DNA of 64,000 nt from positions 62,001 to 126,000 of the forward strand of contig NZ_FOZK01000006.1 of the NCBI RefSeq assembly GCF_900114435.1. The letters run 5' to 3'. The DNA comes from Halomicrobium zhouii. GTDB lineage: Archaea > Halobacteriota > Halobacteria > Halobacteriales > Haloarculaceae. A model generated the notes under the pieces. The model did not search any database. It had not been told where the DNA came from and worked only from the letters and a program-made list of their open reading frames with translations. Below, in pieces: positions 1 to 64,000 of this stretch. Position 1 is the first letter of the stretch. Each line of letters begins with the position of its first letter. The translations under genes and the position numbers were made by a program.

Positions 1-570
1 GGTGATCTGCTGGAGCGTGACGCCCGTCGCGTCGTCCCCGTGGATGAACTCCCAGAACCCCCGCCCCATCCGACCCCGGTACTCGTTGATGTCGCCGAAG
101 TGGTAGCTGAGGACGCCGTGTCGGGGGGCCTGGAGGATATCCCCTTTCAGGATCCCGAACCCGTGACAGCGAACGACGACGTCGACTGCCGCGGCCAGTT
201 CGTCCACGACGGGCGCGGGGAGTTCGACCCCGAAGTCGTCGGCGGGTTCCGGCCGGCAGTAGACCCGCTCGGCCGTCGACACGCCCTCGACGTCGCTGAT
301 CGGATCGAATCGCTCGTGCTCCGGCGTCGGGGTGAGCGAGCGGCCGACCCCGACGAGCGACCACAGGGGGTAGTTGCGGACGCGACGTAGCGCCCGTCGG
401 TAGTAGGGGACCGTTCGACACCCGCGGACCTCCGGTTCCTTCATCACGAGGTGGGTTATCTCGGCACTCGTCTCTGCGATCGCCCGGTCGAGCGCCCGAC
501 GTTGCCACCTTGGGATCGCGTCGCTACACAGTACGCCTATCTCGAGTGAGTCGTCGGTGTCAGCTCCCAT
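1..570 (-). CDS. Formyltransferase-family protein, 3' end outside the window
   Basis: From the ATG at 568-570 the frame stays open to the window edge, giving 190 residues without the C-terminus. Residues ~150-190 read HGVLSYHFGDINEYRG, then GFWEFIHGD and TGVTLQQI. This is the core pattern of methionyl-tRNA, glycinamide-ribonucleotide and sugar formyltransferases, which use 10-formyl-tetrahydrofolate. The Asn that precedes the catalytic His in those enzymes (N-x-H) is Ser here (S-Y-H), so the substrate or activity may differ. The catalytic Asp region lies beyond the window. The N-terminal half (residues 1-100) does not let me assign a substrate. Family call is fairly sure; specific function is unknown. 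Confidence 0.75.
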   Translation of the reverse strand, partial: MGADTDDSLEIGVLCSDAIPRWQRRALDRAIAETSAEITHLVMKEPEVRGCRTVPYYRRALRRVRNYPLWSLVGVGRSLTPTPEHERFDPISDVEGVSTAERVYCRPEPADDFGVELPAPVVDELAAAVDVVVRCHGFGILKGDILQAPRHGVLSYHFGDINEYRGRMGRGFWEFIHGDDATGVTLQQIT

Positions 571-758
571 CGTTTCCGTCCCGTTTGGACGTGTAGGTCA
601 CCGACCCGACATTGTAACGACCGAGTTATGTGCCGCTAGTGCGGTCTGAACGACGATAATCCGCCCGTTCGCTCTCTGAACGACCGATTAACGTAGCGCC
701 ACGCGCCGTAGCCTCGCGTTTCTGGCGTTTCGCACCCACGCCCGGTCGCACCGCGATT

Positions 759-1163
759 CTAGAACGGCGCCTGCGGCCCTTCGTCGTCCTCGCCCTGTTC
801 GACCGAGTCGCCACCCTTCTCGATGGGGCCGTCCCAGTTCGACAGCCCCGGTGCGAAGCTCTCGGCCCGCCCGTCGAACCCCTCGTAGGAGGTGATCAGC
901 CGCGCCGCCTGGACGCTGGATTTCCCCTGGGGACAGACAGTCACGACCCGGTCGTCGCCCTCGAACTGCTCGATGTCGTCGACGAGTCGCTGGAGCGGGA
1001 CGTTCTCGCTCCCGGGGATGTGGCCACGGGAGTACGCGCCCGGCGAGCGGATGTCGACGACGCGGACGCTCTCGTCGCCGCCATCGCCGTTGCCCTGCTC
1101 GCCGTTCTCCTCGACGTCGTCCAGTATCGCCCGCAACTCCTCGGTGCCGATTTCGCCGTCCAT
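759..1163 (-). CDS. Rhodanese-like domain protein
   Basis: A 134-residue single-domain rhodanese. It shows VVDIRSPGAYSRGHIPGSENVPL, the usual start of the fold, and the active-site loop CPQGKSS with the catalytic Cys. Such proteins transfer sulfane sulfur or act in redox and sulfur trafficking. The start at ATG 1163 (MDGEIGTEEL) is preferred over an in-frame start 31 residues upstream, because the extra segment is basic and proline-rich, unlike haloarchaeal proteins. Residues ~20-35 are an acidic Gly/Asn/Asp insertion and the last 20 residues are acidic. The partner sulfur acceptor cannot be told from context. Confidence 0.85.
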   Translation of the reverse strand: MDGEIGTEELRAILDDVEENGEQGNGDGGDESVRVVDIRSPGAYSRGHIPGSENVPLQRLVDDIEQFEGDDRVVTVCPQGKSSVQAARLITSYEGFDGRAESFAPGLSNWDGPIEKGGDSVEQGEDDEGPQAPF

Positions 1164-1189
1164 CGTTGGCGATAGTGGGCCGTCGAGCC

Positions 1190-1765
1190 CTAAACGCCTA
1201 GCGGAACTGGCCGGGCATCGTGGCTGGCCGGGACGACCGCTCCCCACTCCGGACACCCCATCGTCTTCGCGATACTCCTGGCGTCGACGCTCCCGTTTCC
1301 GGCGACCCGGACCGTCGCGAACCGCTCGTTACAGTCGAACTGGTCGGCCGTCACCGCGTACGTCCCGACCGTGCCCGTCGCTTCGTCCGTGACTTCGAGG
1401 AGAAATCCGGGCGAGTGGAACTCCAGCAGGACGGTTCCGTTCGGTCGGAGTGTCTCCCTGTGAGAGACGACGGCCGAGCCGCTCTCGTTGTGATGGAGTT
1501 CCAGCGACACGGTCCGGTTCGTCGGGCCGTCGTTCCAGATCCGGATCGGCAATCCGTCACCCCCACCGCTCACCTGGAACACGACGGCAGGTTCGGCCTT
1601 CGTGCCTCTGTACGGATCCGGTACGGACTGGTCGATGGCCGGTGTGTCGGCAGTCGATACTGTGGGTGGGTCAGGGGGCCCGGAGAGCGCGGGAAACAAC
1701 AGGACGGAGACGCCGACGCCTGCGGCGACGACGAGTATCACCGCGAGGAGTGGTCGAGCTTCCAC
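1190..1765 (-). CDS. Membrane-anchored extracellular protein of unknown function
   Basis: 191 residues. One N-terminal hydrophobic segment (residues ~5-28, LLAVILVVAAGVGVSVLLFP) is followed by an extracytoplasmic domain with N-x-S/T sequons and a beta-rich pattern. Two Cys (in QFDCNERF and TMGCPEWG) could form a disulfide outside the cell. I do not recognise the family. It lies 26 bases upstream of the rhodanese gene on the same strand and could be cotranscribed with it. Confidence 0.7.
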   Translation of the reverse strand: MEARPLLAVILVVAAGVGVSVLLFPALSGPPDPPTVSTADTPAIDQSVPDPYRGTKAEPAVVFQVSGGGDGLPIRIWNDGPTNRTVSLELHHNESGSAVVSHRETLRPNGTVLLEFHSPGFLLEVTDEATGTVGTYAVTADQFDCNERFATVRVAGNGSVDARSIAKTMGCPEWGAVVPASHDARPVPLGV

Positions 1766-1878
1766 GAACTGAGGTCCCTGCGGTGGCGGTATCTGTTTTC
1801 CGGTGCCCGGGGGCGAGAATCGCCGCCGCTTCCGGGCTACGAGAGGCAGTCCGTCCGCGCTGCCCCCTCGTGCCGGCT

Positions 1879-2283
1879 CTACTCGGCCGTCTCCGCCACG
1901 GCGTCCAGCACGGCCCGGGGGTCGTCCGTCGCGACCCAGTCCTGGACGCTCCTCGCGTCGACCGCCGCCGAGACGACTCTCGACTCGGGGTCGAACGAGA
2001 CGACCCCCACCTCCGCCAGCTTCGGGAGGTGGACGTGGTAGAGGTCGACGTAGATCCGGTCGATCGCGTCCGCGTCCTCGTCCTCGTCCTCGTCCTCGTC
2101 CGCCGGTCCTCTATCCGTCTCCGCCTCGCGCCTGGCGACGTCACGGGCCAGGTCGGCGAGGTGAAGTTCGTCGTCCGTTCTCGCGAGACACCGAACCGCC
2201 GACAGGCGGCGGGGATGAGCGAACACCGCTCTGTGCCGCTCGATAGCCGGGCTCGTCGCCTCGCCGTCACTCGGTTTTCTCAT
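1879..2283 (-). CDS. Winged-helix DNA-binding protein, haloarchaeal DUF7344-like
   Basis: 134 residues resembling the compact haloarchaeal HTH modules: an N-terminal helix (AIERHRAVFAHPRRLSAVRCL), then LHLADLARDVARRE, then YVDLYHVHLPKLAEVGVVSFD, which is the recognition helix and wing of this winged-helix type. Between helix two and the YVDLYH helix sits a run of alternating Asp and Glu (DEDEDEDEDADAID), encoded by a short trinucleotide-type repeat at about 2079-2101. That run is probably an expandable linker. It is likely a transcriptional regulator with unknown target. The family number is from memory. Confidence 0.7.
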   Translation of the reverse strand: MRKPSDGEATSPAIERHRAVFAHPRRLSAVRCLARTDDELHLADLARDVARREAETDRGPADEDEDEDEDADAIDRIYVDLYHVHLPKLAEVGVVSFDPESRVVSAAVDARSVQDWVATDDPRAVLDAVAETAE

Positions 2284-2359
2284 TACCGTCCCTTGTCCGA
2301 GAACGGGGTTAACCCGAGTGCCGGACTAGTGGGGGTGCCACCGGATAGCTGTCACCGGA

Positions 2360-2980
2360 TTACAGCAGCTCGTCCTCCCTGGCGAGCAACAGCGGCGTCA
2401 GCGCCAGGCCGTTGACCGGTCCCTCGCGCGAGCGCACGACGTCGAGCACCTCGTCGACGGGCGCGGTCAGCGTCTCGATGACCTCGCCCTCGTCCGGGTC
2501 TGGCTCGCCCTCCGTCAGGTCCGTGGCGAGGAACACGTGGCGGACGTAGCGCGTCCACCCCGAGGGGACGTACGACTCGACGAAGGAGAGCTCGCCGGCG
2601 CGGTAGCCCGTCTCCTCGCGTAACTCTCGACGGGCCGCGTCGGCCGGGTCCTCGCCCTCGTCGATGCCGCCGGCCGGAAGCCCTATCGTCTGCATGCGGA
2701 ACCGTGGTCGGTACTGGTCGACGAGGACGAGTTCGTCGTCGTCCGTGCGGGCGATGATAATGACGGCGTTGCTGGGGTTCAGCCAGTAGTAGTTGGCTTC
2801 CTCCCCGTCGGGTCGCTCGACCACGTCGTAGCCCGCTTCGAAGAACGGCGTCTCCCAGGCGATAACAGACTCGCGGACCGGCCACTCGGGGTCGGATCTG
2901 TTCCACGTGCCCTCGGCGGGTTCCCTGGAGGCCGCCGTCGGCGTTTCGTCCGGCGGTTCCGCCGTCGGCTCCTCCGTCAC
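2360..2980 (-). CDS. Nudix hydrolase (second of a tandem pair)
   Basis: 206 residues with a canonical Nudix box, GGIDEGEDPADAARRELREETGY, matching Gx5Ex7REUxEExGU. The domain is preceded by a motif shared with the upstream gene (YDVVERPDGEEANYYW and VLVDQYRPRFRMQTIGLPAGG). That layout resembles ADP-ribose pyrophosphatase and NDP-sugar hydrolases. The start is GTG at 2980: it overlaps the TGA of the preceding gene (GTGA) and reads VTEEPTAEPPDE, acidic as expected. Upstream in-frame codons give Arg-rich shadow sequence and are rejected. Translational coupling with the upstream Nudix gene is likely. Substrate unknown. Confidence 0.85.
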   Translation of the reverse strand: MTEEPTAEPPDETPTAASREPAEGTWNRSDPEWPVRESVIAWETPFFEAGYDVVERPDGEEANYYWLNPSNAVIIIARTDDDELVLVDQYRPRFRMQTIGLPAGGIDEGEDPADAARRELREETGYRAGELSFVESYVPSGWTRYVRHVFLATDLTEGEPDPDEGEVIETLTAPVDEVLDVVRSREGPVNGLALTPLLLAREDELL

Positions 2981-3522
2981 AGCAGCCCCTCCGCCTGCGC
3001 CAGCAGGATGCCCTCGATAGTGGCGTCGTTGGCGGGTTCGCGGCGGGCGACGTCGAGGGCTTCTTCGACGGGGACGGTCCGGACGGTGAGGAACTCGTTG
3101 TCGTCGAGTTCGCGCTCGACGGGTTCCAGTCCCTCGGCGAAGACGATGCCGCGGCGATGGCGCAGGACGCCCGTGGCACACCAGAACTCCTCCAGCAGGG
3201 AGACGCCGGCGGGGTCGAAGCCGGTCTCCTCGCGCAACTCGCGAGCGCCGGCCTCGCTGTAGGACTCGCCGTCCTCGACGATGCCGGCGGGTAGTTCGAG
3301 GCACTGCTCGCGGATGGCCGGGCGGTACTGGTCGACGAAAACGAGGTCGTCGCCGGTGCGAGCCACGACCACGACGGCGTCGGGGAGTTCGGCCCAGTAG
3401 TACTTCTTCTCCGAGCCGTCGGGCTGGCCGACCAGGTCGTACCCCCCGTCGTACCACCCGGTCTCGTACTCGGTTTCGCTCTCGAGGACGGGCCACTCGT
3501 GGGTCGAGGCGCGGTCGGTCAT
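2977..3522 (-). CDS. Nudix hydrolase (first of a tandem pair)
   Basis: 181 residues. The Nudix box is GIVEDGESYSEAGARELREETGF, with LVFVDQYRPAIREQCLELPAG before it, the arrangement of ADP-ribose/NDP-sugar pyrophosphatases (NudF-like). The start is ATG 3522 or the adjacent in-frame GTG 3525. The sequence GAGGTGATG overlaps the start, with the previous stop 4-5 bases upstream, so initiation is probably coupled. It is paralogous to the downstream gene, so the pair probably arose by tandem duplication. The two have diverged most in the N-terminus and the tail. Confidence 0.85.
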   Translation of the reverse strand: MTDRASTHEWPVLESETEYETGWYDGGYDLVGQPDGSEKKYYWAELPDAVVVVARTGDDLVFVDQYRPAIREQCLELPAGIVEDGESYSEAGARELREETGFDPAGVSLLEEFWCATGVLRHRRGIVFAEGLEPVERELDDNEFLTVRTVPVEEALDVARREPANDATIEGILLAQAEGLL

Positions 3523-3526
3523 CACC

Positions 3527-3979
3527 TCACTGTGTCACCGCGACGCGGTAAAGCGTGCCGTTCCGGGCCACTCTGACACCTTCCCCCACCGTCGCGTTCG
3601 GGTGCTGGCCCCGGAGGGCGTTCACCTCGTCGAACGGCGAGTGGGTGAAGGCCTCCTTGAACCCGACCGGGCCGCGCCAGTACGGTTGCGACTGCCCCGG
3701 CTCGCCGTCGGTGGCGTTGTCCAGCGCCGCCGTCGTGTATGGGTAGGCCCGTTCGGAGAGATTCGCCCCGTCGACGGCACTCCCGTTGGCGATGCTCGCG
3801 TTCGTCACGGTTCCGTTCGCACTGCTCCCGTTCGTCCCGCTGGCCGCCTCCCCCACCGGCGTCGCGGTGAGGTAGTACGGGTCACCGCTCTTGAGCAGGC
3901 CGGGGAGCGCGCCGAGCGCCAGCAGGACGACGAGCACGGCGAGGATGGCGAGGACCAGGTTGCGGGTGACGCGGCGCAC
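3527..3979 (-). CDS. Single-pass membrane protein of unknown function
   Basis: 150 residues. A basic N-terminus (MRRVTRN) and one hydrophobic helix (residues ~8-30) are followed by an extracytoplasmic domain with many N-x-S/T sequons around residues 48-75. The C-terminal part (SPFDEVNALRGQHPNATVGEGVRVARNGTLYRVAVTQ) looks globular. It directly follows the 3980-4390 gene with no gap, inside a minus-strand run with the Nudix pair, so they are probably cotranscribed. Family not recognised. Confidence 0.7.
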   Translation of the reverse strand: MRRVTRNLVLAILAVLVVLLALGALPGLLKSGDPYYLTATPVGEAASGTNGSSANGTVTNASIANGSAVDGANLSERAYPYTTAALDNATDGEPGQSQPYWRGPVGFKEAFTHSPFDEVNALRGQHPNATVGEGVRVARNGTLYRVAVTQ

Positions 3980-4390
3980 CTACACCACGTCCTCGTAGAC
4001 GTGCCCCATCGCCTGCCGGCGGAGCGTCCCGACGGCCGCCTCCTCCTCGCCGTGGAACGTCGCGGCGACGCCGTCGGCGAAGCCGGGCGCGTGCCAGGCG
4101 ACGTTGTCGACGTTCTCGGAGCCGAACACCTGGTACTCGCCGTCGCTGTCCGCCCGGTGCTCCTCGAACTCCTCTCTGGTGCCGACCGTGACCTGGAGTT
4201 GCTCCGCGAACAGGACGTCACGGGCGGTCCCGACGACGTCGCCGGTCACGCGCTCGTCGTACTCCTCGCGACCGAACTCCATCGCCCGCGTCGACTCGCG
4301 GACCACCAGCTGTGCGGTCGACGCCAGTGCCTCGTAGCGCTCGCTCGCTTCCTGCTCGCTCTCCGGCAGAAACCACCCGACTGTGTGCAT
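3980..4390 (-). CDS. Conserved haloarchaeal protein, DUF5809-like
   Basis: 136 residues, acidic and soluble: MHTVGWFLPESEQEASERYEAL, then a helix-rich N-terminal half and a C-terminal segment with HAPGFADGVAATFHGEEEAAVGTLRRQ. I recall it as the family annotated DUF5809, usually next to a DUF5810 gene as here, but could not check. No catalytic motif is visible. Spacing to the next gene is zero, which suggests one operon with 3527-3979 and the Nudix genes. Confidence 0.7.
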   Translation of the reverse strand: MHTVGWFLPESEQEASERYEALASTAQLVVRESTRAMEFGREEYDERVTGDVVGTARDVLFAEQLQVTVGTREEFEEHRADSDGEYQVFGSENVDNVAWHAPGFADGVAATFHGEEEAAVGTLRRQAMGHVYEDVV

Positions 4391-4414
4391 ACCGCGGGGT
4401 TGGCCGTCGCGGAA

Positions 4415-4951
4415 CTACTCGGTTTCGCCTTCGGATTCGCCCTCGGCGTCCGCTTCGGCGTTCTCACCGCTCTCGTCGGCCTCGTCGCTCTCGTCGTCGC
4501 TCGAACCGCCATCGTCCGACGTCCCTTCGTCCACCGCGTCCTCGTCCCCGTCCCGTATCTCCTCGGTGAGTTCGCGGGCCTCCGCCATGATCTTCTGTGC
4601 CTCCTCGTCCAGGTCGCCGGCGCCCCGCGACCGGGCCGCCGACGGGTCGAGGCCGTGGTCGTCGAGGCCCTGTGCACCGCCGCCGTGCTGGTGTCCGCCG
4701 TGACCGTGCGGGTGGTCGTGTGAATCCTCCAGCCCGCTCTCCTCGAACACCTGCGGGAACTCCGTCTCTTCGGCGTGGTCGGCGACTTCCTCGGCCAGTT
4801 CCGCCTCCCCGAGCTGTCCCCACCCGGGGACGTGCTCGTCGAGCCACTCCTCGTGGTCGCCGCCGGTGGTGATTGCCGTGAACGCCAGGTGGTTGGCGAG
4901 GTGACCCGCGTCGGACTGTGGGTCCTCGCACACGGGACAGGCATAGCCCAT
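4415..4951 (-). CDS. Zinc-finger-like haloarchaeal protein, DUF5810-like
   Basis: 178 residues. The N-terminus MGYACPVCEDPQSDAGHLANHLAFTA has a CxxC pair and two His spaced like a C2H2-type zinc site. Residues ~95-112 are His- and Gly-rich (DSHDHPHGHGGHQHGGG), which suggests metal binding. The last ~45 residues are almost only Asp, Glu, Ser, Gly and Ala. It precedes the DUF5809-like gene by 24 bases on the same strand. The role is unknown; nucleic-acid binding or metal handling are inferences from the Cys/His pattern. Confidence 0.75.
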   Translation of the reverse strand: MGYACPVCEDPQSDAGHLANHLAFTAITTGGDHEEWLDEHVPGWGQLGEAELAEEVADHAEETEFPQVFEESGLEDSHDHPHGHGGHQHGGGAQGLDDHGLDPSAARSRGAGDLDEEAQKIMAEARELTEEIRDGDEDAVDEGTSDDGGSSDDESDEADESGENAEADAEGESEGETE

Positions 4952-4985
4952 GATCGTATCGTGTGTGTCGTGCCTGATATGCGTT

Positions 4986-6134
4986 TCAATCGTTGGTTTC
5001 GTCGTCTATGAATCTCTCAACTGCCTGCCCAACCGCACTACCCAGTCCCCAACAGCGCTCGGGCGTGGTCTGATTCTCCTGGGTCCCGAAGTACGGAACT
5101 TCGAGCGCACGCGAGACAGTCGCGCCCTGCCGGTCGAGAAACCCGGTGAAGGTCGTACCGCCACCTCGACCACCGGGTTCCGCGAATCCCCCCGCCACGC
5201 GAAAGCACAGCGAATTCGCTCGGTCGTCGGACTCATCGTCCAGAACGCGTGCGAAACGCCGGTCCGCATCGGTGGCCCCAGCGGGGGCGCCAGCAAAGAA
5301 CACCCGATCGTGAGGAGACCCCCACTTGAACGGCGAATGGAGATCCAGTCCGAGTGGAATCGTCCCGCCGAGACTGCGCACGTATCGTTTGATGGCGCTC
5401 GTCGTCGAGTAGAGTGGGTCAATTTCGTCGGTGACGCCGTTGGACTCCGCGTAGTCCCGGTTGTGGTCGTGGGGCAACCGCTGCTTCCCCTGGTCGCCGC
5501 GCTGGACGCCGTCGAGGTCGACGAACGGGACGACGTGGGCACACCACGACTTCGGCGGGCGGTCAGCTAGTTTCGACAGGATCCCTTCGAGTACGAGCGA
5601 CGCCGGCGACTCACAGGCGTGGTGGCGACAGGTTATTACTGCGTGAGTATCCGACCCCGGATCACCGATCCGAAGGACTGGAACAGTCCTGCCCCGTTCC
5701 GTCGTCGTCAACGTAGACCGCTCGATCTGGCCTTGACTATCGACGGCGCTCCAGAACCGTTCGAAGTCCTGCCGGACGTAGGGAAGCGAAAACGCGAAGA
5801 ACGTCCGCTCTCCCGGACCGAATTCGTAGCGAAAGGCAGTTCGGTCGACCGTCGCGTCGGCACCGAGCCACGACCACTGCGCGCAATCCTGACTTACGGC
5901 GGGGCCCCATGGGCCAACGACTTTCTCCGGGAACGACACGGTCACTATGCGGTTCTCGTCGCTCTCGATAGAGACGTTCCAGTAAAAGAGCCAGTCGTCG
6001 CCCGCGTCGCGCAGGTCCGGTGCGAGGTTGACTGTATCGCCGTCGACGGTGAGGTCTGTGGCGTTCGCACCCGGATAGCCGAGAAGAACGCGGAGGCCAG
6101 CGTCGGCAGCAGCGACGGTTCCGTCCTCGTCCAT
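4986..6134 (-). CDS. M14-family zinc carboxypeptidase-like protein
   Basis: 382 residues. An N-terminal beta domain (to ~residue 120) is followed by an M14 catalytic domain, as in cytosolic carboxypeptidase-like enzymes. The first zinc motif HxxE is in CRHHACESPAS, the third zinc His is in LDLHSPFKWG, and the catalytic Glu is probably that of SRALEVPYFG. VVPFVDLDGVQRGDQGKQRLPHDHNRDY matches the substrate-loop region of the family. No export signal is seen with the ATG 6134 start (MDEDGTVAAADAG). An in-frame start 11 residues upstream is possible. The protein probably removes C-terminal residues from a peptide or an amide; the substrate is unknown. Confidence 0.75.
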   Translation of the reverse strand: MDEDGTVAAADAGLRVLLGYPGANATDLTVDGDTVNLAPDLRDAGDDWLFYWNVSIESDENRIVTVSFPEKVVGPWGPAVSQDCAQWSWLGADATVDRTAFRYEFGPGERTFFAFSLPYVRQDFERFWSAVDSQGQIERSTLTTTERGRTVPVLRIGDPGSDTHAVITCRHHACESPASLVLEGILSKLADRPPKSWCAHVVPFVDLDGVQRGDQGKQRLPHDHNRDYAESNGVTDEIDPLYSTTSAIKRYVRSLGGTIPLGLDLHSPFKWGSPHDRVFFAGAPAGATDADRRFARVLDDESDDRANSLCFRVAGGFAEPGGRGGGTTFTGFLDRQGATVSRALEVPYFGTQENQTTPERCWGLGSAVGQAVERFIDDETND

Positions 6135-6249
6135 GGTTCGACGGCCACGTGCACTGGTGATAAACACTGTGAGGACAGCGTAACAACAACTCCGTCCGCA
6201 TGGGGGCCTCTACGGCGGGCCGTTCCGGTTGCAGGGGCCAAAGCCGGTA
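6135..6249. other. Intergenic spacer before repeat element A
   Basis: Together with 6720-6852 this brackets the repeat element. No gene is supported here. The sequence after the carboxypeptidase start is GC-rich without a clear TATA box on the minus strand. Confidence 0.4.
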
Positions 6250-6719
6250 GAAAGCCCTCGGCCCGCTCGGGCGTTCTCTGTAGGATATCCTCGCTCGCTC
6301 GGATAGGGCCCACGGAGAACGCCCGACCGCGCCTCGCCCTTTTATCCGCCAGGACAGCGTTGCTCGCGCGGCCTCACTGCTCGCGGGTCACGCCGTTCCC
6401 CGCTCGCTCGTCCGGCGACGCTCGCTGCGCTCGGCTCGCCCGCTGTTCGGCCCGCGCTCCCGGTTGACTTCCCACACCTCCCCGGTCGCTCGCCGTCCGG
6501 CGAGCGACACGCTTCCTGACCGCTCCGGGACCGCCCGGCCGGGAGCGAGTGGTCGAGCGACGGCGAGACCCTCGTGACCAGGGGAAGGGCAGGGCTGCGG
6601 CGCGGTCACCTGGTGGAATGAAAGGGCGAGGCGTGGTCGTCGGTTCCCCGACGACGCAAGCACCGAACGAAGTGAGGCGCGCAGCGAGTCGCGGAACCAC
6701 GAGCGCGCCGAGGGCTTTC
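6250..6719. repeat. Long non-coding inverted-repeat element, copy A
   Basis: A ~470-bp element bounded by 19-base inverted repeats with one mismatch: GAAAGCCCTCGGCCCGCTC at 6250-6268 and its complement at 6701-6719. A second, subterminal inverted repeat lies at 6331-6353 and 6609-6632 (GCCTCGCCCTTT / AAAGGGCGAGGC). The whole element aligns in reverse orientation with 46481-46943, including an identical 23-base core at 6576-6598. Homology continues ~15 bases beyond the right end (CTGTTTGCGGTC). Open frames inside are Arg/Pro-rich and not shared between the copies, so I treat it as non-coding. It may be a MITE-like element or a structured RNA. Confidence 0.8.
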
Positions 6720-6852
6720 TCCTGTTTGCGGTCGTTCCGTCGGCCATTGGCGTGCAAGAGAGAAGTTTACTCCTGCTCGTTTCCGTCATCACTGCAATCA
6801 GCGACCACACCACCCGAGTTACGCTTATCAGTCAGTCAGCAGAATCACGGCT

Positions 6853-7191
6853 ATGCCAGAAGTGATCCTCGCCCGGGCCCGCGTCGGGCCCGGCCAGGAA
6901 GACCGGCTTCGAGACTGGTTCACGGAACTCGCCGACCGCGAGTCCGAGGTCGTCGAGACGCTCCAGCACGAGGGGGTCTACACGGAGACGGCGTTCATCC
7001 AGACGCTGGATGAGTCAACGTACCTCTACCTGTACATGGAGGCCGAGGACCTCGAAGCGGCGGACGATGCCGGTGATGCGGAGGAGTACGACATCGACGA
7101 GGAACACCACGAGGTCCTGCGGGAGACGCTTGCTGGCGAGTGGGAGGAACTGGAGACGGTCGGTCACTTCACGAATCCGTCGCTCCGGTGA
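6853..7191 (+). CDS. DUF6176-like small acidic protein
   Basis: 112 residues: ILARARVGPGQEDRLRDWFTELADRESEVVETL at the start, a central acidic stretch (MEAEDLEAADDAGDAEEYDIDEEHHEVL) and a conserved end (GEWEELETVGHFTNPS). This matches my memory of the haloarchaeal DUF6176 family, which has a ferredoxin-like (dimeric alpha-beta barrel) look. A TATA-like CTTATCA lies ~25 bases before the ATG, consistent with a leaderless transcript. Function unknown. Confidence 0.75.
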   Translation: MPEVILARARVGPGQEDRLRDWFTELADRESEVVETLQHEGVYTETAFIQTLDESTYLYLYMEAEDLEAADDAGDAEEYDIDEEHHEVLRETLAGEWEELETVGHFTNPSLR

Positions 7192-7224
7192 ACGCAGAAT
7201 CGAAACGTTACCCGGATCGAACAG

Positions 7225-7716
7225 TTACTCCGACCGAACCATCACGAGGGCGTCCTCGCCGTTGCCGTAGTAGTTCGGAATCGTCCGCCGGTGGTGGAAG
7301 TCGAACTCGCGGTACAGCGAGATGGCGCGGTCGTTGGTCGCCCGGACCTCCAGCTTGATCGACCCGGCGTCGGCCTCGTCGAGGACGTCGATGGCCCGCT
7401 GGAGGAGCGTCGACCCGACGCCCTCGTCGCGGTGGTCGGGGTCGACGGCGATGTCCTTGACGTGGCCCAGCGGTGACCCGTGGTTGGGGACGGTGTCGGC
7501 GACGACGTAGCCGACGACGGCCCGGTCACCGCCGGCGTCCGGATCCTCGCGCTCGGCCACCAGGAAACCGGGTTCGTCGAGGTAGCGCTCGAACGCCGAG
7601 AAGGGCCACGGCTGGGGGAAGGCGGCTTTCTCGATCCGGTGGATCGTCAGCAGGTCGTCGCGGTCGACCGCTCGGACAGCGGCCGGGTCGCGGTCGTCCG
7701 GGGCGACGGTTGTCAC
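7225..7716 (-). CDS. GNAT acetyltransferase, RimI-like
   Basis: 163 residues with a full GNAT fold. Motif A, VKDIAVDPDHRDEGVGSTLLQRAIDVL, binds acetyl-CoA (Q/RxxGxG/A form). Motif B is LEVRATNDRAISLYREFDFHHRRTIPNYYGNGEDALVM. The Asn and Tyr of the end (PNYYxNGEDAxVM) are typical of RimI/archaeal Nat enzymes that acetylate protein N-termini. A ~20-residue acidic N-terminal extension precedes the domain. The gene is convergent with 6853-7191 with a 33-base gap. Ribosomal protein S18 as target is only the bacterial precedent. Confidence 0.85.
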   Translation of the reverse strand: MTTVAPDDRDPAAVRAVDRDDLLTIHRIEKAAFPQPWPFSAFERYLDEPGFLVAEREDPDAGGDRAVVGYVVADTVPNHGSPLGHVKDIAVDPDHRDEGVGSTLLQRAIDVLDEADAGSIKLEVRATNDRAISLYREFDFHHRRTIPNYYGNGEDALVMVRSE

Positions 7717-7962
7717 GAAGTGGGATAGGCGTCGCTCCTACAAAGGGATGGCGCCCAGCGTCGTCAGTGACGGCGGTCTGGGCGTATTAGTCCGCAGACA
7801 GGTGGTCACAAGGCTCTTTTATCTCAGGACCCAACTCTTAGGTGCACCCGTTTCGGGTGCCACCCCACATCCCCCCACCATCCCCACCCACCCTTTCCCC
7901 GTTTTTCACACCGGTGAGCGACGGCGTTCGCGATGTGGCCGCTTTCGTCCCTCTGCTGCCGG

Positions 7963-8694
7963 TCAGAAGCCACCGAAGCGGAGGTAGACCATATCGGCGA
8001 TGAGCAGCAGCTGGAGGAACCCCTGCACCCCGCCGAGCATCGCGTTCTGCTTCCCGATGGCGGCGATGATTGAGTGGTCCGGCGATTCCGAGGTCATCTC
8101 CACGTACATCCGAACCTCGCCGGGGAGCAGGAACCCGAAGCCCTGCACCGAGAGGAGCGTCACGAGGATCAGCGCGACGGAGATGGCCGGCATCGGGAAC
8201 CCGACGCTGCCCGAGAGGATCAGATCGAACGTCAGCCCGACCCACGCCAGACTTCCCACCGTCGCGACGGCGAAGGGGACCTGCCAGCGCCAGTCCCGCC
8301 AGGCGTTCAATCTGTAGGCGATCAGGAGCAGCGCCGGGACGAGGTTGAAGAAAGTAAAGAGCGCCAACCACGGCGCTGCGTCGGGGAAGAGTCCCAGCCG
8401 CTGAGCGAGCGCGATCCCCGCCGCGATGGTGACCAGCGCCAGCATCGGGAGCAGGAACGCCATCTTGGGCGTCAATCGCTGGAACACGGCCGAACTCTGT
8501 TCGTCGTCCAGCCCGCCGACAACTGGCCCCAGCACCGCCCCCATGAAGACGTCGATGCCCGTCCAGAGCAACCCCGCCATCACGTGGACGTAGGTGTGTT
8601 GCTGCACCGTCGCCACGGTCAGCGCGTATCCCAGCGCCGCCAGCGGAACGAGGACGATCGCCCCCGCGAACGCTGGATTCGCTCGCTTTGCCAT
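7963..8694 (-). CDS. Multi-pass membrane protein, CopD/DUF2269-like
   Basis: 243 residues with about seven hydrophobic helices. The second reads HVMAGLLWTGIDVFMGAVLGPVVGGL, reminiscent of CopD/DUF2269 membrane proteins. A His-rich spot (QQHTYVHVM) precedes it and could bind metal or heme, though that is inference. Start at ATG 8694 (MAKRANPAFAG) is chosen: an upstream in-frame start adds 29 basic residues that look non-coding. Residues ~195-220 (GEVRMYVEMTSESPDHSIIAAIGKQNAMLGG) form the largest soluble loop. Function unknown. Confidence 0.75.
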   Translation of the reverse strand: MAKRANPAFAGAIVLVPLAALGYALTVATVQQHTYVHVMAGLLWTGIDVFMGAVLGPVVGGLDDEQSSAVFQRLTPKMAFLLPMLALVTIAAGIALAQRLGLFPDAAPWLALFTFFNLVPALLLIAYRLNAWRDWRWQVPFAVATVGSLAWVGLTFDLILSGSVGFPMPAISVALILVTLLSVQGFGFLLPGEVRMYVEMTSESPDHSIIAAIGKQNAMLGGVQGFLQLLLIADMVYLRFGGF

Positions 8695-8916
8695 TCCCGA
8701 AACTGTCCCGCGCACCGTTCTCGTCGACATCGATGACCGAGAAACTGCCACGAGGGGGCTTAAGACTCCGTTTTGCGGCATCTAGTTTTCGCCGATTGGT
8801 TAGTGGTATACTGGGCGACGGCGCTGTGACTCTCGTACGTCGTGGGCGAAAAAGACGGAACCGAAATTTCCGAGACTGCGAGCCTCGCGGGTCGTTGCCT
8901 CCCCGCTCGGCTTTAA

Positions 8917-8943
8917 GCTGGTACTCGCTCCGCTCGTACCAGC
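8917..8943 (-). terminator. Stop-adjacent hairpin after aconitase
   Basis: Read on the minus strand, the acnA stop codon TAG (8944-8946) is followed at once by arms GCTGGTAC and GTACCAGC around the 11-base tip GAGCGGAGCGA (8925-8935). The 8-bp stem is perfect. The tip is the one shared by several intergenic hairpins in the window. A role in 3'-end formation is inferred from position only; the TTAAAGC after it is not a strong U-tract. Confidence 0.6.
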
Positions 8944-10920
8944 CTAGTCGTCAGCAGGCGTCGCACCACTCCCGCTGTCGTGCTGTTGCTTCGTGTGGGT
9001 CAGCTTGCCACCGTCGGCGAGGAAGCGGCGTTCCCGCTCGGAGGCGTCGAGGATCGCGGTCGCCTCCCAGTCGTCGTTCACGCGGATGGTGAACTCCTCC
9101 TGGCCGGAGGCGATGGCCTCGGCGACGTCGGTGACGATCTCGATGTCGTCGCCCTGCTCGATCTGCTCGTAGGTCTCCTCGTCGATTTCGAGGGGGACGA
9201 TACCGAAGTTGAACAGGTTCGCCTTGTGGATGCGGGCGAAGGACTGGGCGAGGACGGCGTCGATGCCCAGGTACATCGGGCACAGGGCCGCGTGTTCGCG
9301 CGAGGAGCCCTGGCCGTAGTTCTCGCCGGCGACCAGCAGACCGCCGTCGTTGTTCCGGGCGCGCTGGGCGAACGTGTCGTCGACGCGGCTGAGCGTGAAG
9401 TCACTCAGCTTGTCGATGTTCGAGCGGAACTTGAGGATGTCCGCCGTCGCCGGGATGATGTGGTCGGTGGTGATGTTGTCCTCCATCTTGAGGAGGGCCT
9501 CACCGTCGATCTCGCTTCCCAGCGGCTCTTTCAGCGGCACGTCGCCGATGTTGGGGCCCTTGATGAGGTCGTCGTCGACGGCCTCCTCCGGCGGAATGAG
9601 GTCGGACTCGGAGCTGCCGATGTACTCGTCGGGGAGCTCGATGCCCGGGTCCTCGAGGTCGCCGAGTTCCTCCGCGAGGTCGCGGGGGTCGACGATCTCG
9701 CCCTTGATGGCGGCCGCGGTGGCCACCTCCGGCGAGCAGAGGTAGACGTTGTCGTCCTCGATGCCGGAACGGCCCTCGAAGTTGCGGTTGAAGGTCCGCA
9801 GCGAGACCGAATCGGAGGCGGGCACGTGACCGATACCGATACACGCACCGCAGGTCGCCTCGGAGAAGTTGACGCCGGCGGCCATCAGTTCGGCCGTCCA
9901 GCCCTCGCGGGCCAGCATCTCGGAGGCCTGCTTGGAACCGGGCTGGACGATCATGTCCGTCGTCTTGTCCGTGTTGCGCCCTTCGAGCATCTTGGCCGCG
10001 GGCAGCATGTCCTCGTAGGCGCCGTTGGTACAGGAGCCGATGATGACCTGGTCGACGTCGACGCCCTCGACCTCGCGGACGGGGACGACGTTGTCGGGCA
10101 TCGACGGCTGGGCGATGAGCGGTTCGAGGTCGGACAGGTCGACGACGATCTCGTCGGCGTAGTCGGCGTCCTCGTCGGGCTGGACGTCGACGTACTCGTC
10201 CTCGCGGCCGAGTCGCGAGAGGTAGTCTCTCGTCTGATCGTCAGTCGGGAAGATCGAGGAGGTCGCACCGAGTTCCGTCCCCATGTTGGTGATCGTCGTC
10301 CGCTCCGGGACGGTCAGGCTCTCGACGCCCGGGCCGGTGTACTCGAGCACCTTGCCGACGCCGCCCTTGACGGAGAGGCGACGGAGCAGTTCGAGGATGA
10401 CGTCCTTGGCGGTCGCCCACGCGGGCAGCTCGCCCTCGAGTCGGACGTTGACGACCTCGGGCATCTCGACGTAGTAGGCGCCACCGCCCATCGCGACGGC
10501 GATGTCGAGGCCGCCCGCGCCGATGGCGAGTTCGCCCAGGCCACCGGGGGTGGGGGTATGTGAGTCCGAGCCGAGCATCGTCTTGCCGGGGGCGGCGAAG
10601 TTCTCCTTGTGGACGTTGTGGCAGATACCGTTGCCGGGCCGGGAGAAGTGTGCGCCGAACGTGCCGGCGGCCGACCGGAGGAACCGGTGGTCGTCCGTGT
10701 TCTTGAAGTCGAACTGGAACGTCTGGTGGTCACAGTACTGGGCGGCCAGTTCCGTCTGCACTTCGTCCAGGTCGAGCGCCTCGAACTGGAGCCAGACGAG
10801 CGTGCCGGTGGTGTCCTGCGTCAGGACCTGATCGATCTCGATTCCGATCTCCTCACCAGGCGTCAGCTCGCCTTCGACGAGGTGATCGTCAAGAATTTTT
10901 TCCGTGAGCGTCTGTCCCAT
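8944..10920 (-). CDS. acnA: Aconitate hydratase
   Basis: 658 residues. It interconverts citrate and isocitrate in the TCA cycle through a [4Fe-4S] cluster. Cluster ligands are visible: Cys297 in IIGSCTNGAYEDM and Cys357/Cys360 in SEATCGACIGIGH. Other family marks are MLGSDSHTPTPGGLG and, in the C-terminal swivel domain, NYGQGSSREHAALCPMYLG and DNITTDHIIPATADIL. At ~660 residues it is the shorter aconitase form common in archaea. ATG 10920 (MGQTLTEKILDDHL) is preferred over the ATG three codons upstream. The region beyond the start is AT-richer (ATAATTGGAG) and probably holds the promoter. Confidence 0.95.
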   Translation of the reverse strand: MGQTLTEKILDDHLVEGELTPGEEIGIEIDQVLTQDTTGTLVWLQFEALDLDEVQTELAAQYCDHQTFQFDFKNTDDHRFLRSAAGTFGAHFSRPGNGICHNVHKENFAAPGKTMLGSDSHTPTPGGLGELAIGAGGLDIAVAMGGGAYYVEMPEVVNVRLEGELPAWATAKDVILELLRRLSVKGGVGKVLEYTGPGVESLTVPERTTITNMGTELGATSSIFPTDDQTRDYLSRLGREDEYVDVQPDEDADYADEIVVDLSDLEPLIAQPSMPDNVVPVREVEGVDVDQVIIGSCTNGAYEDMLPAAKMLEGRNTDKTTDMIVQPGSKQASEMLAREGWTAELMAAGVNFSEATCGACIGIGHVPASDSVSLRTFNRNFEGRSGIEDDNVYLCSPEVATAAAIKGEIVDPRDLAEELGDLEDPGIELPDEYIGSSESDLIPPEEAVDDDLIKGPNIGDVPLKEPLGSEIDGEALLKMEDNITTDHIIPATADILKFRSNIDKLSDFTLSRVDDTFAQRARNNDGGLLVAGENYGQGSSREHAALCPMYLGIDAVLAQSFARIHKANLFNFGIVPLEIDEETYEQIEQGDDIEIVTDVAEAIASGQEEFTIRVNDDWEATAILDASERERRFLADGGKLTHTKQQHDSGSGATPADD

Positions 10921-11163
10921 AACGTTCATAATTGGAGTACCCGCGGGTATAAATCCCGCGTATTCGCGCGAGTTCTGCCCTGACGTTCGTCTATCCCCGA
11001 TTTCGCCGTCGTCGAAACACGAAGGGGAACCCCCCGACGGCCGACGGGTCGTGCGATCCGGTCACGCCCGGCACTCTGTTCAGTAATGGTGAATTCTGGT
11101 GGGTAGATCGAGTCGCCGGACGAAGTGGACAACGCCTATTGGGGCCCCGCGTTCAGGGGAGGT

Positions 11164-11631
11164 ATGTTCAGGAGCGGCGCGTTCGTCGCCGACGTCCTCG
11201 GCGACCTGCACGACGACCAGCCACAGCCAAACGGCGTCGATCTCACGCTCGGTGCCGTCTACGAACAGGTATCGCCGGGACGCATCGGCCGCGACGGGAA
11301 ACGCGTCGGTGACCGGGCGGAACTGGAACCGAACGAGGACGGCGTCTACACGCTCGACCCGGGCGGTTACGTCGTCGAGTACGGGGAACGCGTCGTCGTT
11401 CCCGACGACCACGTCGGCTTCGTCCTCCCGCGGTCGTCGCTGCTGCGCAACTCCTGTACGCTCGACACCGCCGTCTGGGACGCGGGCTACGAGGGCCGTG
11501 GCGAGGGGCTCCTGGAGGTCCACCACACGATAGAACTGGAACGGGGCGCCCGCATCGCGCAGTTCGTCCTCGCCGACGCCGCCCACGACGGTACGTACGA
11601 CGGTTCCTACCAGGGCGAGAACCTGGACTGA
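11164..11631 (+). CDS. dut: dUTPase / dCTP-deaminase-family nucleotidohydrolase
   Basis: 155 residues of the trimeric dUTPase/Dcd fold. Motifs are NGVDLTLGAVYEQV, the Ser-containing PRSSLLRNSCTLDTAVWDAGYEGRG, and the C-terminal GARIAQFVLADAAHD...YQGEN. dUTPases cleave dUTP to dUMP and diphosphate; the Dcd branch deaminates dCTP. Haloarchaeal members of this length are usually called dUTPase, but I cannot settle the branch from sequence alone. Start ATG 11164 (MFRSGAFVADVLG) is preferred over 11125, because the extra residues are not conserved-looking. The GGAGGT directly before it has no spacing to act as a normal ribosome site. Confidence 0.85.
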   Translation: MFRSGAFVADVLGDLHDDQPQPNGVDLTLGAVYEQVSPGRIGRDGKRVGDRAELEPNEDGVYTLDPGGYVVEYGERVVVPDDHVGFVLPRSSLLRNSCTLDTAVWDAGYEGRGEGLLEVHHTIELERGARIAQFVLADAAHDGTYDGSYQGENLD

Positions 11632-11942
11632 CGACCGCGGCCGACTCCCCACTGCCATCCCCGTGGCACCGACGGCACGGCACCGGGAAGCCTGTCGGCG
11701 AAAGAACTAATGTATGCGAACGAGTACCACGAAGATGCATCACTCTCGGAGGTGATGCCATCCCGGGACAGTTTCCGTCGTGAGCGCGGTCGACTGTCCG
11801 GATTCGTCAGTCTGGTCACCTGCGGGCCGGACGCGCCGTTCGCGACCGGCCCCACTTTCCACGCTCTCTGGCCAGCGACAGCCACGCCACTCCACAGCGC
11901 CCGGGTCGGGTCCGTCGGGGTCAGTCACCGTCCCGGAGGGTC
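11632..11942. other. Intergenic region, no gene supported
   Basis: Frames across 11632-12001 on either strand (for example one from 11710) are not acidic, look unlike haloarchaeal proteins and lack recognisable domains. I see no RNA gene. A palindrome at its right end is listed separately. Confidence 0.4.
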
Positions 11943-11959
11943 GTTTCAGATCCTGAAAC
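11943..11959. promoter_or_regulatory. Perfect palindrome upstream of the HalOD1 gene, candidate operator
   Basis: GTTTCAG (11943-11949), a 3-base spacer ATC, then CTGAAAC (11953-11959). It ends 43 bases before the ATG at 12002. A TATA-like TTATGT lies between them at ~11973, spaced for a leaderless transcript. A perfect 7+7 dyad just upstream of the basal promoter is where an archaeal activator would bind. No regulator is identified. Confidence 0.4.
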
Positions 11960-12001
11960 ACGTCTCTCCCAGTTATGTACTGTAGCCGACTATGAGAGGA
12001 T

Positions 12002-12280
12002 ATGAGTTCGAACGATGGGACCCCGTACATGATCCGCCACGAGTCCGACCTCGGGGACGACGAGTGGATCTCGCCGGAACCCGCGGACGACGTAATCACC
12101 GACGCCGTGGTCGCCACGGGTGCCGTCGACGCCGACGACGTCGACGACCTGTCTACCTACGTCGACGTGTCGGCCCTGGCAGCGGTTCTCGACGGCGAGG
12201 ACGAGCAGATCACCTTCTCCGTCGAGGACCACGAGGTCGTCGTCGCCAGCGACGGATCGATCGACGTGACCGTGGAGTAA
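12002..12280 (+). CDS. HalOD1 output-domain protein
   Basis: 92 residues, almost only the HalOD1 domain found in many haloarchaeal signalling proteins: DDVITDAVVATGAVDADDVDDLSTYVDVSALAAVLDG, then the beta end ITFSVEDHEVVVASDGSIDVTVE. HalOD1 usually sits at the C-terminus of response-regulator or sensor proteins or stands alone, as here. Its partner is unknown. The ATG follows a TATA-like element at leaderless spacing. Confidence 0.8.
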   Translation: MSSNDGTPYMIRHESDLGDDEWISPEPADDVITDAVVATGAVDADDVDDLSTYVDVSALAAVLDGEDEQITFSVEDHEVVVASDGSIDVTVE

Positions 12281-12355
12281 CGCGCTGTCCAGTAGCCTTC
12301 ATTCCGGTCTCACCGGCCCAGTACACCTAACCACTTCGCGGATCCACTCTCTGCT

Positions 12356-12748
12356 ATGACGCGCGTCGCGCTCATCGCCCACGACGAGAAGAAGCCCGAC
12401 ATCATCGACCTCGTCCGGGAGTACGAGGACCTGCTGGCGACGTTCGACCTCGTCGGCACCGGGACGACGGGCAAACGAATCACCGAAGAGACCGACCTCG
12501 ACGTCGAGCGCAAGCAGTCGGGGCCGCTCGGCGGCGACACCCAGATCGGCGCCGAAGTGGCCGACGACGCCCTCGACGGCATCGTCTTCCTGCGCGACCC
12601 CCTGACCGCCCAGCCCCACGAACCGGACATCTCTGCCCTGCTGCGGATCTGTGACGTCCACGACGTCCCGCTGGCGACGACCCGGACCGGCGCGGAGTAC
12701 CTGCTCGACGGCCTCGCGCTCGACGCCGACTTCGACCTGGATCCGTAG
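12356..12748 (+). CDS. mgsA: Methylglyoxal synthase
   Basis: 130 residues. The enzyme converts dihydroxyacetone phosphate to methylglyoxal and phosphate, a bypass of lower glycolysis. Family marks are [17 protein letters not shown], the phosphate loop [73 protein letters not shown]. The Asp residues of GGDxQIG and FLRDPL correspond to the catalytic acids. Length fits the family. Transcribed alone; 75 bases separate it from the HalOD1 gene. Confidence 0.93.
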
Positions 12749-12769
12749 CCTCTCGCCGTCTTCTCCCAG

Positions 12770-13435
12770 TTAGTCCCCTCGGGCCTCGGCCACGAACTCC
12801 CCGGAGGGCTGCTGGCTGGCGGAGTCGCCGTTCGAACCCATCCCCGTCGTGACGATCTGTCGCATCCCCTGCTGGACGCTCATCTCTATCTCGTGGATCT
12901 GGTCGGCGGGTACCACGAGCAGGCGCCCGCCGGTCGGGTTCGGGCTGTTTGGCAGGAAGACGTTGTACGCCTCCTCGCCGGCGACGGCCTCGACGGCCCG
13001 CGGGCTCTCGGCGGTCACCAGGCCGATGGAGTACACCCCCTCGCGCGGGTACTCCACCAGGACGACGCTCTCGTACCGGCTGTCCCGGTCGACCAGCGAC
13101 GAGGCGACCTGGCGAACGCTGGAGTAGACGGTGTCGACCAGCGGGATGAAGTTCACCACCCGGCCGACGCCACCGAAGACTCGCTGGCCGACCGTCCACT
13201 GCGCCAGCGCGCCGAGGACGGTGATCGTCACGAGGACGAGGACGACGGCGAGGATCTGGGCGAGCAACTGGTCGTTGGCGACGTACGCCGCGAGCCCGGT
13301 CCACTGGACGAGCGGATCGACGATTCCCAGCGTCCATCCCACGACGATGCGCCCGACCAGCAGCGTGACGACGAGCGGCGCGACGAGCAGCAATCCCGCG
13401 ACGAAGCTGTTCTTGAGACGGTTCCCGAGAGGCAT
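12770..13435 (-). CDS. DUF502 membrane protein
   Basis: 221 residues. Two N-terminal transmembrane segments (residues ~11-33 and ~60-82) are followed by a soluble domain with the DUF502 signature: VDTVYSSVRQVASSL, VVLVEYPREGVYSIGLVTAE, YNVFLPNSPNPTGGRLLVVPADQIHEIEMSVQQGMRQIVTTGM. ATG 13435 (MPLGNRLKNSFVAG) is the start; the open frame further upstream overlaps the glutaredoxin gene and is a shadow. Function of the family is unknown. It ends 22 bases from the end of the convergent mgsA. Confidence 0.88.
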   Translation of the reverse strand: MPLGNRLKNSFVAGLLLVAPLVVTLLVGRIVVGWTLGIVDPLVQWTGLAAYVANDQLLAQILAVVLVLVTITVLGALAQWTVGQRVFGGVGRVVNFIPLVDTVYSSVRQVASSLVDRDSRYESVVLVEYPREGVYSIGLVTAESPRAVEAVAGEEAYNVFLPNSPNPTGGRLLVVPADQIHEIEMSVQQGMRQIVTTGMGSNGDSASQQPSGEFVAEARGD

Positions 13436-13527
13436 GCCGGACCCTCGTCTGTGGCGGCGGATAAGTGTGCGGGGCAGCGTCCCGGCAGTCGGGTGAGTGA
13501 GAGAGCGGTCCGCGTCCGTTTCGAAAC

Positions 13528-13869
13528 CTACGCCTCCAGCGTCTCTTCGAGGTCGCCCTGCTCGTCGAGCTGTTCGAGGATGTCGCTCCCGCCGACGAAC
13601 TCGCCGTCGACGAACGTCTGCGGAATGGTCTCCCGGCCGCTGTACTCCGAGAGCGCCTCCCGATAGGCGTCGGTCGCCTCCAGCACGTTCACCGTCGCGA
13701 CGTCTTCGTGGTGTTGCTTGATCAGGCCGAGTGCCTTGCGCGAGTAGCCGCACTGGGGCATCAACTCGGTGCCCTTCATGAACAGCGCGACGTCCTCGTT
13801 CGCGATGGTGTCCTCGACTGTCTCCGCGACTTCCTCGGGCGAGCGCTCCTGCTCGGGTTCGAAGGTCAT
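13528..13869 (-). CDS. Monothiol glutaredoxin (Grx4/GrxD type)
   Basis: 113 residues. The thioredoxin-like fold has the active-site loop MKGTELMPQCGYSRKAL (Cys40, CGYS instead of the usual CGFS), the glutathione-binding TIPQTFVDGEFVGGSDIL and a single active Cys. Monothiol glutaredoxins of this class carry or transfer [2Fe-2S] clusters, often together with BolA proteins; a BolA gene lies 247 bases away on the same strand. Haloarchaea generally use gamma-glutamylcysteine rather than glutathione, so the thiol partner may differ. Confidence 0.9.
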   Translation of the reverse strand: MTFEPEQERSPEEVAETVEDTIANEDVALFMKGTELMPQCGYSRKALGLIKQHHEDVATVNVLEATDAYREALSEYSGRETIPQTFVDGEFVGGSDILEQLDEQGDLEETLEA

Positions 13870-13963
13870 GGCGTCGTGTAGTGCGGGCTGCGGTAAATGG
13901 GTACCGGCGATCGAAAAGGCCTCCTTCAGTAGAGGAGACTGCGAGCGCAGCCGAGAACACCTC

Positions 13964-14070
13964 GAAAGCCCCCTCGCGCTCGTGGGCTGCGAACCCGCTG
14001 CGCGCTTCGCTCCGCTCAGTGCTTACGGGTTCTCACTCCACGACCGCTCGGCCCCTTTCAGCCCCACCCC
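13964..14070. repeat. Single-arm relative of the long inverted-repeat elements (copy C)
   Basis: It starts GAAAGCCCCCTCGCGCTCG and resembles one arm of the elements at 6250-6719 and 46481-46943, sharing GCTGCGCGCTTC, CAGTGCTTACGGG-like and CCCTTTCAG blocks. It folds: GAACCCG (13991-13997) pairs with CGGGTTC (14026-14032), and inside sits the 11-base tip TCGCTCCGCTC (14007-14017). It lies in the glutaredoxin-BolA spacer. No second arm is present. Confidence 0.6.
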
Positions 14071-14116
14071 GTGTGGATAGTTTAGCGAGCAACGACCGAG
14101 TCGTGGGTCTCGGCAG

Positions 14117-14356
14117 TCACGCCTCGTCCGGCGTCCGCGTCGTCAGCTCGATGGCGTGGATGTCCCTGGTGAGGTGCTCGCCCAGCGCGTCGTGGACGAG
14201 CTGGTGCTGGTCGACCAGCGTCTCGCCTGCGAAGGCCGGCGAGACGACGTCGACGGCGAAGTGCTTGTCGTCGTCAGGGTCACGCGGCGTGGTCACGGTG
14301 GCCTCGGCGTCGGGGATCTCCTCCTCGATGAGCGTCTCGATGTCGTCGGCGTCCAT
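14117..14356 (-). CDS. BolA-family protein
   Basis: 79 residues. The small BolA fold is visible: MDADDIETLIEEEIPDAEATVTTPRDPDDDKHFAVDVVSPAFAGETLVDQHQLVHDALGEHL, with the conserved His in VDQHQLVHDAL and a tail IHAIELTTRTP. BolA proteins pair with monothiol glutaredoxins in iron-sulfur trafficking, and the neighbouring gene encodes one. The start at 14356 is chosen over one six residues upstream. Confidence 0.85.
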   Translation of the reverse strand: MDADDIETLIEEEIPDAEATVTTPRDPDDDKHFAVDVVSPAFAGETLVDQHQLVHDALGEHLTRDIHAIELTTRTPDEA

Positions 14357-14419
14357 GTGGGCGGAGTGGGCCACGGCGGCGAAAAGCGTTGGCTTCCCGC
14401 ACGGGGCCGGCCTCGGGGG

Positions 14420-15109
14420 TCACAGCGACAGCGTCGCGTCCCGTTCGACGACGGTGTACCCCTGGGCCGCCAGCGCCGCCGGTCGGTAGCGGTTCCCGAC
14501 GAGCCACGGCGGGAGGTGCCGGAGGTCGAATCGGCGCTCCGACTGCCAGGACACGTCGACGACGGTCTCGTCGCCCCGGTCCTCCATCGACACGGCGTAC
14601 GTGGCCCACGGTTGCCCGGCGGCAGTGACGACCAGTTCGAGTTCGTCGGTCACTTCCCCGCCGTCCCTCTCGTCGGCGTGGTCGGTCAGCCCGCCGTCGG
14701 ACGACGGTGTGTGGACGGTGGTTTCCATCGTCACCGAACGCGTTCCGAACAGGTACGTCAGCTCGTATTCCGCACCGTCCGCCGTCGGGCGAACGGCGTC
14801 AGCGATACCCCACTGGAACGCGAGCAGCGGTGGACAGGGGCTCTCGAAGTCAGCCCGGACGGCTGCGGCATCGGTGTCCGTGACCAGGCGGGCGGTCCCA
14901 TCGCTCCGGAACAGCGGCACCCGCACGGCGACGAGAACGGCAGCCGCGACGAGCAATCCCCGGACTAGTGGGAGCGTGAGCAGGGCGACCGCGGCGACTG
15001 TGCCGACTAGGAGCGCGACGGTCCAGCTGATCGGTCGCTCGATGCGTTCGTATCGCCGTGCGACGCTCGCGGCCTCGGCCGGGACGTCGACGTCACTACC
15101 GGGGACCAT
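14420..15109 (-). CDS. Membrane protein of unknown function
   Basis: 229 residues. A cytoplasmic N-terminus (~25 residues) and two close hydrophobic helices (~residues 28-62, ISWTVALLVGTVAAVALLTL and GLLVAAAVLVAVRVPLF) are followed by a soluble beta-rich domain of ~165 residues ending RYRPAALAAQGYTVVERDATLSL. I do not recognise the family. It lies in a minus-strand run with BolA and DUF763 genes. Confidence 0.7.
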   Translation of the reverse strand: MVPGSDVDVPAEAASVARRYERIERPISWTVALLVGTVAAVALLTLPLVRGLLVAAAVLVAVRVPLFRSDGTARLVTDTDAAAVRADFESPCPPLLAFQWGIADAVRPTADGAEYELTYLFGTRSVTMETTVHTPSSDGGLTDHADERDGGEVTDELELVVTAAGQPWATYAVSMEDRGDETVVDVSWQSERRFDLRHLPPWLVGNRYRPAALAAQGYTVVERDATLSL

Positions 15110-15154
15110 GTTCGACGCTTTTCCGCCGTGAAAGTAATCGTACCGCTTCCGGTC

Positions 15155-16321
15155 CTATCCGCGCTGCAACTCGGCCAGTCGCTCTAGCGAACTCTGTTTC
15201 GTCTCGCGGTCGAGTTCCGAGCCTTCGAGCATCGAGCGCATGAACTCCACGGACTGGTCGTAGCGCTCGCGCTCGACGGGATGGGGCGTCGCGTCCTTGC
15301 CGCCGTGGGCGTAGGCGTACTTCGCCGGGTCCTCCCGGGAGCTCTCGGCGTCGTAGACGAGTTCGCCGATGAGCGCCAGCGCCCGGAGCGATCCGGGACC
15401 GACGCCCTCCAGGTCGACGAGCTCCTCGTAGTCGCTGGGCTGGACCTCGTAGGCGCGCTGGAGCTGGTCGACGGCGTCCATCGAGAGGTCGGCCTTGCTG
15501 AGTTCGTGGTGGCTCGGCATCGTCAGGTCGGGGTCGGCGGCCAGTTTCTCGCGCAGGCCGCCGTCGTCGCCGGTCGCGTCACTGGCTGGTCCCGCCGTTC
15601 CACCGTCGCCCGTGAAATCACCTAACGAGCGCTGGCCCTGGAGTTCGCGCTTGAGATGCGCCGGGTCGTCCTGCACGAGGTCGACGGAGATCTCGCGGAT
15701 CTCGTCGGACGCGTCGGCCGTCAGGTCCAGCGGGTCGGCCCGTTTCTCGTCGGAGCAGATGGCCGCCTGGGGCTCCTCGACGAAGCTGTCGACGTCGTCG
15801 GAGCGCCAGTGGTAACGCCGGGCCATGTCCTCGCCCATCCCCTGCTGGACGACGCACCAGGCGCCCAACTCCGAGACGGCCATCGTGTGGTGGTAGATGT
15901 CGTAGGAATCCTGCACGCAGCCGTTGTCCACGGCGGCGCTCAGCCGGGAGGTCCGCTTCAGCTCCTCGCGCGTGCCCGTCGAGAGGTCGACCGAACTGGC
16001 GTCGATTTCGTCGGGGGTCTTCAGCGAGGTCGCGCCCTTCCCGCCGACGACGGTGACGCCGTGTTCGTGGCCGTCCAGCGCTTCCTTCAGCGCACCCATC
16101 GTCGTGGTCGTGACGCCGGAGGAGTGCCAGTCGAACCCGAGGACGCACCCCAGCGCCTGGAACCAGTAGGGGTCCGAGAGTCGCCGGACGAGTTCGTCCT
16201 GGCCGTACTCATCGACGACGGCCTCTGCGACGACCTCGGCCAGGTCGACCATCCGGTCGAAGAGCCACGACGGGGCCGACCCGCTGTGGAGCGGCAGGTC
16301 GGCGCTGCTGCGGCGAGCCAT
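15155..16321 (-). CDS. DUF763 protein
   Basis: 388 residues. The N-terminus carries the clear DUF763 signature: ADLPLHSGSAPSWLFDRMVDLAEVV, RLSDPYWFQALGCVLGFDWHSSGVTTTTMGALKEAL, VVGGKGATSLKTP, YDIYHHTMAVSELGAWCVVQQGM. A helix-hairpin-helix-like stretch occurs near the end (YEELVDLEGVGPGSLRALALIGELVYD), hinting at nucleic-acid binding. Residues ~230-265 form an acidic Gly-rich linker. Start ATG 16321 (MARRSSADLPLHSG) is chosen over an upstream in-frame start. Function unproven. Confidence 0.9.
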   Translation of the reverse strand: MARRSSADLPLHSGSAPSWLFDRMVDLAEVVAEAVVDEYGQDELVRRLSDPYWFQALGCVLGFDWHSSGVTTTTMGALKEALDGHEHGVTVVGGKGATSLKTPDEIDASSVDLSTGTREELKRTSRLSAAVDNGCVQDSYDIYHHTMAVSELGAWCVVQQGMGEDMARRYHWRSDDVDSFVEEPQAAICSDEKRADPLDLTADASDEIREISVDLVQDDPAHLKRELQGQRSLGDFTGDGGTAGPASDATGDDGGLREKLAADPDLTMPSHHELSKADLSMDAVDQLQRAYEVQPSDYEELVDLEGVGPGSLRALALIGELVYDAESSREDPAKYAYAHGGKDATPHPVERERYDQSVEFMRSMLEGSELDRETKQSSLERLAELQRG

Positions 16322-16427
16322 GTCGGTCCCGGCTACGGCATCGACCGACAAGAGGGACCGCCGCGGAGCGAAAGTGGAGCGCGGGCGGTCTCTGGACCGG
16401 ACCGCGCGGTCGGCCGCTGATCAGCCG

Positions 16428-17450
16428 CTATTCGTTCACCAGGTGGAGGTCGCTGGCGTCGAGGCCCAGATCGAGGCGGTCGCCCTTCGAGATACCGCTC
16501 CCGTCCCCGTCGAGCGCAACCGTGACCTCGGGACCGCCGTCGAGCGCCGCGACGGCCTGGACCGTCCCGCCGAGGTAGAACACGTTCCGCACCTCGCCGG
16601 ATATCGGGCCCGACCCAACCGTGAAGTCCGCCGGGCGGACCGCGAGGTTCGCGTCCTCCCGCGCCGGGAGGTCGGGCGCCTCGATCGCGGCGAAGCCGAA
16701 GTCCACGCGGCCGCCCCGGACCGACCCGGAGAGGACGTTCGACGTCCCCACGAAGTTGGCGACGAACTCGTTGGCGGGCGACTCGTAGACGTCGGCGGGG
16801 GAGCCGACCTGCTCGACGACGCCGTCGTTCATCACGGCGATGCGGTCGCACATCGCCATGGCCTGCTCCTGGTCGTGGGTCACGTACAGCGTCGTCACCC
16901 CGAGGTCGTCGAGCAGTTCCCCCAGTTCGGTCCGGAGGCTCTGTTTCAGCTTCGCGTCGAGGCCGGTCATCGGCTCGTCGAGCAGGAGGATCCGCGGCTC
17001 GATGGCGAGCGCGCGAGCGAGGCCGACCCGCTGTTGCTGGCCCCCGGAGAGGGTCCGCGGGTCGCGGTCGGCCAGTTCCGCGATGTCGAGCAGTTCGAGC
17101 AGTTCGAACGCGCGCTCACGGCGTTCCGTCTTCCCGACGCCGTGCATCTTCGGCCCGAACGTGACGTTGCCGAGGACGCTCATGTTGTCGAACAGGGCGT
17201 AGGACTGGAAGACCAGGCCGACGTTGCGGTTCTCGGGCGGGGCGTGCGTGACGTCGTCGCCGTCGTATCGTATCGCGCCGTCGGTCGCCGTCTCGAATCC
17301 GGCGACGAGTCGCAGCGTGGTCGTCTTGCCACACCCCGATGGGCCGACGACGCCGAGCACTTCGCCGTCCGCGATGGTGAGCGAGACGTCGTCGACAGCG
17401 GTGGTCGAGTCGAAGCGTTTCGTGACGTGGTCGAGTGCGACTTCGGACAT
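16428..17450 (-). CDS. ABC importer ATP-binding subunit (PotA/FbpC-like)
   Basis: 340 residues. Walker A GPSGCGKT (36-43), signature LSGGQ (134-138) and Walker B ILLLDEP (154-160) are intact, with the H-loop in YVTHDQEQA. After ~235 a TOBE-type regulatory domain follows, including GVVEQVGSPADVYESPANEFVANFVGTSNVL, usual in polyamine/Fe3+/sulfate importers. It is the last gene of a four-gene operon and lies 3 bases after the second permease. It powers import of the substrate captured by the lipoprotein at 19214-20350. Confidence 0.93.
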   Translation of the reverse strand: MSEVALDHVTKRFDSTTAVDDVSLTIADGEVLGVVGPSGCGKTTTLRLVAGFETATDGAIRYDGDDVTHAPPENRNVGLVFQSYALFDNMSVLGNVTFGPKMHGVGKTERRERAFELLELLDIAELADRDPRTLSGGQQQRVGLARALAIEPRILLLDEPMTGLDAKLKQSLRTELGELLDDLGVTTLYVTHDQEQAMAMCDRIAVMNDGVVEQVGSPADVYESPANEFVANFVGTSNVLSGSVRGGRVDFGFAAIEAPDLPAREDANLAVRPADFTVGSGPISGEVRNVFYLGGTVQAVAALDGGPEVTVALDGDGSGISKGDRLDLGLDASDLHLVNE

Positions 17451-17453
17451 GTG

Positions 17454-18287
17454 TCAGATCCTCCGTATGGCGCCGCGGTTGCCGACGATCTGCAGGGCGA
17501 TGGTCACGAGCGCGACGAGCAGGAAGAACACCGACACTGCGGCGGCGGCGTTCAGGAACGACGCGTTCGTGATGTTGTTGAACAGGAAGATAGAGAGCGG
17601 CGGGGTCCCCCGCGAGTAGACGATGTAGGAGAAGTTGAACTCCGCCGCGGCCAGCGTCCACGAGATGATCGACCCGGCGACGATGCCGGCCTTCGCGTTC
17701 GGGACGATGACGGTGAGGAACGTTCGGGGCCAGGAGGCACCCAGCGAGCGCGCGCTCTCCTCCAGCCGCTGGAGGTCCATCGACTGGAAACTCGACTGGA
17801 CGGCCATCACCATGTAGGGCGCCTTCAGCAGCGAGTAGCCGACGACGAGCGCGACGCCGGACGTCGACAGGTCGGGGTAGGTCCGGAGGAAGGCGATGCC
17901 GAGGATGATGCCGGGCGCGAGCGGGAGGATGGCGAGGACGTTCACCCAGTCGCGGCCGAGGAACTCGTACCGGGCGACGGCGTAGGCGATGGGGACGCCG
18001 ACGATCAGGTTGATGAGGACGCCGGCCAGCGCGAGGCCCGCGCTGTAGGCCAGCGACGACCCGACGGAGACGTCGGCACCCACCCCGGTGCCGACAACGA
18101 CGTCGTTCCAGTGGTCCAGGGTGAGGAACCCGCTCGGGAGCGGGCCGACCCACTCCGCCGCGAAGGAACTGACGAACGTGAGGACGACCGGGAGCGCGAG
18201 GAAGGTCACTGTCGCGGCCAGCACGAGCGTCACGAACTGGCGACCGTAGCGCGCCGAGAGACTCGGTCGCTCCGCGCTGGCGCCCAT
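17454..18287 (-). CDS. ABC importer permease, second subunit
   Basis: 277 residues, six predicted membrane helices and the binding-protein-dependent permease loop EESARSLGASWPRTFLTVIVPNAKAGIVAG (EAA motif), which docks on the ATPase. The ATG at 18287 shares one base with the TGA of the first permease (TGATG), so translation is probably coupled. A longer in-frame start is rejected because it overlaps the upstream gene. It belongs to the Fe3+/polyamine (PotC/FbpB-like) permease type. Confidence 0.92.
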   Translation of the reverse strand: MGASAERPSLSARYGRQFVTLVLAATVTFLALPVVLTFVSSFAAEWVGPLPSGFLTLDHWNDVVVGTGVGADVSVGSSLAYSAGLALAGVLINLIVGVPIAYAVARYEFLGRDWVNVLAILPLAPGIILGIAFLRTYPDLSTSGVALVVGYSLLKAPYMVMAVQSSFQSMDLQRLEESARSLGASWPRTFLTVIVPNAKAGIVAGSIISWTLAAAEFNFSYIVYSRGTPPLSIFLFNNITNASFLNAAAAVSVFFLLVALVTIALQIVGNRGAIRRI

Positions 18288-19210
18288 CAGATGCTCACCT
18301 CCGCGCTCGTGTACCGCAGCGTCAGGAACGTGAACGCGAGGACGAACGCGAACCACACCGTCGCCATCGCCGAGGCCTGGGCGATATTGAATCCCTGTGC
18401 GATCTCGCGGTCGATCTGGAGGGTCCAGACGAGGAGGCTCTTCAGGATCAGGATGGTGCCGAAGATGGCCAGCGCCGTCCGGAACACGAGGACGAACGCG
18501 CCGACCAGCCCAGGCTTGATCTGCGGGAGCGTCACGTACCGGAACGTCGCGAGCGGCGACGCGCCGAGGCTCCGGGCGGCTTCCTCGGCGTCGGTGTTCA
18601 CCTCCGCGTACGTGCCCCGCAAGAGGAGCAGTGCGCGCGGGATCATTGAGTAGAGGTACGCGAAGAACAGGCCGACGACGCTGGTCGCCGTCGCCAGATC
18701 GATCGGGGACCGCCCCGAGAACGCCGCGAGGACGTTCGTGATCAGCCCCGTGTTGCCGAAGAGGACGATGATCATGAACGCCGCGACGATGCCCGGCAGG
18801 CTGTTCGGGAACGAGAGGACGGTGAGGATGGCCGACTTCGCCGGCAGGTCGTACTTTTCCAGTGCGTGGGCGACCGGCACGGCGACGGCGATGGACGCGA
18901 CCGTCGTCGCCAGCGCGAACCAGAGCGTGTTGACGGCGATGGTCCGGTAGTACGGGTCGGTCACCAGTCGGCGGTAGTACTCCGGTGTGAACCCCTCGGT
19001 GACGAGGCGTTTCTCCGAGACGCTGATCCGGGCCATCTCCGTCAGCGGGACGACGCCCGAAAACAGCAACAGCGCCAGGAACGGCAGACAGAGCGCGACG
19101 ATCCGGCGCCGCTCGCGCTGTCGCTCGGTCAGGGGCGACACGAGCGAGGGGAGCGTCGCCCGCCCGGCGCCAGAGGCGCCGCCCTCCACAGAGTCTGCAC
19201 CCGTCGCCAT
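18287..19210 (-). CDS. ABC importer permease, first subunit
   Basis: 307 residues. A cytoplasmic N-terminus of ~35 residues is followed by six membrane segments. The EAA loop is EEAARSLGASPLATFRYVTLPQIKPGLVGAF. FFAYLYSMIPRALLLLRGTYAEVNTDAEE precedes it, as in PotB/FbpB-like subunits. It starts 3 bases after the end of the binding-protein gene. Heterodimer with the next gene product is expected. Confidence 0.92.
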   Translation of the reverse strand: MATGADSVEGGASGAGRATLPSLVSPLTERQRERRRIVALCLPFLALLLFSGVVPLTEMARISVSEKRLVTEGFTPEYYRRLVTDPYYRTIAVNTLWFALATTVASIAVAVPVAHALEKYDLPAKSAILTVLSFPNSLPGIVAAFMIIVLFGNTGLITNVLAAFSGRSPIDLATATSVVGLFFAYLYSMIPRALLLLRGTYAEVNTDAEEAARSLGASPLATFRYVTLPQIKPGLVGAFVLVFRTALAIFGTILILKSLLVWTLQIDREIAQGFNIAQASAMATVWFAFVLAFTFLTLRYTSAEVSI

Positions 19211-19213
19211 CGG

Positions 19214-20350
19214 TTACAGGCTGGCACCGCGCGTGATCTCCTCGATGATGGCCGACTGCTTCTCGTTGAGTTCCGCCTGGTCGACCGTGAACTCCGTCTC
19301 GTCGTAGCGGCTCTGGTCGGGGAACTCGTCCGGCATGTCCATCTCCGGGGCCCGGATGGGGCGGGCGTAGGCGTCGAGGAAGTGCTGCTGGCCCTCGATG
19401 GAGAGCACGTAGTCCATGAACAGCTTCGCCGCCTCCGGGTTCGGCGCATTCTTCAACAGGGCGTAGCCGTACAGCGCGTTGAACGCCCCCTCGTTACCGT
19501 TCTCGCCGCCTAGGAGCGCGACGCCGACGTTCTCCTCGGCGACGTCCTCGTTGTTGTACTTCAGGTCCAGCCCGGAGTAGTCGTACCGGATGAACGAGGC
19601 GTACTCGCCGCGCGTGAACTGGGCCAGGAAGTTGTCGGTGAACTCCGCGCCGCCGTCCAGGATCTCGTTGTAGTAGTCGATCACCGGCTGGACGTCGTCG
19701 AGGCTCCCGCCACGGGCGTTGTTGATAGAGAGCGCCGCGGCGAGGCCGACGGCGGCCTGGGGCGTCTGGAGCGCCAGGTCCTGCATGATGTCGGGGTGGA
19801 GCAGGTCCTCCCAGGTCTCTGGCTCGTCGAGGCCGCGCTCCTCGTAGACGTCCGTGCGGTAGGTCAGCGCGGTCGTCACCTTCCGCGTCCCGGTGACGTG
19901 GCCGTTCGCGGTCTTGGCGCCCTCCGGCACCTCGTCCCAGTTCGCGGGCTTGTACGCCTGGGTGAGCCCGTCGTTCATGGCCTGGACGTTGTAGCTGTAG
20001 CCGCCGTTGAACGCCGAATGCGTCGGCTTCTGGGCGTGCGACCGGGCGTCCTGGAGGGCCTCGCCGGAGGACCGGTCGTCGTCGTTGAGCTGGACGCCGT
20101 ACTTCTCCTGGAACGCCGACATCACGGAGGGCCAGTTCATCCACCCCGACTGGACGCAGTAGATATACAGCTTCTCTTCCGTGGGGAACGTCCCCGAATC
20201 GACCGTCGTCTGCGAGTCGCTGTAGCCGACTTCGTACTCCTCACCGCCGGACCCGCCGGCGCCGCCCAGGATGCCGGTACAGCCCGCCAGTCCGCAGGTC
20301 ATCGCGGCGCCCGTCGCGCCGAGCAACCGTCTCCGCGTCGTGTCTTGCAT
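19214..20350 (-). CDS. ABC importer substrate-binding lipoprotein
   Basis: 378 residues. The N-terminus has a twin-arginine signal (TTRRRLLGATGAA) and a lipobox LAGC with the modified Cys at 24, so it is exported folded and lipid-anchored outside the membrane. The body has the two-lobe binding-protein pattern (LYIYCVQSGWMNWPSVMSAFQEKYGVQ; QTPQAAVGLAAALSINNARGG; NPEAAKLFMDYVLSIEGQQHFLDAYARPI), closest in layout to Fe3+, spermidine or phosphonate binding proteins. The substrate cannot be read from the sequence. First gene of the operon. Confidence 0.9.
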   Translation of the reverse strand: MQDTTRRRLLGATGAAMTCGLAGCTGILGGAGGSGGEEYEVGYSDSQTTVDSGTFPTEEKLYIYCVQSGWMNWPSVMSAFQEKYGVQLNDDDRSSGEALQDARSHAQKPTHSAFNGGYSYNVQAMNDGLTQAYKPANWDEVPEGAKTANGHVTGTRKVTTALTYRTDVYEERGLDEPETWEDLLHPDIMQDLALQTPQAAVGLAAALSINNARGGSLDDVQPVIDYYNEILDGGAEFTDNFLAQFTRGEYASFIRYDYSGLDLKYNNEDVAEENVGVALLGGENGNEGAFNALYGYALLKNAPNPEAAKLFMDYVLSIEGQQHFLDAYARPIRAPEMDMPDEFPDQSRYDETEFTVDQAELNEKQSAIIEEITRGASL

Positions 20351-20382
20351 ACGGACAAATGCCCCCCTGAGACGGAATTTAA

Positions 20383-20391
20383 CGTTTATAT
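20383..20391 (-). promoter_or_regulatory. TATA box of the ABC importer operon
   Basis: Read on the minus strand the sequence is ATATAAACG, about 33-40 bases before the ATG at 20350. That predicts transcription starting roughly 8 bases before the start codon, a very short leader. The flanks are AT-richer than the surroundings. Confidence 0.5.
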
Positions 20392-20532
20392 GAGATCCAC
20401 GTACGCGATGGGTGAACTGTCGATAGGTATGTCAGAAGCAAAGTGCTATTAAGCGATCAGTAGTGGACGTACTTCGCGCGCTCTGTGGTCGCGAAGTCGG
20501 TGGACGGCGCGGAACCTGACGCCCCGGCGCCT

Positions 20533-23019
20533 TTACTGTCGGTACGCCAGCAGCGCGGCCCCGGCGATTCCGACGAGGACGAGGACGGCCCCCGCGCCGG
20601 TCACGCCCCCGAAGCTGGTCCCGGGCGTCTCGCCGTCGTCGGTCTCACTCGTCGCCCCAGTGGTCGATTCGGCTGTCTCCGTGGCCGGCGCCTGGGCCGC
20701 GACGGAGAGCGTCGTGCTGGCGTCGCCGGCGGTCAGGGTCTGTTCACCGGCCGCCTCGACCGGCACCGAGAACGTCACCGTCTCCGAGCTTCGGGGACCT
20801 ACCTCGACGGTCCGTGACTCGCCGTCGACCGTCTCCCCGTCCACCGCGAGCGAGACGTTCGTCGTCCCGGCGACTTCGCCGGTGTTTGCGACCGTCGCCG
20901 TCACGTCGACGGTGTCACCCGCCATGGGTTCGTCGTCCGTGACGGCGAGGTCGGTGACGGTCACCACCGGGCGCTCGACGCCGACGGTGTACACCGGGGC
21001 GGCGCTGGCTTCGGCGCGATAGACGTAGGTGTCGTCCGTCTCGTTCACCACCGTCGTCTCGACGGCGTCCGACCCGCCGTCGACGTCGCGCCACAGCGTC
21101 ACGTGCTCGGGGTCGGCGTCCGCGGCGTCGAGGCGGTCCTTCGCGACGCGGAACCGCACCGCCGCCTCGTCCCCGTCGAGGGACTCGGTCCCGTCGACGG
21201 TGAGGGACGAGAGCGCGTCGAACCCGGCGACGTCGTCGGCCGTGACGCTGTCTGGCTCGTCGGCGTGGGCCCGCACCGTCAGCGAGACCGAGTCGTTCCC
21301 GTCGGTGTGGACGACGAGTCCCTCGTAGGCGACCGCGTCGCCGCTGGCGTTCGCGTCGAGGTCGACGTCCACCGCGGCGCCGTCGGGCGCCCCGCTGACG
21401 TCCACGACGCTCGTGCTCGCGTTGATTCGCTCGACGTCGACCGTCGCGTCCGATTCGTCGGCGTCACTGGGCGGCGCACCCCCGCCGCTGCCACCATCGC
21501 CGCCACCGTCGCCGGAGGGCGCCGATGGACTGCTACTGGTGTCGTCCGACGCGTCGTCGTCGCCGGACGAACCGTCGTCCTCTTCGGGCGGATCCGAGTT
21601 CTCTGGTGGATCGGGGTTTTCCGGCGGATCAGCGTCGTCTGGAGCGTCTGTCTCTTCCGGCGACTCGGTTTCGTCGGGTACCTCGGTCTCCGCTTCGTCG
21701 CCGGAGTCCCCGCCGTCGACGGTACCGTCCTCGCTGACGGTCACGGTCTGCGAGGCGACGCCGTAGTGGGCGGGTTCGTCGCGGTCGATGTTCACCCAGT
21801 CGCCGACGCTCACGGTGACGGTGTACTCGCCGGGTTCCTCGAAGTGGTAGCTGTACTCGCTCCCGGCGCGGACTCCCCGGTCGACGACCGCACCGCTCTC
21901 GTTCCTGATCGTCCAGTTGTACGCCCGGATGCGGTCGTTGTCGGTGCTGTTCGAGGCGTCGAAGGTGCCCCAGTCGCCGGTCGCCACGGCGTCGGGCCCC
22001 GAGATGGCGGCGTCGGGCTTCTCGGGTTCGATGATATCGATTGTCTTCCAGGCCCAGTCGACCTGGTCATCGACGGTCAGGACGCCCACCGCGACGTCGA
22101 TGGTGTCGAACTGGCCGTCGTAGACCGACCCGTAGTAGGTCTGGTGGCCGAGGTTGCGTTCGTCGTCCTTCCAGACGTCCGGGTTGGTCTCGGCGATGTA
22201 GTAGCGGACGTCGGCCTCGGAGGTGGAGTTCGAGGCGTTCAGCCAGTACGTCGCACCCCACTCGACCTGGTCGGGACCCGAGAGCTCCGCGTTCGGCTGC
22301 GGGTCGTCGGTGACCGGTTCCTTCGGGACGACCTCGACCGTGCGCGTCGTCTCGTCGCTGTTGCCCGCCCAGTCCTCGACGGTGAGCGTGACGTCGTACG
22401 TCCCGGGGACGGCGTAGGAGAAGTTCTTCCGGCACTCGGTGCTCCCGGCGCCCCAGCCCAGGCCGTCGCCGGAGTGCCGTTCGACCGTCGGCCCGTACTC
22501 GAACGTCCACTTGCAACTGCGGATCCCCTGGTTGTCCGTACTCGTCGAGTTGAACCAGGAGCCCCCGTCCGTTCGCTCCCACTGCTCGCGCTCGACGGTG
22601 AAGTCGTCGCTCGAGGCGATGGACGCGTTTGGCGGCTCCGACTCGGTGACGGTGATCGTCTCCTCGTCCCACGCGACGTTCCCCTCGTCGTCGACGACGC
22701 CGAGCCTGACGGTGAACTGGTCCTGTCCGTCGCCGGTCCGGTCGCGCGCGTAGATGGTCGATTCGGTCGAGGAGCGCTGGTACTCGGTGGGCGCGTTCGG
22801 GTTGTAGTCCCAGCGGTACGCCGCGATCTCGCCGGTCGAGCCGCCCCCGTCGAGTTCGTAGAGCTGACCGCGTTCGATGGTCTCGGGCGCGTCGAGCACC
22901 GGCATCGGCGCGTCGTTGCCGGCGGTCTGCGCACCGACGGTGCCGACGGCGCTCGCCGGGAGCGACAGCACCAGTACCGCAGTCAGCACCAGACCGACCA
23001 CCCCTGTTCGATGGCTCAC
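20533..23019 (-). CDS. Large secreted surface protein with PKD-like, PGF-pre-PGF and CARDB-like domains
   Basis: 828 residues. A Sec-type signal (VGLVLTAVLVLSLPASAVGTVGAQ) is followed by three or four PKD-like repeats to ~430 (patterns such as SGPDAVATGDWGTFDASNSTDNDRIRAYNW and GEYTVTVSVGDW). Then come an Asp/Glu/Pro linker (~435-510), a PGF-pre-PGF domain (~520-690), a CARDB-like beta domain (PVVTVTDLAVTDDEPMAGDTVDVTATVANTG) and a C-terminal helix (GAVLVLVGIAGAALLAYRQ). The helix looks like an archaeosortase-sorted anchor, but the expected PGF tripeptide reads PGTSFGG. Probably an adhesin or S-layer-associated protein. Confidence 0.85.
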   Translation of the reverse strand: MSHRTGVVGLVLTAVLVLSLPASAVGTVGAQTAGNDAPMPVLDAPETIERGQLYELDGGGSTGEIAAYRWDYNPNAPTEYQRSSTESTIYARDRTGDGQDQFTVRLGVVDDEGNVAWDEETITVTESEPPNASIASSDDFTVEREQWERTDGGSWFNSTSTDNQGIRSCKWTFEYGPTVERHSGDGLGWGAGSTECRKNFSYAVPGTYDVTLTVEDWAGNSDETTRTVEVVPKEPVTDDPQPNAELSGPDQVEWGATYWLNASNSTSEADVRYYIAETNPDVWKDDERNLGHQTYYGSVYDGQFDTIDVAVGVLTVDDQVDWAWKTIDIIEPEKPDAAISGPDAVATGDWGTFDASNSTDNDRIRAYNWTIRNESGAVVDRGVRAGSEYSYHFEEPGEYTVTVSVGDWVNIDRDEPAHYGVASQTVTVSEDGTVDGGDSGDEAETEVPDETESPEETDAPDDADPPENPDPPENSDPPEEDDGSSGDDDASDDTSSSPSAPSGDGGGDGGSGGGAPPSDADESDATVDVERINASTSVVDVSGAPDGAAVDVDLDANASGDAVAYEGLVVHTDGNDSVSLTVRAHADEPDSVTADDVAGFDALSSLTVDGTESLDGDEAAVRFRVAKDRLDAADADPEHVTLWRDVDGGSDAVETTVVNETDDTYVYRAEASAAPVYTVGVERPVVTVTDLAVTDDEPMAGDTVDVTATVANTGEVAGTTNVSLAVDGETVDGESRTVEVGPRSSETVTFSVPVEAAGEQTLTAGDASTTLSVAAQAPATETAESTTGATSETDDGETPGTSFGGVTGAGAVLVLVGIAGAALLAYRQ

Positions 23020-23172
23020 GGGGCCTCACCCCGGGTCTGTCCGTCCGTAGTTCCCACCGTCGGCCGGTCGCGGATATCGCGTGTGAACAGTCTGGACATG
23101 CGTTGTGACCACCTCGAAGTGCGCCAGTGTGGGCGCCTGGCGGGTAGATTGGCCGACCCGGCGTTTGTTATG

Positions 23173-23210
23173 CGGCGAGTGCGGCAGCGAAGCGCAGCGG
23201 CTACTCGCCG
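23173..23210. other. Intergenic hairpin
   Basis: CGGCGAGT (23173-23180) is complementary to ACTCGCCG (23203-23210). The loop contains GCGAAGC, a sequence known to form a very stable mini-hairpin. It lies between the surface-protein gene and the 23296-23595 frame. No function is assigned. Confidence 0.4.
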
Positions 23211-23295
23211 GTATACGGCGTCTACTCGAGGGTAGCGGCCGAAGTTTCCGAGAGAAGGTCGGATATCGTCTGGCAGATGGCCCAGCCGCGGTCAC

Positions 23296-23595
23296 TCAGA
23301 TGTCGTCCGGTCGCGCTTCCAGCGTGATCGGTTCGTTCCGCTCTTCGAGGTAGTCTCGGACCAGCGACAGCTCCTCCGCGAGGCCGTTGTTCGACCGCAG
23401 TACCTCCTGTTCGTTGAGCTCCTCCTCGACGATGTCGACCGGATCGATGCCCGCCGTCGTCGGTTCGAGCGACGGGAACTGTTCGAGTGCCGCCCGAAGC
23501 TTGGCCTGGTTCAACTCGAGCAGTTCCACGGTCTCCGGGAGCTGGTCCCCGTCCTTGCGCCGCCGTACCAGGTCGAGAACGGCGACGAACGCCAC
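23296..23595 (-). CDS. Small protein of unknown function, possibly a degraded gene
   Basis: 99 residues from a GTG at 23595: helical, moderately acidic, e.g. LPETVELLELNQAKLRAALEQF and GLAEELSLVRDYLEERNEPITLEARPDDI. The frame stays open and protein-like for at least 30 codons before the GTG (GIPVDVRQRFDRT), with no ATG. Just after the stop, another frame reads LSDRGWAICQTISDLLSE, also protein-like. Both facts suggest a longer ancestral gene with a lost start and a frameshift. No family recognised. Confidence 0.45.
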   Translation of the reverse strand: MAFVAVLDLVRRRKDGDQLPETVELLELNQAKLRAALEQFPSLEPTTAGIDPVDIVEEELNEQEVLRSNNGLAEELSLVRDYLEERNEPITLEARPDDI

Positions 23596-24284
23596 CGTCC
23601 GATCGAAGCGCTGCCGTACGTCTACCGGGATGCCTTCGTTCGTAGATGCTGGTCTGTCTGTGGATTGGCAGCGGCACCGAAATGCCTTCGGAACACTGTT
23701 CGCACGCTGCGAGACCGCGGAACCGGCCAGTCGCTCCCCTGCCTGGCCGCGGTCGTCCCCCGACCCGGGGAGGTCCCGAGCGACGGAGACGACCAGTGCG
23801 TTCTCTCATCTGACAACGCCAGGACCAGTGACTGTCACAGGGGTTACCAAACCGTTTTGACCGCCGCGTCCTTCACTCGATTCGCCAGTACGAGTCCGGT
23901 ACTGGCATGGGACTCCCGCATCGATACCCCATCCCCCTGGCCCCCCTGGTATCGAGCCGGGACATTCTCTTCGAGCCCACTTCATCCGTCAGCCGTGTTC
24001 AATGTTGATACTGACGGGGGAGGAATTATATCCCGTTCGTCTAGCCTTTAGATGCCGGTCCGCTCCGCTGGTGACTGGCACGAGACTGCGCCCCCCCTCG
24101 ATCACCCACGACTGACCCCCCTGGGCGATCGAGGTCGGTTCTTCGCCGGCGAGCGACCGCTGCCGCTCCGTTGGGCGCGTGAAGCGATGCTCCCAGCCTG
24201 ATCGTGCGGTGAGAACGCCGTCAGCGAAGCCAGGCCGGCTTACGAGTACCGAGCGAACCGTGAGAAACGAGTCGAATCGCCGCC
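23596..24284. other. Long intergenic region, nothing recognised
   Basis: About 690 bases without a credible gene. Frames in it are Arg/Pro/Ser-rich. It contains a short palindrome CCAGTAC/GTACTGG (23885-23905) and an AT-rich spot AATTATA near 24024-24030 that could be a promoter. The part next to 23596 may be decayed coding sequence of the neighbouring frame. Confidence 0.35.
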
Positions 24285-24875
24285 CTAGGGCTGCTCGCCC
24301 GTCTCGATCGTGAACTCGTCGGTCGGACAGGCGACGCAGGTCAGGCAGTAGCCGTCTTCCATGTCGTCGTCGAACAGCGCCTCGTTGTTGATGTGGCGGA
24401 TGTAGTCGCTGGCGTTCCCGTCCTGGATCTGGCCCGCACAGGAGACGCACTGGCCCTCGCGGCAGGCGTAGGGGAGGTCCCAGCCCTCGTCCTCGCCGGC
24501 GTCGAGGATGGTCTCGTTGTTGGCGACCTCGATCGTCTCGCCCTCCTTGGCGAACTCGATGTCGTAGTACTCGACCTCGTCTTCCGGGATGGACTCGGGG
24601 TCGAAGCCCTCGTCTTCTTCTTCCTCCGCCTCCTCACCCTCTGCGAGTTCCCCTTCCGCGCCGCCGGCGGGGATGGCCCCTGCGGGCGCACCGCCGCCGA
24701 TCGAGCGGTTGTACGGCTCCGGGAAGTCGGTCTCCGGAACGGTGGCAGCCCGCTTTTCGAGCACGTCCTGGGAGATGTCCTCGGTGGGCTCCCAGCCCGT
24801 CCCCGACGAGTAGTGGACGACGACGACGAGGAACGTGAGGGCGGCCGCGACGGCGACACTCACTGGATCTACCAT
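24285..24875 (-). CDS. Membrane-anchored [2Fe-2S] ferredoxin
   Basis: 196 residues. One N-terminal membrane helix (residues ~4-21) and a ~75-residue acidic linker precede a plant-type ferredoxin domain. Likely ligands are Cys138, Cys143, Cys146 (ACREGQCVSCAG) and Cys180 (YCLTCVA), the CX4CX2C...C pattern; Cys177 and Cys183 are extra. The domain also has FAKEGETIEVANNETILDAGEDEGWDLPYACREGQC. ATG 24875 (MVDPVSVAVAAALTF) is chosen; the in-frame extension upstream is Cys/Arg-rich and unlikely. It probably passes electrons to a membrane-bound partner, which is not encoded nearby. Confidence 0.88.
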   Translation of the reverse strand: MVDPVSVAVAAALTFLVVVVHYSSGTGWEPTEDISQDVLEKRAATVPETDFPEPYNRSIGGGAPAGAIPAGGAEGELAEGEEAEEEEDEGFDPESIPEDEVEYYDIEFAKEGETIEVANNETILDAGEDEGWDLPYACREGQCVSCAGQIQDGNASDYIRHINNEALFDDDMEDGYCLTCVACPTDEFTIETGEQP

Positions 24876-25019
24876 ACCCGAGCGTTTGGAGCATGCGGTT
24901 AAAACTGTTTTCAAGCAGTGCCGCTCTCGCAGCGACGCGGCGCCCGGTCCGCATCCCGACGACCGGCACCCCGGCCGCAACGCTCATGCGAGGCGGCGAG
25001 AATCATCCGTTCACAACTC

Positions 25020-25901
25020 GTGTACGAAGGGGACGTCGGACTGGTGTACGCCGGGGCGTCGGCGATCATGCTGGGATTCTACCTGTTCGCCATCAAGCGC
25101 TACTTCTCGTCGTACCCCGCGCCGGTGTACGTCTCGCTCACGTACGGGTGCTCGCTCCTCTGGTACGTCCCGATAGCCATCCTGTCGGTCGACGGCAGCT
25201 ACCTGCCGGCTGACGACGGCTGGACGGGAGCCGCGGTCCTCGCGTTCGTCGTGGTGGGGTCCGCGATTGCCGTCCTGGCGTCGTTCAGGGCCATCGCGCT
25301 GGGCGACGTCTCCTACGTCGCCCCGATCAGCAAACTGGTGCCCGTCTTCGTCGTCCCCATCGAGGTCGCCGTCTTCGGACAGCACCTGACCCCGCTCCAG
25401 ACGGCCGGCATCGTCGTCGCGACTGCCGCCGTCTACGTCGCCAACTACGAGCGCGGCGCGCTCGTCGAGCCGCTGGTCCGCGCCGCCCACTCGCGGCCCG
25501 CCCAGCTCGCACTCCTGAGCGCGGCAGCGTTCGGGGTCACCGACGTCGGCAAGCGCGCACTGACCCAGGAACTCGGCGTCCCGCCGGCGAGCGTGAATCT
25601 CGCGCTGTTCGTGGGCGTCGCCCTCGCGCTCGCACCCCTGGCGGTCCGTCACGTCCCCGACGGCGCCCGGGACGACGCGGCGAAGTTCCTCGCACTCGGG
25701 CTCCTGCTCGCCGTCGCGGAACACCTGGTGATACTCGCGTTCACGACGCTGCCGGCGAGTCTCGCCTCGCCAGTGATCAACTCGTCGGCCGTCTTCGCCG
25801 TCGTGCTCGGCGGCGTCTTCCTCGGCGAGGACGCGCTGGGCGTCCGCCTCGGCGCGGCGGCACTGGCCATCGCCGGCGTGACGATGATCGGCATCGGCTG
25901 A
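25020..25901 (+). CDS. EamA/DMT-family transporter
   Basis: 293 residues, about ten membrane helices in two EamA repeats (first ends FGQHLTPLQTAGIVVATAAVYVANY; second ends LGEDALGVRLGAAALAIAGVTMIGIG). Drug/metabolite superfamily members move small metabolites; the substrate is unknown. GTG 25020 (VYEGDVGLVYAGASAIML) is chosen because the upstream in-frame part is Arg-rich and overlaps the region before the ferredoxin start. GTG 25044 is an alternative. Divergent from the ferredoxin gene. Confidence 0.8.
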   Translation: MYEGDVGLVYAGASAIMLGFYLFAIKRYFSSYPAPVYVSLTYGCSLLWYVPIAILSVDGSYLPADDGWTGAAVLAFVVVGSAIAVLASFRAIALGDVSYVAPISKLVPVFVVPIEVAVFGQHLTPLQTAGIVVATAAVYVANYERGALVEPLVRAAHSRPAQLALLSAAAFGVTDVGKRALTQELGVPPASVNLALFVGVALALAPLAVRHVPDGARDDAAKFLALGLLLAVAEHLVILAFTTLPASLASPVINSSAVFAVVLGGVFLGEDALGVRLGAAALAIAGVTMIGIG

Positions 25902-26001
25902 CCGACCCGCCCGCCGTCTGCTCTCTCACTCTTCCCCATCTTTTTCCCGCTCGGGTGCGCTCCGCGCACCGCTCGCGGCAAAAACATGGGTGAAAAAGGC
26001 G

Positions 26002-26018
26002 CCCTCGCTCCGCTCGGG
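26002..26018. other. Weak GC hairpin with the shared 11-base tip
   Basis: CCC, TCGCTCCGCTC (26005-26015), GGG. The stem is only about 3-4 bp, but the tip equals that of the stronger hairpins. It lies between the ends of the EamA and 6-phosphogluconate dehydrogenase genes. Confidence 0.4.
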
Positions 26019-26025
26019 TGAAGAA

Positions 26026-26046
26026 ACGGCTCGCGCCGCTCGCCGT
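26026..26046 (-). terminator. Stop-adjacent hairpin after 6-phosphogluconate dehydrogenase
   Basis: On the minus strand, three bases after the gnd stop codon (26050-26052), arms ACGGC and GCCGT flank the 11-base tip GAGCGGCGCGA (26031-26041). The stem can extend by two more pairs with one mismatch. Placement next to the stop suggests a 3'-end signal; this is inference. Confidence 0.5.
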
Positions 26047-26049
26047 CTG

Positions 26050-26961
26050 CTACTCGCGCCGCGGGACCTCGTGCCGGCCGAACCCGTAGCGAAGTCTGTT
26101 AGCGAGCCGTCGCGAGAACCGCCCCGGATCGTCGCCGTCGGTCGACCGAGAGCTAAATCGCTCGGAAAGCGCCTGGTAGATCAGAGGGACCGGCACCTCC
26201 TGTTCCAGCGCTTCCTGGACGGTCCAGGTGCCGGTCGACCCGCCCTCGATCCGGTCGGCGACGTCGCCGAGATCCGAGCCCTCCTCGCGGAACGCCTCCT
26301 CGCAGAGTTCGAGCAGCCACGAGCGGATGACGGCGCCGTTGTTCCAGGTGCGCGCGACGGACTCCAGATCGAGGTCGAAGCGGCCGTTGGCGAGCAGTTC
26401 GAACCCCTCGCCGTAGGCCTGCATCAGCGCGTACTCGACGCCGTTGTGGACCATCTTGACGTAGTGGCCCGACCCGGTGGGGCCCATGCGGTCGTGGCCC
26501 GCCGGGCCGGTGGCGACGGCGTCGAAGACGGGGACCATCGCCTCGTAGGCCCACTCCGGGCCGCCGACCATCAGTGAAAAGCCCTCCTCGGCGCTGGCGG
26601 GCCCGCCCGACGTCCCGCAGTCGACGTAGGCCGCGTCGGTGCGCTCGGCCCGCCGCAGCGTGTCGTGGAAGTTGGAGTTGCCGCCGTCGACGACGACGTC
26701 GTCCTCGTCGACGATGCCGTCCAGTTCGTCCAGCGCCGCGTCGATGGGGTCCCCGGCGGGGACCATCAGCCAGATGCGCTTCTCCTCGCCGAGCTTGCTC
26801 GCGAGGTCCGAAATCGAGTCGGCCGGTTCCGCGCCGGCGTCGGCCGCGTCCGCGACGGCCTCCTCAGAGATGTCGAAGGCCACCACGTCGTGGCCCGCAT
26901 CCAGCGTTCGGTCCACGACGATGCGACCCATCCGCCCGAGTCCGATGACGCCCAGTTGCAT
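26050..26961 (-). CDS. gnd: 6-phosphogluconate dehydrogenase, decarboxylating, short form
   Basis: 303 residues. It oxidises 6-phosphogluconate to ribulose 5-phosphate and CO2, the oxidative pentose phosphate step. The dinucleotide site is MQLGVIGLGRMG (G7, G9, G12). Family motifs are VVDGGNSNFHDTLRR, DCGTSGGPASAEEGFSLMVGG, GSGHYVKMVHNGVEYALMQAYGEG and EGGSTGTWTVQEAL. The ~300-residue length marks the short (GndA/YqeC-like) type. Start ATG 26961. NAD versus NADP preference cannot be read here. Confidence 0.95.
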   Translation of the reverse strand: MQLGVIGLGRMGRIVVDRTLDAGHDVVAFDISEEAVADAADAGAEPADSISDLASKLGEEKRIWLMVPAGDPIDAALDELDGIVDEDDVVVDGGNSNFHDTLRRAERTDAAYVDCGTSGGPASAEEGFSLMVGGPEWAYEAMVPVFDAVATGPAGHDRMGPTGSGHYVKMVHNGVEYALMQAYGEGFELLANGRFDLDLESVARTWNNGAVIRSWLLELCEEAFREEGSDLGDVADRIEGGSTGTWTVQEALEQEVPVPLIYQALSERFSSRSTDGDDPGRFSRRLANRLRYGFGRHEVPRRE

Positions 26962-27034
26962 ACGAGGGGGCTCTCGGAGCGGGGAGGTAGGGGTTGTGGT
27001 TCGGGGCGACTCGAATCCGACCCTCTCCTCTCGT

Positions 27035-28864
27035 TCAGACCTCCTCGAACGACCAGCGCTGGTTGTCGCCGCCGTGGTAGGGCCACTGGAAGACGTTGGC
27101 ACCGTCGGCGGTCGAGGCGCCCTCGACGTCTGCGACGTTCCCGCTGTGGGCGTTCTCCAGGTGGTAGGTGCCGTCGCCGTTGTCCACGATCGCCCAGTGC
27201 TGGCAGGCGTGACCTGTGTCGGCGTACTGTCGGACGTTGGCGCCGTCGCTGGTGTCGGCGTTGGCGACTTCCAGCAGTTTCCCGCTGTGGGCGTTGGTGA
27301 GCGTGCAGGTTCCGTCCCCGTTGTCGGTCACGTCCCACTCCTGGCAGGGGTGGTCGGTGTTGCCGTACTGTCGGACGTTGGCGCCGTCGCTGGTGTCGGC
27401 GTTCGCGACCTCCAGGAACTTCCCGCTGTTGGCGCTCGTGATCCGGTAGGTTCCCTCGCCGATGGGTGTGTCGCCAGTGCCGCCGGTTCCGCCGTCGTCG
27501 TCTCCACCGCCGTCGCCGCTCCCGTCATCACTGCTGCCGTCGTCTCCACCGCCGTCGCCGCTCCCGTCGCCACCGCTCCCTGGGTTCCCGCTGCCGGTCT
27601 CGACTGCCGCCGCCCACTCGGCCAGCCACTCCCGCAGCCCGTTACTGGGCGGGTTCAGAGAGTGGGTGTTCTCCGGAAGCTGTGGGTACCCACCGAGATC
27701 GTCCGGCGTGGCGACCCAGAAGTCGTACGGCGAGTCCAGCGAGTCGTTGCCGGCGCGATTGCTGATCTCCTCGAAAATCCGCCTGTCGTGTTCGGTGCGG
27801 TCGGCCGGTCGCGCGCCGGCGTTGGCGAGGTTGTGTGACTCGACCTCGCCCGAGGACATCGCGGAGAGTCCGCTCGGCCACAGCGGCCGCGAGCCGAGTT
27901 CGTCCGTCTCCGCGAACGGCTGGTCCGAATCGAGCGACGGGTCGGTGGCGACGTTGTCCGAGACGAACGCCGACCCGCCGTCCAGCACCGGATCCCCCGT
28001 GTCGGCCGTGCCCGCGTAGACGTTCCCGACGAAGCTGGTCTCGGCCGAGTCGTCGGCGTTGGCCGCCTCGTCGAAGAAGTACGCGAGGTTGTTGACGACG
28101 ACGCTGCGCGTATCGCTCTTGAGTCTGGGGACTCGCCCCCGGACCTTCGCCCAGACGTTCCCGAGGAGCGCGACGCGGTCGGCGCCGTCGCCCACAAGCG
28201 TCCCGTAATTGTGGTCCGATTCGTCGCCGTAGGGGTTCCACAGCCCTTCGGCGATCAGGTTGTTCGAGAAGGTCGTCCGGTCGGAGTCGTAGCCGACTGA
28301 CATGCACTCGTCGGTGCCCCACGTCGCCGTCACGTGGTCGACGACGTTGTTCGAACTCCCGTCGGCGGTGTTCAGCGAGTCGTTGCTCTGGATGCCGCCG
28401 TCGCCGGGCCCGATGCGCGTCCGTATGTGCTGTACCACGCAGTCGTTCGCGGCGACCTGTAGCTGGCCGTTGACGAACGTGATACCGGGTGACGGCGCGG
28501 TCTGGCCGGCGACCCAGCACTGGTCGTTCGATATCTCCAGGGGCTCCCCGCCCAGGTCGATCGTGCCGCTGGTCGCGAAGGCGACGACGCGCGGGCCCGA
28601 GGCCTGGAACGCCGCCTCGACGGCCTCCCTCGTGGCCTCTTCGACGACGATCACCTCCGCGCCGTCGTCGAGCCACGACGTGTCGGCGAACCCGTCCTCG
28701 ACGTGGAATCCGCCGCCGCCGTGTGCGGCACTCGCCTGGCCAGCCAGCGAGGCGGTTCCTATCGCGGTCGCTACCGCACCCGCCGTCGCCGTCTTGAGAA
28801 ACGTCCGGCGCGACGGCCCCCTGTCGTTCGATGCTCCCCTCTCGTGATCAGATCGCTGTGTCAT
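27035..28864 (-). CDS. Exported pectate-lyase-like protein with ricin-type lectin repeats
   Basis: 609 residues. A twin-arginine signal (SRRTFLKTATAGAVATAIG) is followed by a right-handed beta-helix domain of polysaccharide lyase 1 type (GITFVNGQLQVAANDCVVQHIRTRIGPGDGGIQSNDSLNTADGSSNNVVDHVTATWGTDE...RVPRLKSDT). Then come a Gly/Asp/Ser linker (~430-475) and a C-terminal ricin B-like domain with three repeats (GTYRITSANSGKFLEVANADTSDGANVRQY, ..CQEWDV). Two repeats are nearly identical in DNA, 141 bases apart (27225 and 27366). It probably cuts and binds an acidic polysaccharide outside the cell. Confidence 0.88.
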   Translation of the reverse strand: MTQRSDHERGASNDRGPSRRTFLKTATAGAVATAIGTASLAGQASAAHGGGGFHVEDGFADTSWLDDGAEVIVVEEATREAVEAAFQASGPRVVAFATSGTIDLGGEPLEISNDQCWVAGQTAPSPGITFVNGQLQVAANDCVVQHIRTRIGPGDGGIQSNDSLNTADGSSNNVVDHVTATWGTDECMSVGYDSDRTTFSNNLIAEGLWNPYGDESDHNYGTLVGDGADRVALLGNVWAKVRGRVPRLKSDTRSVVVNNLAYFFDEAANADDSAETSFVGNVYAGTADTGDPVLDGGSAFVSDNVATDPSLDSDQPFAETDELGSRPLWPSGLSAMSSGEVESHNLANAGARPADRTEHDRRIFEEISNRAGNDSLDSPYDFWVATPDDLGGYPQLPENTHSLNPPSNGLREWLAEWAAAVETGSGNPGSGGDGSGDGGGDDGSSDDGSGDGGGDDDGGTGGTGDTPIGEGTYRITSANSGKFLEVANADTSDGANVRQYGNTDHPCQEWDVTDNGDGTCTLTNAHSGKLLEVANADTSDGANVRQYADTGHACQHWAIVDNGDGTYHLENAHSGNVADVEGASTADGANVFQWPYHGGDNQRWSFEEV

Positions 28865-29108
28865 GGGTCTGGTGTCTCGATGTCTGGTGGACGACCTCCC
28901 CTACCGGTTCGTCCACCGCGTGGGGGAGGTTTGCACACTGCCTGGTTAAATACTATCTTATTAACTGTGCAAAAATGGGCCCGGGGGGCGACGTAGTAAC
29001 CGGGTAATCGCGACCGGCAGAATCGACGACGACCTCGACGGCCGTCGGAAGGGACCGGTTCCCGAGGACCGGTGCGTATATCGGTCGTCCCCGTCGTGGA
29101 GTCGACGA

Positions 29109-29567
29109 ATGGACGTCCCGAGAACATCTCGGTCGACACAGATCGGTCTCCTCGGGTGCGTGTTGCTCGCCGCCGGCGTCTATCTCCCGTGGCTGACGCA
29201 GGCCGGGGGGACACTCGAACAGGTCGGTCCGTGGGAACTCGCCGGGTTTCAGCCGGCCCGCGCGGTTCTCCTGGTGCCGCTGCTCGCGGTATTCGTGCTT
29301 CGTGCGAGCGGGCGACTGGCACGGTTCCGGCTGATCCTTGTGGCGGGAATCGGCGTCGCGAGCGTCGTCGTTCCGCCGCTCCGACTCCTTCAGGCGGTCA
29401 ACGCGTCCGGTGTCCATTTTGTCCCGGACCTCGGGTTCTTCCTCACGGCGCTGAGCGGGCCAGTTCTCGTTGCGGCGGCGACGCTGGCGTGGACCGAACG
29501 TCGCCGCAGCGCGACGAACGACGAGCAATCAAGCGCCGTCCGTGCACCGGCTCGTGAGCGCCAATGA
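29109..29567 (+). CDS. Four-helix membrane protein of unknown function
   Basis: 152 residues with about four hydrophobic segments (TQIGLLGCVLLAAGVYLPWLT; AVLLVPLLAVFVLRA; LILVAGIGVASVVVPPLRLL; FVPDLGFFLTALSGPVLVAAATLAW) and a charged C-terminal tail. No known domain is recognised. It is divergent from the pectate-lyase-like gene and upstream of valS, but a separate promoter precedes valS. Confidence 0.65.
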   Translation: MDVPRTSRSTQIGLLGCVLLAAGVYLPWLTQAGGTLEQVGPWELAGFQPARAVLLVPLLAVFVLRASGRLARFRLILVAGIGVASVVVPPLRLLQAVNASGVHFVPDLGFFLTALSGPVLVAAATLAWTERRRSATNDEQSSAVRAPARERQ

Positions 29568-29629
29568 GACAGCGTATCGAAGACCGGTGTGGCCGTCACA
29601 GTTCTCCGAACGCGGTCGGGAAGCGAAAA

Positions 29630-29635
29630 TTTATA
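29630..29635 (+). promoter_or_regulatory. TATA box upstream of the valS leader
   Basis: TTTATA in an A/T run (AAAATTTATACG), the most AT-rich spot of the region. Its centre is 26-27 bases before the ATG at 29659, so transcription should start at or next to that ATG. valS would then have a leader of ~115 bases. Confidence 0.55.
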
Positions 29636-29658
29636 CGAACGACCGCCAAGGTTCGGGT

Positions 29659-29688
29659 ATGGGCCTGATGACGTCGGTAGTACGATAG
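29659..29688 (+). CDS. Possible nine-residue leader peptide of valS
   Basis: ATG to TAG encodes MGLMTSVVR. The two Val codons are adjacent and both GTA, which neighbouring genes use rarely (GTC and GTG dominate). The ATG sits where a leaderless transcript from the TATA box at 29630-29635 should begin. The next gene is valyl-tRNA synthetase, 85 bases on. A small stem (GGCT/AGCC) and a T-rich stretch (ATTTTC) follow. Attenuation-like control by Val-tRNA charging is a hypothesis, not shown. Confidence 0.35.
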   Translation: MGLMTSVVR

Positions 29689-29773
29689 CGAGGCTGGCAG
29701 CCGCGCGTATTTTCACTGCCATCCCCCGTAACCCAGTCAGGCGCGATTCCACAACGAGCAGACACACCTACAT

Positions 29774-32419
29774 ATGAGCGATCTAGCAGACAACTACGAG
29801 CCCGACAGCGTCGAGTCGAAGTGGCGCGAGGAGTGGCAGGAGATGGACGTCTACGAGTACGTCGACACCGGTGCGACGGACTACGTCATCGACACGCCGC
29901 CGCCGTACCCGACCGGCAACCTCCACATCGGCCACGCCCTGGGGTGGGCGTACATCGACTTCGCCGCGCGCTATCACCGCCTGCAGGGCGAGGACGTCCT
30001 CTTCCCGCAGGGGTGGGACTGTCACGGCCTGCCGACCGAGGTCAAGGTCGAGGAGAACCACGACATCCACCGGACGGACGTCCCCCGCGACGAGTTCCGC
30101 CAGCTCTGCGTCGAGCACACCGAGGACCAGATCGACTCGATGAAGGAGACGATGCTGGATCTCGGCTTCGGCATCGACTGGTCGGCGGAGTACCGGACGA
30201 TGGACGAGGAGTACTGGGGGAAGACCCAGCGCTCGTTCGTCGAGATGGCCGACGACGACATGGTGTACCGCGACGAGCACCCGGTCAACTGGTGCCCGCG
30301 GTGTGAGACGGCCATCGCCGACGCCGAGGTCGAGACCGAGGAGGGCGTCGACGGGACGCTGTACTACGTCACCTTCCCCGGTGTCGACAACGACGACATC
30401 GAGATCGCGACGACGCGACCGGAACTGCTGGCCGCCTGCGTCTCGATGGCCGTCGACCCCGACGACGAGCGGTACGCGGACCGCGTGGGCGACACCTTCG
30501 AGGTCCCACTGTTCGGCCAGGAGGTCGAACTCATCGCCGACGACGACGTCGACGGCGACTTCGGGACCGGCGCGGTGATGATCTGTACCTTCGGGGACAA
30601 ACAGGACGTCGACTGGTGGGCCGAACACGACCTGGATCTGCGCCCGGTCTTCACCGAGGACGGTCACCTCGGCGAGCTGGCCGGCGAGTTCGAGGGGCTC
30701 ACGATTTCGGAGGCCAAGACCGAGGTCGCCGAGGCCCTCGACGAGGAGGGGTACCTGAACGACAGCGAGCCGACGACCCAGAACGTCGGCCAGTGCTGGC
30801 GCTGTGACACGCCCATCGAGATCCTCTCGAAGGAGCAGTGGTTCGTCGAGGTCGACCAGGACCTCATCCTCGAGAAAGCCCAGGAGGTCGAGTGGATCCC
30901 CGAGCACATGTACGCCCGGCTGGAGGAGTGGACCGAGGGGATGGACTGGGACTGGGTCATCTCCCGCCAGCGCGTCTTCGCGACGCCCATTCCGGCCTGG
31001 CGCTGCGGCGAGTGCGACCACTGGCACATCGCCACGCAGGAGGACCTGCCCGTCGACCCGACCGACGAGGACCCCGCCATCGGCGAGTGTCCCGACTGTG
31101 GAGCCAGCGACTGGCACGGCGAGACCGACGTGATGGACACGTGGATGGATTCGTCCATCACGCCGCTGCACGTCTCCGGCTGGCCGGAGGAGATTGACCT
31201 CGACGAGTTCGAACCGACCGCGCTCCGCCCGCAGGGCCACGACATCATCCGGACGTGGGCGTTCTACACGCTACTCCGGACCGGGGCGCTCACCGACGAG
31301 CGCCCGTGGGACGACATCCTCGTCAACGGGATGGTGTTCGGCCCGGACGGGAACAAGATGTCCAAGTCACGGGGCAACGTCGTCAACCCGGACGACGCCA
31401 TCGACGAGTACGGCGCCGACGCCATCCGGCAGGCCCTCGCACTGGGTGGCCAGCCCGGCAGCGACGTCCAGTACCAGCCCAAGGAGGCCACCTCGGCCTC
31501 CCGGTTCCAGACCAAGGTGTGGAACATCACCCGCTTCGCGGCGGGCCACTTCGAGGACGACCGCGAGCCGATGGAAGACCCGGCCTACCGCGACGTCGAC
31601 GAGTGGATCCTCGCCCGCTGTGCCCGCGTCGCCGCGGACGTCGAGGAGCACATGGACGAGTACCGCTACGACGCCGCCCTGCGCGAACTCCGGGAGTTCG
31701 TCTGGCACGACCTGGCCGACGACTACCTGGAACTGATCAAGGGCCGCCTCTACGAGGGCCGTCCCGGCGAGCGCGACGCCGCGCGCCAGGCGCTGTTCAC
31801 GGCGCTCACCTCGTCGCTCACCATGCTCTCGCCGTTCGCCCCCTTCCTCACCGAGGAGGCCTGGGACGCGCTGCCCGGCACCGAGGGGAGCGTCCACGCG
31901 AGTTCGTGGCCGGAGATCGATACCACCGGCTTCGACGAGGAGGCCGAGGCGGTCGGGGCAATCATCGCCGACGTCGCCTCGACGGTCCGGGGCTGGAAGT
32001 CCGACGAGGGCCTCGCACTGAACGAGGACCTCGAGCGCGTCGAGGTGTACCCTGAGGAGATGCCGGAGTCGCCAGTCGACACGTACGACCTGAGCGAGGC
32101 CGTCAACGCGCCGGTCCGCGTCGAGGCTGGCGAGCCGACGGTCGAACTGGTCCCCGTCGCGGTCGACCCCGACCACGCCGTCATCGGGCCGGAGTTCCGC
32201 GATCAGGCCGGCCAGGTCGTCGCCGCGCTGGAGGCGATGGACCCGGAGACGGTCCAGCGCCAGCAGGAGTTCGACGGCGAGATAGAAGTCGACCTGGGTG
32301 ACGAAGTGGCGGTCATCCCGGGCGACGCCGTCACCGTCCACGAGGAACACCGCGCCGAATCCGGCGAGGAGGTCGACGTCCTCGAGGGCGAGACCGCGAC
32401 GATACTGATCTACCCCTGA
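29774..32419 (+). CDS. valS: Valyl-tRNA synthetase
   Basis: 881 residues, class I synthetase that charges tRNA-Val. HIGH is at 51-54 (GNLHIGHAL) and KMSKS at 528-532 ([10 protein letters not shown]). The editing domain carries [18 protein letters not shown] and [17 protein letters not shown]. Zinc-type Cys pairs occur in [29 protein letters not shown] and [10 protein letters not shown]. The anticodon domain contains [30 protein letters not shown]. The start ATG and the acidic composition fit a haloarchaeal enzyme. Confidence 0.97.
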
Positions 32420-32515
32420 CGGTTCGTCAGGACTCCTCGTTCGCGCGACGTGAGCGGTCAGCGCGGCCGCCGCTATCGCTATCAGGGATTCGGGCGTCGA
32501 AAAGAGCCAGGCAGC

Positions 32516-32701
32516 TTACTCCTCGTCTTCGCCGTCGTCCTTCATCTCGTCCAGCCGGCCGATGAGTTCCTCCTGGCTGGCCTCCGATTCGAAGGTGACC
32601 TCCCCGTCGTGGTCGTTCTCGTGGACGGTGACCGCCTCGTCCTCGTCGATGTCCGCGTTCTGGTCCTTCTGTTCGGATTCGTCGTAGCTACCAAAGCCCA
32701 T
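32516..32701 (-). CDS. DUF5786-like small acidic protein
   Basis: 61 residues: MGFGSYDESEQKDQNADIDE, then a central VTVHENDHDGEVTFESEASQEELIGRLDEMK and an acidic tail. It matches my memory of a widespread haloarchaeal family (DUF5786), usually starting MGFGSYDESEQ. Function unknown. It ends 96 bases from the end of the convergent valS. Confidence 0.8.
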   Translation of the reverse strand: MGFGSYDESEQKDQNADIDEDEAVTVHENDHDGEVTFESEASQEELIGRLDEMKDDGEDEE

Positions 32702-32796
32702 AGGGGAGTCTATGTCGGCCGCGCGGAAAAACACCACGGGTCGTCGGCATAGGGTGTGATTAATTCGCCGGGACGAACCGACGGACGAAGCGCGGA

Positions 32797-33648
32797 TTAC
32801 CCCAGCGACACGTCCAGGTACAGCATGACGACGACGCCGGCCATCGTCCCGAGTGTGGCGACCCGCTCGTTGCCGCTGGTGTGGGTCTCGGGGACGATTT
32901 CGTCGCTGATGACGAACAGCATCGCGCCGGCGGCAAAGCCCATCGCGTAGGGAAGCAAGGGTCGGACTAGCTGGACGGCGACGGCGCCGAGCACGGCCAG
33001 CGGAATCTCGACTGCACCCGCGCGAGCGCCCGCGAACAGTGCGTACGACTTCCGGTCGAGGCCGGCGTTGACCGCCGCGACGGAGACGGCCAGCCCCTCC
33101 GGTATGTTCTGGATACCGATGGCGACCATCAGCGCCAGTGCGGTGCCGAGCCCCTCCATCCCGTCGGCGGCGCCGAAGCCGACGCCGACCGCCAGTCCCT
33201 CGGGCATGTTGTGGAGCGTGATCGCGAGGACGAACAGGACCACGGGGGCGAGCTTGTCCGGGTTGATCCCGGGGACCGTCTCGCTCGGGTCCGCGGCGTC
33301 GGTCCGTCGCTCTCCGGTGAGCAGGTAGTGGGCGTGGGGCACGAGGCCGTCGGCCCGGTCGAGGAAGAGCACCCCGAGGACGACGCCGAACAGCGTCGGG
33401 AGCGGGTCGCCGCCGGAGTACTGCTCGATGCCGGGGATGATGAGGCTCGTGAACGCCGCGGCCAGCATCACGCCGGCGGCGAAGCCCAGCGCCCCGTCCA
33501 GTGCCCGCTCGGAGGGGTTGCGCCAGACCAGTACGAGCGACGCGCCGACGAGGTTCATCGTCGCGATGACGACGCCGCCCGCCAGCCCCTGGACCACCGG
33601 ATCGGTGCCCACGATCCGGACGAACAGCTCCGCCAGCCCGGCTTGCAT
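32797..33648 (-). CDS. ZIP-family divalent metal transporter
   Basis: 283 residues, eight hydrophobic helices. The metal-site helices carry ITLHNMPEGLAVG (HNMPEG 146-151) and IGIQNIPEGLAVS (QNIPEG 180-185), the signature of GufA/ZIP transporters; a third helix has AAFTSLIIPGIEQ. A His-containing loop (LVPHAHYLL) lies between helices 3 and 4. It probably imports zinc or iron. No metal regulator is adjacent. Confidence 0.9.
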   Translation of the reverse strand: MQAGLAELFVRIVGTDPVVQGLAGGVVIATMNLVGASLVLVWRNPSERALDGALGFAAGVMLAAAFTSLIIPGIEQYSGGDPLPTLFGVVLGVLFLDRADGLVPHAHYLLTGERRTDAADPSETVPGINPDKLAPVVLFVLAITLHNMPEGLAVGVGFGAADGMEGLGTALALMVAIGIQNIPEGLAVSVAAVNAGLDRKSYALFAGARAGAVEIPLAVLGAVAVQLVRPLLPYAMGFAAGAMLFVISDEIVPETHTSGNERVATLGTMAGVVVMLYLDVSLG

Positions 33649-33798
33649 TGGTCACTGGTGTGGCCCCCCACCCCTTGTAACTGTCCCCACTGCCGGAACG
33701 GGGTGCTGTTTGTGGCCGATAGCGACCCCTTAAATTAACAGACGGCGGCGTGATCGGGCGCGAAAGCTATTTGCGCACGCTGACTGGAAGATTTCGGT

Positions 33799-35091
33799 AT
33801 GGACCGCCAAGCGCGCGGCACCGCTCTCCTCGTTCTCGGCGCCGTGTTGCTCGTCGGAACGGTCGCCGTCGGTGCCGCGACCGCGCCGGACATCGGGACG
33901 CAACGCGTCGACTCGCCCCAGACGCTGGTCGGATCGCAGGGCGACGACAGCTACCACGCCGGCGGATCCGTCTCCCTCCTCGAAGGGGACGACCGGGCCT
34001 GGACCGAAGAGACCGCCGACAGCTACTTCGACGTGACCATGCGCGAGGACGGCACCGTCCTGGCCGGGTTCATGCACTCGGGCTACCAGGACGGCTGTGG
34101 CCCCTACGACGCGCCCTGTACCAAGACCGGCTTCCGGATCATCGACCCCGACGCGGCGGGAGGCCCCGCGGTCGTCGAGGAGTACGCCTTCCCCGTGCGC
34201 ACGAAGACCAACAGCGAGATCCACGACGTCGAGGAACTGGATTCGGGCGAGTTCCTCCTGACCGACATGGACAGAGAGCGGATCTTCACCGTCGACGGCG
34301 ACGAGGTCACCTGGCAGTGGAACGCGAGTTCGTTCTACGAGGCGCCCGAGGACCCCACGCAACGCGACTGGCTCCACGTCAACGACGTCGACGTCGTTAA
34401 CGAGAGTCACTACCTCGTCTCGGTCCGCAACGCGAACCAGGTCCTCCTGATCGAGCGCGACGAGGGGGTCGTCGAGGTGATCAACGAGGACGACGGCGGG
34501 AGCGACGACACGTGCCTGGGACCGACGAGGCTCGTCGACGCGGACGGCGACGGGGACGTCCGCTGTGGCGACCCGAGCGTCCTCTACGACCAGCACAACC
34601 CGCAGTGGCTGGACGACGGCGCGGTCCTCGTCGCCGACAGCGAGAACGACCGCGTCGTCGAACTCCACCGGAACGAGTCGACAGGGGAGTGGGAACCGGC
34701 GTGGACGCTCACCGAGGCCGAGGGCGTCGAGCTGAACTGGCCCCGCGACGCCGACCGGCTGGACAACGGGAACACGCTGGTCACCGACACCCGGAACGCT
34801 CGCCTCCTCGAAGTGACGCCCAACGGCACCGTCGTCTGGAGCCACCAGACCGGCGGCATCCCGTACGAGGCCGAGCGATTACCCGAAGGTGAACGCGCGG
34901 GTGCCGACCGGTACGAACGCGGCACGGTCACCGACCCGGGCGGCGACGTGCCCGGGCTCTCGCTGGCGATGGTGGGCCTCCGTTCGGTGTTCCCGGGAAC
35001 GCCGTACTGGTTCGCCGAGACGCACCTCGGACTCGTCCTGCTCGGGCTCGGCCTGACCGTCGCCGGGCTGGTCGTCCGCCGTCGCACCTGA
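33799..35091 (+). CDS. Arylsulfotransferase-like beta-propeller protein
   Basis: 430 residues. An N-terminal hydrophobic signal or anchor (ALLVLGAVLLVGTVAVGAATA) and a C-terminal helix (THLGLVLLGLGLTVAGLVVRRR) bracket a repeat domain with the ASST pattern: IHDVEELDSGEFLLTDMDRERIFTVD, DWLHVNDVDVVNESHYLVSVRNANQVLLIERDEG, QHNPQWLDDGAVLVADSENDRVVELHR, WPRDADRLDNGNTLVTDTRNARLLEVTPNGTVVWSH. The bacterial enzymes transfer sulfate between phenols using a His; that activity is not shown here. Membrane-bound, exposed outside. Confidence 0.75.
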   Translation: MDRQARGTALLVLGAVLLVGTVAVGAATAPDIGTQRVDSPQTLVGSQGDDSYHAGGSVSLLEGDDRAWTEETADSYFDVTMREDGTVLAGFMHSGYQDGCGPYDAPCTKTGFRIIDPDAAGGPAVVEEYAFPVRTKTNSEIHDVEELDSGEFLLTDMDRERIFTVDGDEVTWQWNASSFYEAPEDPTQRDWLHVNDVDVVNESHYLVSVRNANQVLLIERDEGVVEVINEDDGGSDDTCLGPTRLVDADGDGDVRCGDPSVLYDQHNPQWLDDGAVLVADSENDRVVELHRNESTGEWEPAWTLTEAEGVELNWPRDADRLDNGNTLVTDTRNARLLEVTPNGTVVWSHQTGGIPYEAERLPEGERAGADRYERGTVTDPGGDVPGLSLAMVGLRSVFPGTPYWFAETHLGLVLLGLGLTVAGLVVRRRT

Positions 35092-35195
35092 GCCGAGTTC
35101 GACCGGCGTTTCACGGGGCGCTCCCTCGCACTTTTCCCCGTGCCAAACGGTCTTGTATCGCCCTCCGCTCTGTGTACGTGAGTACTTCCCATACT

Positions 35196-36167
35196 ATGAG
35201 TGACACAGACGTCCTCGTCCTCCGGAGAGGGACGCACGGCATGCCCGCCGTCGACTACGCCGACGCGCTCAGGGAACGCCTGCCGGACCACACCGTCCAC
35301 GTCGCCCGGACCCCCAGAGAGGAGCGGGAGTTCGCCGCCGGCGCCAGGGTCATCTCGTCGACGGACGTCGACCCCGCCCTGGTCGACCGGGCCGAGCGCC
35401 TGGAGCTGTTCGCCGGCGTCGCCGCCGGCTACGACCACCTCCCGCTCGACGAACTCGCCTCGCGGGGCGTCGCCGTCACGAACGCCTCCGGCATCCACGC
35501 GCCGAACATCGCCGAGCAGGTGCTGGCCTACATCCTCGGATTCACCCGCAACATGCATGTCGCCGCCGAGCGCCAGGAACGGCGCGAGTGGCGCCACTTC
35601 CAGGCGGGCGAACTGAAGGACAGCGTCGTCACGGTCGTCGGCCTCGGCGCCATCGGCCAGGCCGTCGTCCAGCGACTCGAGGGGTTCGACGTGAACACCA
35701 TCGGCGTCCGCTACTCCCCCGAGAAGGGCGGCCCGACCGACGAGGTGGTCGGCTTCGACGAGGACGCCATCCACGAGGCACTGTCCCGGACGGACCACCT
35801 CGTCGTCGCCGCGCCGCTGACCGACGAGACCGAGGGCCTGATCGGCGAGGCGGAGTTCGAGACGCTCCCGCCCCACTCCTACCTCGTCAACGTCGGCCGC
35901 GGCGCCATCGTCGACACCGACGCGCTCGTCTCGGCGATTCGCACGAACGCCATCGCCGGTGCCGGCCTCGACGTCACCGACCCGGAACCGCTCCCGGCGG
36001 ACCACCCGCTGTGGAGCTTCGGCAACGTCACCATCACGCCCCACAACGCGGGCCACAGCCCGGAACACTGGGAGCGCCTCGCCGACATCGTCGCCGGCAA
36101 CGTCCGCAAACTCGACGACGACGCGGACCCCGCCGACCTCGAAAACATCGTCCGGAAGCCCGAGTAA
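35196..36167 (+). CDS. D-2-hydroxyacid dehydrogenase family enzyme
   Basis: 323 residues. The NAD(P) site is VVGLGAIGQAVVQRL; the catalytic triad is the Arg of NVGRGAIVD, the Glu of TDPEPLPADHPLW and the His of TPHNAGHSPEHW. NASGIHAPNIAEQVLAYIL is a usual substrate-side motif. Haloarchaeal relatives include NADPH-linked 2-oxoacid reductases. ATG 35196 (MSDTDVLVLRRG) is chosen over one eight codons upstream. The substrate is not fixed by sequence. Confidence 0.9.
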   Translation: MSDTDVLVLRRGTHGMPAVDYADALRERLPDHTVHVARTPREEREFAAGARVISSTDVDPALVDRAERLELFAGVAAGYDHLPLDELASRGVAVTNASGIHAPNIAEQVLAYILGFTRNMHVAAERQERREWRHFQAGELKDSVVTVVGLGAIGQAVVQRLEGFDVNTIGVRYSPEKGGPTDEVVGFDEDAIHEALSRTDHLVVAAPLTDETEGLIGEAEFETLPPHSYLVNVGRGAIVDTDALVSAIRTNAIAGAGLDVTDPEPLPADHPLWSFGNVTITPHNAGHSPEHWERLADIVAGNVRKLDDDADPADLENIVRKPE

Positions 36168-36206
36168 CTCGCTCCCATCCGCGCCCCCGTCCGCGACGAA
36201 GCGTTC

Positions 36207-37232
36207 CTACGCCGCGTCCGGTTCCTCGCCGACCTTCACGAGCTGTTTGCCGACGTTCTCGCCCTCGAACAGCCCGACGAAGGCGTCGGGCGCGTTTGCC
36301 AGGCCCTCGATGACCGTCTCACGGTACTGGAGGTCACCGGACTGGACCCACTCGGCGAGCTGCTGGTTCGCCTGCTCGAAGCGCGCGTGGAAGTCCCAGA
36401 CGAGAAAGCCCTCGACCGTCGCGCGCTTGCCGATCAGCTGCCCGAGTTTTCGCGGGCCGGTCGGCATCTCTTCGGCGTTGTACTGGGATATCTGGCCGCA
36501 GACGGCGACGCGTGCGTCCAGGTTCAGGTGCTGGAAGACGGCGTCGGTGATCGGGCCGCCGACGTTGTCGAAGTAGGCGTCGACGCCGTCGGGCGCGGCC
36601 TCCGCCAGCGCGGCCACGTAGTCGTCGGCCTCCTTGTAATTGATCGCCGCGTCGAAGCCGAGTTCGTCCTCCAGAAATTCGACCTTCTCGTCGGAGCCGG
36701 TGAAGCCGACGACGCGGGCGCCGGCCATCTTCGCGATCTGGCCTGCCACGGAGCCGACGGCCCCTGCCGCCCCGGAGACGACGAACGTGTCGCCGGCTGT
36801 CGGCTGGGCCACTTCCCGTGTGCCGAAGAAGGCCGTCCGGCCCGTCATCCCGAGGACGCTCGTCGCCGTCGAGATGGGCGCCAGATCCGGGTCGACCGCC
36901 GTGAGTTCGCTCCCCGGCGCGGTGGCGTAGTCGGCCCACTCTAGGTCGCCGGTGACGACGTCGCCCGCCTCGAAACCGCCGCCGTTGGACTCGACGACTT
37001 CGCCGACCACGGCTCCCTTCAGCGGTTCGTCCACATCCCAGGGCTCCGCGTAGGACTCGGCGTCGCGCATCCGCCCGCGCATGTACGGGTCGACCGAGAG
37101 GTAGACGGTTCGCACGAGCACTTCGCCGGGACCCGGCTCGGGGACGTCGCCCTCGACCAGTTCGAAGGTGTCGTCGTCGGGCTTGCCTTCGGGACGCTGC
37201 GCCAGCAGGAACTTCCTGTTTCGATCCGGCAT
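36207..37232 (-). CDS. NADP-dependent MDR oxidoreductase, prostaglandin-reductase/CurA-like
   Basis: 341 residues of the zinc-independent medium-chain dehydrogenase type. Marks are VRTVYLSVDPYMRGRM, LGMTGRTAFFG, the NADP site VVSGAAGAVGSVAGQIAKMAGARVVGFTGSDEK, YFDNVGGPITDAVFQHL and ALEGFLVWDF-like VEGFLVWDFHARF. These enzymes reduce alpha,beta-unsaturated ketones and aldehydes. Start ATG 37232 (MPDRNRKFLLAQRPEG); the longer open frame upstream overlaps the protease gene and is a shadow. Confidence 0.92.
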   Translation of the reverse strand: MPDRNRKFLLAQRPEGKPDDDTFELVEGDVPEPGPGEVLVRTVYLSVDPYMRGRMRDAESYAEPWDVDEPLKGAVVGEVVESNGGGFEAGDVVTGDLEWADYATAPGSELTAVDPDLAPISTATSVLGMTGRTAFFGTREVAQPTAGDTFVVSGAAGAVGSVAGQIAKMAGARVVGFTGSDEKVEFLEDELGFDAAINYKEADDYVAALAEAAPDGVDAYFDNVGGPITDAVFQHLNLDARVAVCGQISQYNAEEMPTGPRKLGQLIGKRATVEGFLVWDFHARFEQANQQLAEWVQSGDLQYRETVIEGLANAPDAFVGLFEGENVGKQLVKVGEEPDAA

Positions 37233-37320
37233 GGGGTCGAATACGCGGCTCGGCCTGAAGGGGGCTGTGGTCCTGTCTGGAAAGCGGGCTGGAAGGGACC
37301 GTCGCAGCAGATGCTCCGGC

Positions 37321-38460
37321 TCAGAACGGCTCGTGGGTGCCGACCAGCCGGCGCATCTCCATGGCGGCGGCGAAGTCGGCACGGGTGATGACCCGGGTTC
37401 CAGCGGCGTCCTCGACGAGCGCCTCGGTCGTCCGGTTCCCGTCGAGTTCGACCAGCGCGTCGAAGGCGGCCATCCCCGCGTCGAAGCGCGGCAGGTCGCG
37501 CTCGACGAGCGCGTCGATGGTCGTCGTGGCCCGCTCCTCCGGTGAGAGCGCCTTGAAGTCGACCGCCGACACCACGCCGATGGGGGTCCCGTCCTCGGTG
37601 ACGACGAACTGGGTCCGCCGGTCGGCGAACATCCGCGAGACGAGTTCGTCGACGGTCGCGCCGGCGTCGATGCTGGCCTCGGTCCCGCTGGCGAGTTCGC
37701 CGACGGTGAGCCCATCGAGCAGGTCCGACAGCGCGACCATCCGGGACTCGCTGTTGGCCGCGCCGTAGATGAACAGCGCCAGCAGGAGGAACATCGGCTG
37801 GATCGGCGGGAGGATGCCGAAGACCGCGAAGAGGATGGCGAACGCGGAGCCGACGCGAGCGGCCGTCCTGGTCGCCGCGACGTAGGGTCGGTTCCGCGCC
37901 AGCAGCGCGCGGAGGACGCGCCCGCCGTCCATCGGGAACGCCGGGAGCATGTTGAACACCGCGAGGGTGAGGTTCGTCACCGCCAGCCAGCCGACGATGA
38001 ACGTGGTCACGTCGGCCGAGGCGGGCACCGCGAACAGCGCCAGGTAGCAGACGACGCCGGTGGCTACGCTGACTATCGGGCCCGCGACGGCGATCCAGAA
38101 CTCCTTCTTCCACTCCCTGGGGATCGAGCCGAGGTTGGCCAGGCCGCCGAGGATCCACAGCGTGATCGACTCGACGTCGAGGTCGTAGCGCATCGCCGCC
38201 CACGCGTGGCCCAGTTCGTGCAGCAGGACGCTGACGAACAGGGCGACGGCGGCGACGCTGCCGATGACCCACGGCGTGTTCCCCTGCCGGAGGACCGCCA
38301 CGTCGAGTGACGTGCCCGTGAGCGATTCGATGAGCCCCGCGTACAGCCCGATCTGCTCGCCGCTCCCGATCAGGTACGCGAGGATCGGGAGGATGACCAG
38401 CAGGGAGATGTGGACGCGGATCGGGATGCCCCAGACCCGCGCGACGTCGTACTCTCGCAT
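37321..38460 (-). CDS. Site-2-type intramembrane metalloprotease with C-terminal CBS region
   Basis: 379 residues, M50 family. The zinc motif HELGH is at 81-85 and the second ligand motif is FNMLPAFPMDGGR (169-181), inside a polytopic domain. After ~240 a cytoplasmic part shows a CBS-like module (VGELASGTEASIDAGATVDELVSRMFADRRTQFVVTEDGTPIGVVSAVDF). Such proteases cut membrane-anchored regulators; CBS modules often sense adenine nucleotides. ATG 38460 is chosen over a TTG two codons upstream. The target is unknown. Confidence 0.93.
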   Translation of the reverse strand: MREYDVARVWGIPIRVHISLLVILPILAYLIGSGEQIGLYAGLIESLTGTSLDVAVLRQGNTPWVIGSVAAVALFVSVLLHELGHAWAAMRYDLDVESITLWILGGLANLGSIPREWKKEFWIAVAGPIVSVATGVVCYLALFAVPASADVTTFIVGWLAVTNLTLAVFNMLPAFPMDGGRVLRALLARNRPYVAATRTAARVGSAFAILFAVFGILPPIQPMFLLLALFIYGAANSESRMVALSDLLDGLTVGELASGTEASIDAGATVDELVSRMFADRRTQFVVTEDGTPIGVVSAVDFKALSPEERATTTIDALVERDLPRFDAGMAAFDALVELDGNRTTEALVEDAAGTRVITRADFAAAMEMRRLVGTHEPF

Positions 38461-38504
38461 AGCCAACGCTTCTCCGCTCGCGGGTTAAAGCCCCGTGCTC
38501 TCCC

Positions 38505-38588
38505 CGTGTGCTCTCCTCGCGCTCTCCCCGCGCACTTTCCCGTGTGCTCTCCTCGCGCTCTCCCCGCGCACTTTCCCATGTGCTCTCC
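38505..38588. repeat. Tandem 36-bp repeat upstream of uspA
   Basis: Two identical 36-base units (38505-38540, 38541-38576), each starting CGTGTGCTCTCC and ending CGCACTTTCC, are followed by a partial third with one change (CATGTGCTCTCC, 38577-38588). A partial degenerate unit precedes them. There are no spacers, so it is not a CRISPR. It lies between the protease start and the uspA start, where it may affect promoters on both strands. Confidence 0.8.
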
Positions 38589-38671
38589 CCATCGACTCCC
38601 CCGGCGCTCCCCCGGCTCGTGTCAGCACGGAATGGATGGATATTTGGGCCCGCCCGTCAGATCAACTGCCA

Positions 38672-39118
38672 ATGGACGTGGATCTCGTACTCGCGCCGGT
38701 CGACGGCAGCGACCAGTCCGAGCGCGCCATCGAGTACGCGATCACCGTCGCGGACGCCTACGACGCCGACGTCCACCTCCTGTTCGTCCTCGACGAGCGC
38801 CTCGTGAAGGCCATCGACGAGGGCGCCGTCGACGCCGACACCGTCGCCGAGGACCACCGCGAGTTCACCGAGATGGTCCGGGGGCGCCTCGACTCCGACG
38901 GCGTCGGCGGGAACCTCGACACCTCCACCGCCGCTGGGTTCTCGCCGACCAGCCTGCGCCAGTCCCCCGGCAGCGTTATCCTCGACGTCGCCGAGGCCAT
39001 CGAGGCCGACTTCCTCGTGGTGCCCCGCGAACCGGGCAGCAACGAGACCGACGAGGCCATCGGCCGGGCCGCGCTGTACGTCATCGAGTACGCCAGCCAG
39101 CCCGTGCTGTCGGTGTAG
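38672..39118 (+). CDS. UspA-family universal stress protein
   Basis: 148 residues: DLVLAPVDGSDQSERAIEYAITVADAYDADVHLLFVLDERL at the start and AEAIEADFLVVPREPGSNETDEAIGRAALYVIEYASQPVLSV at the end. The Gly-rich ATP motif (GxxGx9GS/T) is not intact here; the loop reads PREPGSNETDEAIG, so it may be a non-ATP-binding type. ATG 38672 is the first with an acidic, domain-like N-terminus; the open frame before it only reads through the tandem repeats. Confidence 0.88.
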   Translation: MDVDLVLAPVDGSDQSERAIEYAITVADAYDADVHLLFVLDERLVKAIDEGAVDADTVAEDHREFTEMVRGRLDSDGVGGNLDTSTAAGFSPTSLRQSPGSVILDVAEAIEADFLVVPREPGSNETDEAIGRAALYVIEYASQPVLSV

Positions 39119-39228
39119 CGTTTTGTCGACGCTGGTTCTGGGCGGCGGCTAACCACGGTTTCCGGACGTATCCTCTCTCCTATCATCCGGTTGGTCTGGT
39201 TTCAGGAGCGTACTGACGCTCAGACAGG

Positions 39229-39948
39229 TTATCCCGACCAATCCGTCGTATTCGACACCAGCACAGTGTACTTCTGGACGACGACCACCGCTCCGTCGTG
39301 TTCTACGCCGACCGTCACTTCACTTTGACTTCGCAGACCGGTGAAGTCCAGGGTCTCTCCCGTGGAGAGCGTCTCTGCGTTCCCATCCTCGGTGACGGTG
39401 ACCGTATCACCGTTTTCGACGGCATCGAGCGTCACGCTCACGTTCGTCCCGTCACCCGCGTCGTTCCCCGACTGGTCGTAGACGACGTTCGCCTGTGGAA
39501 CGTCCTGATCGGAGTCGTTCGTGGCGTTCGCTGGAGACGCCGTGGGCTGGTAGGTCGAATGGATCCGCGAGGTGTCGTCGTGGCGCGTGTACACGACGAC
39601 CGTCGACCGGGACTCGACCGTCGTCGACTCCCCCTTGCCGAGGACAGTCGTCGTCGACGAGTTTTCACCCACGGGCTCGTACGCGACGACGATCTCGTCG
39701 GCATCGCCGGTCGAACTCACGGCGACGTCGAACACGCACGGTCCGTCGCCCGTGCAGTCCATCTGCGTGGTCAGGCTCGGCGCCGCTAGCTCGCTGGGTT
39801 CGGAGCCATAGAGGGTGCTACTGGCCCCGATCGCGAGCAGCATGAGGAGAACTGCCCCACAGAACACGACGAGGACGGTCTTGTAGTTACTATCCATGTA
39901 CTTCCAGCGCGAACGGACTTTCTGGAGCCGCGATTGGGGACCAGCCAT
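39229..39948 (-). CDS. Membrane-anchored extracellular protein of unknown function
   Basis: 239 residues. A basic cytoplasmic N-terminus (MAGPQSRLQKVRSRWKYMDSNYK) and one membrane helix (~24-45, TVLVVFCGAVLLMLLAIGAS) are followed by two beta-rich extracytoplasmic segments with one Cys pair (QMDCTGDGPCVF) and several N-x-S/T sequons. The layout resembles haloarchaeal pilin-like or archaellum-like secreted proteins, but no class-III cleavage motif is clear. Its base composition is somewhat lower in GC than its neighbours. Confidence 0.7.
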   Translation of the reverse strand: MAGPQSRLQKVRSRWKYMDSNYKTVLVVFCGAVLLMLLAIGASSTLYGSEPSELAAPSLTTQMDCTGDGPCVFDVAVSSTGDADEIVVAYEPVGENSSTTTVLGKGESTTVESRSTVVVYTRHDDTSRIHSTYQPTASPANATNDSDQDVPQANVVYDQSGNDAGDGTNVSVTLDAVENGDTVTVTEDGNAETLSTGETLDFTGLRSQSEVTVGVEHDGAVVVVQKYTVLVSNTTDWSG

Positions 39949-39995
39949 ATTTTCCGTGGATACCGACCGGTGATAAAGATGGTTTAGATCCAACC

Positions 39996-40085
39996 GGGCA
40001 CGAGGTCACCGGGCGGGTCGCGCTGTACGTCGTCGAGCACACAAGCCAGCCCGTGCTCTCCGTGTACGGTACGGTCCTGCTGTGA
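39996..40085 (+). pseudogene. Remnant of the 3' end of a uspA gene
   Basis: The frame reads GHEVTGRVALYVVEHTSQPVLSVYGTVLL and stop. It matches the end of the uspA at 38672-39118 (DEAIGRAALYVIEYASQPVLSV). About 66 bases align with roughly 83% identity by eye. No start codon or N-terminal part is present: upstream is the promoter side of 39229-39948. It is a partial duplicate or the leftover of a second uspA. Confidence 0.65.
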
Positions 40086-40154
40086 AACGCCCCAACACAC
40101 CAAGTACTATGGAATCTGGCGCAGAACGGTTCGTGAGGACCTCGAAATCCACGT

Positions 40155-40499
40155 ATGAATGCCGTTTCTGCTGATGGAAACGAACTCACGATCGATGGCA
40201 CTCGTTTAGTCTTCGACGACGAAATCGGCGGTGTCGTCCAGATAGAATCAGGTGCGGTGGTCCGGTTAGAGATTCCTCCAGAAAAGACCTGCAACCGGAA
40301 CGTGATCGCCATCAATAATGACGGAACGATACGCTGGCGGATCCCGGAAGCTCCTGATGGAAGTAGCGGAGACAAACCCTATATGGACATTTACCTCCAG
40401 GATGGCGAACTGTGGGCGGGGAACTGGATCTGCTACTGCTATCGGATCGATCAGGACACTGGCGAGTTACTCGAACGCGAGTTCGAGGGCCGAATGTAA
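40155..40499 (+). CDS. Small soluble protein of unknown function, low-GC
   Basis: 114 residues: MNAVSADGNELTIDGTRLVFD, then NVIAINNDGTIRWRIPEAPDGSSGDKPYMDIYLQDGELWAGNWICYCYRIDQDTGEL. The pattern (nVxaxdxdGtxlWRI...LwaxNWxgxxyxiDxxTGel) resembles small bacterial proteins, some of them immunity-like, but I cannot name a family. GC is clearly lower than in the flanks and codons ending in A/T are common, so it is probably acquired. It sits beside the uspA remnant. Confidence 0.65.
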   Translation: MNAVSADGNELTIDGTRLVFDDEIGGVVQIESGAVVRLEIPPEKTCNRNVIAINNDGTIRWRIPEAPDGSSGDKPYMDIYLQDGELWAGNWICYCYRIDQDTGELLEREFEGRM

Positions 40500-40576
40500 A
40501 CTCCCGGAGAGACTGAACAGGACTCCCTCCCCTCGCTTGTTCTGATCACACACGTGGTTTACCTTACAGAAAAGAT

Positions 40577-41098
40577 TCAGATCCGAATGCCCATCTCGAG
40601 TTCGAACCGTTCGGCGTCGCTCGTCTCGAAGCCGACGGTCTTGTACAGCGCGATGGCGGGGTCGTTCCAGCGCTCGACGGTGAGCCACACCTTCTCGATG
40701 CCTTCGGCCTGGCCCAGGCCGAGCAACGTCTCGACGAGCTCGGTGCCGATACCGGCGCCCTGGTACTCCGAGAGGACGAAGATGGCGAGTTCGTAGCCGA
40801 TGTCGCCGTCGGGGACGAGCGTCGCGTGGCCGACGGCGGCGCCGTCGTAGCGGGCGACGACGTTGACGCAGTCCTCGGCGAGGATGGTGTCGAGCCACTG
40901 CTCGATGGCCTCGTCCTGTACCGGCGGGATGCCCTGGGCGCGGTCGGCGGGGTCGAACTCGCGGTACATCGCGAGCAGGTCCGCCGCGTCGGCGTCCGAC
41001 GCGCGCTCGACGTCGATCGTCCGGCCGGCGCCGTCCGCGAACGACCGGGGTGGTCGCGGGAACGAGTCGGCCGGCTCGTCGGGGAATGCCGGGCTCAT
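40577..41098 (-). CDS. GNAT acetyltransferase
   Basis: 173 residues. The acetyl-CoA motif is FVLSEYQGAGIGTELVETLLGLGQ, followed by VWLTVERWNDPAIALYKTVGFETSDAERFELEMGI, the usual GNAT end. A ~30-residue N-terminal extension is Pro/Arg-rich. ATG 41098 overlaps the TGA of the upstream UspA gene (ATGA), so the two are probably translated together. The acceptor molecule is unknown. Confidence 0.85.
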   Translation of the reverse strand: MSPAFPDEPADSFPRPPRSFADGAGRTIDVERASDADAADLLAMYREFDPADRAQGIPPVQDEAIEQWLDTILAEDCVNVVARYDGAAVGHATLVPDGDIGYELAIFVLSEYQGAGIGTELVETLLGLGQAEGIEKVWLTVERWNDPAIALYKTVGFETSDAERFELEMGIRI

Positions 41099-41463
41099 CG
41101 GACGAGAGTCACCGGTGTCTGGGCGTTCAGGAGGACGAACTCCGCGACGGAGCCGAGCTGGATCTTGCCGAGCGGGCTGCGCTCCCCGCTCCCGAGGACG
41201 ATACGGTCGAAGGACTCCCGGTTGGCGATGGTCACCAGGTCCGAGCCGGGGTCGCCCTCGACGTGGCGAACCGTCGACGGGACGTCCGTCTCCGCCAGCG
41301 TCTCGCGGACGCGCTCTTCGATCTCGTCTCGGCTCGCGTCGGCCGCGTCGCTCGCGAACACCGCCACGGTGAGTTCGTCGCCGGCCTCCTGCGCTCGCGC
41401 GATCGTCTCGTCGAGGGCCTGGTAGGAGAGAGGGGTGCCCCCGACGCCGAGTAGGACTTGCAT
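41095..41463 (-). CDS. UspA-family universal stress protein
   Basis: 122 residues. MQVLLGVGGTPLSYQALDETIARAQEAGDELTVAVF is the N-terminal half. The end FDRIVLGSGERSPLGKIQLGSVAEFVLLNAQTPVTLVR has the Gly/Ser ATP-loop typical of nucleotide-binding UspA proteins, unlike the other UspA in this window. It is followed by a coupled GNAT gene, which might acetylate it; that is conjecture. It is divergent from 41545-43113, with 81 bases between. Confidence 0.87.
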   Translation of the reverse strand: MQVLLGVGGTPLSYQALDETIARAQEAGDELTVAVFASDAADASRDEIEERVRETLAETDVPSTVRHVEGDPGSDLVTIANRESFDRIVLGSGERSPLGKIQLGSVAEFVLLNAQTPVTLVR

Positions 41464-41544
41464 GCGCCGCTGTTAGCGGGCACCTGCAAAAAAGCCACCT
41501 GCCGCGGCGAGGCCTTTTTCACCCCTGGTACCCCAGGTTCGCCC

Positions 41545-43113
41545 ATGAACGCAGGCGAACCGCCGGACGAGGACGGCGACGGCGAAGGCGACGTCGAGGA
41601 CCGTTCGACAGACCCGAGCGGTGACACCACGAGCGACGGAACCGGCGGCGACCCGCCGGCGGGTGACGCCGACGAGGGAACCGACGACGCCGCCGACGAA
41701 CTCGACCCGGCACAGGAGGTCGAGGCCGCCGTCGAGGACGTGATGGGCCCTGGCGTCCTCGACGACGGCGCCTCGGACGGCGACGAGAGCGTCGAGAGCG
41801 AGATGGACGAGGGAGAGAGCGTCGAGAGCGAGGTGGACGAGGACGAGATTTCCGAGAGCGCGACCGACGATGACGAGACCGAGCTGGAAGGGGTCGGAGT
41901 GGACGAAGACGAGAGTGCGGAGACCGCGACCGACGAGGCCGAGACGGCCGACAGCGAGGTGGACGAGGCCGGAGTGGACGAGGCCGGAGTGAACGAGGCC
42001 GACGGGGACGTGGATGGAGGCGAGCCCCGCTCCAGTGACGGCGACGTGAGCGAGGCCGAGGACGGGGACGTGGAAACTGAGCCTACAGGCGCGTCGCTCG
42101 ACGACGCTGACGGCGCTGGCGACGTCGCTGAAACCGATGGCGACGTCGACGACGTGGACGGCGGTGCCGACGTGAACGGTGATGCCGCCGACGTGGACGG
42201 TGATACCGCCGACGCGCACGACGATACTCCCGATGCGGACGACGCTGATGCGGACGACATCGGCGCGTCTGGCGACGAGGACGCGGAAGACCTCGCGTCC
42301 GGTGGCGAGACCGACGACGCAGGTCCGGCGCCCGGCGACGGCGACAGCTTCCGTCGCGACGAACCGCTACCGGTCGACGACGACCAGGCCGAGGACGACG
42401 GGGTCGACGAGTCGGCCGCCGTCCAGGCCGCCCAGGAACTCGTCGAGAGCGAGCGGGCCGGCGAGACGGCCGACGGTCAGGAAACGGCGGACGCCACCGA
42501 CGAGGCCGGGGACGCCGATTCGAGCGAAGCCGAGGCGGGCCAGGAACCGGGCGACGCCGACGGCGTCGAGGAGCCCGCCGCGGACGTCCCTGACGACGTC
42601 CGCAAGTACGACCGGTTCAAGAAGATCGACGGCGGGACCTACGACCGGGCCAACGAGTTCCTGCGGGACCGCACGTACATCACCGCCCGCGAGTGGGCGA
42701 TGGCCCGGCTCTGTGCGGACTTCCGCACCGAGACGGGCGTCGAGATGACGAAGATCGGCGAGAACCTCCCGGAACTGGTGCCGTTCATGACGGACACCTA
42801 CACGCCCCAGGCGGTCAACCAGGCCCGGGCCGCCTTCGAGGAGAAAGTCAGGAAAGCGGGCGCGACCTTCCTCTACGGCGCGATGTGCGACTTCTTCACC
42901 GCCGAGGAACTCGACGACGTGATGTACGAGGCCACGGAGGTCGCGAAGTTCCTGCTGGAGGTCGAGGGCGTCGAACTGAGCGTTGAGGAAGAACTCGCCG
43001 CCGAGGACCACATCTCCGAGGTCATGCGCGACGTCCGCGAACACTCCGCCGCGTTGCGCCACGACGAGGTCACCTGTCCCGAGTGCGGCCACGAGATCCA
43101 CGCCGACGACTAG
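41545..43113 (+). CDS. DUF5806-like protein with a very long acidic N-terminal region
   Basis: 522 residues. The first ~345 are almost only Asp, Glu, Gly, Ala, Ser and Val, with internal repeats (VESEMDEGES / VESEVDEDE; VDEAG VDEAG VNEADG). The C-terminal ~175 are a conserved-looking globular domain (YDRFKKIDGGTYDRANEFLRDRTYITAREWAMARLCADFRTETGVEMTKIGENLPELVPFM...) ending in a lone zinc-finger-like half, TCPECGHEIH. From memory this domain is DUF5806. ATG 41545 is the first acidic start. Function unknown; the region before the domain is probably disordered. Confidence 0.8.
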   Translation: MNAGEPPDEDGDGEGDVEDRSTDPSGDTTSDGTGGDPPAGDADEGTDDAADELDPAQEVEAAVEDVMGPGVLDDGASDGDESVESEMDEGESVESEVDEDEISESATDDDETELEGVGVDEDESAETATDEAETADSEVDEAGVDEAGVNEADGDVDGGEPRSSDGDVSEAEDGDVETEPTGASLDDADGAGDVAETDGDVDDVDGGADVNGDAADVDGDTADAHDDTPDADDADADDIGASGDEDAEDLASGGETDDAGPAPGDGDSFRRDEPLPVDDDQAEDDGVDESAAVQAAQELVESERAGETADGQETADATDEAGDADSSEAEAGQEPGDADGVEEPAADVPDDVRKYDRFKKIDGGTYDRANEFLRDRTYITAREWAMARLCADFRTETGVEMTKIGENLPELVPFMTDTYTPQAVNQARAAFEEKVRKAGATFLYGAMCDFFTAEELDDVMYEATEVAKFLLEVEGVELSVEEELAAEDHISEVMRDVREHSAALRHDEVTCPECGHEIHADD

Positions 43114-43170
43114 ACTGGCGATTTGATCGTCGCCGTCGCCGTCGCCGTCTCTCCGACGGACTGCGGTCCG

Positions 43171-43377
43171 TTACTGTTCTTGCAGTCCCCACTGGACGTT
43201 GCTCCACACCCGCTCCCAGACGTAGTACAGCGCCGTCTTCGCGACCGCGGCGGAGAGTCAGATCTTCGCGGACGACCCCAGCTGGCCCGTGTACGCGAAG
43301 GCGATCAGGAACACCACGGAGGTGGCGAACAGTCGGTAGGACGCGGCCTTGACTATCGACCGTCGATGGGTCTCCAC
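43171..43377 (-). pseudogene. DUF2061 membrane protein gene interrupted by an in-frame TGA
   Basis: From GTG 43377 the frame reads METHRRSIVKAASYRLFATS, then VVFLIAFAYTGQLGSSAKI, a TGA at 43258-43260, then LSAAVAKTALYYVWERVWSN and VQWGLQEQ to TAA. Both halves match the two helices of the DUF2061 family (ETHxRSxVKAxSYRxF...KxxLYYxxERVW). A strong ribosome site GAGGTGATC (43382-43390) precedes the GTG by ~5 bases, so the start is sound. The TGA is either a real inactivating mutation or an error in the sequence. Confidence 0.8.
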
Positions 43378-43537
43378 GGGGGATCACCTCGAACCTCGCT
43401 GCGGGTTCGGGTCTGTCGCGGAGCCGTTCGATACCATGGGTGGGCGGCGACGAGGTGACATTCGACGAACACTACTGGCGGGTGCGTGAAAAATCTAATT
43501 ACATTTAATTATTTTCTGGTGGTGGAACGCCACGATT

Positions 43538-43942
43538 ATGGCCCGACCGGCCGAGCACGCGGCTATGGACGCCGAACGAAAGGCAGTCGTCGTCGACGTC
43601 GGTCTCGGTGCGCTGTGCGTCGCGATGGGACTGCTGTACGCGAGCCGAGGGGCGCTGCCGTACTGGTGGCTCACGGCCGTCACCGCGCTCCTGACTGTGG
43701 CGCTCGCGTGGGCTGACGACCACGGCGTCGTCGGCGGGTGGACGACGGTGGTCGTCGTCGCCGCCTTCGGTGTCGCCGTCCTCGCGCTCGGACTCGTCGC
43801 CGGGCCGGCGGTCGTCTCGGCCGTCATACCGGCGGTGCTCGCTGGCATCGGCGCTGGCATCGTCCCCTACCGGCTCTACTACGGCGTCGTCAGACCGGTG
43901 CCGTCGGGACGCGTCGCTGACGTGGGCGAACGCGCGCTGTGA
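43538..43942 (+). CDS. Membrane protein of unknown function
   Basis: 134 residues with about four hydrophobic helices (VVVDVGLGALCVAMGLLYA; YWWLTAVTALLTVALAWA; TVVVVAAFGVAVLALGLVAG; VVSAVIPAVLAGIGAGIVPYRLYYG). An AT-rich TATA region (TTTAATTA, ~43505-43512) lies 28 bases before ATG 43538, so a leaderless transcript fits this start; the ATG nine codons on is an alternative. Family not recognised. Confidence 0.65.
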   Translation: MARPAEHAAMDAERKAVVVDVGLGALCVAMGLLYASRGALPYWWLTAVTALLTVALAWADDHGVVGGWTTVVVVAAFGVAVLALGLVAGPAVVSAVIPAVLAGIGAGIVPYRLYYGVVRPVPSGRVADVGERAL

Positions 43943-43976
43943 AGGAGGGGTGGGCCTCGCGGCCCGAACTCTCGCC

Positions 43977-44225
43977 CTATCGGTCGGACCGGATGATCAG
44001 CATTCCGTCGTTCGTCGTGACCTCCGTGGCTTCCTCGGGCACCTCGAACTCGTACTGCTCACCGTCGGCCACGACGATGGCGGTGTCGCCGACGACGTCG
44101 ACGCTGGCGTGGGCGTCGGCGCCGAAGTCGACCGTGAGTTCCGCCGTCTCCTCGAACTCGCGGTGGGTGATCGACACGTCGTCGTGCTCGTCGGCCGCCG
44201 TCCGTAGCTGGTGGGGCGCGTCCAT
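43977..44225 (-). CDS. Small HSP20-like beta protein, DUF7127-like
   Basis: 82 residues: FEETAELTVDFGADAHASVDVVGDTAIVVADGEQYEFEVPEEATEVTTNDGMLIIRSD. The alternating beta strands resemble the alpha-crystallin/HSP20 core and the haloarchaeal family I recall as DUF7127. No catalytic residue is seen. Convergent with the preceding membrane protein gene. Confidence 0.7.
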   Translation of the reverse strand: MDAPHQLRTAADEHDDVSITHREFEETAELTVDFGADAHASVDVVGDTAIVVADGEQYEFEVPEEATEVTTNDGMLIIRSDR

Positions 44226-44294
44226 GTGGACGGTTGGGGCGGCGCGTGCCTAAGTGCTGTGCCGCGACCGGATCGATACTCGGGATCGTCCCCC

Positions 44295-44374
44295 GCCGGT
44301 CGCTCGCCTTGCCGGTCGATCACCCGGCCGGTCGGTCACCCAGCCGGTCGGTCACCCCGCCGGTCGGTCACGGT
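44295..44374. repeat. Five 16-bp tandem repeats
   Basis: Units begin at 44295, 44311, 44327, 44343 and 44359 with the consensus GCCGGTCGGTCACCCN. The central units differ by one or two bases; the first and last are more diverged. The array overlaps the last codon and stop of 44368-44973 and extends downstream of that gene. No spacers. Confidence 0.8.
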
Positions 44375-44973
44375 TCGTGATCGCCGGTCCCCAGGAGGTA
44401 CCCGCCGAAGGCGGTCACCCAGATCTGGGTCGGATAGGTGATCCAGCGTTCGAGGCCGCCGATGCCGAGCGGGGTCGACCCGCCGAGTGCGACGAACAGG
44501 ACGAGGCCGCCGAGCGAGACGACGCCCAGGCCGGCCGAGAGATAGCTGAACGGCCGCCGAACGACGACCGCGGCGGCGATGGCCGACAGCCCGCCGGCGC
44601 CGAAGGCGAGGAAGGCGGCGACGAAGTGGGGTGCCGGCTGATCCGCCGGGAAGATCCCGACGCCGGCGACGCCGAGCCCGCTGAGAGCCACGACGGCGGT
44701 CAGCCAGCGGTGGTCGTACACCCGGTCGATCCCGTAGGCGGCGACCAGCGTGAGCAGCCCCGAGAGGATCATGGCGCCGTTGAAAATCGTGGCGGAGGGC
44801 TGGACGAGCCCCGCCGGTCCGATCGACGCCCCCAGCGCGCTGATGGTCTCTTCGGCGGTGCTGTAGCCCGGATACAGGGCTTCGGCGGTGACGATCCCCA
44901 GCGTCGAGACGATGCCCACGCCCACGAGCGCGAGTCCCGCTATCGTCCGGGCCCGGTCGACGTTCCCGTTCAT
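44368..44973 (-). CDS. DUF998 membrane protein
   Basis: 201 residues with about six membrane helices. The DUF998 pattern is visible: IVTAEALYPGYSTAEETISALGA, PSATIFNGAMILSGLLTLVAAYGI, GLGVAGVGIFPADQPAPHFVAAFLAFGAGGLSAIAAAVV, YPTQIWVTAFGGYLLG. The family's function is unknown. The stop codon lies within the 16-bp repeat array. Confidence 0.85.
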   Translation of the reverse strand: MNGNVDRARTIAGLALVGVGIVSTLGIVTAEALYPGYSTAEETISALGASIGPAGLVQPSATIFNGAMILSGLLTLVAAYGIDRVYDHRWLTAVVALSGLGVAGVGIFPADQPAPHFVAAFLAFGAGGLSAIAAAVVVRRPFSYLSAGLGVVSLGGLVLFVALGGSTPLGIGGLERWITYPTQIWVTAFGGYLLGTGDHEP

Positions 44974-45029
44974 CGGTCTCCGCGGGGATTCAGCGGCCGC
45001 CCTGAAATAGCGCGGGGGTGACCGGGATC

Positions 45030-46331
45030 TCAGTCCCAGTCGGCTCGCACCTGGTGTTCCTCCACGACCCGGGCGACGTCTTCGGCGTCGAGCACCCTGT
45101 CCTCGGTGATCACCGCGTCGACCGCACCGGCGGGCGTCACGTCGAACGTGGGGTTCGCCACTCGAACGGTCGCGTCGCCGTCGTACACCTCCGTAGCGTC
45201 CCGTTCCTCCAGGTCGACCGTCTCGTCGGTCGCCACCTTGTCGCTCGCGGCGACGACGTAGCAGGGGCAGTCGTCGGGCGCGGCGAGCGCCGCCGCCCGG
45301 GTGCCGACCTTGTTGACGACGCGACCGTCGGGGAGCACCCGGTCAGCGCCCACGACGAGCGCGTCGGCGTCCCAGGCGTCGAGTTCGAAGGGGAACGCGG
45401 CGTCCGTCGTGAGCGTCACCTCGCAGTCGGCGGCCAGTGCCTCGGCGACGACGACGCCCTCGCGGCCCGGGCGCGACTCGGCGACGAGGACGGCGTCCGG
45501 TTCGGCTTCCCGAATCGCCGCGAGGACGGTGCCCGAGCGAGAGAGCGTCGCGACGCGGTCCGGAAGTCGCTCGGCGGCGTTCGCGGCGGCCGCGTCGTCG
45601 CCCGACAGCGCCCGGTCGATGCCTTCGCTCGCAGCGGCTTCGACCGCTGCTGGGGACCGCGTCTCCCCCTCGCTCGCAGCGGCCATCGCACGATTCACGC
45701 GGTTAGCGACGACGGCCATCGACGGGCGTGCGTCGCGCAGCCGGCGGGCCAGTTCGGCCACCCCGTTCCAGTCGTCGCCGTTGGCCTCCCGTCGTTCGTG
45801 TTTGCCTGGGGATCGCGCAGTCGCTGCCAGGGCCGCCTCGTCGCGCAGGACTTCGAGCGCCCGAATCGAGAGCCAGGCTGACCCGTGTTCGCTGTCCTCG
45901 CGCACAGTCGCGACGCGCGGCCGGACGCGGTCGTAGGATGTCCACAGCGCTGGGACGGTCTTTCGGCGGAGAATTGCCGTCGGCGGGACCCACTCGTACT
46001 CGGTCGTCTCCTCGTTCGGCTCGACGGCCCGCGAGCCGCACTCGAACAGGAACGGGTGGACGAGCCAGCGGTCGTCGCGCTCGGGGTCGTCGACGGGGAA
46101 CGGGTCGCCAGCGCGGACGAGGGTGACGTCCCCGGAGTCGAGTTCGGTTTCCTCCGCTATCTCGGCGCGGGCGGCCGCCTCGGGGGAACGGTCTCGGCCC
46201 TCGTCGTCGGCGACGTGGCCGGCGACGCCGCCCCACTTCCCGGGGTAGGACCCGACTGCGTCGCTCCGCCGGAGCAGGAGGACGTCGCCGCCGTTCCGGA
46301 GGAAGACGGTGACGACGGGCGTCTCGGTCAT
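45030..46331 (-). CDS. Nudix domain fused to an eIF2B/ribose-1,5-bisphosphate-isomerase-like domain
   Basis: 433 residues. Residues 1-~150 are a Nudix domain (VVTVFLRNGGDVLLLRRSDAVGSYPGKWGGVAGHV...PEAAARAEIAEETELD) with a degenerate box: the usual REUxEExGU reads AEIAEETEL. Residues ~165-430 match the archaeal eIF2B-like family (WNGVAELARRLRDARPSMAVVANRVNRA; EGVVVAEALAADCEVTLTTDAA; ADALVVGADRVLPDGRVVNKVGTRAAALAAPD; FDVTPAGAVDAVITEDRVL). ATG 46331 (MTETPVVTVFLR) is the start. The isomerase family acts in archaeal AMP/ribose phosphate use or in thiol-sugar salvage; pairing with Nudix suggests one substrate path. Confidence 0.88.
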   Translation of the reverse strand: MTETPVVTVFLRNGGDVLLLRRSDAVGSYPGKWGGVAGHVADDEGRDRSPEAAARAEIAEETELDSGDVTLVRAGDPFPVDDPERDDRWLVHPFLFECGSRAVEPNEETTEYEWVPPTAILRRKTVPALWTSYDRVRPRVATVREDSEHGSAWLSIRALEVLRDEAALAATARSPGKHERREANGDDWNGVAELARRLRDARPSMAVVANRVNRAMAAASEGETRSPAAVEAAASEGIDRALSGDDAAAANAAERLPDRVATLSRSGTVLAAIREAEPDAVLVAESRPGREGVVVAEALAADCEVTLTTDAAFPFELDAWDADALVVGADRVLPDGRVVNKVGTRAAALAAPDDCPCYVVAASDKVATDETVDLEERDATEVYDGDATVRVANPTFDVTPAGAVDAVITEDRVLDAEDVARVVEEHQVRADWD

Positions 46332-46480
46332 AATTGACGGGTTCGAGACGTTCGTCCATGAATCTCCGGGACGTGATTCGAGAGTGGTGTCTGGTCCTCC
46401 CGTTGTCGGTGCGTACAACTGTGAGTTGAACGGATATTTTGGTGAGTTTTGCGTGGAAGAAACGAGACCGCCAACAGCCA
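46332..46480. other. Spacer between the fusion gene and repeat element B
   Basis: No gene is supported. It holds the upstream region of the Nudix-fusion gene (minus strand). The bases just before 46481 (GACCGCCAACAGCC) are still similar to the flank of element A, so the element's homology starts near 46465. Confidence 0.4.
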
Positions 46481-46943
46481 GAAAGCCCTCGGCGCGCTGG
46501 GGTCGCGCGACCCACGCTGCGCGCTTCACTGCGTTGCAGTGCTTGCGGGGTCGTGCTTCCCCCACCCCGCCTCGCCCTTTCAGTCCGCCAGGCTCAGCAC
46601 AGCACTGCAGCCCTGCCCTTCCCCTGGTCGCGCGATGAAACGCGCTCCCGGCCGACCGCCGCGCGGTTGCGGGGCGGTCAGGACGCGTGTCGCGCCGCTA
46701 GGCGCGACCGGGGAGGGGTGGCGGAGCCAATCGCGAGCGCAGGGAGGCGCCGACCGGAGGGAGGGGCCTCCGAACGAGCGAACGGGGAGCGAAGCGACCC
46801 GTGAGCGCGTTTTATCGCGCGAGCGATGCTGTTCCTGGCGGACTGAAAGGGCGAGGTGCGGTCGACGAAGCACGGCGCAGCAAGTACCGGAGCGAAGCGA
46901 GGAACGCAGCAAGCCGCGCGAGTCGAGCGTACCGAGGGCTTTC
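46481..46943. repeat. Long non-coding inverted-repeat element, copy B
   Basis: A ~463-bp element, homologous in reverse orientation to 6250-6719. Ends: GAAAGCCCTCGG at 46481 and its complement ending at 46943. Subterminal inverted repeat: 46569-46592 with 46834-46857, pairing at 23 of 24 positions. A 23-base block (46607-46629) is identical to the complement of 6576-6598. It also holds a perfect small hairpin ACGGG, GAGCGAAGCGA, CCCGT (46782-46802). Frames through it are Arg/Ala-rich and not conserved with copy A. It separates a minus-strand gene from a plus-strand gene. Confidence 0.85.
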
Positions 46944-47097
46944 GAGGTGGTTTTGTCCTTAGTCACGTCGGCAATTCGAACCCCACCGATCGCTAAGTCC
47001 GTGATCAGTACCGATCACTCCTCCTGTAATCGACAGCTGTCCGAACATCCATCCAAGAGTGCAGGCCCTTTTATCGACACGACCGATACACAGTCCC
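46944..47097 (+). promoter_or_regulatory. Upstream region of the phosphoesterase gene, with TATA-like TTTTAT
   Basis: TTTTAT at 47070-47075 is centred ~25 bases before the ATG at 47098, as for a leaderless haloarchaeal transcript. The rest of the spacer after element B shows nothing else. Confidence 0.45.
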
Positions 47098-47586
47098 ATG
47101 AACGTCGCCATCGTCAGCGACACGCACGTCCCCTCCAGAGCCCAGCGCATTCCAGAGGAGTTCCGCGAACTGATCGATGAGGCGGACCACGTCATCCACG
47201 CCGGCGATTTCGACGCGGAGAGCACTATCGCCGACGTCCGGGAGTTAGCGAGCGAACTCACCGCAGTGCGGGGGAACACGGACCCGCAGGTGGGTCTTCC
47301 TGCGGTCGCGTCGGTCGAACTGGGTGGCGTCGAGTTCGTCGCGACCCACGGCGCAGGGTCGGCGCGGGGCTACGAGGACCGGGTGGCGAACGCGGCGCGC
47401 CAGCACGGCAGCGACGGCGCCATCGCCGTCTCGGGGCACACCCACGAGATGACGGACAGGACCCACCGCGGCGTCCGGATCCTCAATCCGGGGAGCGCGA
47501 CGGGGGCGTCGCCGGCGACCAGGGCGACGATGATGACCGCCGACGTCGCGGACGGCGCCATCGACGTGACCGTGCACGAGCTGTAG
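47098..47586 (+). CDS. YfcE/MJ0936-type metallophosphoesterase
   Basis: 162 residues with all five motifs of the small calcineurin-like family: SDTHVP, HAGDFDAEST, RGNTD, ATHGAG and SGHTHE. These bind two metal ions and hydrolyse phosphodiesters or phosphomonoesters. Length fits the MJ0936/YfcE group. ATG 47098 (MNVAIVSDTHVPSR) has a TATA-like box at leaderless distance. The natural substrate is unknown. Confidence 0.92.
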   Translation: MNVAIVSDTHVPSRAQRIPEEFRELIDEADHVIHAGDFDAESTIADVRELASELTAVRGNTDPQVGLPAVASVELGGVEFVATHGAGSARGYEDRVANAARQHGSDGAIAVSGHTHEMTDRTHRGVRILNPGSATGASPATRATMMTADVADGAIDVTVHEL

Positions 47587-47706
47587 GCGGCCGGTTTTTC
47601 GCCCGGACCGACGACTCCCCGTCACCGCTGTCGGCAGGCGTTGCCACCGCTGGCGTCCCTTTCCCCTACCGGGGCCCTTTTTCCCGCCGCATCCCGGAAG
47701 GGGCGT

Positions 47707-48540
47707 ATGGAGCTGTTCGCGGTCGAGGGATTGCCGGAGGTCCGCCCTGGCGACGACCTGGCGGCGCTGATCGGCGAGCGGGTCGACCTGCGGCCCGACG
47801 ACGTCGTCTGCGTGGCCAGCACCGTCGTCTCCAAGGCGGAGGGCCGCCAGGCCGACCTGGCGGACTTCCCGGCCGGCGAGCGCGCCCGTGAGATCGCGGC
47901 CCAGATCGCCGACCTCGCCGGCGAGGAGAAGGACCCACGCTTCGCCCAGGCCGTCCTCGAGGAGAGCGAGGAACTGGTGCTGGAATCGCCCTTCCTGCTG
48001 GCCGTCACGCACTTCGGTCACACGACGGTCAACGCCGGCATCGACCGCTCGAACGTCCCCGACGCCGACCTGCTGTTGCTCCCCGAGGACCCCACGGCGA
48101 GCGCCGAACGAATCCGGGCGGGACTCGCCGACGCGCTCGGCGTCGCCACTGACGGGAGCGGCGGGAACGATGCGAGCGACGGCGGTCCCGGGGACGACGC
48201 ACCGGCCGTCGTCGTCACGGACACCTCTGGTCGTCCGTTCCGCCAGGGCCAGCGCGCAGTCGCGCTGGGCTGGGCCGGCATCCCCGCCGCTCGCGACTGG
48301 CGCGGCGAGCACGACCGCGACGGCCGGGAGATGGGCGTCACCGTCCAGGCCGTCGTCGACGAACTCGCCGGCGCCGCCAACCTCGTGACCGGCGAGGGCG
48401 ACGGCGGCACCCCGGTCGCCGTCGTGCGAGACTTCGCGTTCGGCGACCACGCCGGGCACGACGACCTCTACCGCGACCCCGACCAGGACCTGGTCCGCCA
48501 GGCGCTGCGCGAGTGGACCTACGAATCAGAAACTACCTGA
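47707..48540 (+). CDS. cofE: Coenzyme F420-0:L-glutamate ligase
   Basis: 277 residues. It adds glutamate residues to F420-0 using GTP. Motifs: GLPEVRPGDDLAALIGERVDLRPDDVVCVASTVVSKAEGR, HFGHTTVNAGIDRSNVPDADLLLLPEDPTASAERIRAGL, VVVTDTSGRPFRQGQRAVALGWAGIPAARDWRGEHDRDGREM. An acidic Gly-rich insert (~150-165) interrupts the usual fold. ATG 47707 follows Arg-poor sequence and gives MELFAVEGLPE. The next gene encodes an F420-dependent enzyme 3 bases downstream, so they probably form one transcript. Confidence 0.95.
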   Translation: MELFAVEGLPEVRPGDDLAALIGERVDLRPDDVVCVASTVVSKAEGRQADLADFPAGERAREIAAQIADLAGEEKDPRFAQAVLEESEELVLESPFLLAVTHFGHTTVNAGIDRSNVPDADLLLLPEDPTASAERIRAGLADALGVATDGSGGNDASDGGPGDDAPAVVVTDTSGRPFRQGQRAVALGWAGIPAARDWRGEHDRDGREMGVTVQAVVDELAGAANLVTGEGDGGTPVAVVRDFAFGDHAGHDDLYRDPDQDLVRQALREWTYESETT

Positions 48541-48543
48541 CCA

Positions 48544-49512
48544 ATGTACGCCATCGAACTCACCCCCGAACGTCCAGTCGCAGCGCTGACCGCCGACGCC
48601 GTCGCCGCCGAGGCCGCCGGCTTCGACGCGGTCTTCGCCGCCCACCACTACAACAACCGCGACCAGTTCGTGGCGCTATCCTCGATGGCGCAGGCCACCG
48701 ACTCCATCGCCGTCGGGCCGGGCATCGCCAACCCCTACGAGACCCACCCGGTGACGCTGGCCTCGCGAGTCGCGACGCTGGACGAGGTGTCCGACGGCCG
48801 CGCGATCTTCGGTGTCGGTCCGGGGGACGCCTCGACGCTGCGGAACCTCGGCTTCGACCACGACCGGCCGCTCCGGCGCGTGCTGGAGACGTTCGAGGTC
48901 GCCCGGCGACTGTGGCGGGGCGAGCGCGTCGACCACGACGGCACCTTCGAGGCCCACGACGCCGGCCTGAACTACGAGGTCGGCGAGATTCCGGTGTACG
49001 TCGGCGCCCAGGGCCCCCACATGACGCGGATGGGCGCCAAGCGGGCCGACGGCGTCCTCTACAACGGCGCCCACCCGAAAGACCTGGAATGGGCCGCAGA
49101 ACAGGTGGGGAAAGGGGTCGACGCGGGCGACCGCGACCGGAGCGACGTCGACCTGGCGGCCTACGCCAGCGTCTCGGTCGCCGAGGAGGAGACCGCGGCC
49201 CGCGACGCCGCCCGGATGCCAGTCGCGTTCATCACTGCGGGGGCGCCGGGCCCGGTGCTTTCCCGTCACGGACTCGACCAGGAACTGGCCGACGCTATCG
49301 GGCAGTCTATCTCAGCCGGGGCGTTCCGCGAGGCGGGCGGCCAGGTGAGCGACGCGATGATAGACGCCTTTTGCATCGCGGGCACCCCAGAAACAGTGGC
49401 CGAGCGCACCGACGCGCTCCTCGAACACGCGGACAGCGTCGTCTTCGCGTCGCCGCTGGGACCGGACGTGAGCGAGGCTATCGACCTGCTTGCGACGGCG
49501 CTCCCGAACTGA
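48544..49512 (+). CDS. mer: F420-dependent methylenetetrahydromethanopterin reductase-like enzyme
   Basis: 322 residues of the bacterial-luciferase-like, F420-dependent family. Marks: MYAIELTPERPVAALTADAVAAEAAGFDAVFAAHHYNNRDQFVAL, VGPGIANPYETHPVTLASRVATLDEVSDGRAIFGVGPGDASTLRNLG, GEIPVYVGAQGPHMTRMGAKRADGVLYNG. In methanogens Mer reduces methylene-tetrahydromethanopterin; haloarchaea lack that pathway as a methanogenic route, so the real C1 carrier may be a folate or another pterin. The gene starts 3 bases after cofE. Confidence 0.85.
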   Translation: MYAIELTPERPVAALTADAVAAEAAGFDAVFAAHHYNNRDQFVALSSMAQATDSIAVGPGIANPYETHPVTLASRVATLDEVSDGRAIFGVGPGDASTLRNLGFDHDRPLRRVLETFEVARRLWRGERVDHDGTFEAHDAGLNYEVGEIPVYVGAQGPHMTRMGAKRADGVLYNGAHPKDLEWAAEQVGKGVDAGDRDRSDVDLAAYASVSVAEEETAARDAARMPVAFITAGAPGPVLSRHGLDQELADAIGQSISAGAFREAGGQVSDAMIDAFCIAGTPETVAERTDALLEHADSVVFASPLGPDVSEAIDLLATALPN

Positions 49513-49699
49513 CGTCGGGAACGACCGCGTCGACGGCCGCACCCAGCGCGAGGTAGCCGAAGACGCCGAACGTGGCGAGGAAGAGGACCGACCCGACGGC
49601 CATGAGCACGGCCGAGAGCGGGTCGTGCATGGCGACCTCGGTGAACGCGTCCGGCATCGCCAGGATGCTGTCGATCAGGTCCGTGAGCAGTGATTGCAT
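49478..49699 (-). CDS. Small single-pass membrane protein
   Basis: 73 residues. MQSLLTDLIDSILAMPDAFTEVAMHDPLSAVLMAVGSVLFLATFGVFGYLALGAAVDAVVPDV has one or two hydrophobic helices and an amphipathic N-terminus. The last 35 bases overlap the mer 3' end in convergent orientation. The family is not recognised; the composition fits a real haloarchaeal gene. Confidence 0.55.
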   Translation of the reverse strand: MQSLLTDLIDSILAMPDAFTEVAMHDPLSAVLMAVGSVLFLATFGVFGYLALGAAVDAVVPDVSSGAPSQAGR

Positions 49700-49775
49700 A
49701 GTCGGGGGTTCGGCAGACGGGCACTTGGCTTTCTCGGTCGCTATCCTGAAGAGGACCGAGCGTCGAGACGTGACC

Positions 49776-50117
49776 ATGCCCGACGACGCCTCGCTGGAGG
49801 ACTTTCTCGACGCCGACGACCAGGAGGCCGAATCGAACCACGACCGCGAGACGGCGACTTTGGGCGTCTCAGCGCCCGACGCTGTGGAGAGTGGTGACGG
49901 CGCGGATAGTCCGGACGGCGAGAGCGACGCTACCGAGTGCGACGACCAGGCAGTTCCTGCGGTAGACGACGAAGCGACCGAACAGCCCACCGACCCGGCG
50001 GTCGCGACCTACGACTGGACGCCGGGTGGTGCCGCCTGCGCGGCGTGTGCGGCGACCGCCGAGCGCCGGTGGCGCGACGAGGCGGGCTTCGTCTGCGAGG
50101 ATTGCAAGGACTGGTGA
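49776..50117 (+). CDS. Small zinc-finger protein, DUF7573-like
   Basis: 113 residues. ~75 acidic residues precede a compact C-terminal module: TYDWTPGGAACAACAATAERRWRDEAGFVCEDCKDW. Two CxxC pairs make a zinc ribbon. The module resembles a haloarchaeal family I recall as DUF7573. ATG 49776 (MPDDASLEDFLDADDQ) is chosen as the first start with acidic composition. Function unknown. Confidence 0.7.
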   Translation: MPDDASLEDFLDADDQEAESNHDRETATLGVSAPDAVESGDGADSPDGESDATECDDQAVPAVDDEATEQPTDPAVATYDWTPGGAACAACAATAERRWRDEAGFVCEDCKDW

Positions 50118-50308
50118 CGCGACGGCTACACTCCGCGGAGCGGTCGTGTAGCGCCCGCACACGACCGTGCGTGTCGTTGTCACCCAGCAGAGTTACAAGC
50201 CCGCACGCCCTAGGACCCCCCACGATTGGTCGTACGCGCAGGCCGAGACGGGTGGTGCCAGGGAACCGGCGGTGGCACGGCCCACGCGCGTCCCGCCCGA
50301 TGGCAACC

Positions 50309-51268
50309 ATGACAGACACGGACACCTCTCAGGGGCGACAGACGGAGCCAGCCCTCCGCGAAGCCAACCGCGTCGTGACGCAGGTAATCGAGAACGTCGA
50401 GGAGGTCATCGTCGGTCACCACGCGGAGATCGAGCACGTCCTCACGGCGATGCTCGGCCGGGGCCACGTCCTGCTGGAGGACGTCCCCGGCGTCGGGAAG
50501 ACGATGCTCGCCCGGGCCATCGCCGCCTCCTTCGAGGGAACGTTCAAGCGCGTCCAGTTCACGCCCGATCTCCTCCCGACGGACGTCACGGGCGTCAACG
50601 TCTACAACCAGCAGTCCGAGACCTTCGAGTTCCAGCCCGGGCCCATCTTCGGCAACGTGGTCCTGGGCGACGAGATCAACCGGGCGCCGCCGAAGACCCA
50701 GTCGGCACTGCTCGAGGCGATGGAGGAGGGGCAGGTCACCGTCGACGGGACGACCCGGGCGGTGCCGAAGCCGTTCACCGTCATCGCCACGCAGAACACG
50801 GTCGAACAGAACCGCACCTACGACCTGCCGATGGCGGAACTCGACCGCTTTACCAAGAAGATCCACCTGGGCTACCCCGACCAGGTCGAGGAGGCGGAGA
50901 TGCTCGGCCGCGTCGTCGGCCGTCACCCCATCGAGGACCTGGCGTCGGTGACCACGCTCGAGGAGTTCCAGCGTGCCCGCGACACCGTCGCCGACTTCGA
51001 CGTCGAACAGCCCCTGCGCGACTACGCCACCAGGCTCGCTCGCTACACGCGCGAGCACGCCCAGCTGGGCGTCAGTCCCCGGGGCTCACTCGCGCTGCTC
51101 CGGGCCTCACAGGGGCGGGCACTGCTCGACGGCCGGGACTACGTCGTCCCCGACGACCTGCAGACGGAGGCGCCGTCGGTCCTGGCCCACCGGGTTCGGC
51201 CGGACAGCGCGGAGCAGACGGGCCGCGACGTCGTGCGCGCGGCGCTCGATTCCGTTCCGGTCGAATGA
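50309..51268 (+). CDS. MoxR-family AAA+ ATPase
   Basis: 319 residues. Walker A is LEDVPGVGKTMLARAIA, Walker B is VVLGDEINRAPPKTQSALLEAMEE, with sensor regions VIATQNTVEQNRTYDLPMAELDRF. MoxR ATPases act as chaperones that mature or activate partner protein complexes, often encoded with DUF58/VWA proteins as here. ATG 50309 is preferred; ATG 50300 is three codons upstream. The end overlaps the DUF58 start (ATGA). Confidence 0.92.
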   Translation: MTDTDTSQGRQTEPALREANRVVTQVIENVEEVIVGHHAEIEHVLTAMLGRGHVLLEDVPGVGKTMLARAIAASFEGTFKRVQFTPDLLPTDVTGVNVYNQQSETFEFQPGPIFGNVVLGDEINRAPPKTQSALLEAMEEGQVTVDGTTRAVPKPFTVIATQNTVEQNRTYDLPMAELDRFTKKIHLGYPDQVEEAEMLGRVVGRHPIEDLASVTTLEEFQRARDTVADFDVEQPLRDYATRLARYTREHAQLGVSPRGSLALLRASQGRALLDGRDYVVPDDLQTEAPSVLAHRVRPDSAEQTGRDVVRAALDSVPVE

Positions 51269-52254
51269 GACCGACCCGCCGCGGGTACGCCGCGCTCGCC
51301 GTCGTCGTCGGCGCCTTCTTCTTCGCGTGGGCGGGGGACCCCGACCGGGCCCGGGCGCTCAACGCCATCGCGGCGCCGGTGCTGGCCGCCGTCGTCGCCG
51401 GCGCCGTCACCGTCCACCGGGCGGGAACGCCGACCGTCGAACGGGTCGAGCCCACCCCCGGCTTTCCCGGCGACACCCGGACGGTCGAACTCACCGTCGA
51501 GGGCGGCGGCGTCGCCACTGTCACCGACTGCATCGGCGAGGGCCTCTCCGGGTCGGCCACCTTCGACCGGACGCTCCCGGCGACCGTCACGTACGAGGTG
51601 ACCTACGACCAGCGGGGCGTCCACCGGCTGGGACGCACGATCGTCCGGGTCCGCGACGTCCTCGGGCTGGTCGAGACGACCCACCGCATCGACGACACGT
51701 CGTCGGTGCTGGTGTACCCGCGCGTCTACGCTGTCGGCGACCCCGGCTCCTTCCTCCGGACGCTCGGCCCGGAGAGCGACGAACGCACCGAGTTCGACCG
51801 CCTGCGCGAGTACGTCCCCGGCGACTCGTTGCGGGACGTCCACTGGAAGTCCAGCGCCAAACACGACGACCTGCTGGTCACGGAGTTCACCGACCCGACG
51901 GACGAGGAGGCCGTCAGCATCGCCGCGTCGGCCGACTCTCGGTACGCGGACGACATGGCCACCGCCGCGGCGACGCTGTTCGTCGCGGCCGTCTCGGTCG
52001 GCCTCACCGTCGACCTCACGGTGCCCGGTGGCTCCCTCCCGGAGGGCCACGGTGAGACGCACAAGCGACACGCGCTGGAACTGCTCGCGCGCACCGGGAG
52101 CGGGACCGTCCCGGACCACGCCTGGGAGCGCGCCGAGGTCCGGATCCGCGCCGAGGGGTCGGGCGTGACCGTCGCCGTCGACGAGCGGGTCTACTCGCTC
52201 GAGGACCTGACCGCGACGCGGGAGAACCCGGTCCGGGCGGAGGTGGCGCCGTGA
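51265..52254 (+). CDS. DUF58 membrane protein
   Basis: 329 residues. Two N-terminal membrane helices (~10-45) are followed by a beta-rich extracytoplasmic or cytoplasmic part and the DUF58 core GPESDERTEFDRLREYVPGDSLRDVHWKSSAKHDDLLVTEF. It starts in a 4-base overlap with moxR and ends in a 4-base overlap with the transglutaminase gene (GTGA), a tight three-gene operon. DUF58 proteins are partners of MoxR; the complex is of unknown function. Confidence 0.92.
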   Translation: MRPTRRGYAALAVVVGAFFFAWAGDPDRARALNAIAAPVLAAVVAGAVTVHRAGTPTVERVEPTPGFPGDTRTVELTVEGGGVATVTDCIGEGLSGSATFDRTLPATVTYEVTYDQRGVHRLGRTIVRVRDVLGLVETTHRIDDTSSVLVYPRVYAVGDPGSFLRTLGPESDERTEFDRLREYVPGDSLRDVHWKSSAKHDDLLVTEFTDPTDEEAVSIAASADSRYADDMATAAATLFVAAVSVGLTVDLTVPGGSLPEGHGETHKRHALELLARTGSGTVPDHAWERAEVRIRAEGSGVTVAVDERVYSLEDLTATRENPVRAEVAP

Positions 52255-54458
52255 CGCTCGTCGAGCGCGTCCGCCGGAATCGCGCGGTCGCGGCGGTCGA
52301 CTGGCCGCGAGCGACGGCCCTGTTCGCCGTCCTCGTCACGCTCGGGGCCGCGCTGCAGGTGATGTACCACTTCATCGACGTCGTCGGTCTCCCGCTCGCG
52401 TTCCTCGCCATCGTCGCCGTCTCGCTGGTCGCGGCGACGGCCCTGGCCCGCGTGCTACCGGCGTGGACGGCCGTCGTCGTCGCCGTCGTCCTGCTCGCGC
52501 TCGGGCTCGGCTGGTACCTGACTCAGATCACCGGCAACCCGCCGTGGGTCGCGCTGTTCGCCGACGCGGTCTCGCTGCTCGGCGGGCGCTCGCTCCTCCG
52601 CATCTCGAACGTCCGGGCGTGGGTGCTGGGCGTCACCCCCGGCCCGGTGTTCCTGACCTGGTACTTCGCGCTCCGCCGGTGGTACACGCCCGCGGTCGCC
52701 GTCGCCGGCGGGACGCTCACGTTCTTCGTGCTGACCGGCGACGCGGACGTGGTGACGACGCTGACTGGCGTCGTCGCCGGCGCGGCCGCGCTGGGGCTGG
52801 GCGACTTCGAGCGCCGCGACGAACCCGTCGCGCGTGCCGAGACGGTCCTCGTCGTCGCCGCGGTGATGATCGTCGTCCCATCGGCCATCTCCGTCGTTCC
52901 GGCGACGGCGGGCGCGGCGGGTCCGCTGGCGCCGGGGCTCGACCGGGCCGCCACGGTCGAGGCCAACCTGATGGACGCCGAGGAGGACCTGGCGGTCCAG
53001 GGAGCCATCAGCCTCTCGCCGCAGGTCCGCTTCACCGTGACGAGCGACGAGGGCGACTACTGGCGCGTCGGGAGCTACGACCGCTACACCGGTGACGGCT
53101 GGGTCCGGACCGGCGGGACCAGCGAGTACCGTCACGGCCGACTCGACTCGCCGCCCGGCCCGTCGCGGACCGTCGACCAGACGTTCCGCGTCGAAACGCG
53201 CAGTAACGTCGCACCGGCCGCGTGGAAGCCGGTCCGGGTCGCCGGGCTTCCCGGCGCGACCGTCCGGAACGACGGCAGCGTCGTCCCCGGCGAGACGCTC
53301 GAAGAAGGCGACAGCTACCGGGTCCGCAGTGAGGTATCCGACGCTTCGCCCCGGCAACTCGACCAGGCCGGGACGAACTACCCCGGCGCCATCGAGTCAC
53401 GGTACACGCAGCTACCCGATAGCACGCCCGAGCGCGTCGGCGACCGGGCCGCGCGGCTGACCGCCGACGCCGAGACCCCCTACCAGCGGGCCCGCGTCGT
53501 CGAGCAGTGGCTCCAGAACAACAGGAACTACTCGCTGAACGTCGACCGGCCGCGCGGCGACGTCGCCGACGCGTTCCTCTTCGAGATGGACGCCGGCTAC
53601 TGCACCTACTACGCGACGACGATGGTGACGATGCTGCGGAGCCAGGACGTCCCCGCCCGGTTCGTCACCGGCTACACGGCCGGCGAGCGCGTCGACGAAG
53701 ACCGTCGGGTGGTCCGCGGGCTCAACGCCCACGCCTGGGTCGAGGTGTACTTCCCGAGGTACGGCTGGGTGACGTTCGACCCGACGCCGGGTGGCCCCCG
53801 CGAGGCGGTCCGCGACCGAACCGTCCAGCAGGCCCGCGAGAACGAGGAGACGGCCGTCGACACGACGGAGACGGGCGGCACCGAGGAGTGGACGCCGACG
53901 GAGACCCAGACGGTCGAACCGCTGACGACGGCGGACGAGGCGTCCTCGAACGTCTCGGCGGACGCCGATAGCAGCACCATCGAGTCGCCGACCCTCCCGG
54001 CGGGGATCATCACGCAGGACCTCCCCGGGGTGAACGCGACGGGGGCGAACGCGACCGGAACGGGTGCGGGCGCGGCGAACGACGGGCCCCTCCCGCGGAT
54101 GCCCACCCGCCAGCAGTTCGCCCTCGTCCTCGTCGCGGCCCTGGGCGCCGCCGTCGGAGTTCGCCGCAGCGGCGTTCCCGAGCGGGCCTACCGCGCGCTC
54201 TGGCTCCGCTACCAGCCCCGTTCCGACCCCGCAACCGACGTCGAACGGGCGTTCCAGCGACTCCAGTACTACCTCGGCGAGCACCACTACCGTCCGCGCT
54301 GGGACGACGAGACCGTCCGCGAGTACGTCGACGCCATCGACGCCGACCCGCGGGCCCGGCGCGTCGCGGCCATCCGCGAGCGCGCGCGCTACCGCGGCGA
54401 CGTGAGCGAGGCCGACGCCGACGAGGCGGTGCGCCTGGTGAACGAGCTCGTCAGGTGA
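52251..54458 (+). CDS. Transglutaminase-like membrane protein (DUF3488 / DUF4129 type)
   Basis: 735 residues. About six N-terminal membrane helices are followed by a transglutaminase-like domain with a catalytic Cys451 (MDAGYCTYYATTMVTMLRSQDVPARFVTGY), His494 (GLNAHAWVEVYFPRYGWVTFDPTPGG) and Asp510. Near the end are a low-complexity Thr/Glu linker (~525-600), another membrane segment (RQQFALVLVAALGAAVGVRRSG) and a DUF4129-like helical tail. GTG 52251 overlaps the previous stop. Such proteins, with MoxR and DUF58, are thought to form a membrane machine; the reaction is unknown (protease-like or cross-linking). Confidence 0.93.
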   Translation: MTLVERVRRNRAVAAVDWPRATALFAVLVTLGAALQVMYHFIDVVGLPLAFLAIVAVSLVAATALARVLPAWTAVVVAVVLLALGLGWYLTQITGNPPWVALFADAVSLLGGRSLLRISNVRAWVLGVTPGPVFLTWYFALRRWYTPAVAVAGGTLTFFVLTGDADVVTTLTGVVAGAAALGLGDFERRDEPVARAETVLVVAAVMIVVPSAISVVPATAGAAGPLAPGLDRAATVEANLMDAEEDLAVQGAISLSPQVRFTVTSDEGDYWRVGSYDRYTGDGWVRTGGTSEYRHGRLDSPPGPSRTVDQTFRVETRSNVAPAAWKPVRVAGLPGATVRNDGSVVPGETLEEGDSYRVRSEVSDASPRQLDQAGTNYPGAIESRYTQLPDSTPERVGDRAARLTADAETPYQRARVVEQWLQNNRNYSLNVDRPRGDVADAFLFEMDAGYCTYYATTMVTMLRSQDVPARFVTGYTAGERVDEDRRVVRGLNAHAWVEVYFPRYGWVTFDPTPGGPREAVRDRTVQQARENEETAVDTTETGGTEEWTPTETQTVEPLTTADEASSNVSADADSSTIESPTLPAGIITQDLPGVNATGANATGTGAGAANDGPLPRMPTRQQFALVLVAALGAAVGVRRSGVPERAYRALWLRYQPRSDPATDVERAFQRLQYYLGEHHYRPRWDDETVREYVDAIDADPRARRVAAIRERARYRGDVSEADADEAVRLVNELVR

Positions 54459-54591
54459 CCGCTCCTGGCGACCCCAGTGAAGCGTACCGACGACCTCCCG
54501 GCGGACCGCCGTCGTAAACTCGCTCGTTCGATGGACCGACGTCCGCTACAGGCCCCGAAATTGGGCGCGCGGCGGGCAACACCAGTAAGTG

Positions 54592-54917
<326 letters not shown>

Positions 54918-55085
54918 CCTCCCCGTAGCGGCTTTTCTGGCTGGCAGTTTCTCGTGCGTCGAGCGACGCGTCGTCACCCGCAACTGACCTACGAACCAGC
55001 GGCAGCCGCGTCGGTCCCAGGAACCATCCCGTCGTCCCGCAGTTAGCAGCTGGATAGTATTGCCCCCGTCGGCCGGACCGACCGT

Positions 55086-56855
55086 ATGGCACAGGCTGTC
55101 CGACTCCTCTTCGCGGACCCGCGGGTCGAGGTACTCGAACGCGACTCGGACGTGTGGGTCGTCTCCGGCGTCGACCCGGACCGGCTCGCGTCGCTCGTCG
55201 CCGACGCGCCGTCGGCCGCGGCCGTCCGCGAGTCTATCGACGACGTCGCCGAGGACGCCGTCGTCGTCCACGTCGCGATGGACGAGGCCGGCCCCGCGGC
55301 CGTCGACGCCTATCGGAGCGTCGTCTCCAACCGGAACTGCTACCACTGTCGAGCCGGCGACGGGACGCTCGTTCTCACGGACCAGTACCGCAACGCCGTC
55401 TCGCAGGTCCCGGCCGCCGACCGGACCGTCGCCGAGACGGCCGTGGCCGACCACCTCCTGTTTCGCGCGCCGGTCGCGCCGACGACCTACCTCGCCGAGA
55501 TCCGCGCGCTCGAACACGGTACCTGGGTCCACTGGGACCTCGGCAGCGGCGAGCGGAGACAGGCTCGCGTCGGCACGCTCGCGGGCGACCGCGACGTCGA
55601 CGCGGACCGGCCGGCGGCACTCGGCGAGACGCTCGAAGCCGTCCTCGAAAAGGGGAGCGACGGGCCGTCCGCCGTCACCAACATGCTCTCGGGCGGCGTC
55701 GACTCGACGCTCGCCGGCACGTACCTCGACGACGCCCCCGCGGTCGTGATGGAGCCGGACGCGCCCGAACTCGCGTTCGAGTGCCAGTACGCCAGCGAGG
55801 CCGTCGAGTTGCTCGACGCCGACGCCAGGGCCGTCACGCTCCGGGAGGCCGACTACCTCGACCAGCTCGCGACGAGCGTGGAGCGGCTGGGCTTTCCCTC
55901 CCACTACAGCGCGACGGCCGTGATGGACGCCGTCTTCGGAACCGACGACGGCCGGCGATACGTCAACGGCGAGGGCGCCGACGCGCTGTTCGGCCTCACC
56001 GGCACGAAGGGGTTCCGGGCGGCAGCGCGCTTCGACGACCTGGTCTCCCGGCCGATGACCGGTGCTCTCACCTCGCTGCCCGGGTCGCTCGGTGAGTACG
56101 CCGCGACCTTCGCCCTCCAGGCCGAGCGGGCGCGACGCCGCCCCTCTCACCCCGAGTCGTTCGCCCAGCAGTTCGCCTTCTTCACCGACCCGGCGGTGGT
56201 CGCCGAGTTCGTCGGCGAGGCGCCGGTGCGAGAGCGCGCCCGACGCCAGTACGAGTACGTCGCCGACCGGGTCGACGGGCTGGCCGACGACCCCTGGGAC
56301 GCACAGCTCGAACTGGGCCACCTCCTGAGTTTCTTCGCCCACAACACCGTCACCCAGTGGCGACAGCTCGCCTACGCCCACGGCAAGAGCCTGTTCGCGC
56401 CGTTCAACACCCGCTCGGTCGCCAGGCTCTCCCAGTCGATTCCCGCCAGCGAGCGCTACGCCGACGGCCACCTCCTGCCCCAGCGGTCGACGACCAAATA
56501 CGTCCCCAAACGTCTGCTCGACCGTCGGCTCCCGGCATACGATACGGACAAACCCAAGGGCGGCGGGGTCTTCCCCCGCGAACGCTTCTTCGAATCGGGC
56601 TGTCTCGAAGACGTCTTCGACCGGTACGAGCCCCCGTCGTACGTCCCGGCGTCGATGTACGAGGGCCACGTCGAATCGTGGGGCCCGCTCACCTGGAACC
56701 TCGTCACCTGGGCCGTCTGGCGCGACCACGTCCTCGAAAACGACGACCTGGGCGTGCTCGACGGAACGACCGAGGTGTGGTGTGACGGAGATGTGCAGGT
56801 CGACCGCGCGGGCGACTCCGGCGCGGAAATCCGAACAGACGTACAGTCCGGGTGA
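55086..56855 (+). CDS. Asparagine-synthase-like protein without a glutaminase Cys
   Basis: 589 residues. Residues 1-~165 are a diverged N-terminal domain that begins MAQAVRLLFADPRVEV and lacks the N-terminal Met-Cys of glutamine-using enzymes. The synthetase half has the PP-loop LSGGVDSTLAGTY (SGGVDS at 202-207), then VNGEGADALFGLTG at 295-303, where the usual GEGxDELFGG Glu is Ala300. DKPKGGGVFPRERFF follows at the end. The ATP pyrophosphatase core seems intact, but the product is uncertain: asparagine synthetase, a lactam-type synthetase or a protein amidator are possibilities. Confidence 0.85.
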   Translation: MAQAVRLLFADPRVEVLERDSDVWVVSGVDPDRLASLVADAPSAAAVRESIDDVAEDAVVVHVAMDEAGPAAVDAYRSVVSNRNCYHCRAGDGTLVLTDQYRNAVSQVPAADRTVAETAVADHLLFRAPVAPTTYLAEIRALEHGTWVHWDLGSGERRQARVGTLAGDRDVDADRPAALGETLEAVLEKGSDGPSAVTNMLSGGVDSTLAGTYLDDAPAVVMEPDAPELAFECQYASEAVELLDADARAVTLREADYLDQLATSVERLGFPSHYSATAVMDAVFGTDDGRRYVNGEGADALFGLTGTKGFRAAARFDDLVSRPMTGALTSLPGSLGEYAATFALQAERARRRPSHPESFAQQFAFFTDPAVVAEFVGEAPVRERARRQYEYVADRVDGLADDPWDAQLELGHLLSFFAHNTVTQWRQLAYAHGKSLFAPFNTRSVARLSQSIPASERYADGHLLPQRSTTKYVPKRLLDRRLPAYDTDKPKGGGVFPRERFFESGCLEDVFDRYEPPSYVPASMYEGHVESWGPLTWNLVTWAVWRDHVLENDDLGVLDGTTEVWCDGDVQVDRAGDSGAEIRTDVQSG

Positions 56856-56903
56856 GCGTATTTAGCCGAGAGCGAGGCTGGGCTGTCGGTCTGCGGCGAG
56901 CGT

Positions 56904-57060
56904 ACGCCGCCGAAGGCGGCGTTTCACCGTCAGAGCCAAGCTCTGACGAGCACTCGTTCGCTGCGCTCACGAGTACCACGGAATCGCGGCTTCGCCGCGA
57001 TTCCGCCTTTTTCTCCGACGTTTTTCAAGGAGCGGTGCCCACAGCGAGCCGAAGGCTCGC
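56904..57060. terminator. Cluster of five hairpins between convergent genes
   Basis: Perfect stems in order: ACGCCGCC-GAA-GGCGGCGT (56904-56922); CGTCAGAGC-CAA-GCTCTGACG (56928-56948); ACTCGT, 11-base tip, ACGAGT (56952-56974, tip TCGCTGCGCTC); an 11-bp stem with a TTC loop (56980-57004); GCGAGCC-GAA-GGCTCGC (57044-57060). T-runs follow the fourth on the plus strand, and minus-strand T5 follows engB. Placed between the convergent ends at 56855 and 57090, they may stop transcription from both sides. Confidence 0.6.
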
Positions 57061-57089
57061 GAGGACACCCGACGCAGAAAAAGGTCGTC

Positions 57090-57707
57090 TTAGAAGAACT
57101 TGAACAGGTCGTCGCGCTCCTGTTCGTGGAGGTGATGGCGGACCGCCTCGTACAGGGGGTCGATATTGCCACGCTTGGCGCTGATGGGTGCGATGGTCTC
57201 CTGCCACTGCTGCCACGGGGGATAGAGGCCGAGGCGTTCACAGAGGTCGTTCAGGCGCTCGTCCTCGTCGTCGACCTTGTCCATCTTGTTGACGGCGACC
57301 ACCGTCGGAATATCCAGTTCCCGGAGGAAGTGGAACATCTCGACGTCGTGGGGGACCTCGTCGGGGCCGGAGTGGCGGTCGATGATGTCGATGACGGCCT
57401 TGCCGTCGACGACGAGGACGCCGACCAGAATCTCGTCGGCGTAGCGCTCGAGGTACTGGACGACGTCGGTCTTGATCTGCTCGCGGACCTCTTCCGGGAC
57501 GCCTTTCATGAATCCGAAGCCCGGCAGGTCGGTGATCACGAAGTCCTCGGCGGTCCAGTCGAAGTGGTTGGGCTTCTTCGTGACGCCGGGGCGCTGGCCG
57601 GTGTTGAACGTGTGGCCGGTGACCTCCCGCATCAGCGTCGACTTCCCGACGTTCGACCGGCCGACGAAGACGACCTCGCCGTCCCGGTCCGGTCGCGTCT
57701 CGAACAT
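57090..57707 (-). CDS. engB: EngB-type GTP-binding protein
   Basis: 205 residues. G1 is GRSNVGKS (16-23), G3 is DLPG in [16 protein letters not shown]4 is NKMD. Also present are [23 protein letters not shown] (switch I) and the C-terminal [19 protein letters not shown]. The bacterial relatives assist ribosome assembly. ATG 57707 ([18 protein letters not shown]) is chosen; the upstream frame is Arg-rich. Its end reaches the hairpin cluster. Confidence 0.92.
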
Positions 57708-57896
57708 ACCGGGGAGAGGGGGCCAGCGCCCAAAGCCTCGGTGGTTCGCGCTGCGGTGTGTCGCGCGGCGGCGAATCGAGGAGTTTACAGCGCCCGTTGT
57801 TCCCATCGGTGGCTTTAACTCGCTATTCGTGATCGATTCACGTACTCACCGTTTCATGGCGGGTGCGGATTCGCGCCCGCGCGGGAGCACCTACCT
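57708..57896. other. Divergent intergenic region
   Basis: Spacer between engB and the Gfo/Idh/MocA gene. No gene is supported. A few AT-rich spots (TTTAACTCGCTATTC near 57815) may belong to a promoter, but no clear TATA box is at the usual distance from the ATG at 57897. Confidence 0.35.
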
Positions 57897-59042
57897 ATGG
57901 ACGAAGTCACTATCGGGGTTATCGGCGCGGGCAACCGCGGCGAGACCCACAGCGAGGCGTACGCGGAGGTACCGGGCGCGACGGTGGCGGCCGTCGCCGA
58001 CGTCGACGAGGACGCGGCCCAGCGGCTGGCCGAGCGATACGACGTTCCCGAGGTCTACGCGGACTTCCGGGCGATGCTCGACGATTCGGGCGTCGACGCG
58101 GTCGACGTCTGCGTACACAACAACCTCCATCGGCCGATGGCCGTCGCGGCCTTCGAGGCCGGCAAGCACGTCTTCTGCGAGAAGCCCCTGGCCGGGAGCT
58201 ACGCCGACGCGAAGGCCATCGCTGACGCCGCCGAGGCCGCGGGCAAGCACCTCGGCGTCCAGAACGAGACGCTGCTCGCGCCGGAGACCCGCGGCGCGAA
58301 GACGTTCGTCGACGAGGGGAACCTCGGCGAGATCTCCTACGCGCGGTCGGTGTACTCCCGCCGGCGCGGCCGGCCGTACGTCGACGGCTACGGGACGCCC
58401 GCGTTCGTCTCGAAGGAGTCGGCCGGCGGCGGCCCGGTCATCGACATCGGCACCTACGAGATCGGACGGATGCTCTACCTGCTGGACAATCCCGACGTCG
58501 AGCGCGTCAACGGCAAGACCTTCGAGTTCTACCGGGACAGCTACGACGAGTCCCTCGTCGGGCCGAACACCGACGTCTACGAGGACCGACTCGAGGACTC
58601 CGGCTTCGACGTCGAGGACGCCGGCACCGGCGCGGCCCGGCTGGCAGACGGTACGCGCCTGGAGATCCGCGCCGCCTGGCACATGTACCAGTCCGACGAG
58701 CGCGGCGCCGTGGTGGGGTCCACTGGCGGAATCGAACTCGACCCGCTGGAGTTCCACACGACGACGAACGACTACGAGACGACCGCCCGGATCGACGTCG
58801 ACGAGTACGAGACCCGGCAGGGCCGGCTCGCGAGCGAGCGCGGCTACACCGCCGACCGGCCGACGCAGTTCGACCACTGGATCGAGACCGTCCGCGGCGA
58901 CGTCGAACCGATCCCGACGGGCGACATCGCGCTGAACTCCATGCTCGTCATGGAGGGGATCTACCTCTCAGACGAACTCGGTCGGGAAGTGAGCGCCGAC
59001 GAGGTCGTCGACAATTCGGAGTCCCGCTCCGTCGACCTGTAG
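57897..59042 (+). CDS. Gfo/Idh/MocA-family oxidoreductase
   Basis: 381 residues. The Rossmann site is VTIGVIGAGNRGETHSEAY; the catalytic-face motif is HVFCEKPLAGSYADAKAIADAAE. The C-terminal beta-sheet domain contains GGGPVIDIGTYEIGRMLYLLDNPDVERVNGKTF and the end VEPIPTGDIALNSMLVMEGIYLSDELGREV. These enzymes oxidise or reduce sugars, inositols or related compounds with NAD(P). The substrate cannot be named. It stands alone in the plus orientation. Confidence 0.9.
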   Translation: MDEVTIGVIGAGNRGETHSEAYAEVPGATVAAVADVDEDAAQRLAERYDVPEVYADFRAMLDDSGVDAVDVCVHNNLHRPMAVAAFEAGKHVFCEKPLAGSYADAKAIADAAEAAGKHLGVQNETLLAPETRGAKTFVDEGNLGEISYARSVYSRRRGRPYVDGYGTPAFVSKESAGGGPVIDIGTYEIGRMLYLLDNPDVERVNGKTFEFYRDSYDESLVGPNTDVYEDRLEDSGFDVEDAGTGAARLADGTRLEIRAAWHMYQSDERGAVVGSTGGIELDPLEFHTTTNDYETTARIDVDEYETRQGRLASERGYTADRPTQFDHWIETVRGDVEPIPTGDIALNSMLVMEGIYLSDELGREVSADEVVDNSESRSVDL

Positions 59043-59130
59043 GCTCGCCGCGCGGTCGAGGACTCGCTATCTTTCCGCCCCTCTGGCCCTATCCCTGCCT
59101 TATTTCTCGTTGCCACTCTCACCCATCGGT

Positions 59131-64000: not shown

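Follow-up and report, generated by a model that had tools for sequence, protein, structure and literature searches.

Why should a long non-coding palindrome recur on a haloarchaeal contig, and how did it come to be there? The question is raised by a 64,000-nucleotide stretch of the Halomicrobium zhouii genome (G000:C6:62001-126000, here called the window), for which an original prediction described a ~470-bp dispersed palindrome and offered three readings of it: a MITE, a recombination hotspot or a long structured RNA. The palindrome does belong to a real, multi-copy family, and the stretch from 6250 to 6719 is the core of one copy, not the whole element. The first reading held up, the second survives only in the sense that copies are substrates for recombination with one another, and the third was not supported.

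Copy number and placement

Scanning the 4.25 Mb G000 genome with the end pattern GAAAGCCCTCGGCNNGCTC, allowing one mismatch, gives 159 matches, and G006, the nearest relative compared, has 207; the reversed control has none in either genome. BLAST within G000 returns 141 matches to the element and the inner pattern TCGCCCTTTCNNTCCNCCAGG gives 126 matches, and the 159 end and 126 inner matches therefore correspond to ~60–80 two-armed copies. As predicted, no reading frame is conserved among the copies, whose lengths differ modulo 3 and whose stop-free runs are unrelated, and no transposase gene was found within dispersed copies. Neither of the two outcomes named beforehand as fatal, a family limited to two members or a protein frame maintained across copies, was thus observed.

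All 61 copies examined are intergenic (0/61 inside a gene), with 26 in tandem, 17 in convergent and 16 in divergent contexts, against a background of 115:29:54 for gaps of more than 80 bp. A role as transcription terminator was rejected, since convergent gaps are somewhat over-used but without exclusive preference. A CRISPR-like array was likewise rejected; no unique spacers separate the 51-bp terminal repeats.

Anatomy of the element

Read inward from either end, the element comprises an outer flank, a terminal motif T (GAAAGCCCTCGG), a hairpin arm of ~100 nt, an inner motif I (CCTCGCCCTTTC) and then CAgTCCnCCAGG; between the inner motifs is an asymmetric middle of ~180–350 nt, beyond which the outer parts recur in mirror image. 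T is predicted to pair with T', I with I' and each arm with itself, forming a four-way junction.

The core of copy A runs from T to inverted T at 6250..6719, with its asymmetric middle reading on the minus strand. The matching ends originally described are the left T (GAAAGCCCTCGG; 6250..6261, plus strand) and the right T' (CCGAGGGCTTTC; 6708..6719, minus strand), which belong to an inverted repeat (I3) of 21 nt and 95%. The left arm (6250..6343, 94 nt) is of the type with a GGATATCCTC...GGATAGGGCC internal-loop motif and is unlike its G006 ortholog; the right arm (6620..6719, 100 nt) is of the type with CGCAAGCACCG. The subterminal inverted repeat at 6331–6353 and 6609–6632 was confirmed, and here the inner motif I with its CCAGG extension (6332..6353, minus strand) pairs with 6609–6631, the inner motif I' with a CCTGG extension (CCTGGTGGAATGAAAGGGCGAGG; 6609..6631, plus strand). 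The 276-nt middle (6344..6619, minus strand) contains conserved blocks, as well as a perfect hairpin, GTCGCTCGCCG-TC-CGGCGAGCGAC, at 6485..6508, and the equivalent stem shows compensatory variation in other copies (helix 11). The 23-base block GACCAGGGGAAGGGCAGGGCTGC (6576..6598, minus strand) is indeed common to both copies in the window, the identical 23-mer lying in the opposite orientation at 46607–46629; copies A and B are therefore oppositely oriented.

Homology was also expected to run past the right terminal repeat, and in many copies shared sequence extends ~15–75 bp beyond the terminal motif. The outer right flank of copy A (6720..6794) is conserved with the orthologous copy in G006 and has no recognisable inverted end. 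Copy B (core 46481..46943, plus strand) has an outer left flank X (46407..46480) with a decayed inverted end, CGGTGCGTACAACTG, and an outer right flank Y (46944..47016) that ends in another (GATCGGTACTGATCACGG, read inward). Many ends bear further T units in a tandem row outside T, and the period depends on the species (51 bp in G000, 57 bp in Halosimplex, 75 bp in Haloparvum, and 60 bp in a MAG). The outermost unit is more degenerate than the next-to-innermost in 18 of 29 arrays of at least three units, less so in 1 and equal in 10; this is only a suggestion that arrays grow from the inner side, as any tandem array may decay at its edges and so add to the pattern. Tandem arrays of the T motif were seen at L132, L138, L196 (Halosimplex pelagicum), L175, L198 and L113, with periods of 51, 57, 60, 63 and 75 bp and, as a rule, the greatest degeneracy in the outermost unit.

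Inverted ends and target duplications

In G001 and G003, which are sister species, inverted ends of the form GG(T/C)nGTGTTCAGATAAG (~17 bp) stand ~45 bp outside the core, for a total of typically 320 bp, which places the true boundary outside the palindrome, as had been suspected. Exact 8-bp target duplications flank 20 of 28 copies in these species, whereas 500 shuffled pairings gave 0.7 on average and never more than 4. Of the end GG..GTGTTCAGATAAG, the pattern GTGTTCAGATAAG has 54 matches in G003, 85 in G001 and 25 in a further genome, G002, and its reversed control none in the three. In G000 and G006 a decayed version of the end is present 45–95 bp outside T in 43 of 137 windows versus 17 of 274 control windows, the strongest matches clustering 72–76 bp outside T. 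Many G000 copies are without recognisable inverted ends, and inspection of copy flanks found no clean target duplication in G000; the presumed IS6 link of the G000 copies rests on homology to the sister species.

The family thus has terminal inverted repeats (in G001/G003, and decayed in G000), target duplications, dispersed copies with no transposase, and ends in common with an autonomous transposon of the IS6 family, which are the features of a MITE. We consider it likely that the element is indeed such a non-autonomous DNA transposon, with IS6-family ends around a palindromic two-arm core that can fold into a four-way junction.

A probable IS6-type mover

IS6-family transposase genes (NF033587) lie between such ends at three loci in G002 (L343, L358, L364). 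In G000 too an IS6 transposase gene lies between these ends (L344; GGCAGTGTTCAGATTAG / GGCGGTGTTCAAATAAG, NF033587 E 2e-48), and in G001 an IS6 transposase gene directly adjoins one such end. Members of the IS6 family begin with GG, contain TGTT and produce 8-bp repeats, and the family includes halobacterial clades and two listed MITEs (PMC7986276); by that description the 8-bp duplication, GG tip and internal TGTT found here are those of an IS6-family derivative. Around the IS6 elements with these ends, no obvious 8-bp duplication was seen when flanks were read by eye.

An IS6 ancestry is well supported by these sequence comparisons, and the sister species give good support to a mechanism of spread in which an IS6-type transposase would have moved the element in trans. 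In G000 the spread would have occurred long ago, the ends decaying since, and the copies would now persist mainly by descent, altered by gene conversion and unequal exchange. Because the core recurs in genera in which these ends were not seen (e.g. Halosimplex), other movers or inheritance may also be involved.

IS1595 was rejected as mover. The initial lead was in G001, where a degenerate transposase lies 310 bp away from an IS-like end, but the IS1595 copies of the genus have other ends, starting near CGCTCTT, and the neighbouring copy in L294 is a coincidence. IS1595-family transposases have no match in G000 or G006. G001 has ~30 (L317, L320, L322, L324, L325, L327), with ends near CGCTCTT, some of them nested beside IS6-type ends. 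Solo ends resembling GGCGGTGTTCAGATACGGATAAAAAGTGAGG, at L292, L293, L294, L295 and L296, are probably IS6 remnants.

A plasmid relative of the hairpin arm

The conservation of the core exceeds what is expected of passive MITE filler, and we count this against the IS6-MITE explanation. Among haloarchaeal plasmid records, 69 have a match to the left arm of copy B, at ~72–78% in the matches listed, and extending the match outward in Natrinema pJ7-1 leads to a 540-bp non-coding region present in 168 plasmid records, its first ~113 bp being homologous to the arm. At least 80% of the region is covered in 78 of the 168, identity is 82–96% in many, and there is usually one region per plasmid. Examples are Natrinema pJ7-1 (L366:4001-4550), Haloarcula marismortui pNG600 (L370:5001-5535) and pHME132 (L365:4001-4660), and G000 itself has two relatives of the region (C2:340332-340848 and C2:809745-810122). 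In most of 20 plasmid records examined, Haloarcula marismortui pNG600 among them, a gene follows the end of the region at a distance of a few bases to some tens, and it encodes an SSB/RPA-like OB-fold protein or a hypothetical protein of similar size, or in three records TFB; two records (L367, L368) hold a truncated region. It is possible that the region, which lies outside the window, is an origin, a single-strand initiation site or a transfer site.

In a different view of the core, it is not filler. The arms would come from a functional single-strand DNA element of haloarchaeal plasmids, or have a common ancestor with it, the element being the 540-bp region upstream of the RPA/SSB-like or TFB gene, which may serve as a transfer origin, a leading-region promoter or a single-strand initiation site; IS6 ends would then have captured this module, and the resulting MITE would exploit host or plasmid machinery that acts on extruded hairpins. 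This is an arguable origin for the core, though we regard it as doubtful.

Pairing, probably kept at the level of DNA

In the structure predicted for 23 copies, 97.1% of cells are paired, 33 of 96 pairs have two-sided changes, and the covariation score of 0.222 is well above those of controls (0.077 when shuffled, at most 0.047 with slid partners). This pairing, together with strongly conserved unpaired blocks and an MFE z-score of -12 in one copy, could be taken to indicate a family of structured non-coding RNA genes of ~400 nt, present as many paralogs and giving a transcript that serves the cell. However, it seems quite unlikely that the element is such a gene. First, departures from pairing are G-U and A-C equally, with 19 and 20 respectively in pairs predicted on both strands and 138 and 139 in 274 arms. 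Second, energy differences between the strands do not exceed those of dinucleotide shuffles, the lower energy of one strand being what its composition predicts. RNA on either strand was rejected on this ground, as the MFE advantage (17/23 copies, and 17/17 plasmid regions) is gone against shuffles. Third, searches of Rfam found nothing credible. Finally, target duplications are present and copy number is patchy.

The equal G-U and A-C departures and the composition-level energies therefore suggest that pairing is maintained at the DNA level, and probably it is kept there. The hairpins would either matter as DNA, or their pairing would be restored by hairpin-templated repair, a process that produces compensatory changes without selection. 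Selection on DNA hairpins and repair of this kind are indistinguishable from these data.

Distribution, occupancy and recombination

The inner motif has at least one match in 109 of 391 Halobacteria genomes and in 43 of 86 genera, with one to 141 copies per carrier genome; its reversed control matches two genomes, once each. Carriers include Halosimplex, Halorussus, Haloparvum, Halonotius, Halovenus, Halomicrococcus and Halomarina, and chance probably accounts for the matches found in one Poseidoniales and one Synechococcaceae MAG.

Most G000 copies occupy the same place in G006 and are mostly fixed between genes. Among 22 copies judged by the spacing of their flanks in G006, 18 are occupied there, 2 are rearranged, 1 is of empty length (L008) and 1 could not be assigned. 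At L008 the alignment supports insertion; the intergenic sequence has diverged too far for a duplication to be visible. G006 has copy B, which G004 and G005 lack, its site in these two being between a divergent gene pair less than ~130 bp apart. Elsewhere in the window, 5.2 kb at 15275–20556 correspond to ~50 bp in a colinear G006 contig.

Copies recombine with one another, and one breakpoint of chromosomal rearrangement falls within copies. Set against its ortholog, copy A is a mosaic: the part right of 6435 matches G006 and the left part joined to it does not, and a stretch at 4990..6435, containing a gene and the left part of the copy, is absent from G006, which has ~210 bp there. Copy B has flanks orthologous with those in G006 and exchanged internal modules. 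One copy in G006 connects two sequences that are apart in G000, the left flank of the copy at C1:137.6k and the right flank of that at C1:240.4k, and both G000 copies have the same orientation, as expected for direct-repeat recombination; the breakpoint is seen from one side, G006 being a draft in which one of the contigs ends in a copy. It is in this sense, as a recombination substrate, that the hotspot originally proposed is borne out.

The conserved blocks common to all copies, their presence across the class, the retention of most copies at orthologous places and the homologous plasmid region, usually one per plasmid and adjoining an ssDNA-binding protein gene, are also what might be seen if a transposon happened to contain a chromosomal site that the host maintains for segregation, replication or architecture. 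Nonetheless, copy number ranges from none to over 140 among related species, which is unexpected for essential sites and makes this very improbable. Finally, a Y1 (IS200/IS605-type) transposase might read the hairpins and move the element in single-stranded form, in the manner of REP/REPIN or PATE elements, which it resembles in its imperfect subterminal palindromes, inverted doublets, extragenic sites and long vertical persistence (PMC3119063, PMC3116915). This is highly improbable and largely refuted by the target duplications, as the sister species have these 8-bp duplications and clean inverted ends, PATEs by definition have neither, the full element adjoins 0/10 Y1 loci, and one genome with four Y1 genes carries no element.

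Comparison with known systems

No description of this abundant haloarchaeal repeat was found in the literature searched, nor any match in Rfam; it can now be assigned a likely mover, ends and a target duplication. It would be a MITE whose body, and not the ends alone, is conserved across a whole class. Its copies lend themselves readily to rearrangement. The plasmid region, non-coding, strongly conserved and adjacent to an ssDNA-binding protein gene, offers a specific candidate for a site that functions when archaeal plasmids replicate or transfer.

Foldback transposons of eukaryotes (FB, Galileo) likewise have long inverted repeats with tandem sub-repeats, exchange between copies and rearrangement breakpoints. 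The likeness is one of anatomy only, the transposase class being different. Only the plasmid relative resembles the Frpo-type single-strand promoters of plasmid leading regions (PMC11541004), in being a hairpin-rich non-coding region immediately upstream of an SSB-type gene; it differs in being archaeal and ~540 bp long, any transfer or promoter activity in it being putative.

REPINs and BIMEs associated with RAYT (PMC3116915, PMC8049555) are also inverted doublets of imperfect palindromes, extragenic and persistent, with mosaic evolution. The arms described here are much longer (~100 bp) than REPs, the element has IS6-type ends and 8-bp duplications, and no linked Y1 (RAYT) transposase gene was found, so membership was rejected. 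The PATEs and MITEs of Haloquadratum (PMC3119063), the five MITE families being compared here by description, are haloarchaeal, transposase-free and present in many copies, with near-terminal palindromes. PATEs are defined there as without inverted ends or target duplications, whereas the element has both in sister species and is not one of them. The closest counterparts are the two IS6-family MITEs in ISfinder (Varani et al. 2021, PMC7986276), compared here by description, which have the same GG-tipped TGTT ends and 8-bp duplication, no transposase, and a size of ~230–340 bp, similar to the 320 bp of the element in sister species. What sets it apart from them is its class-wide spread, at tens of copies per genome, and its build, with tandem terminal repeats and a large palindromic core that can form a four-way junction. 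MITEs of IS6 type are already known, and what is unusual in this IS6-derived one is its conserved cruciform core.
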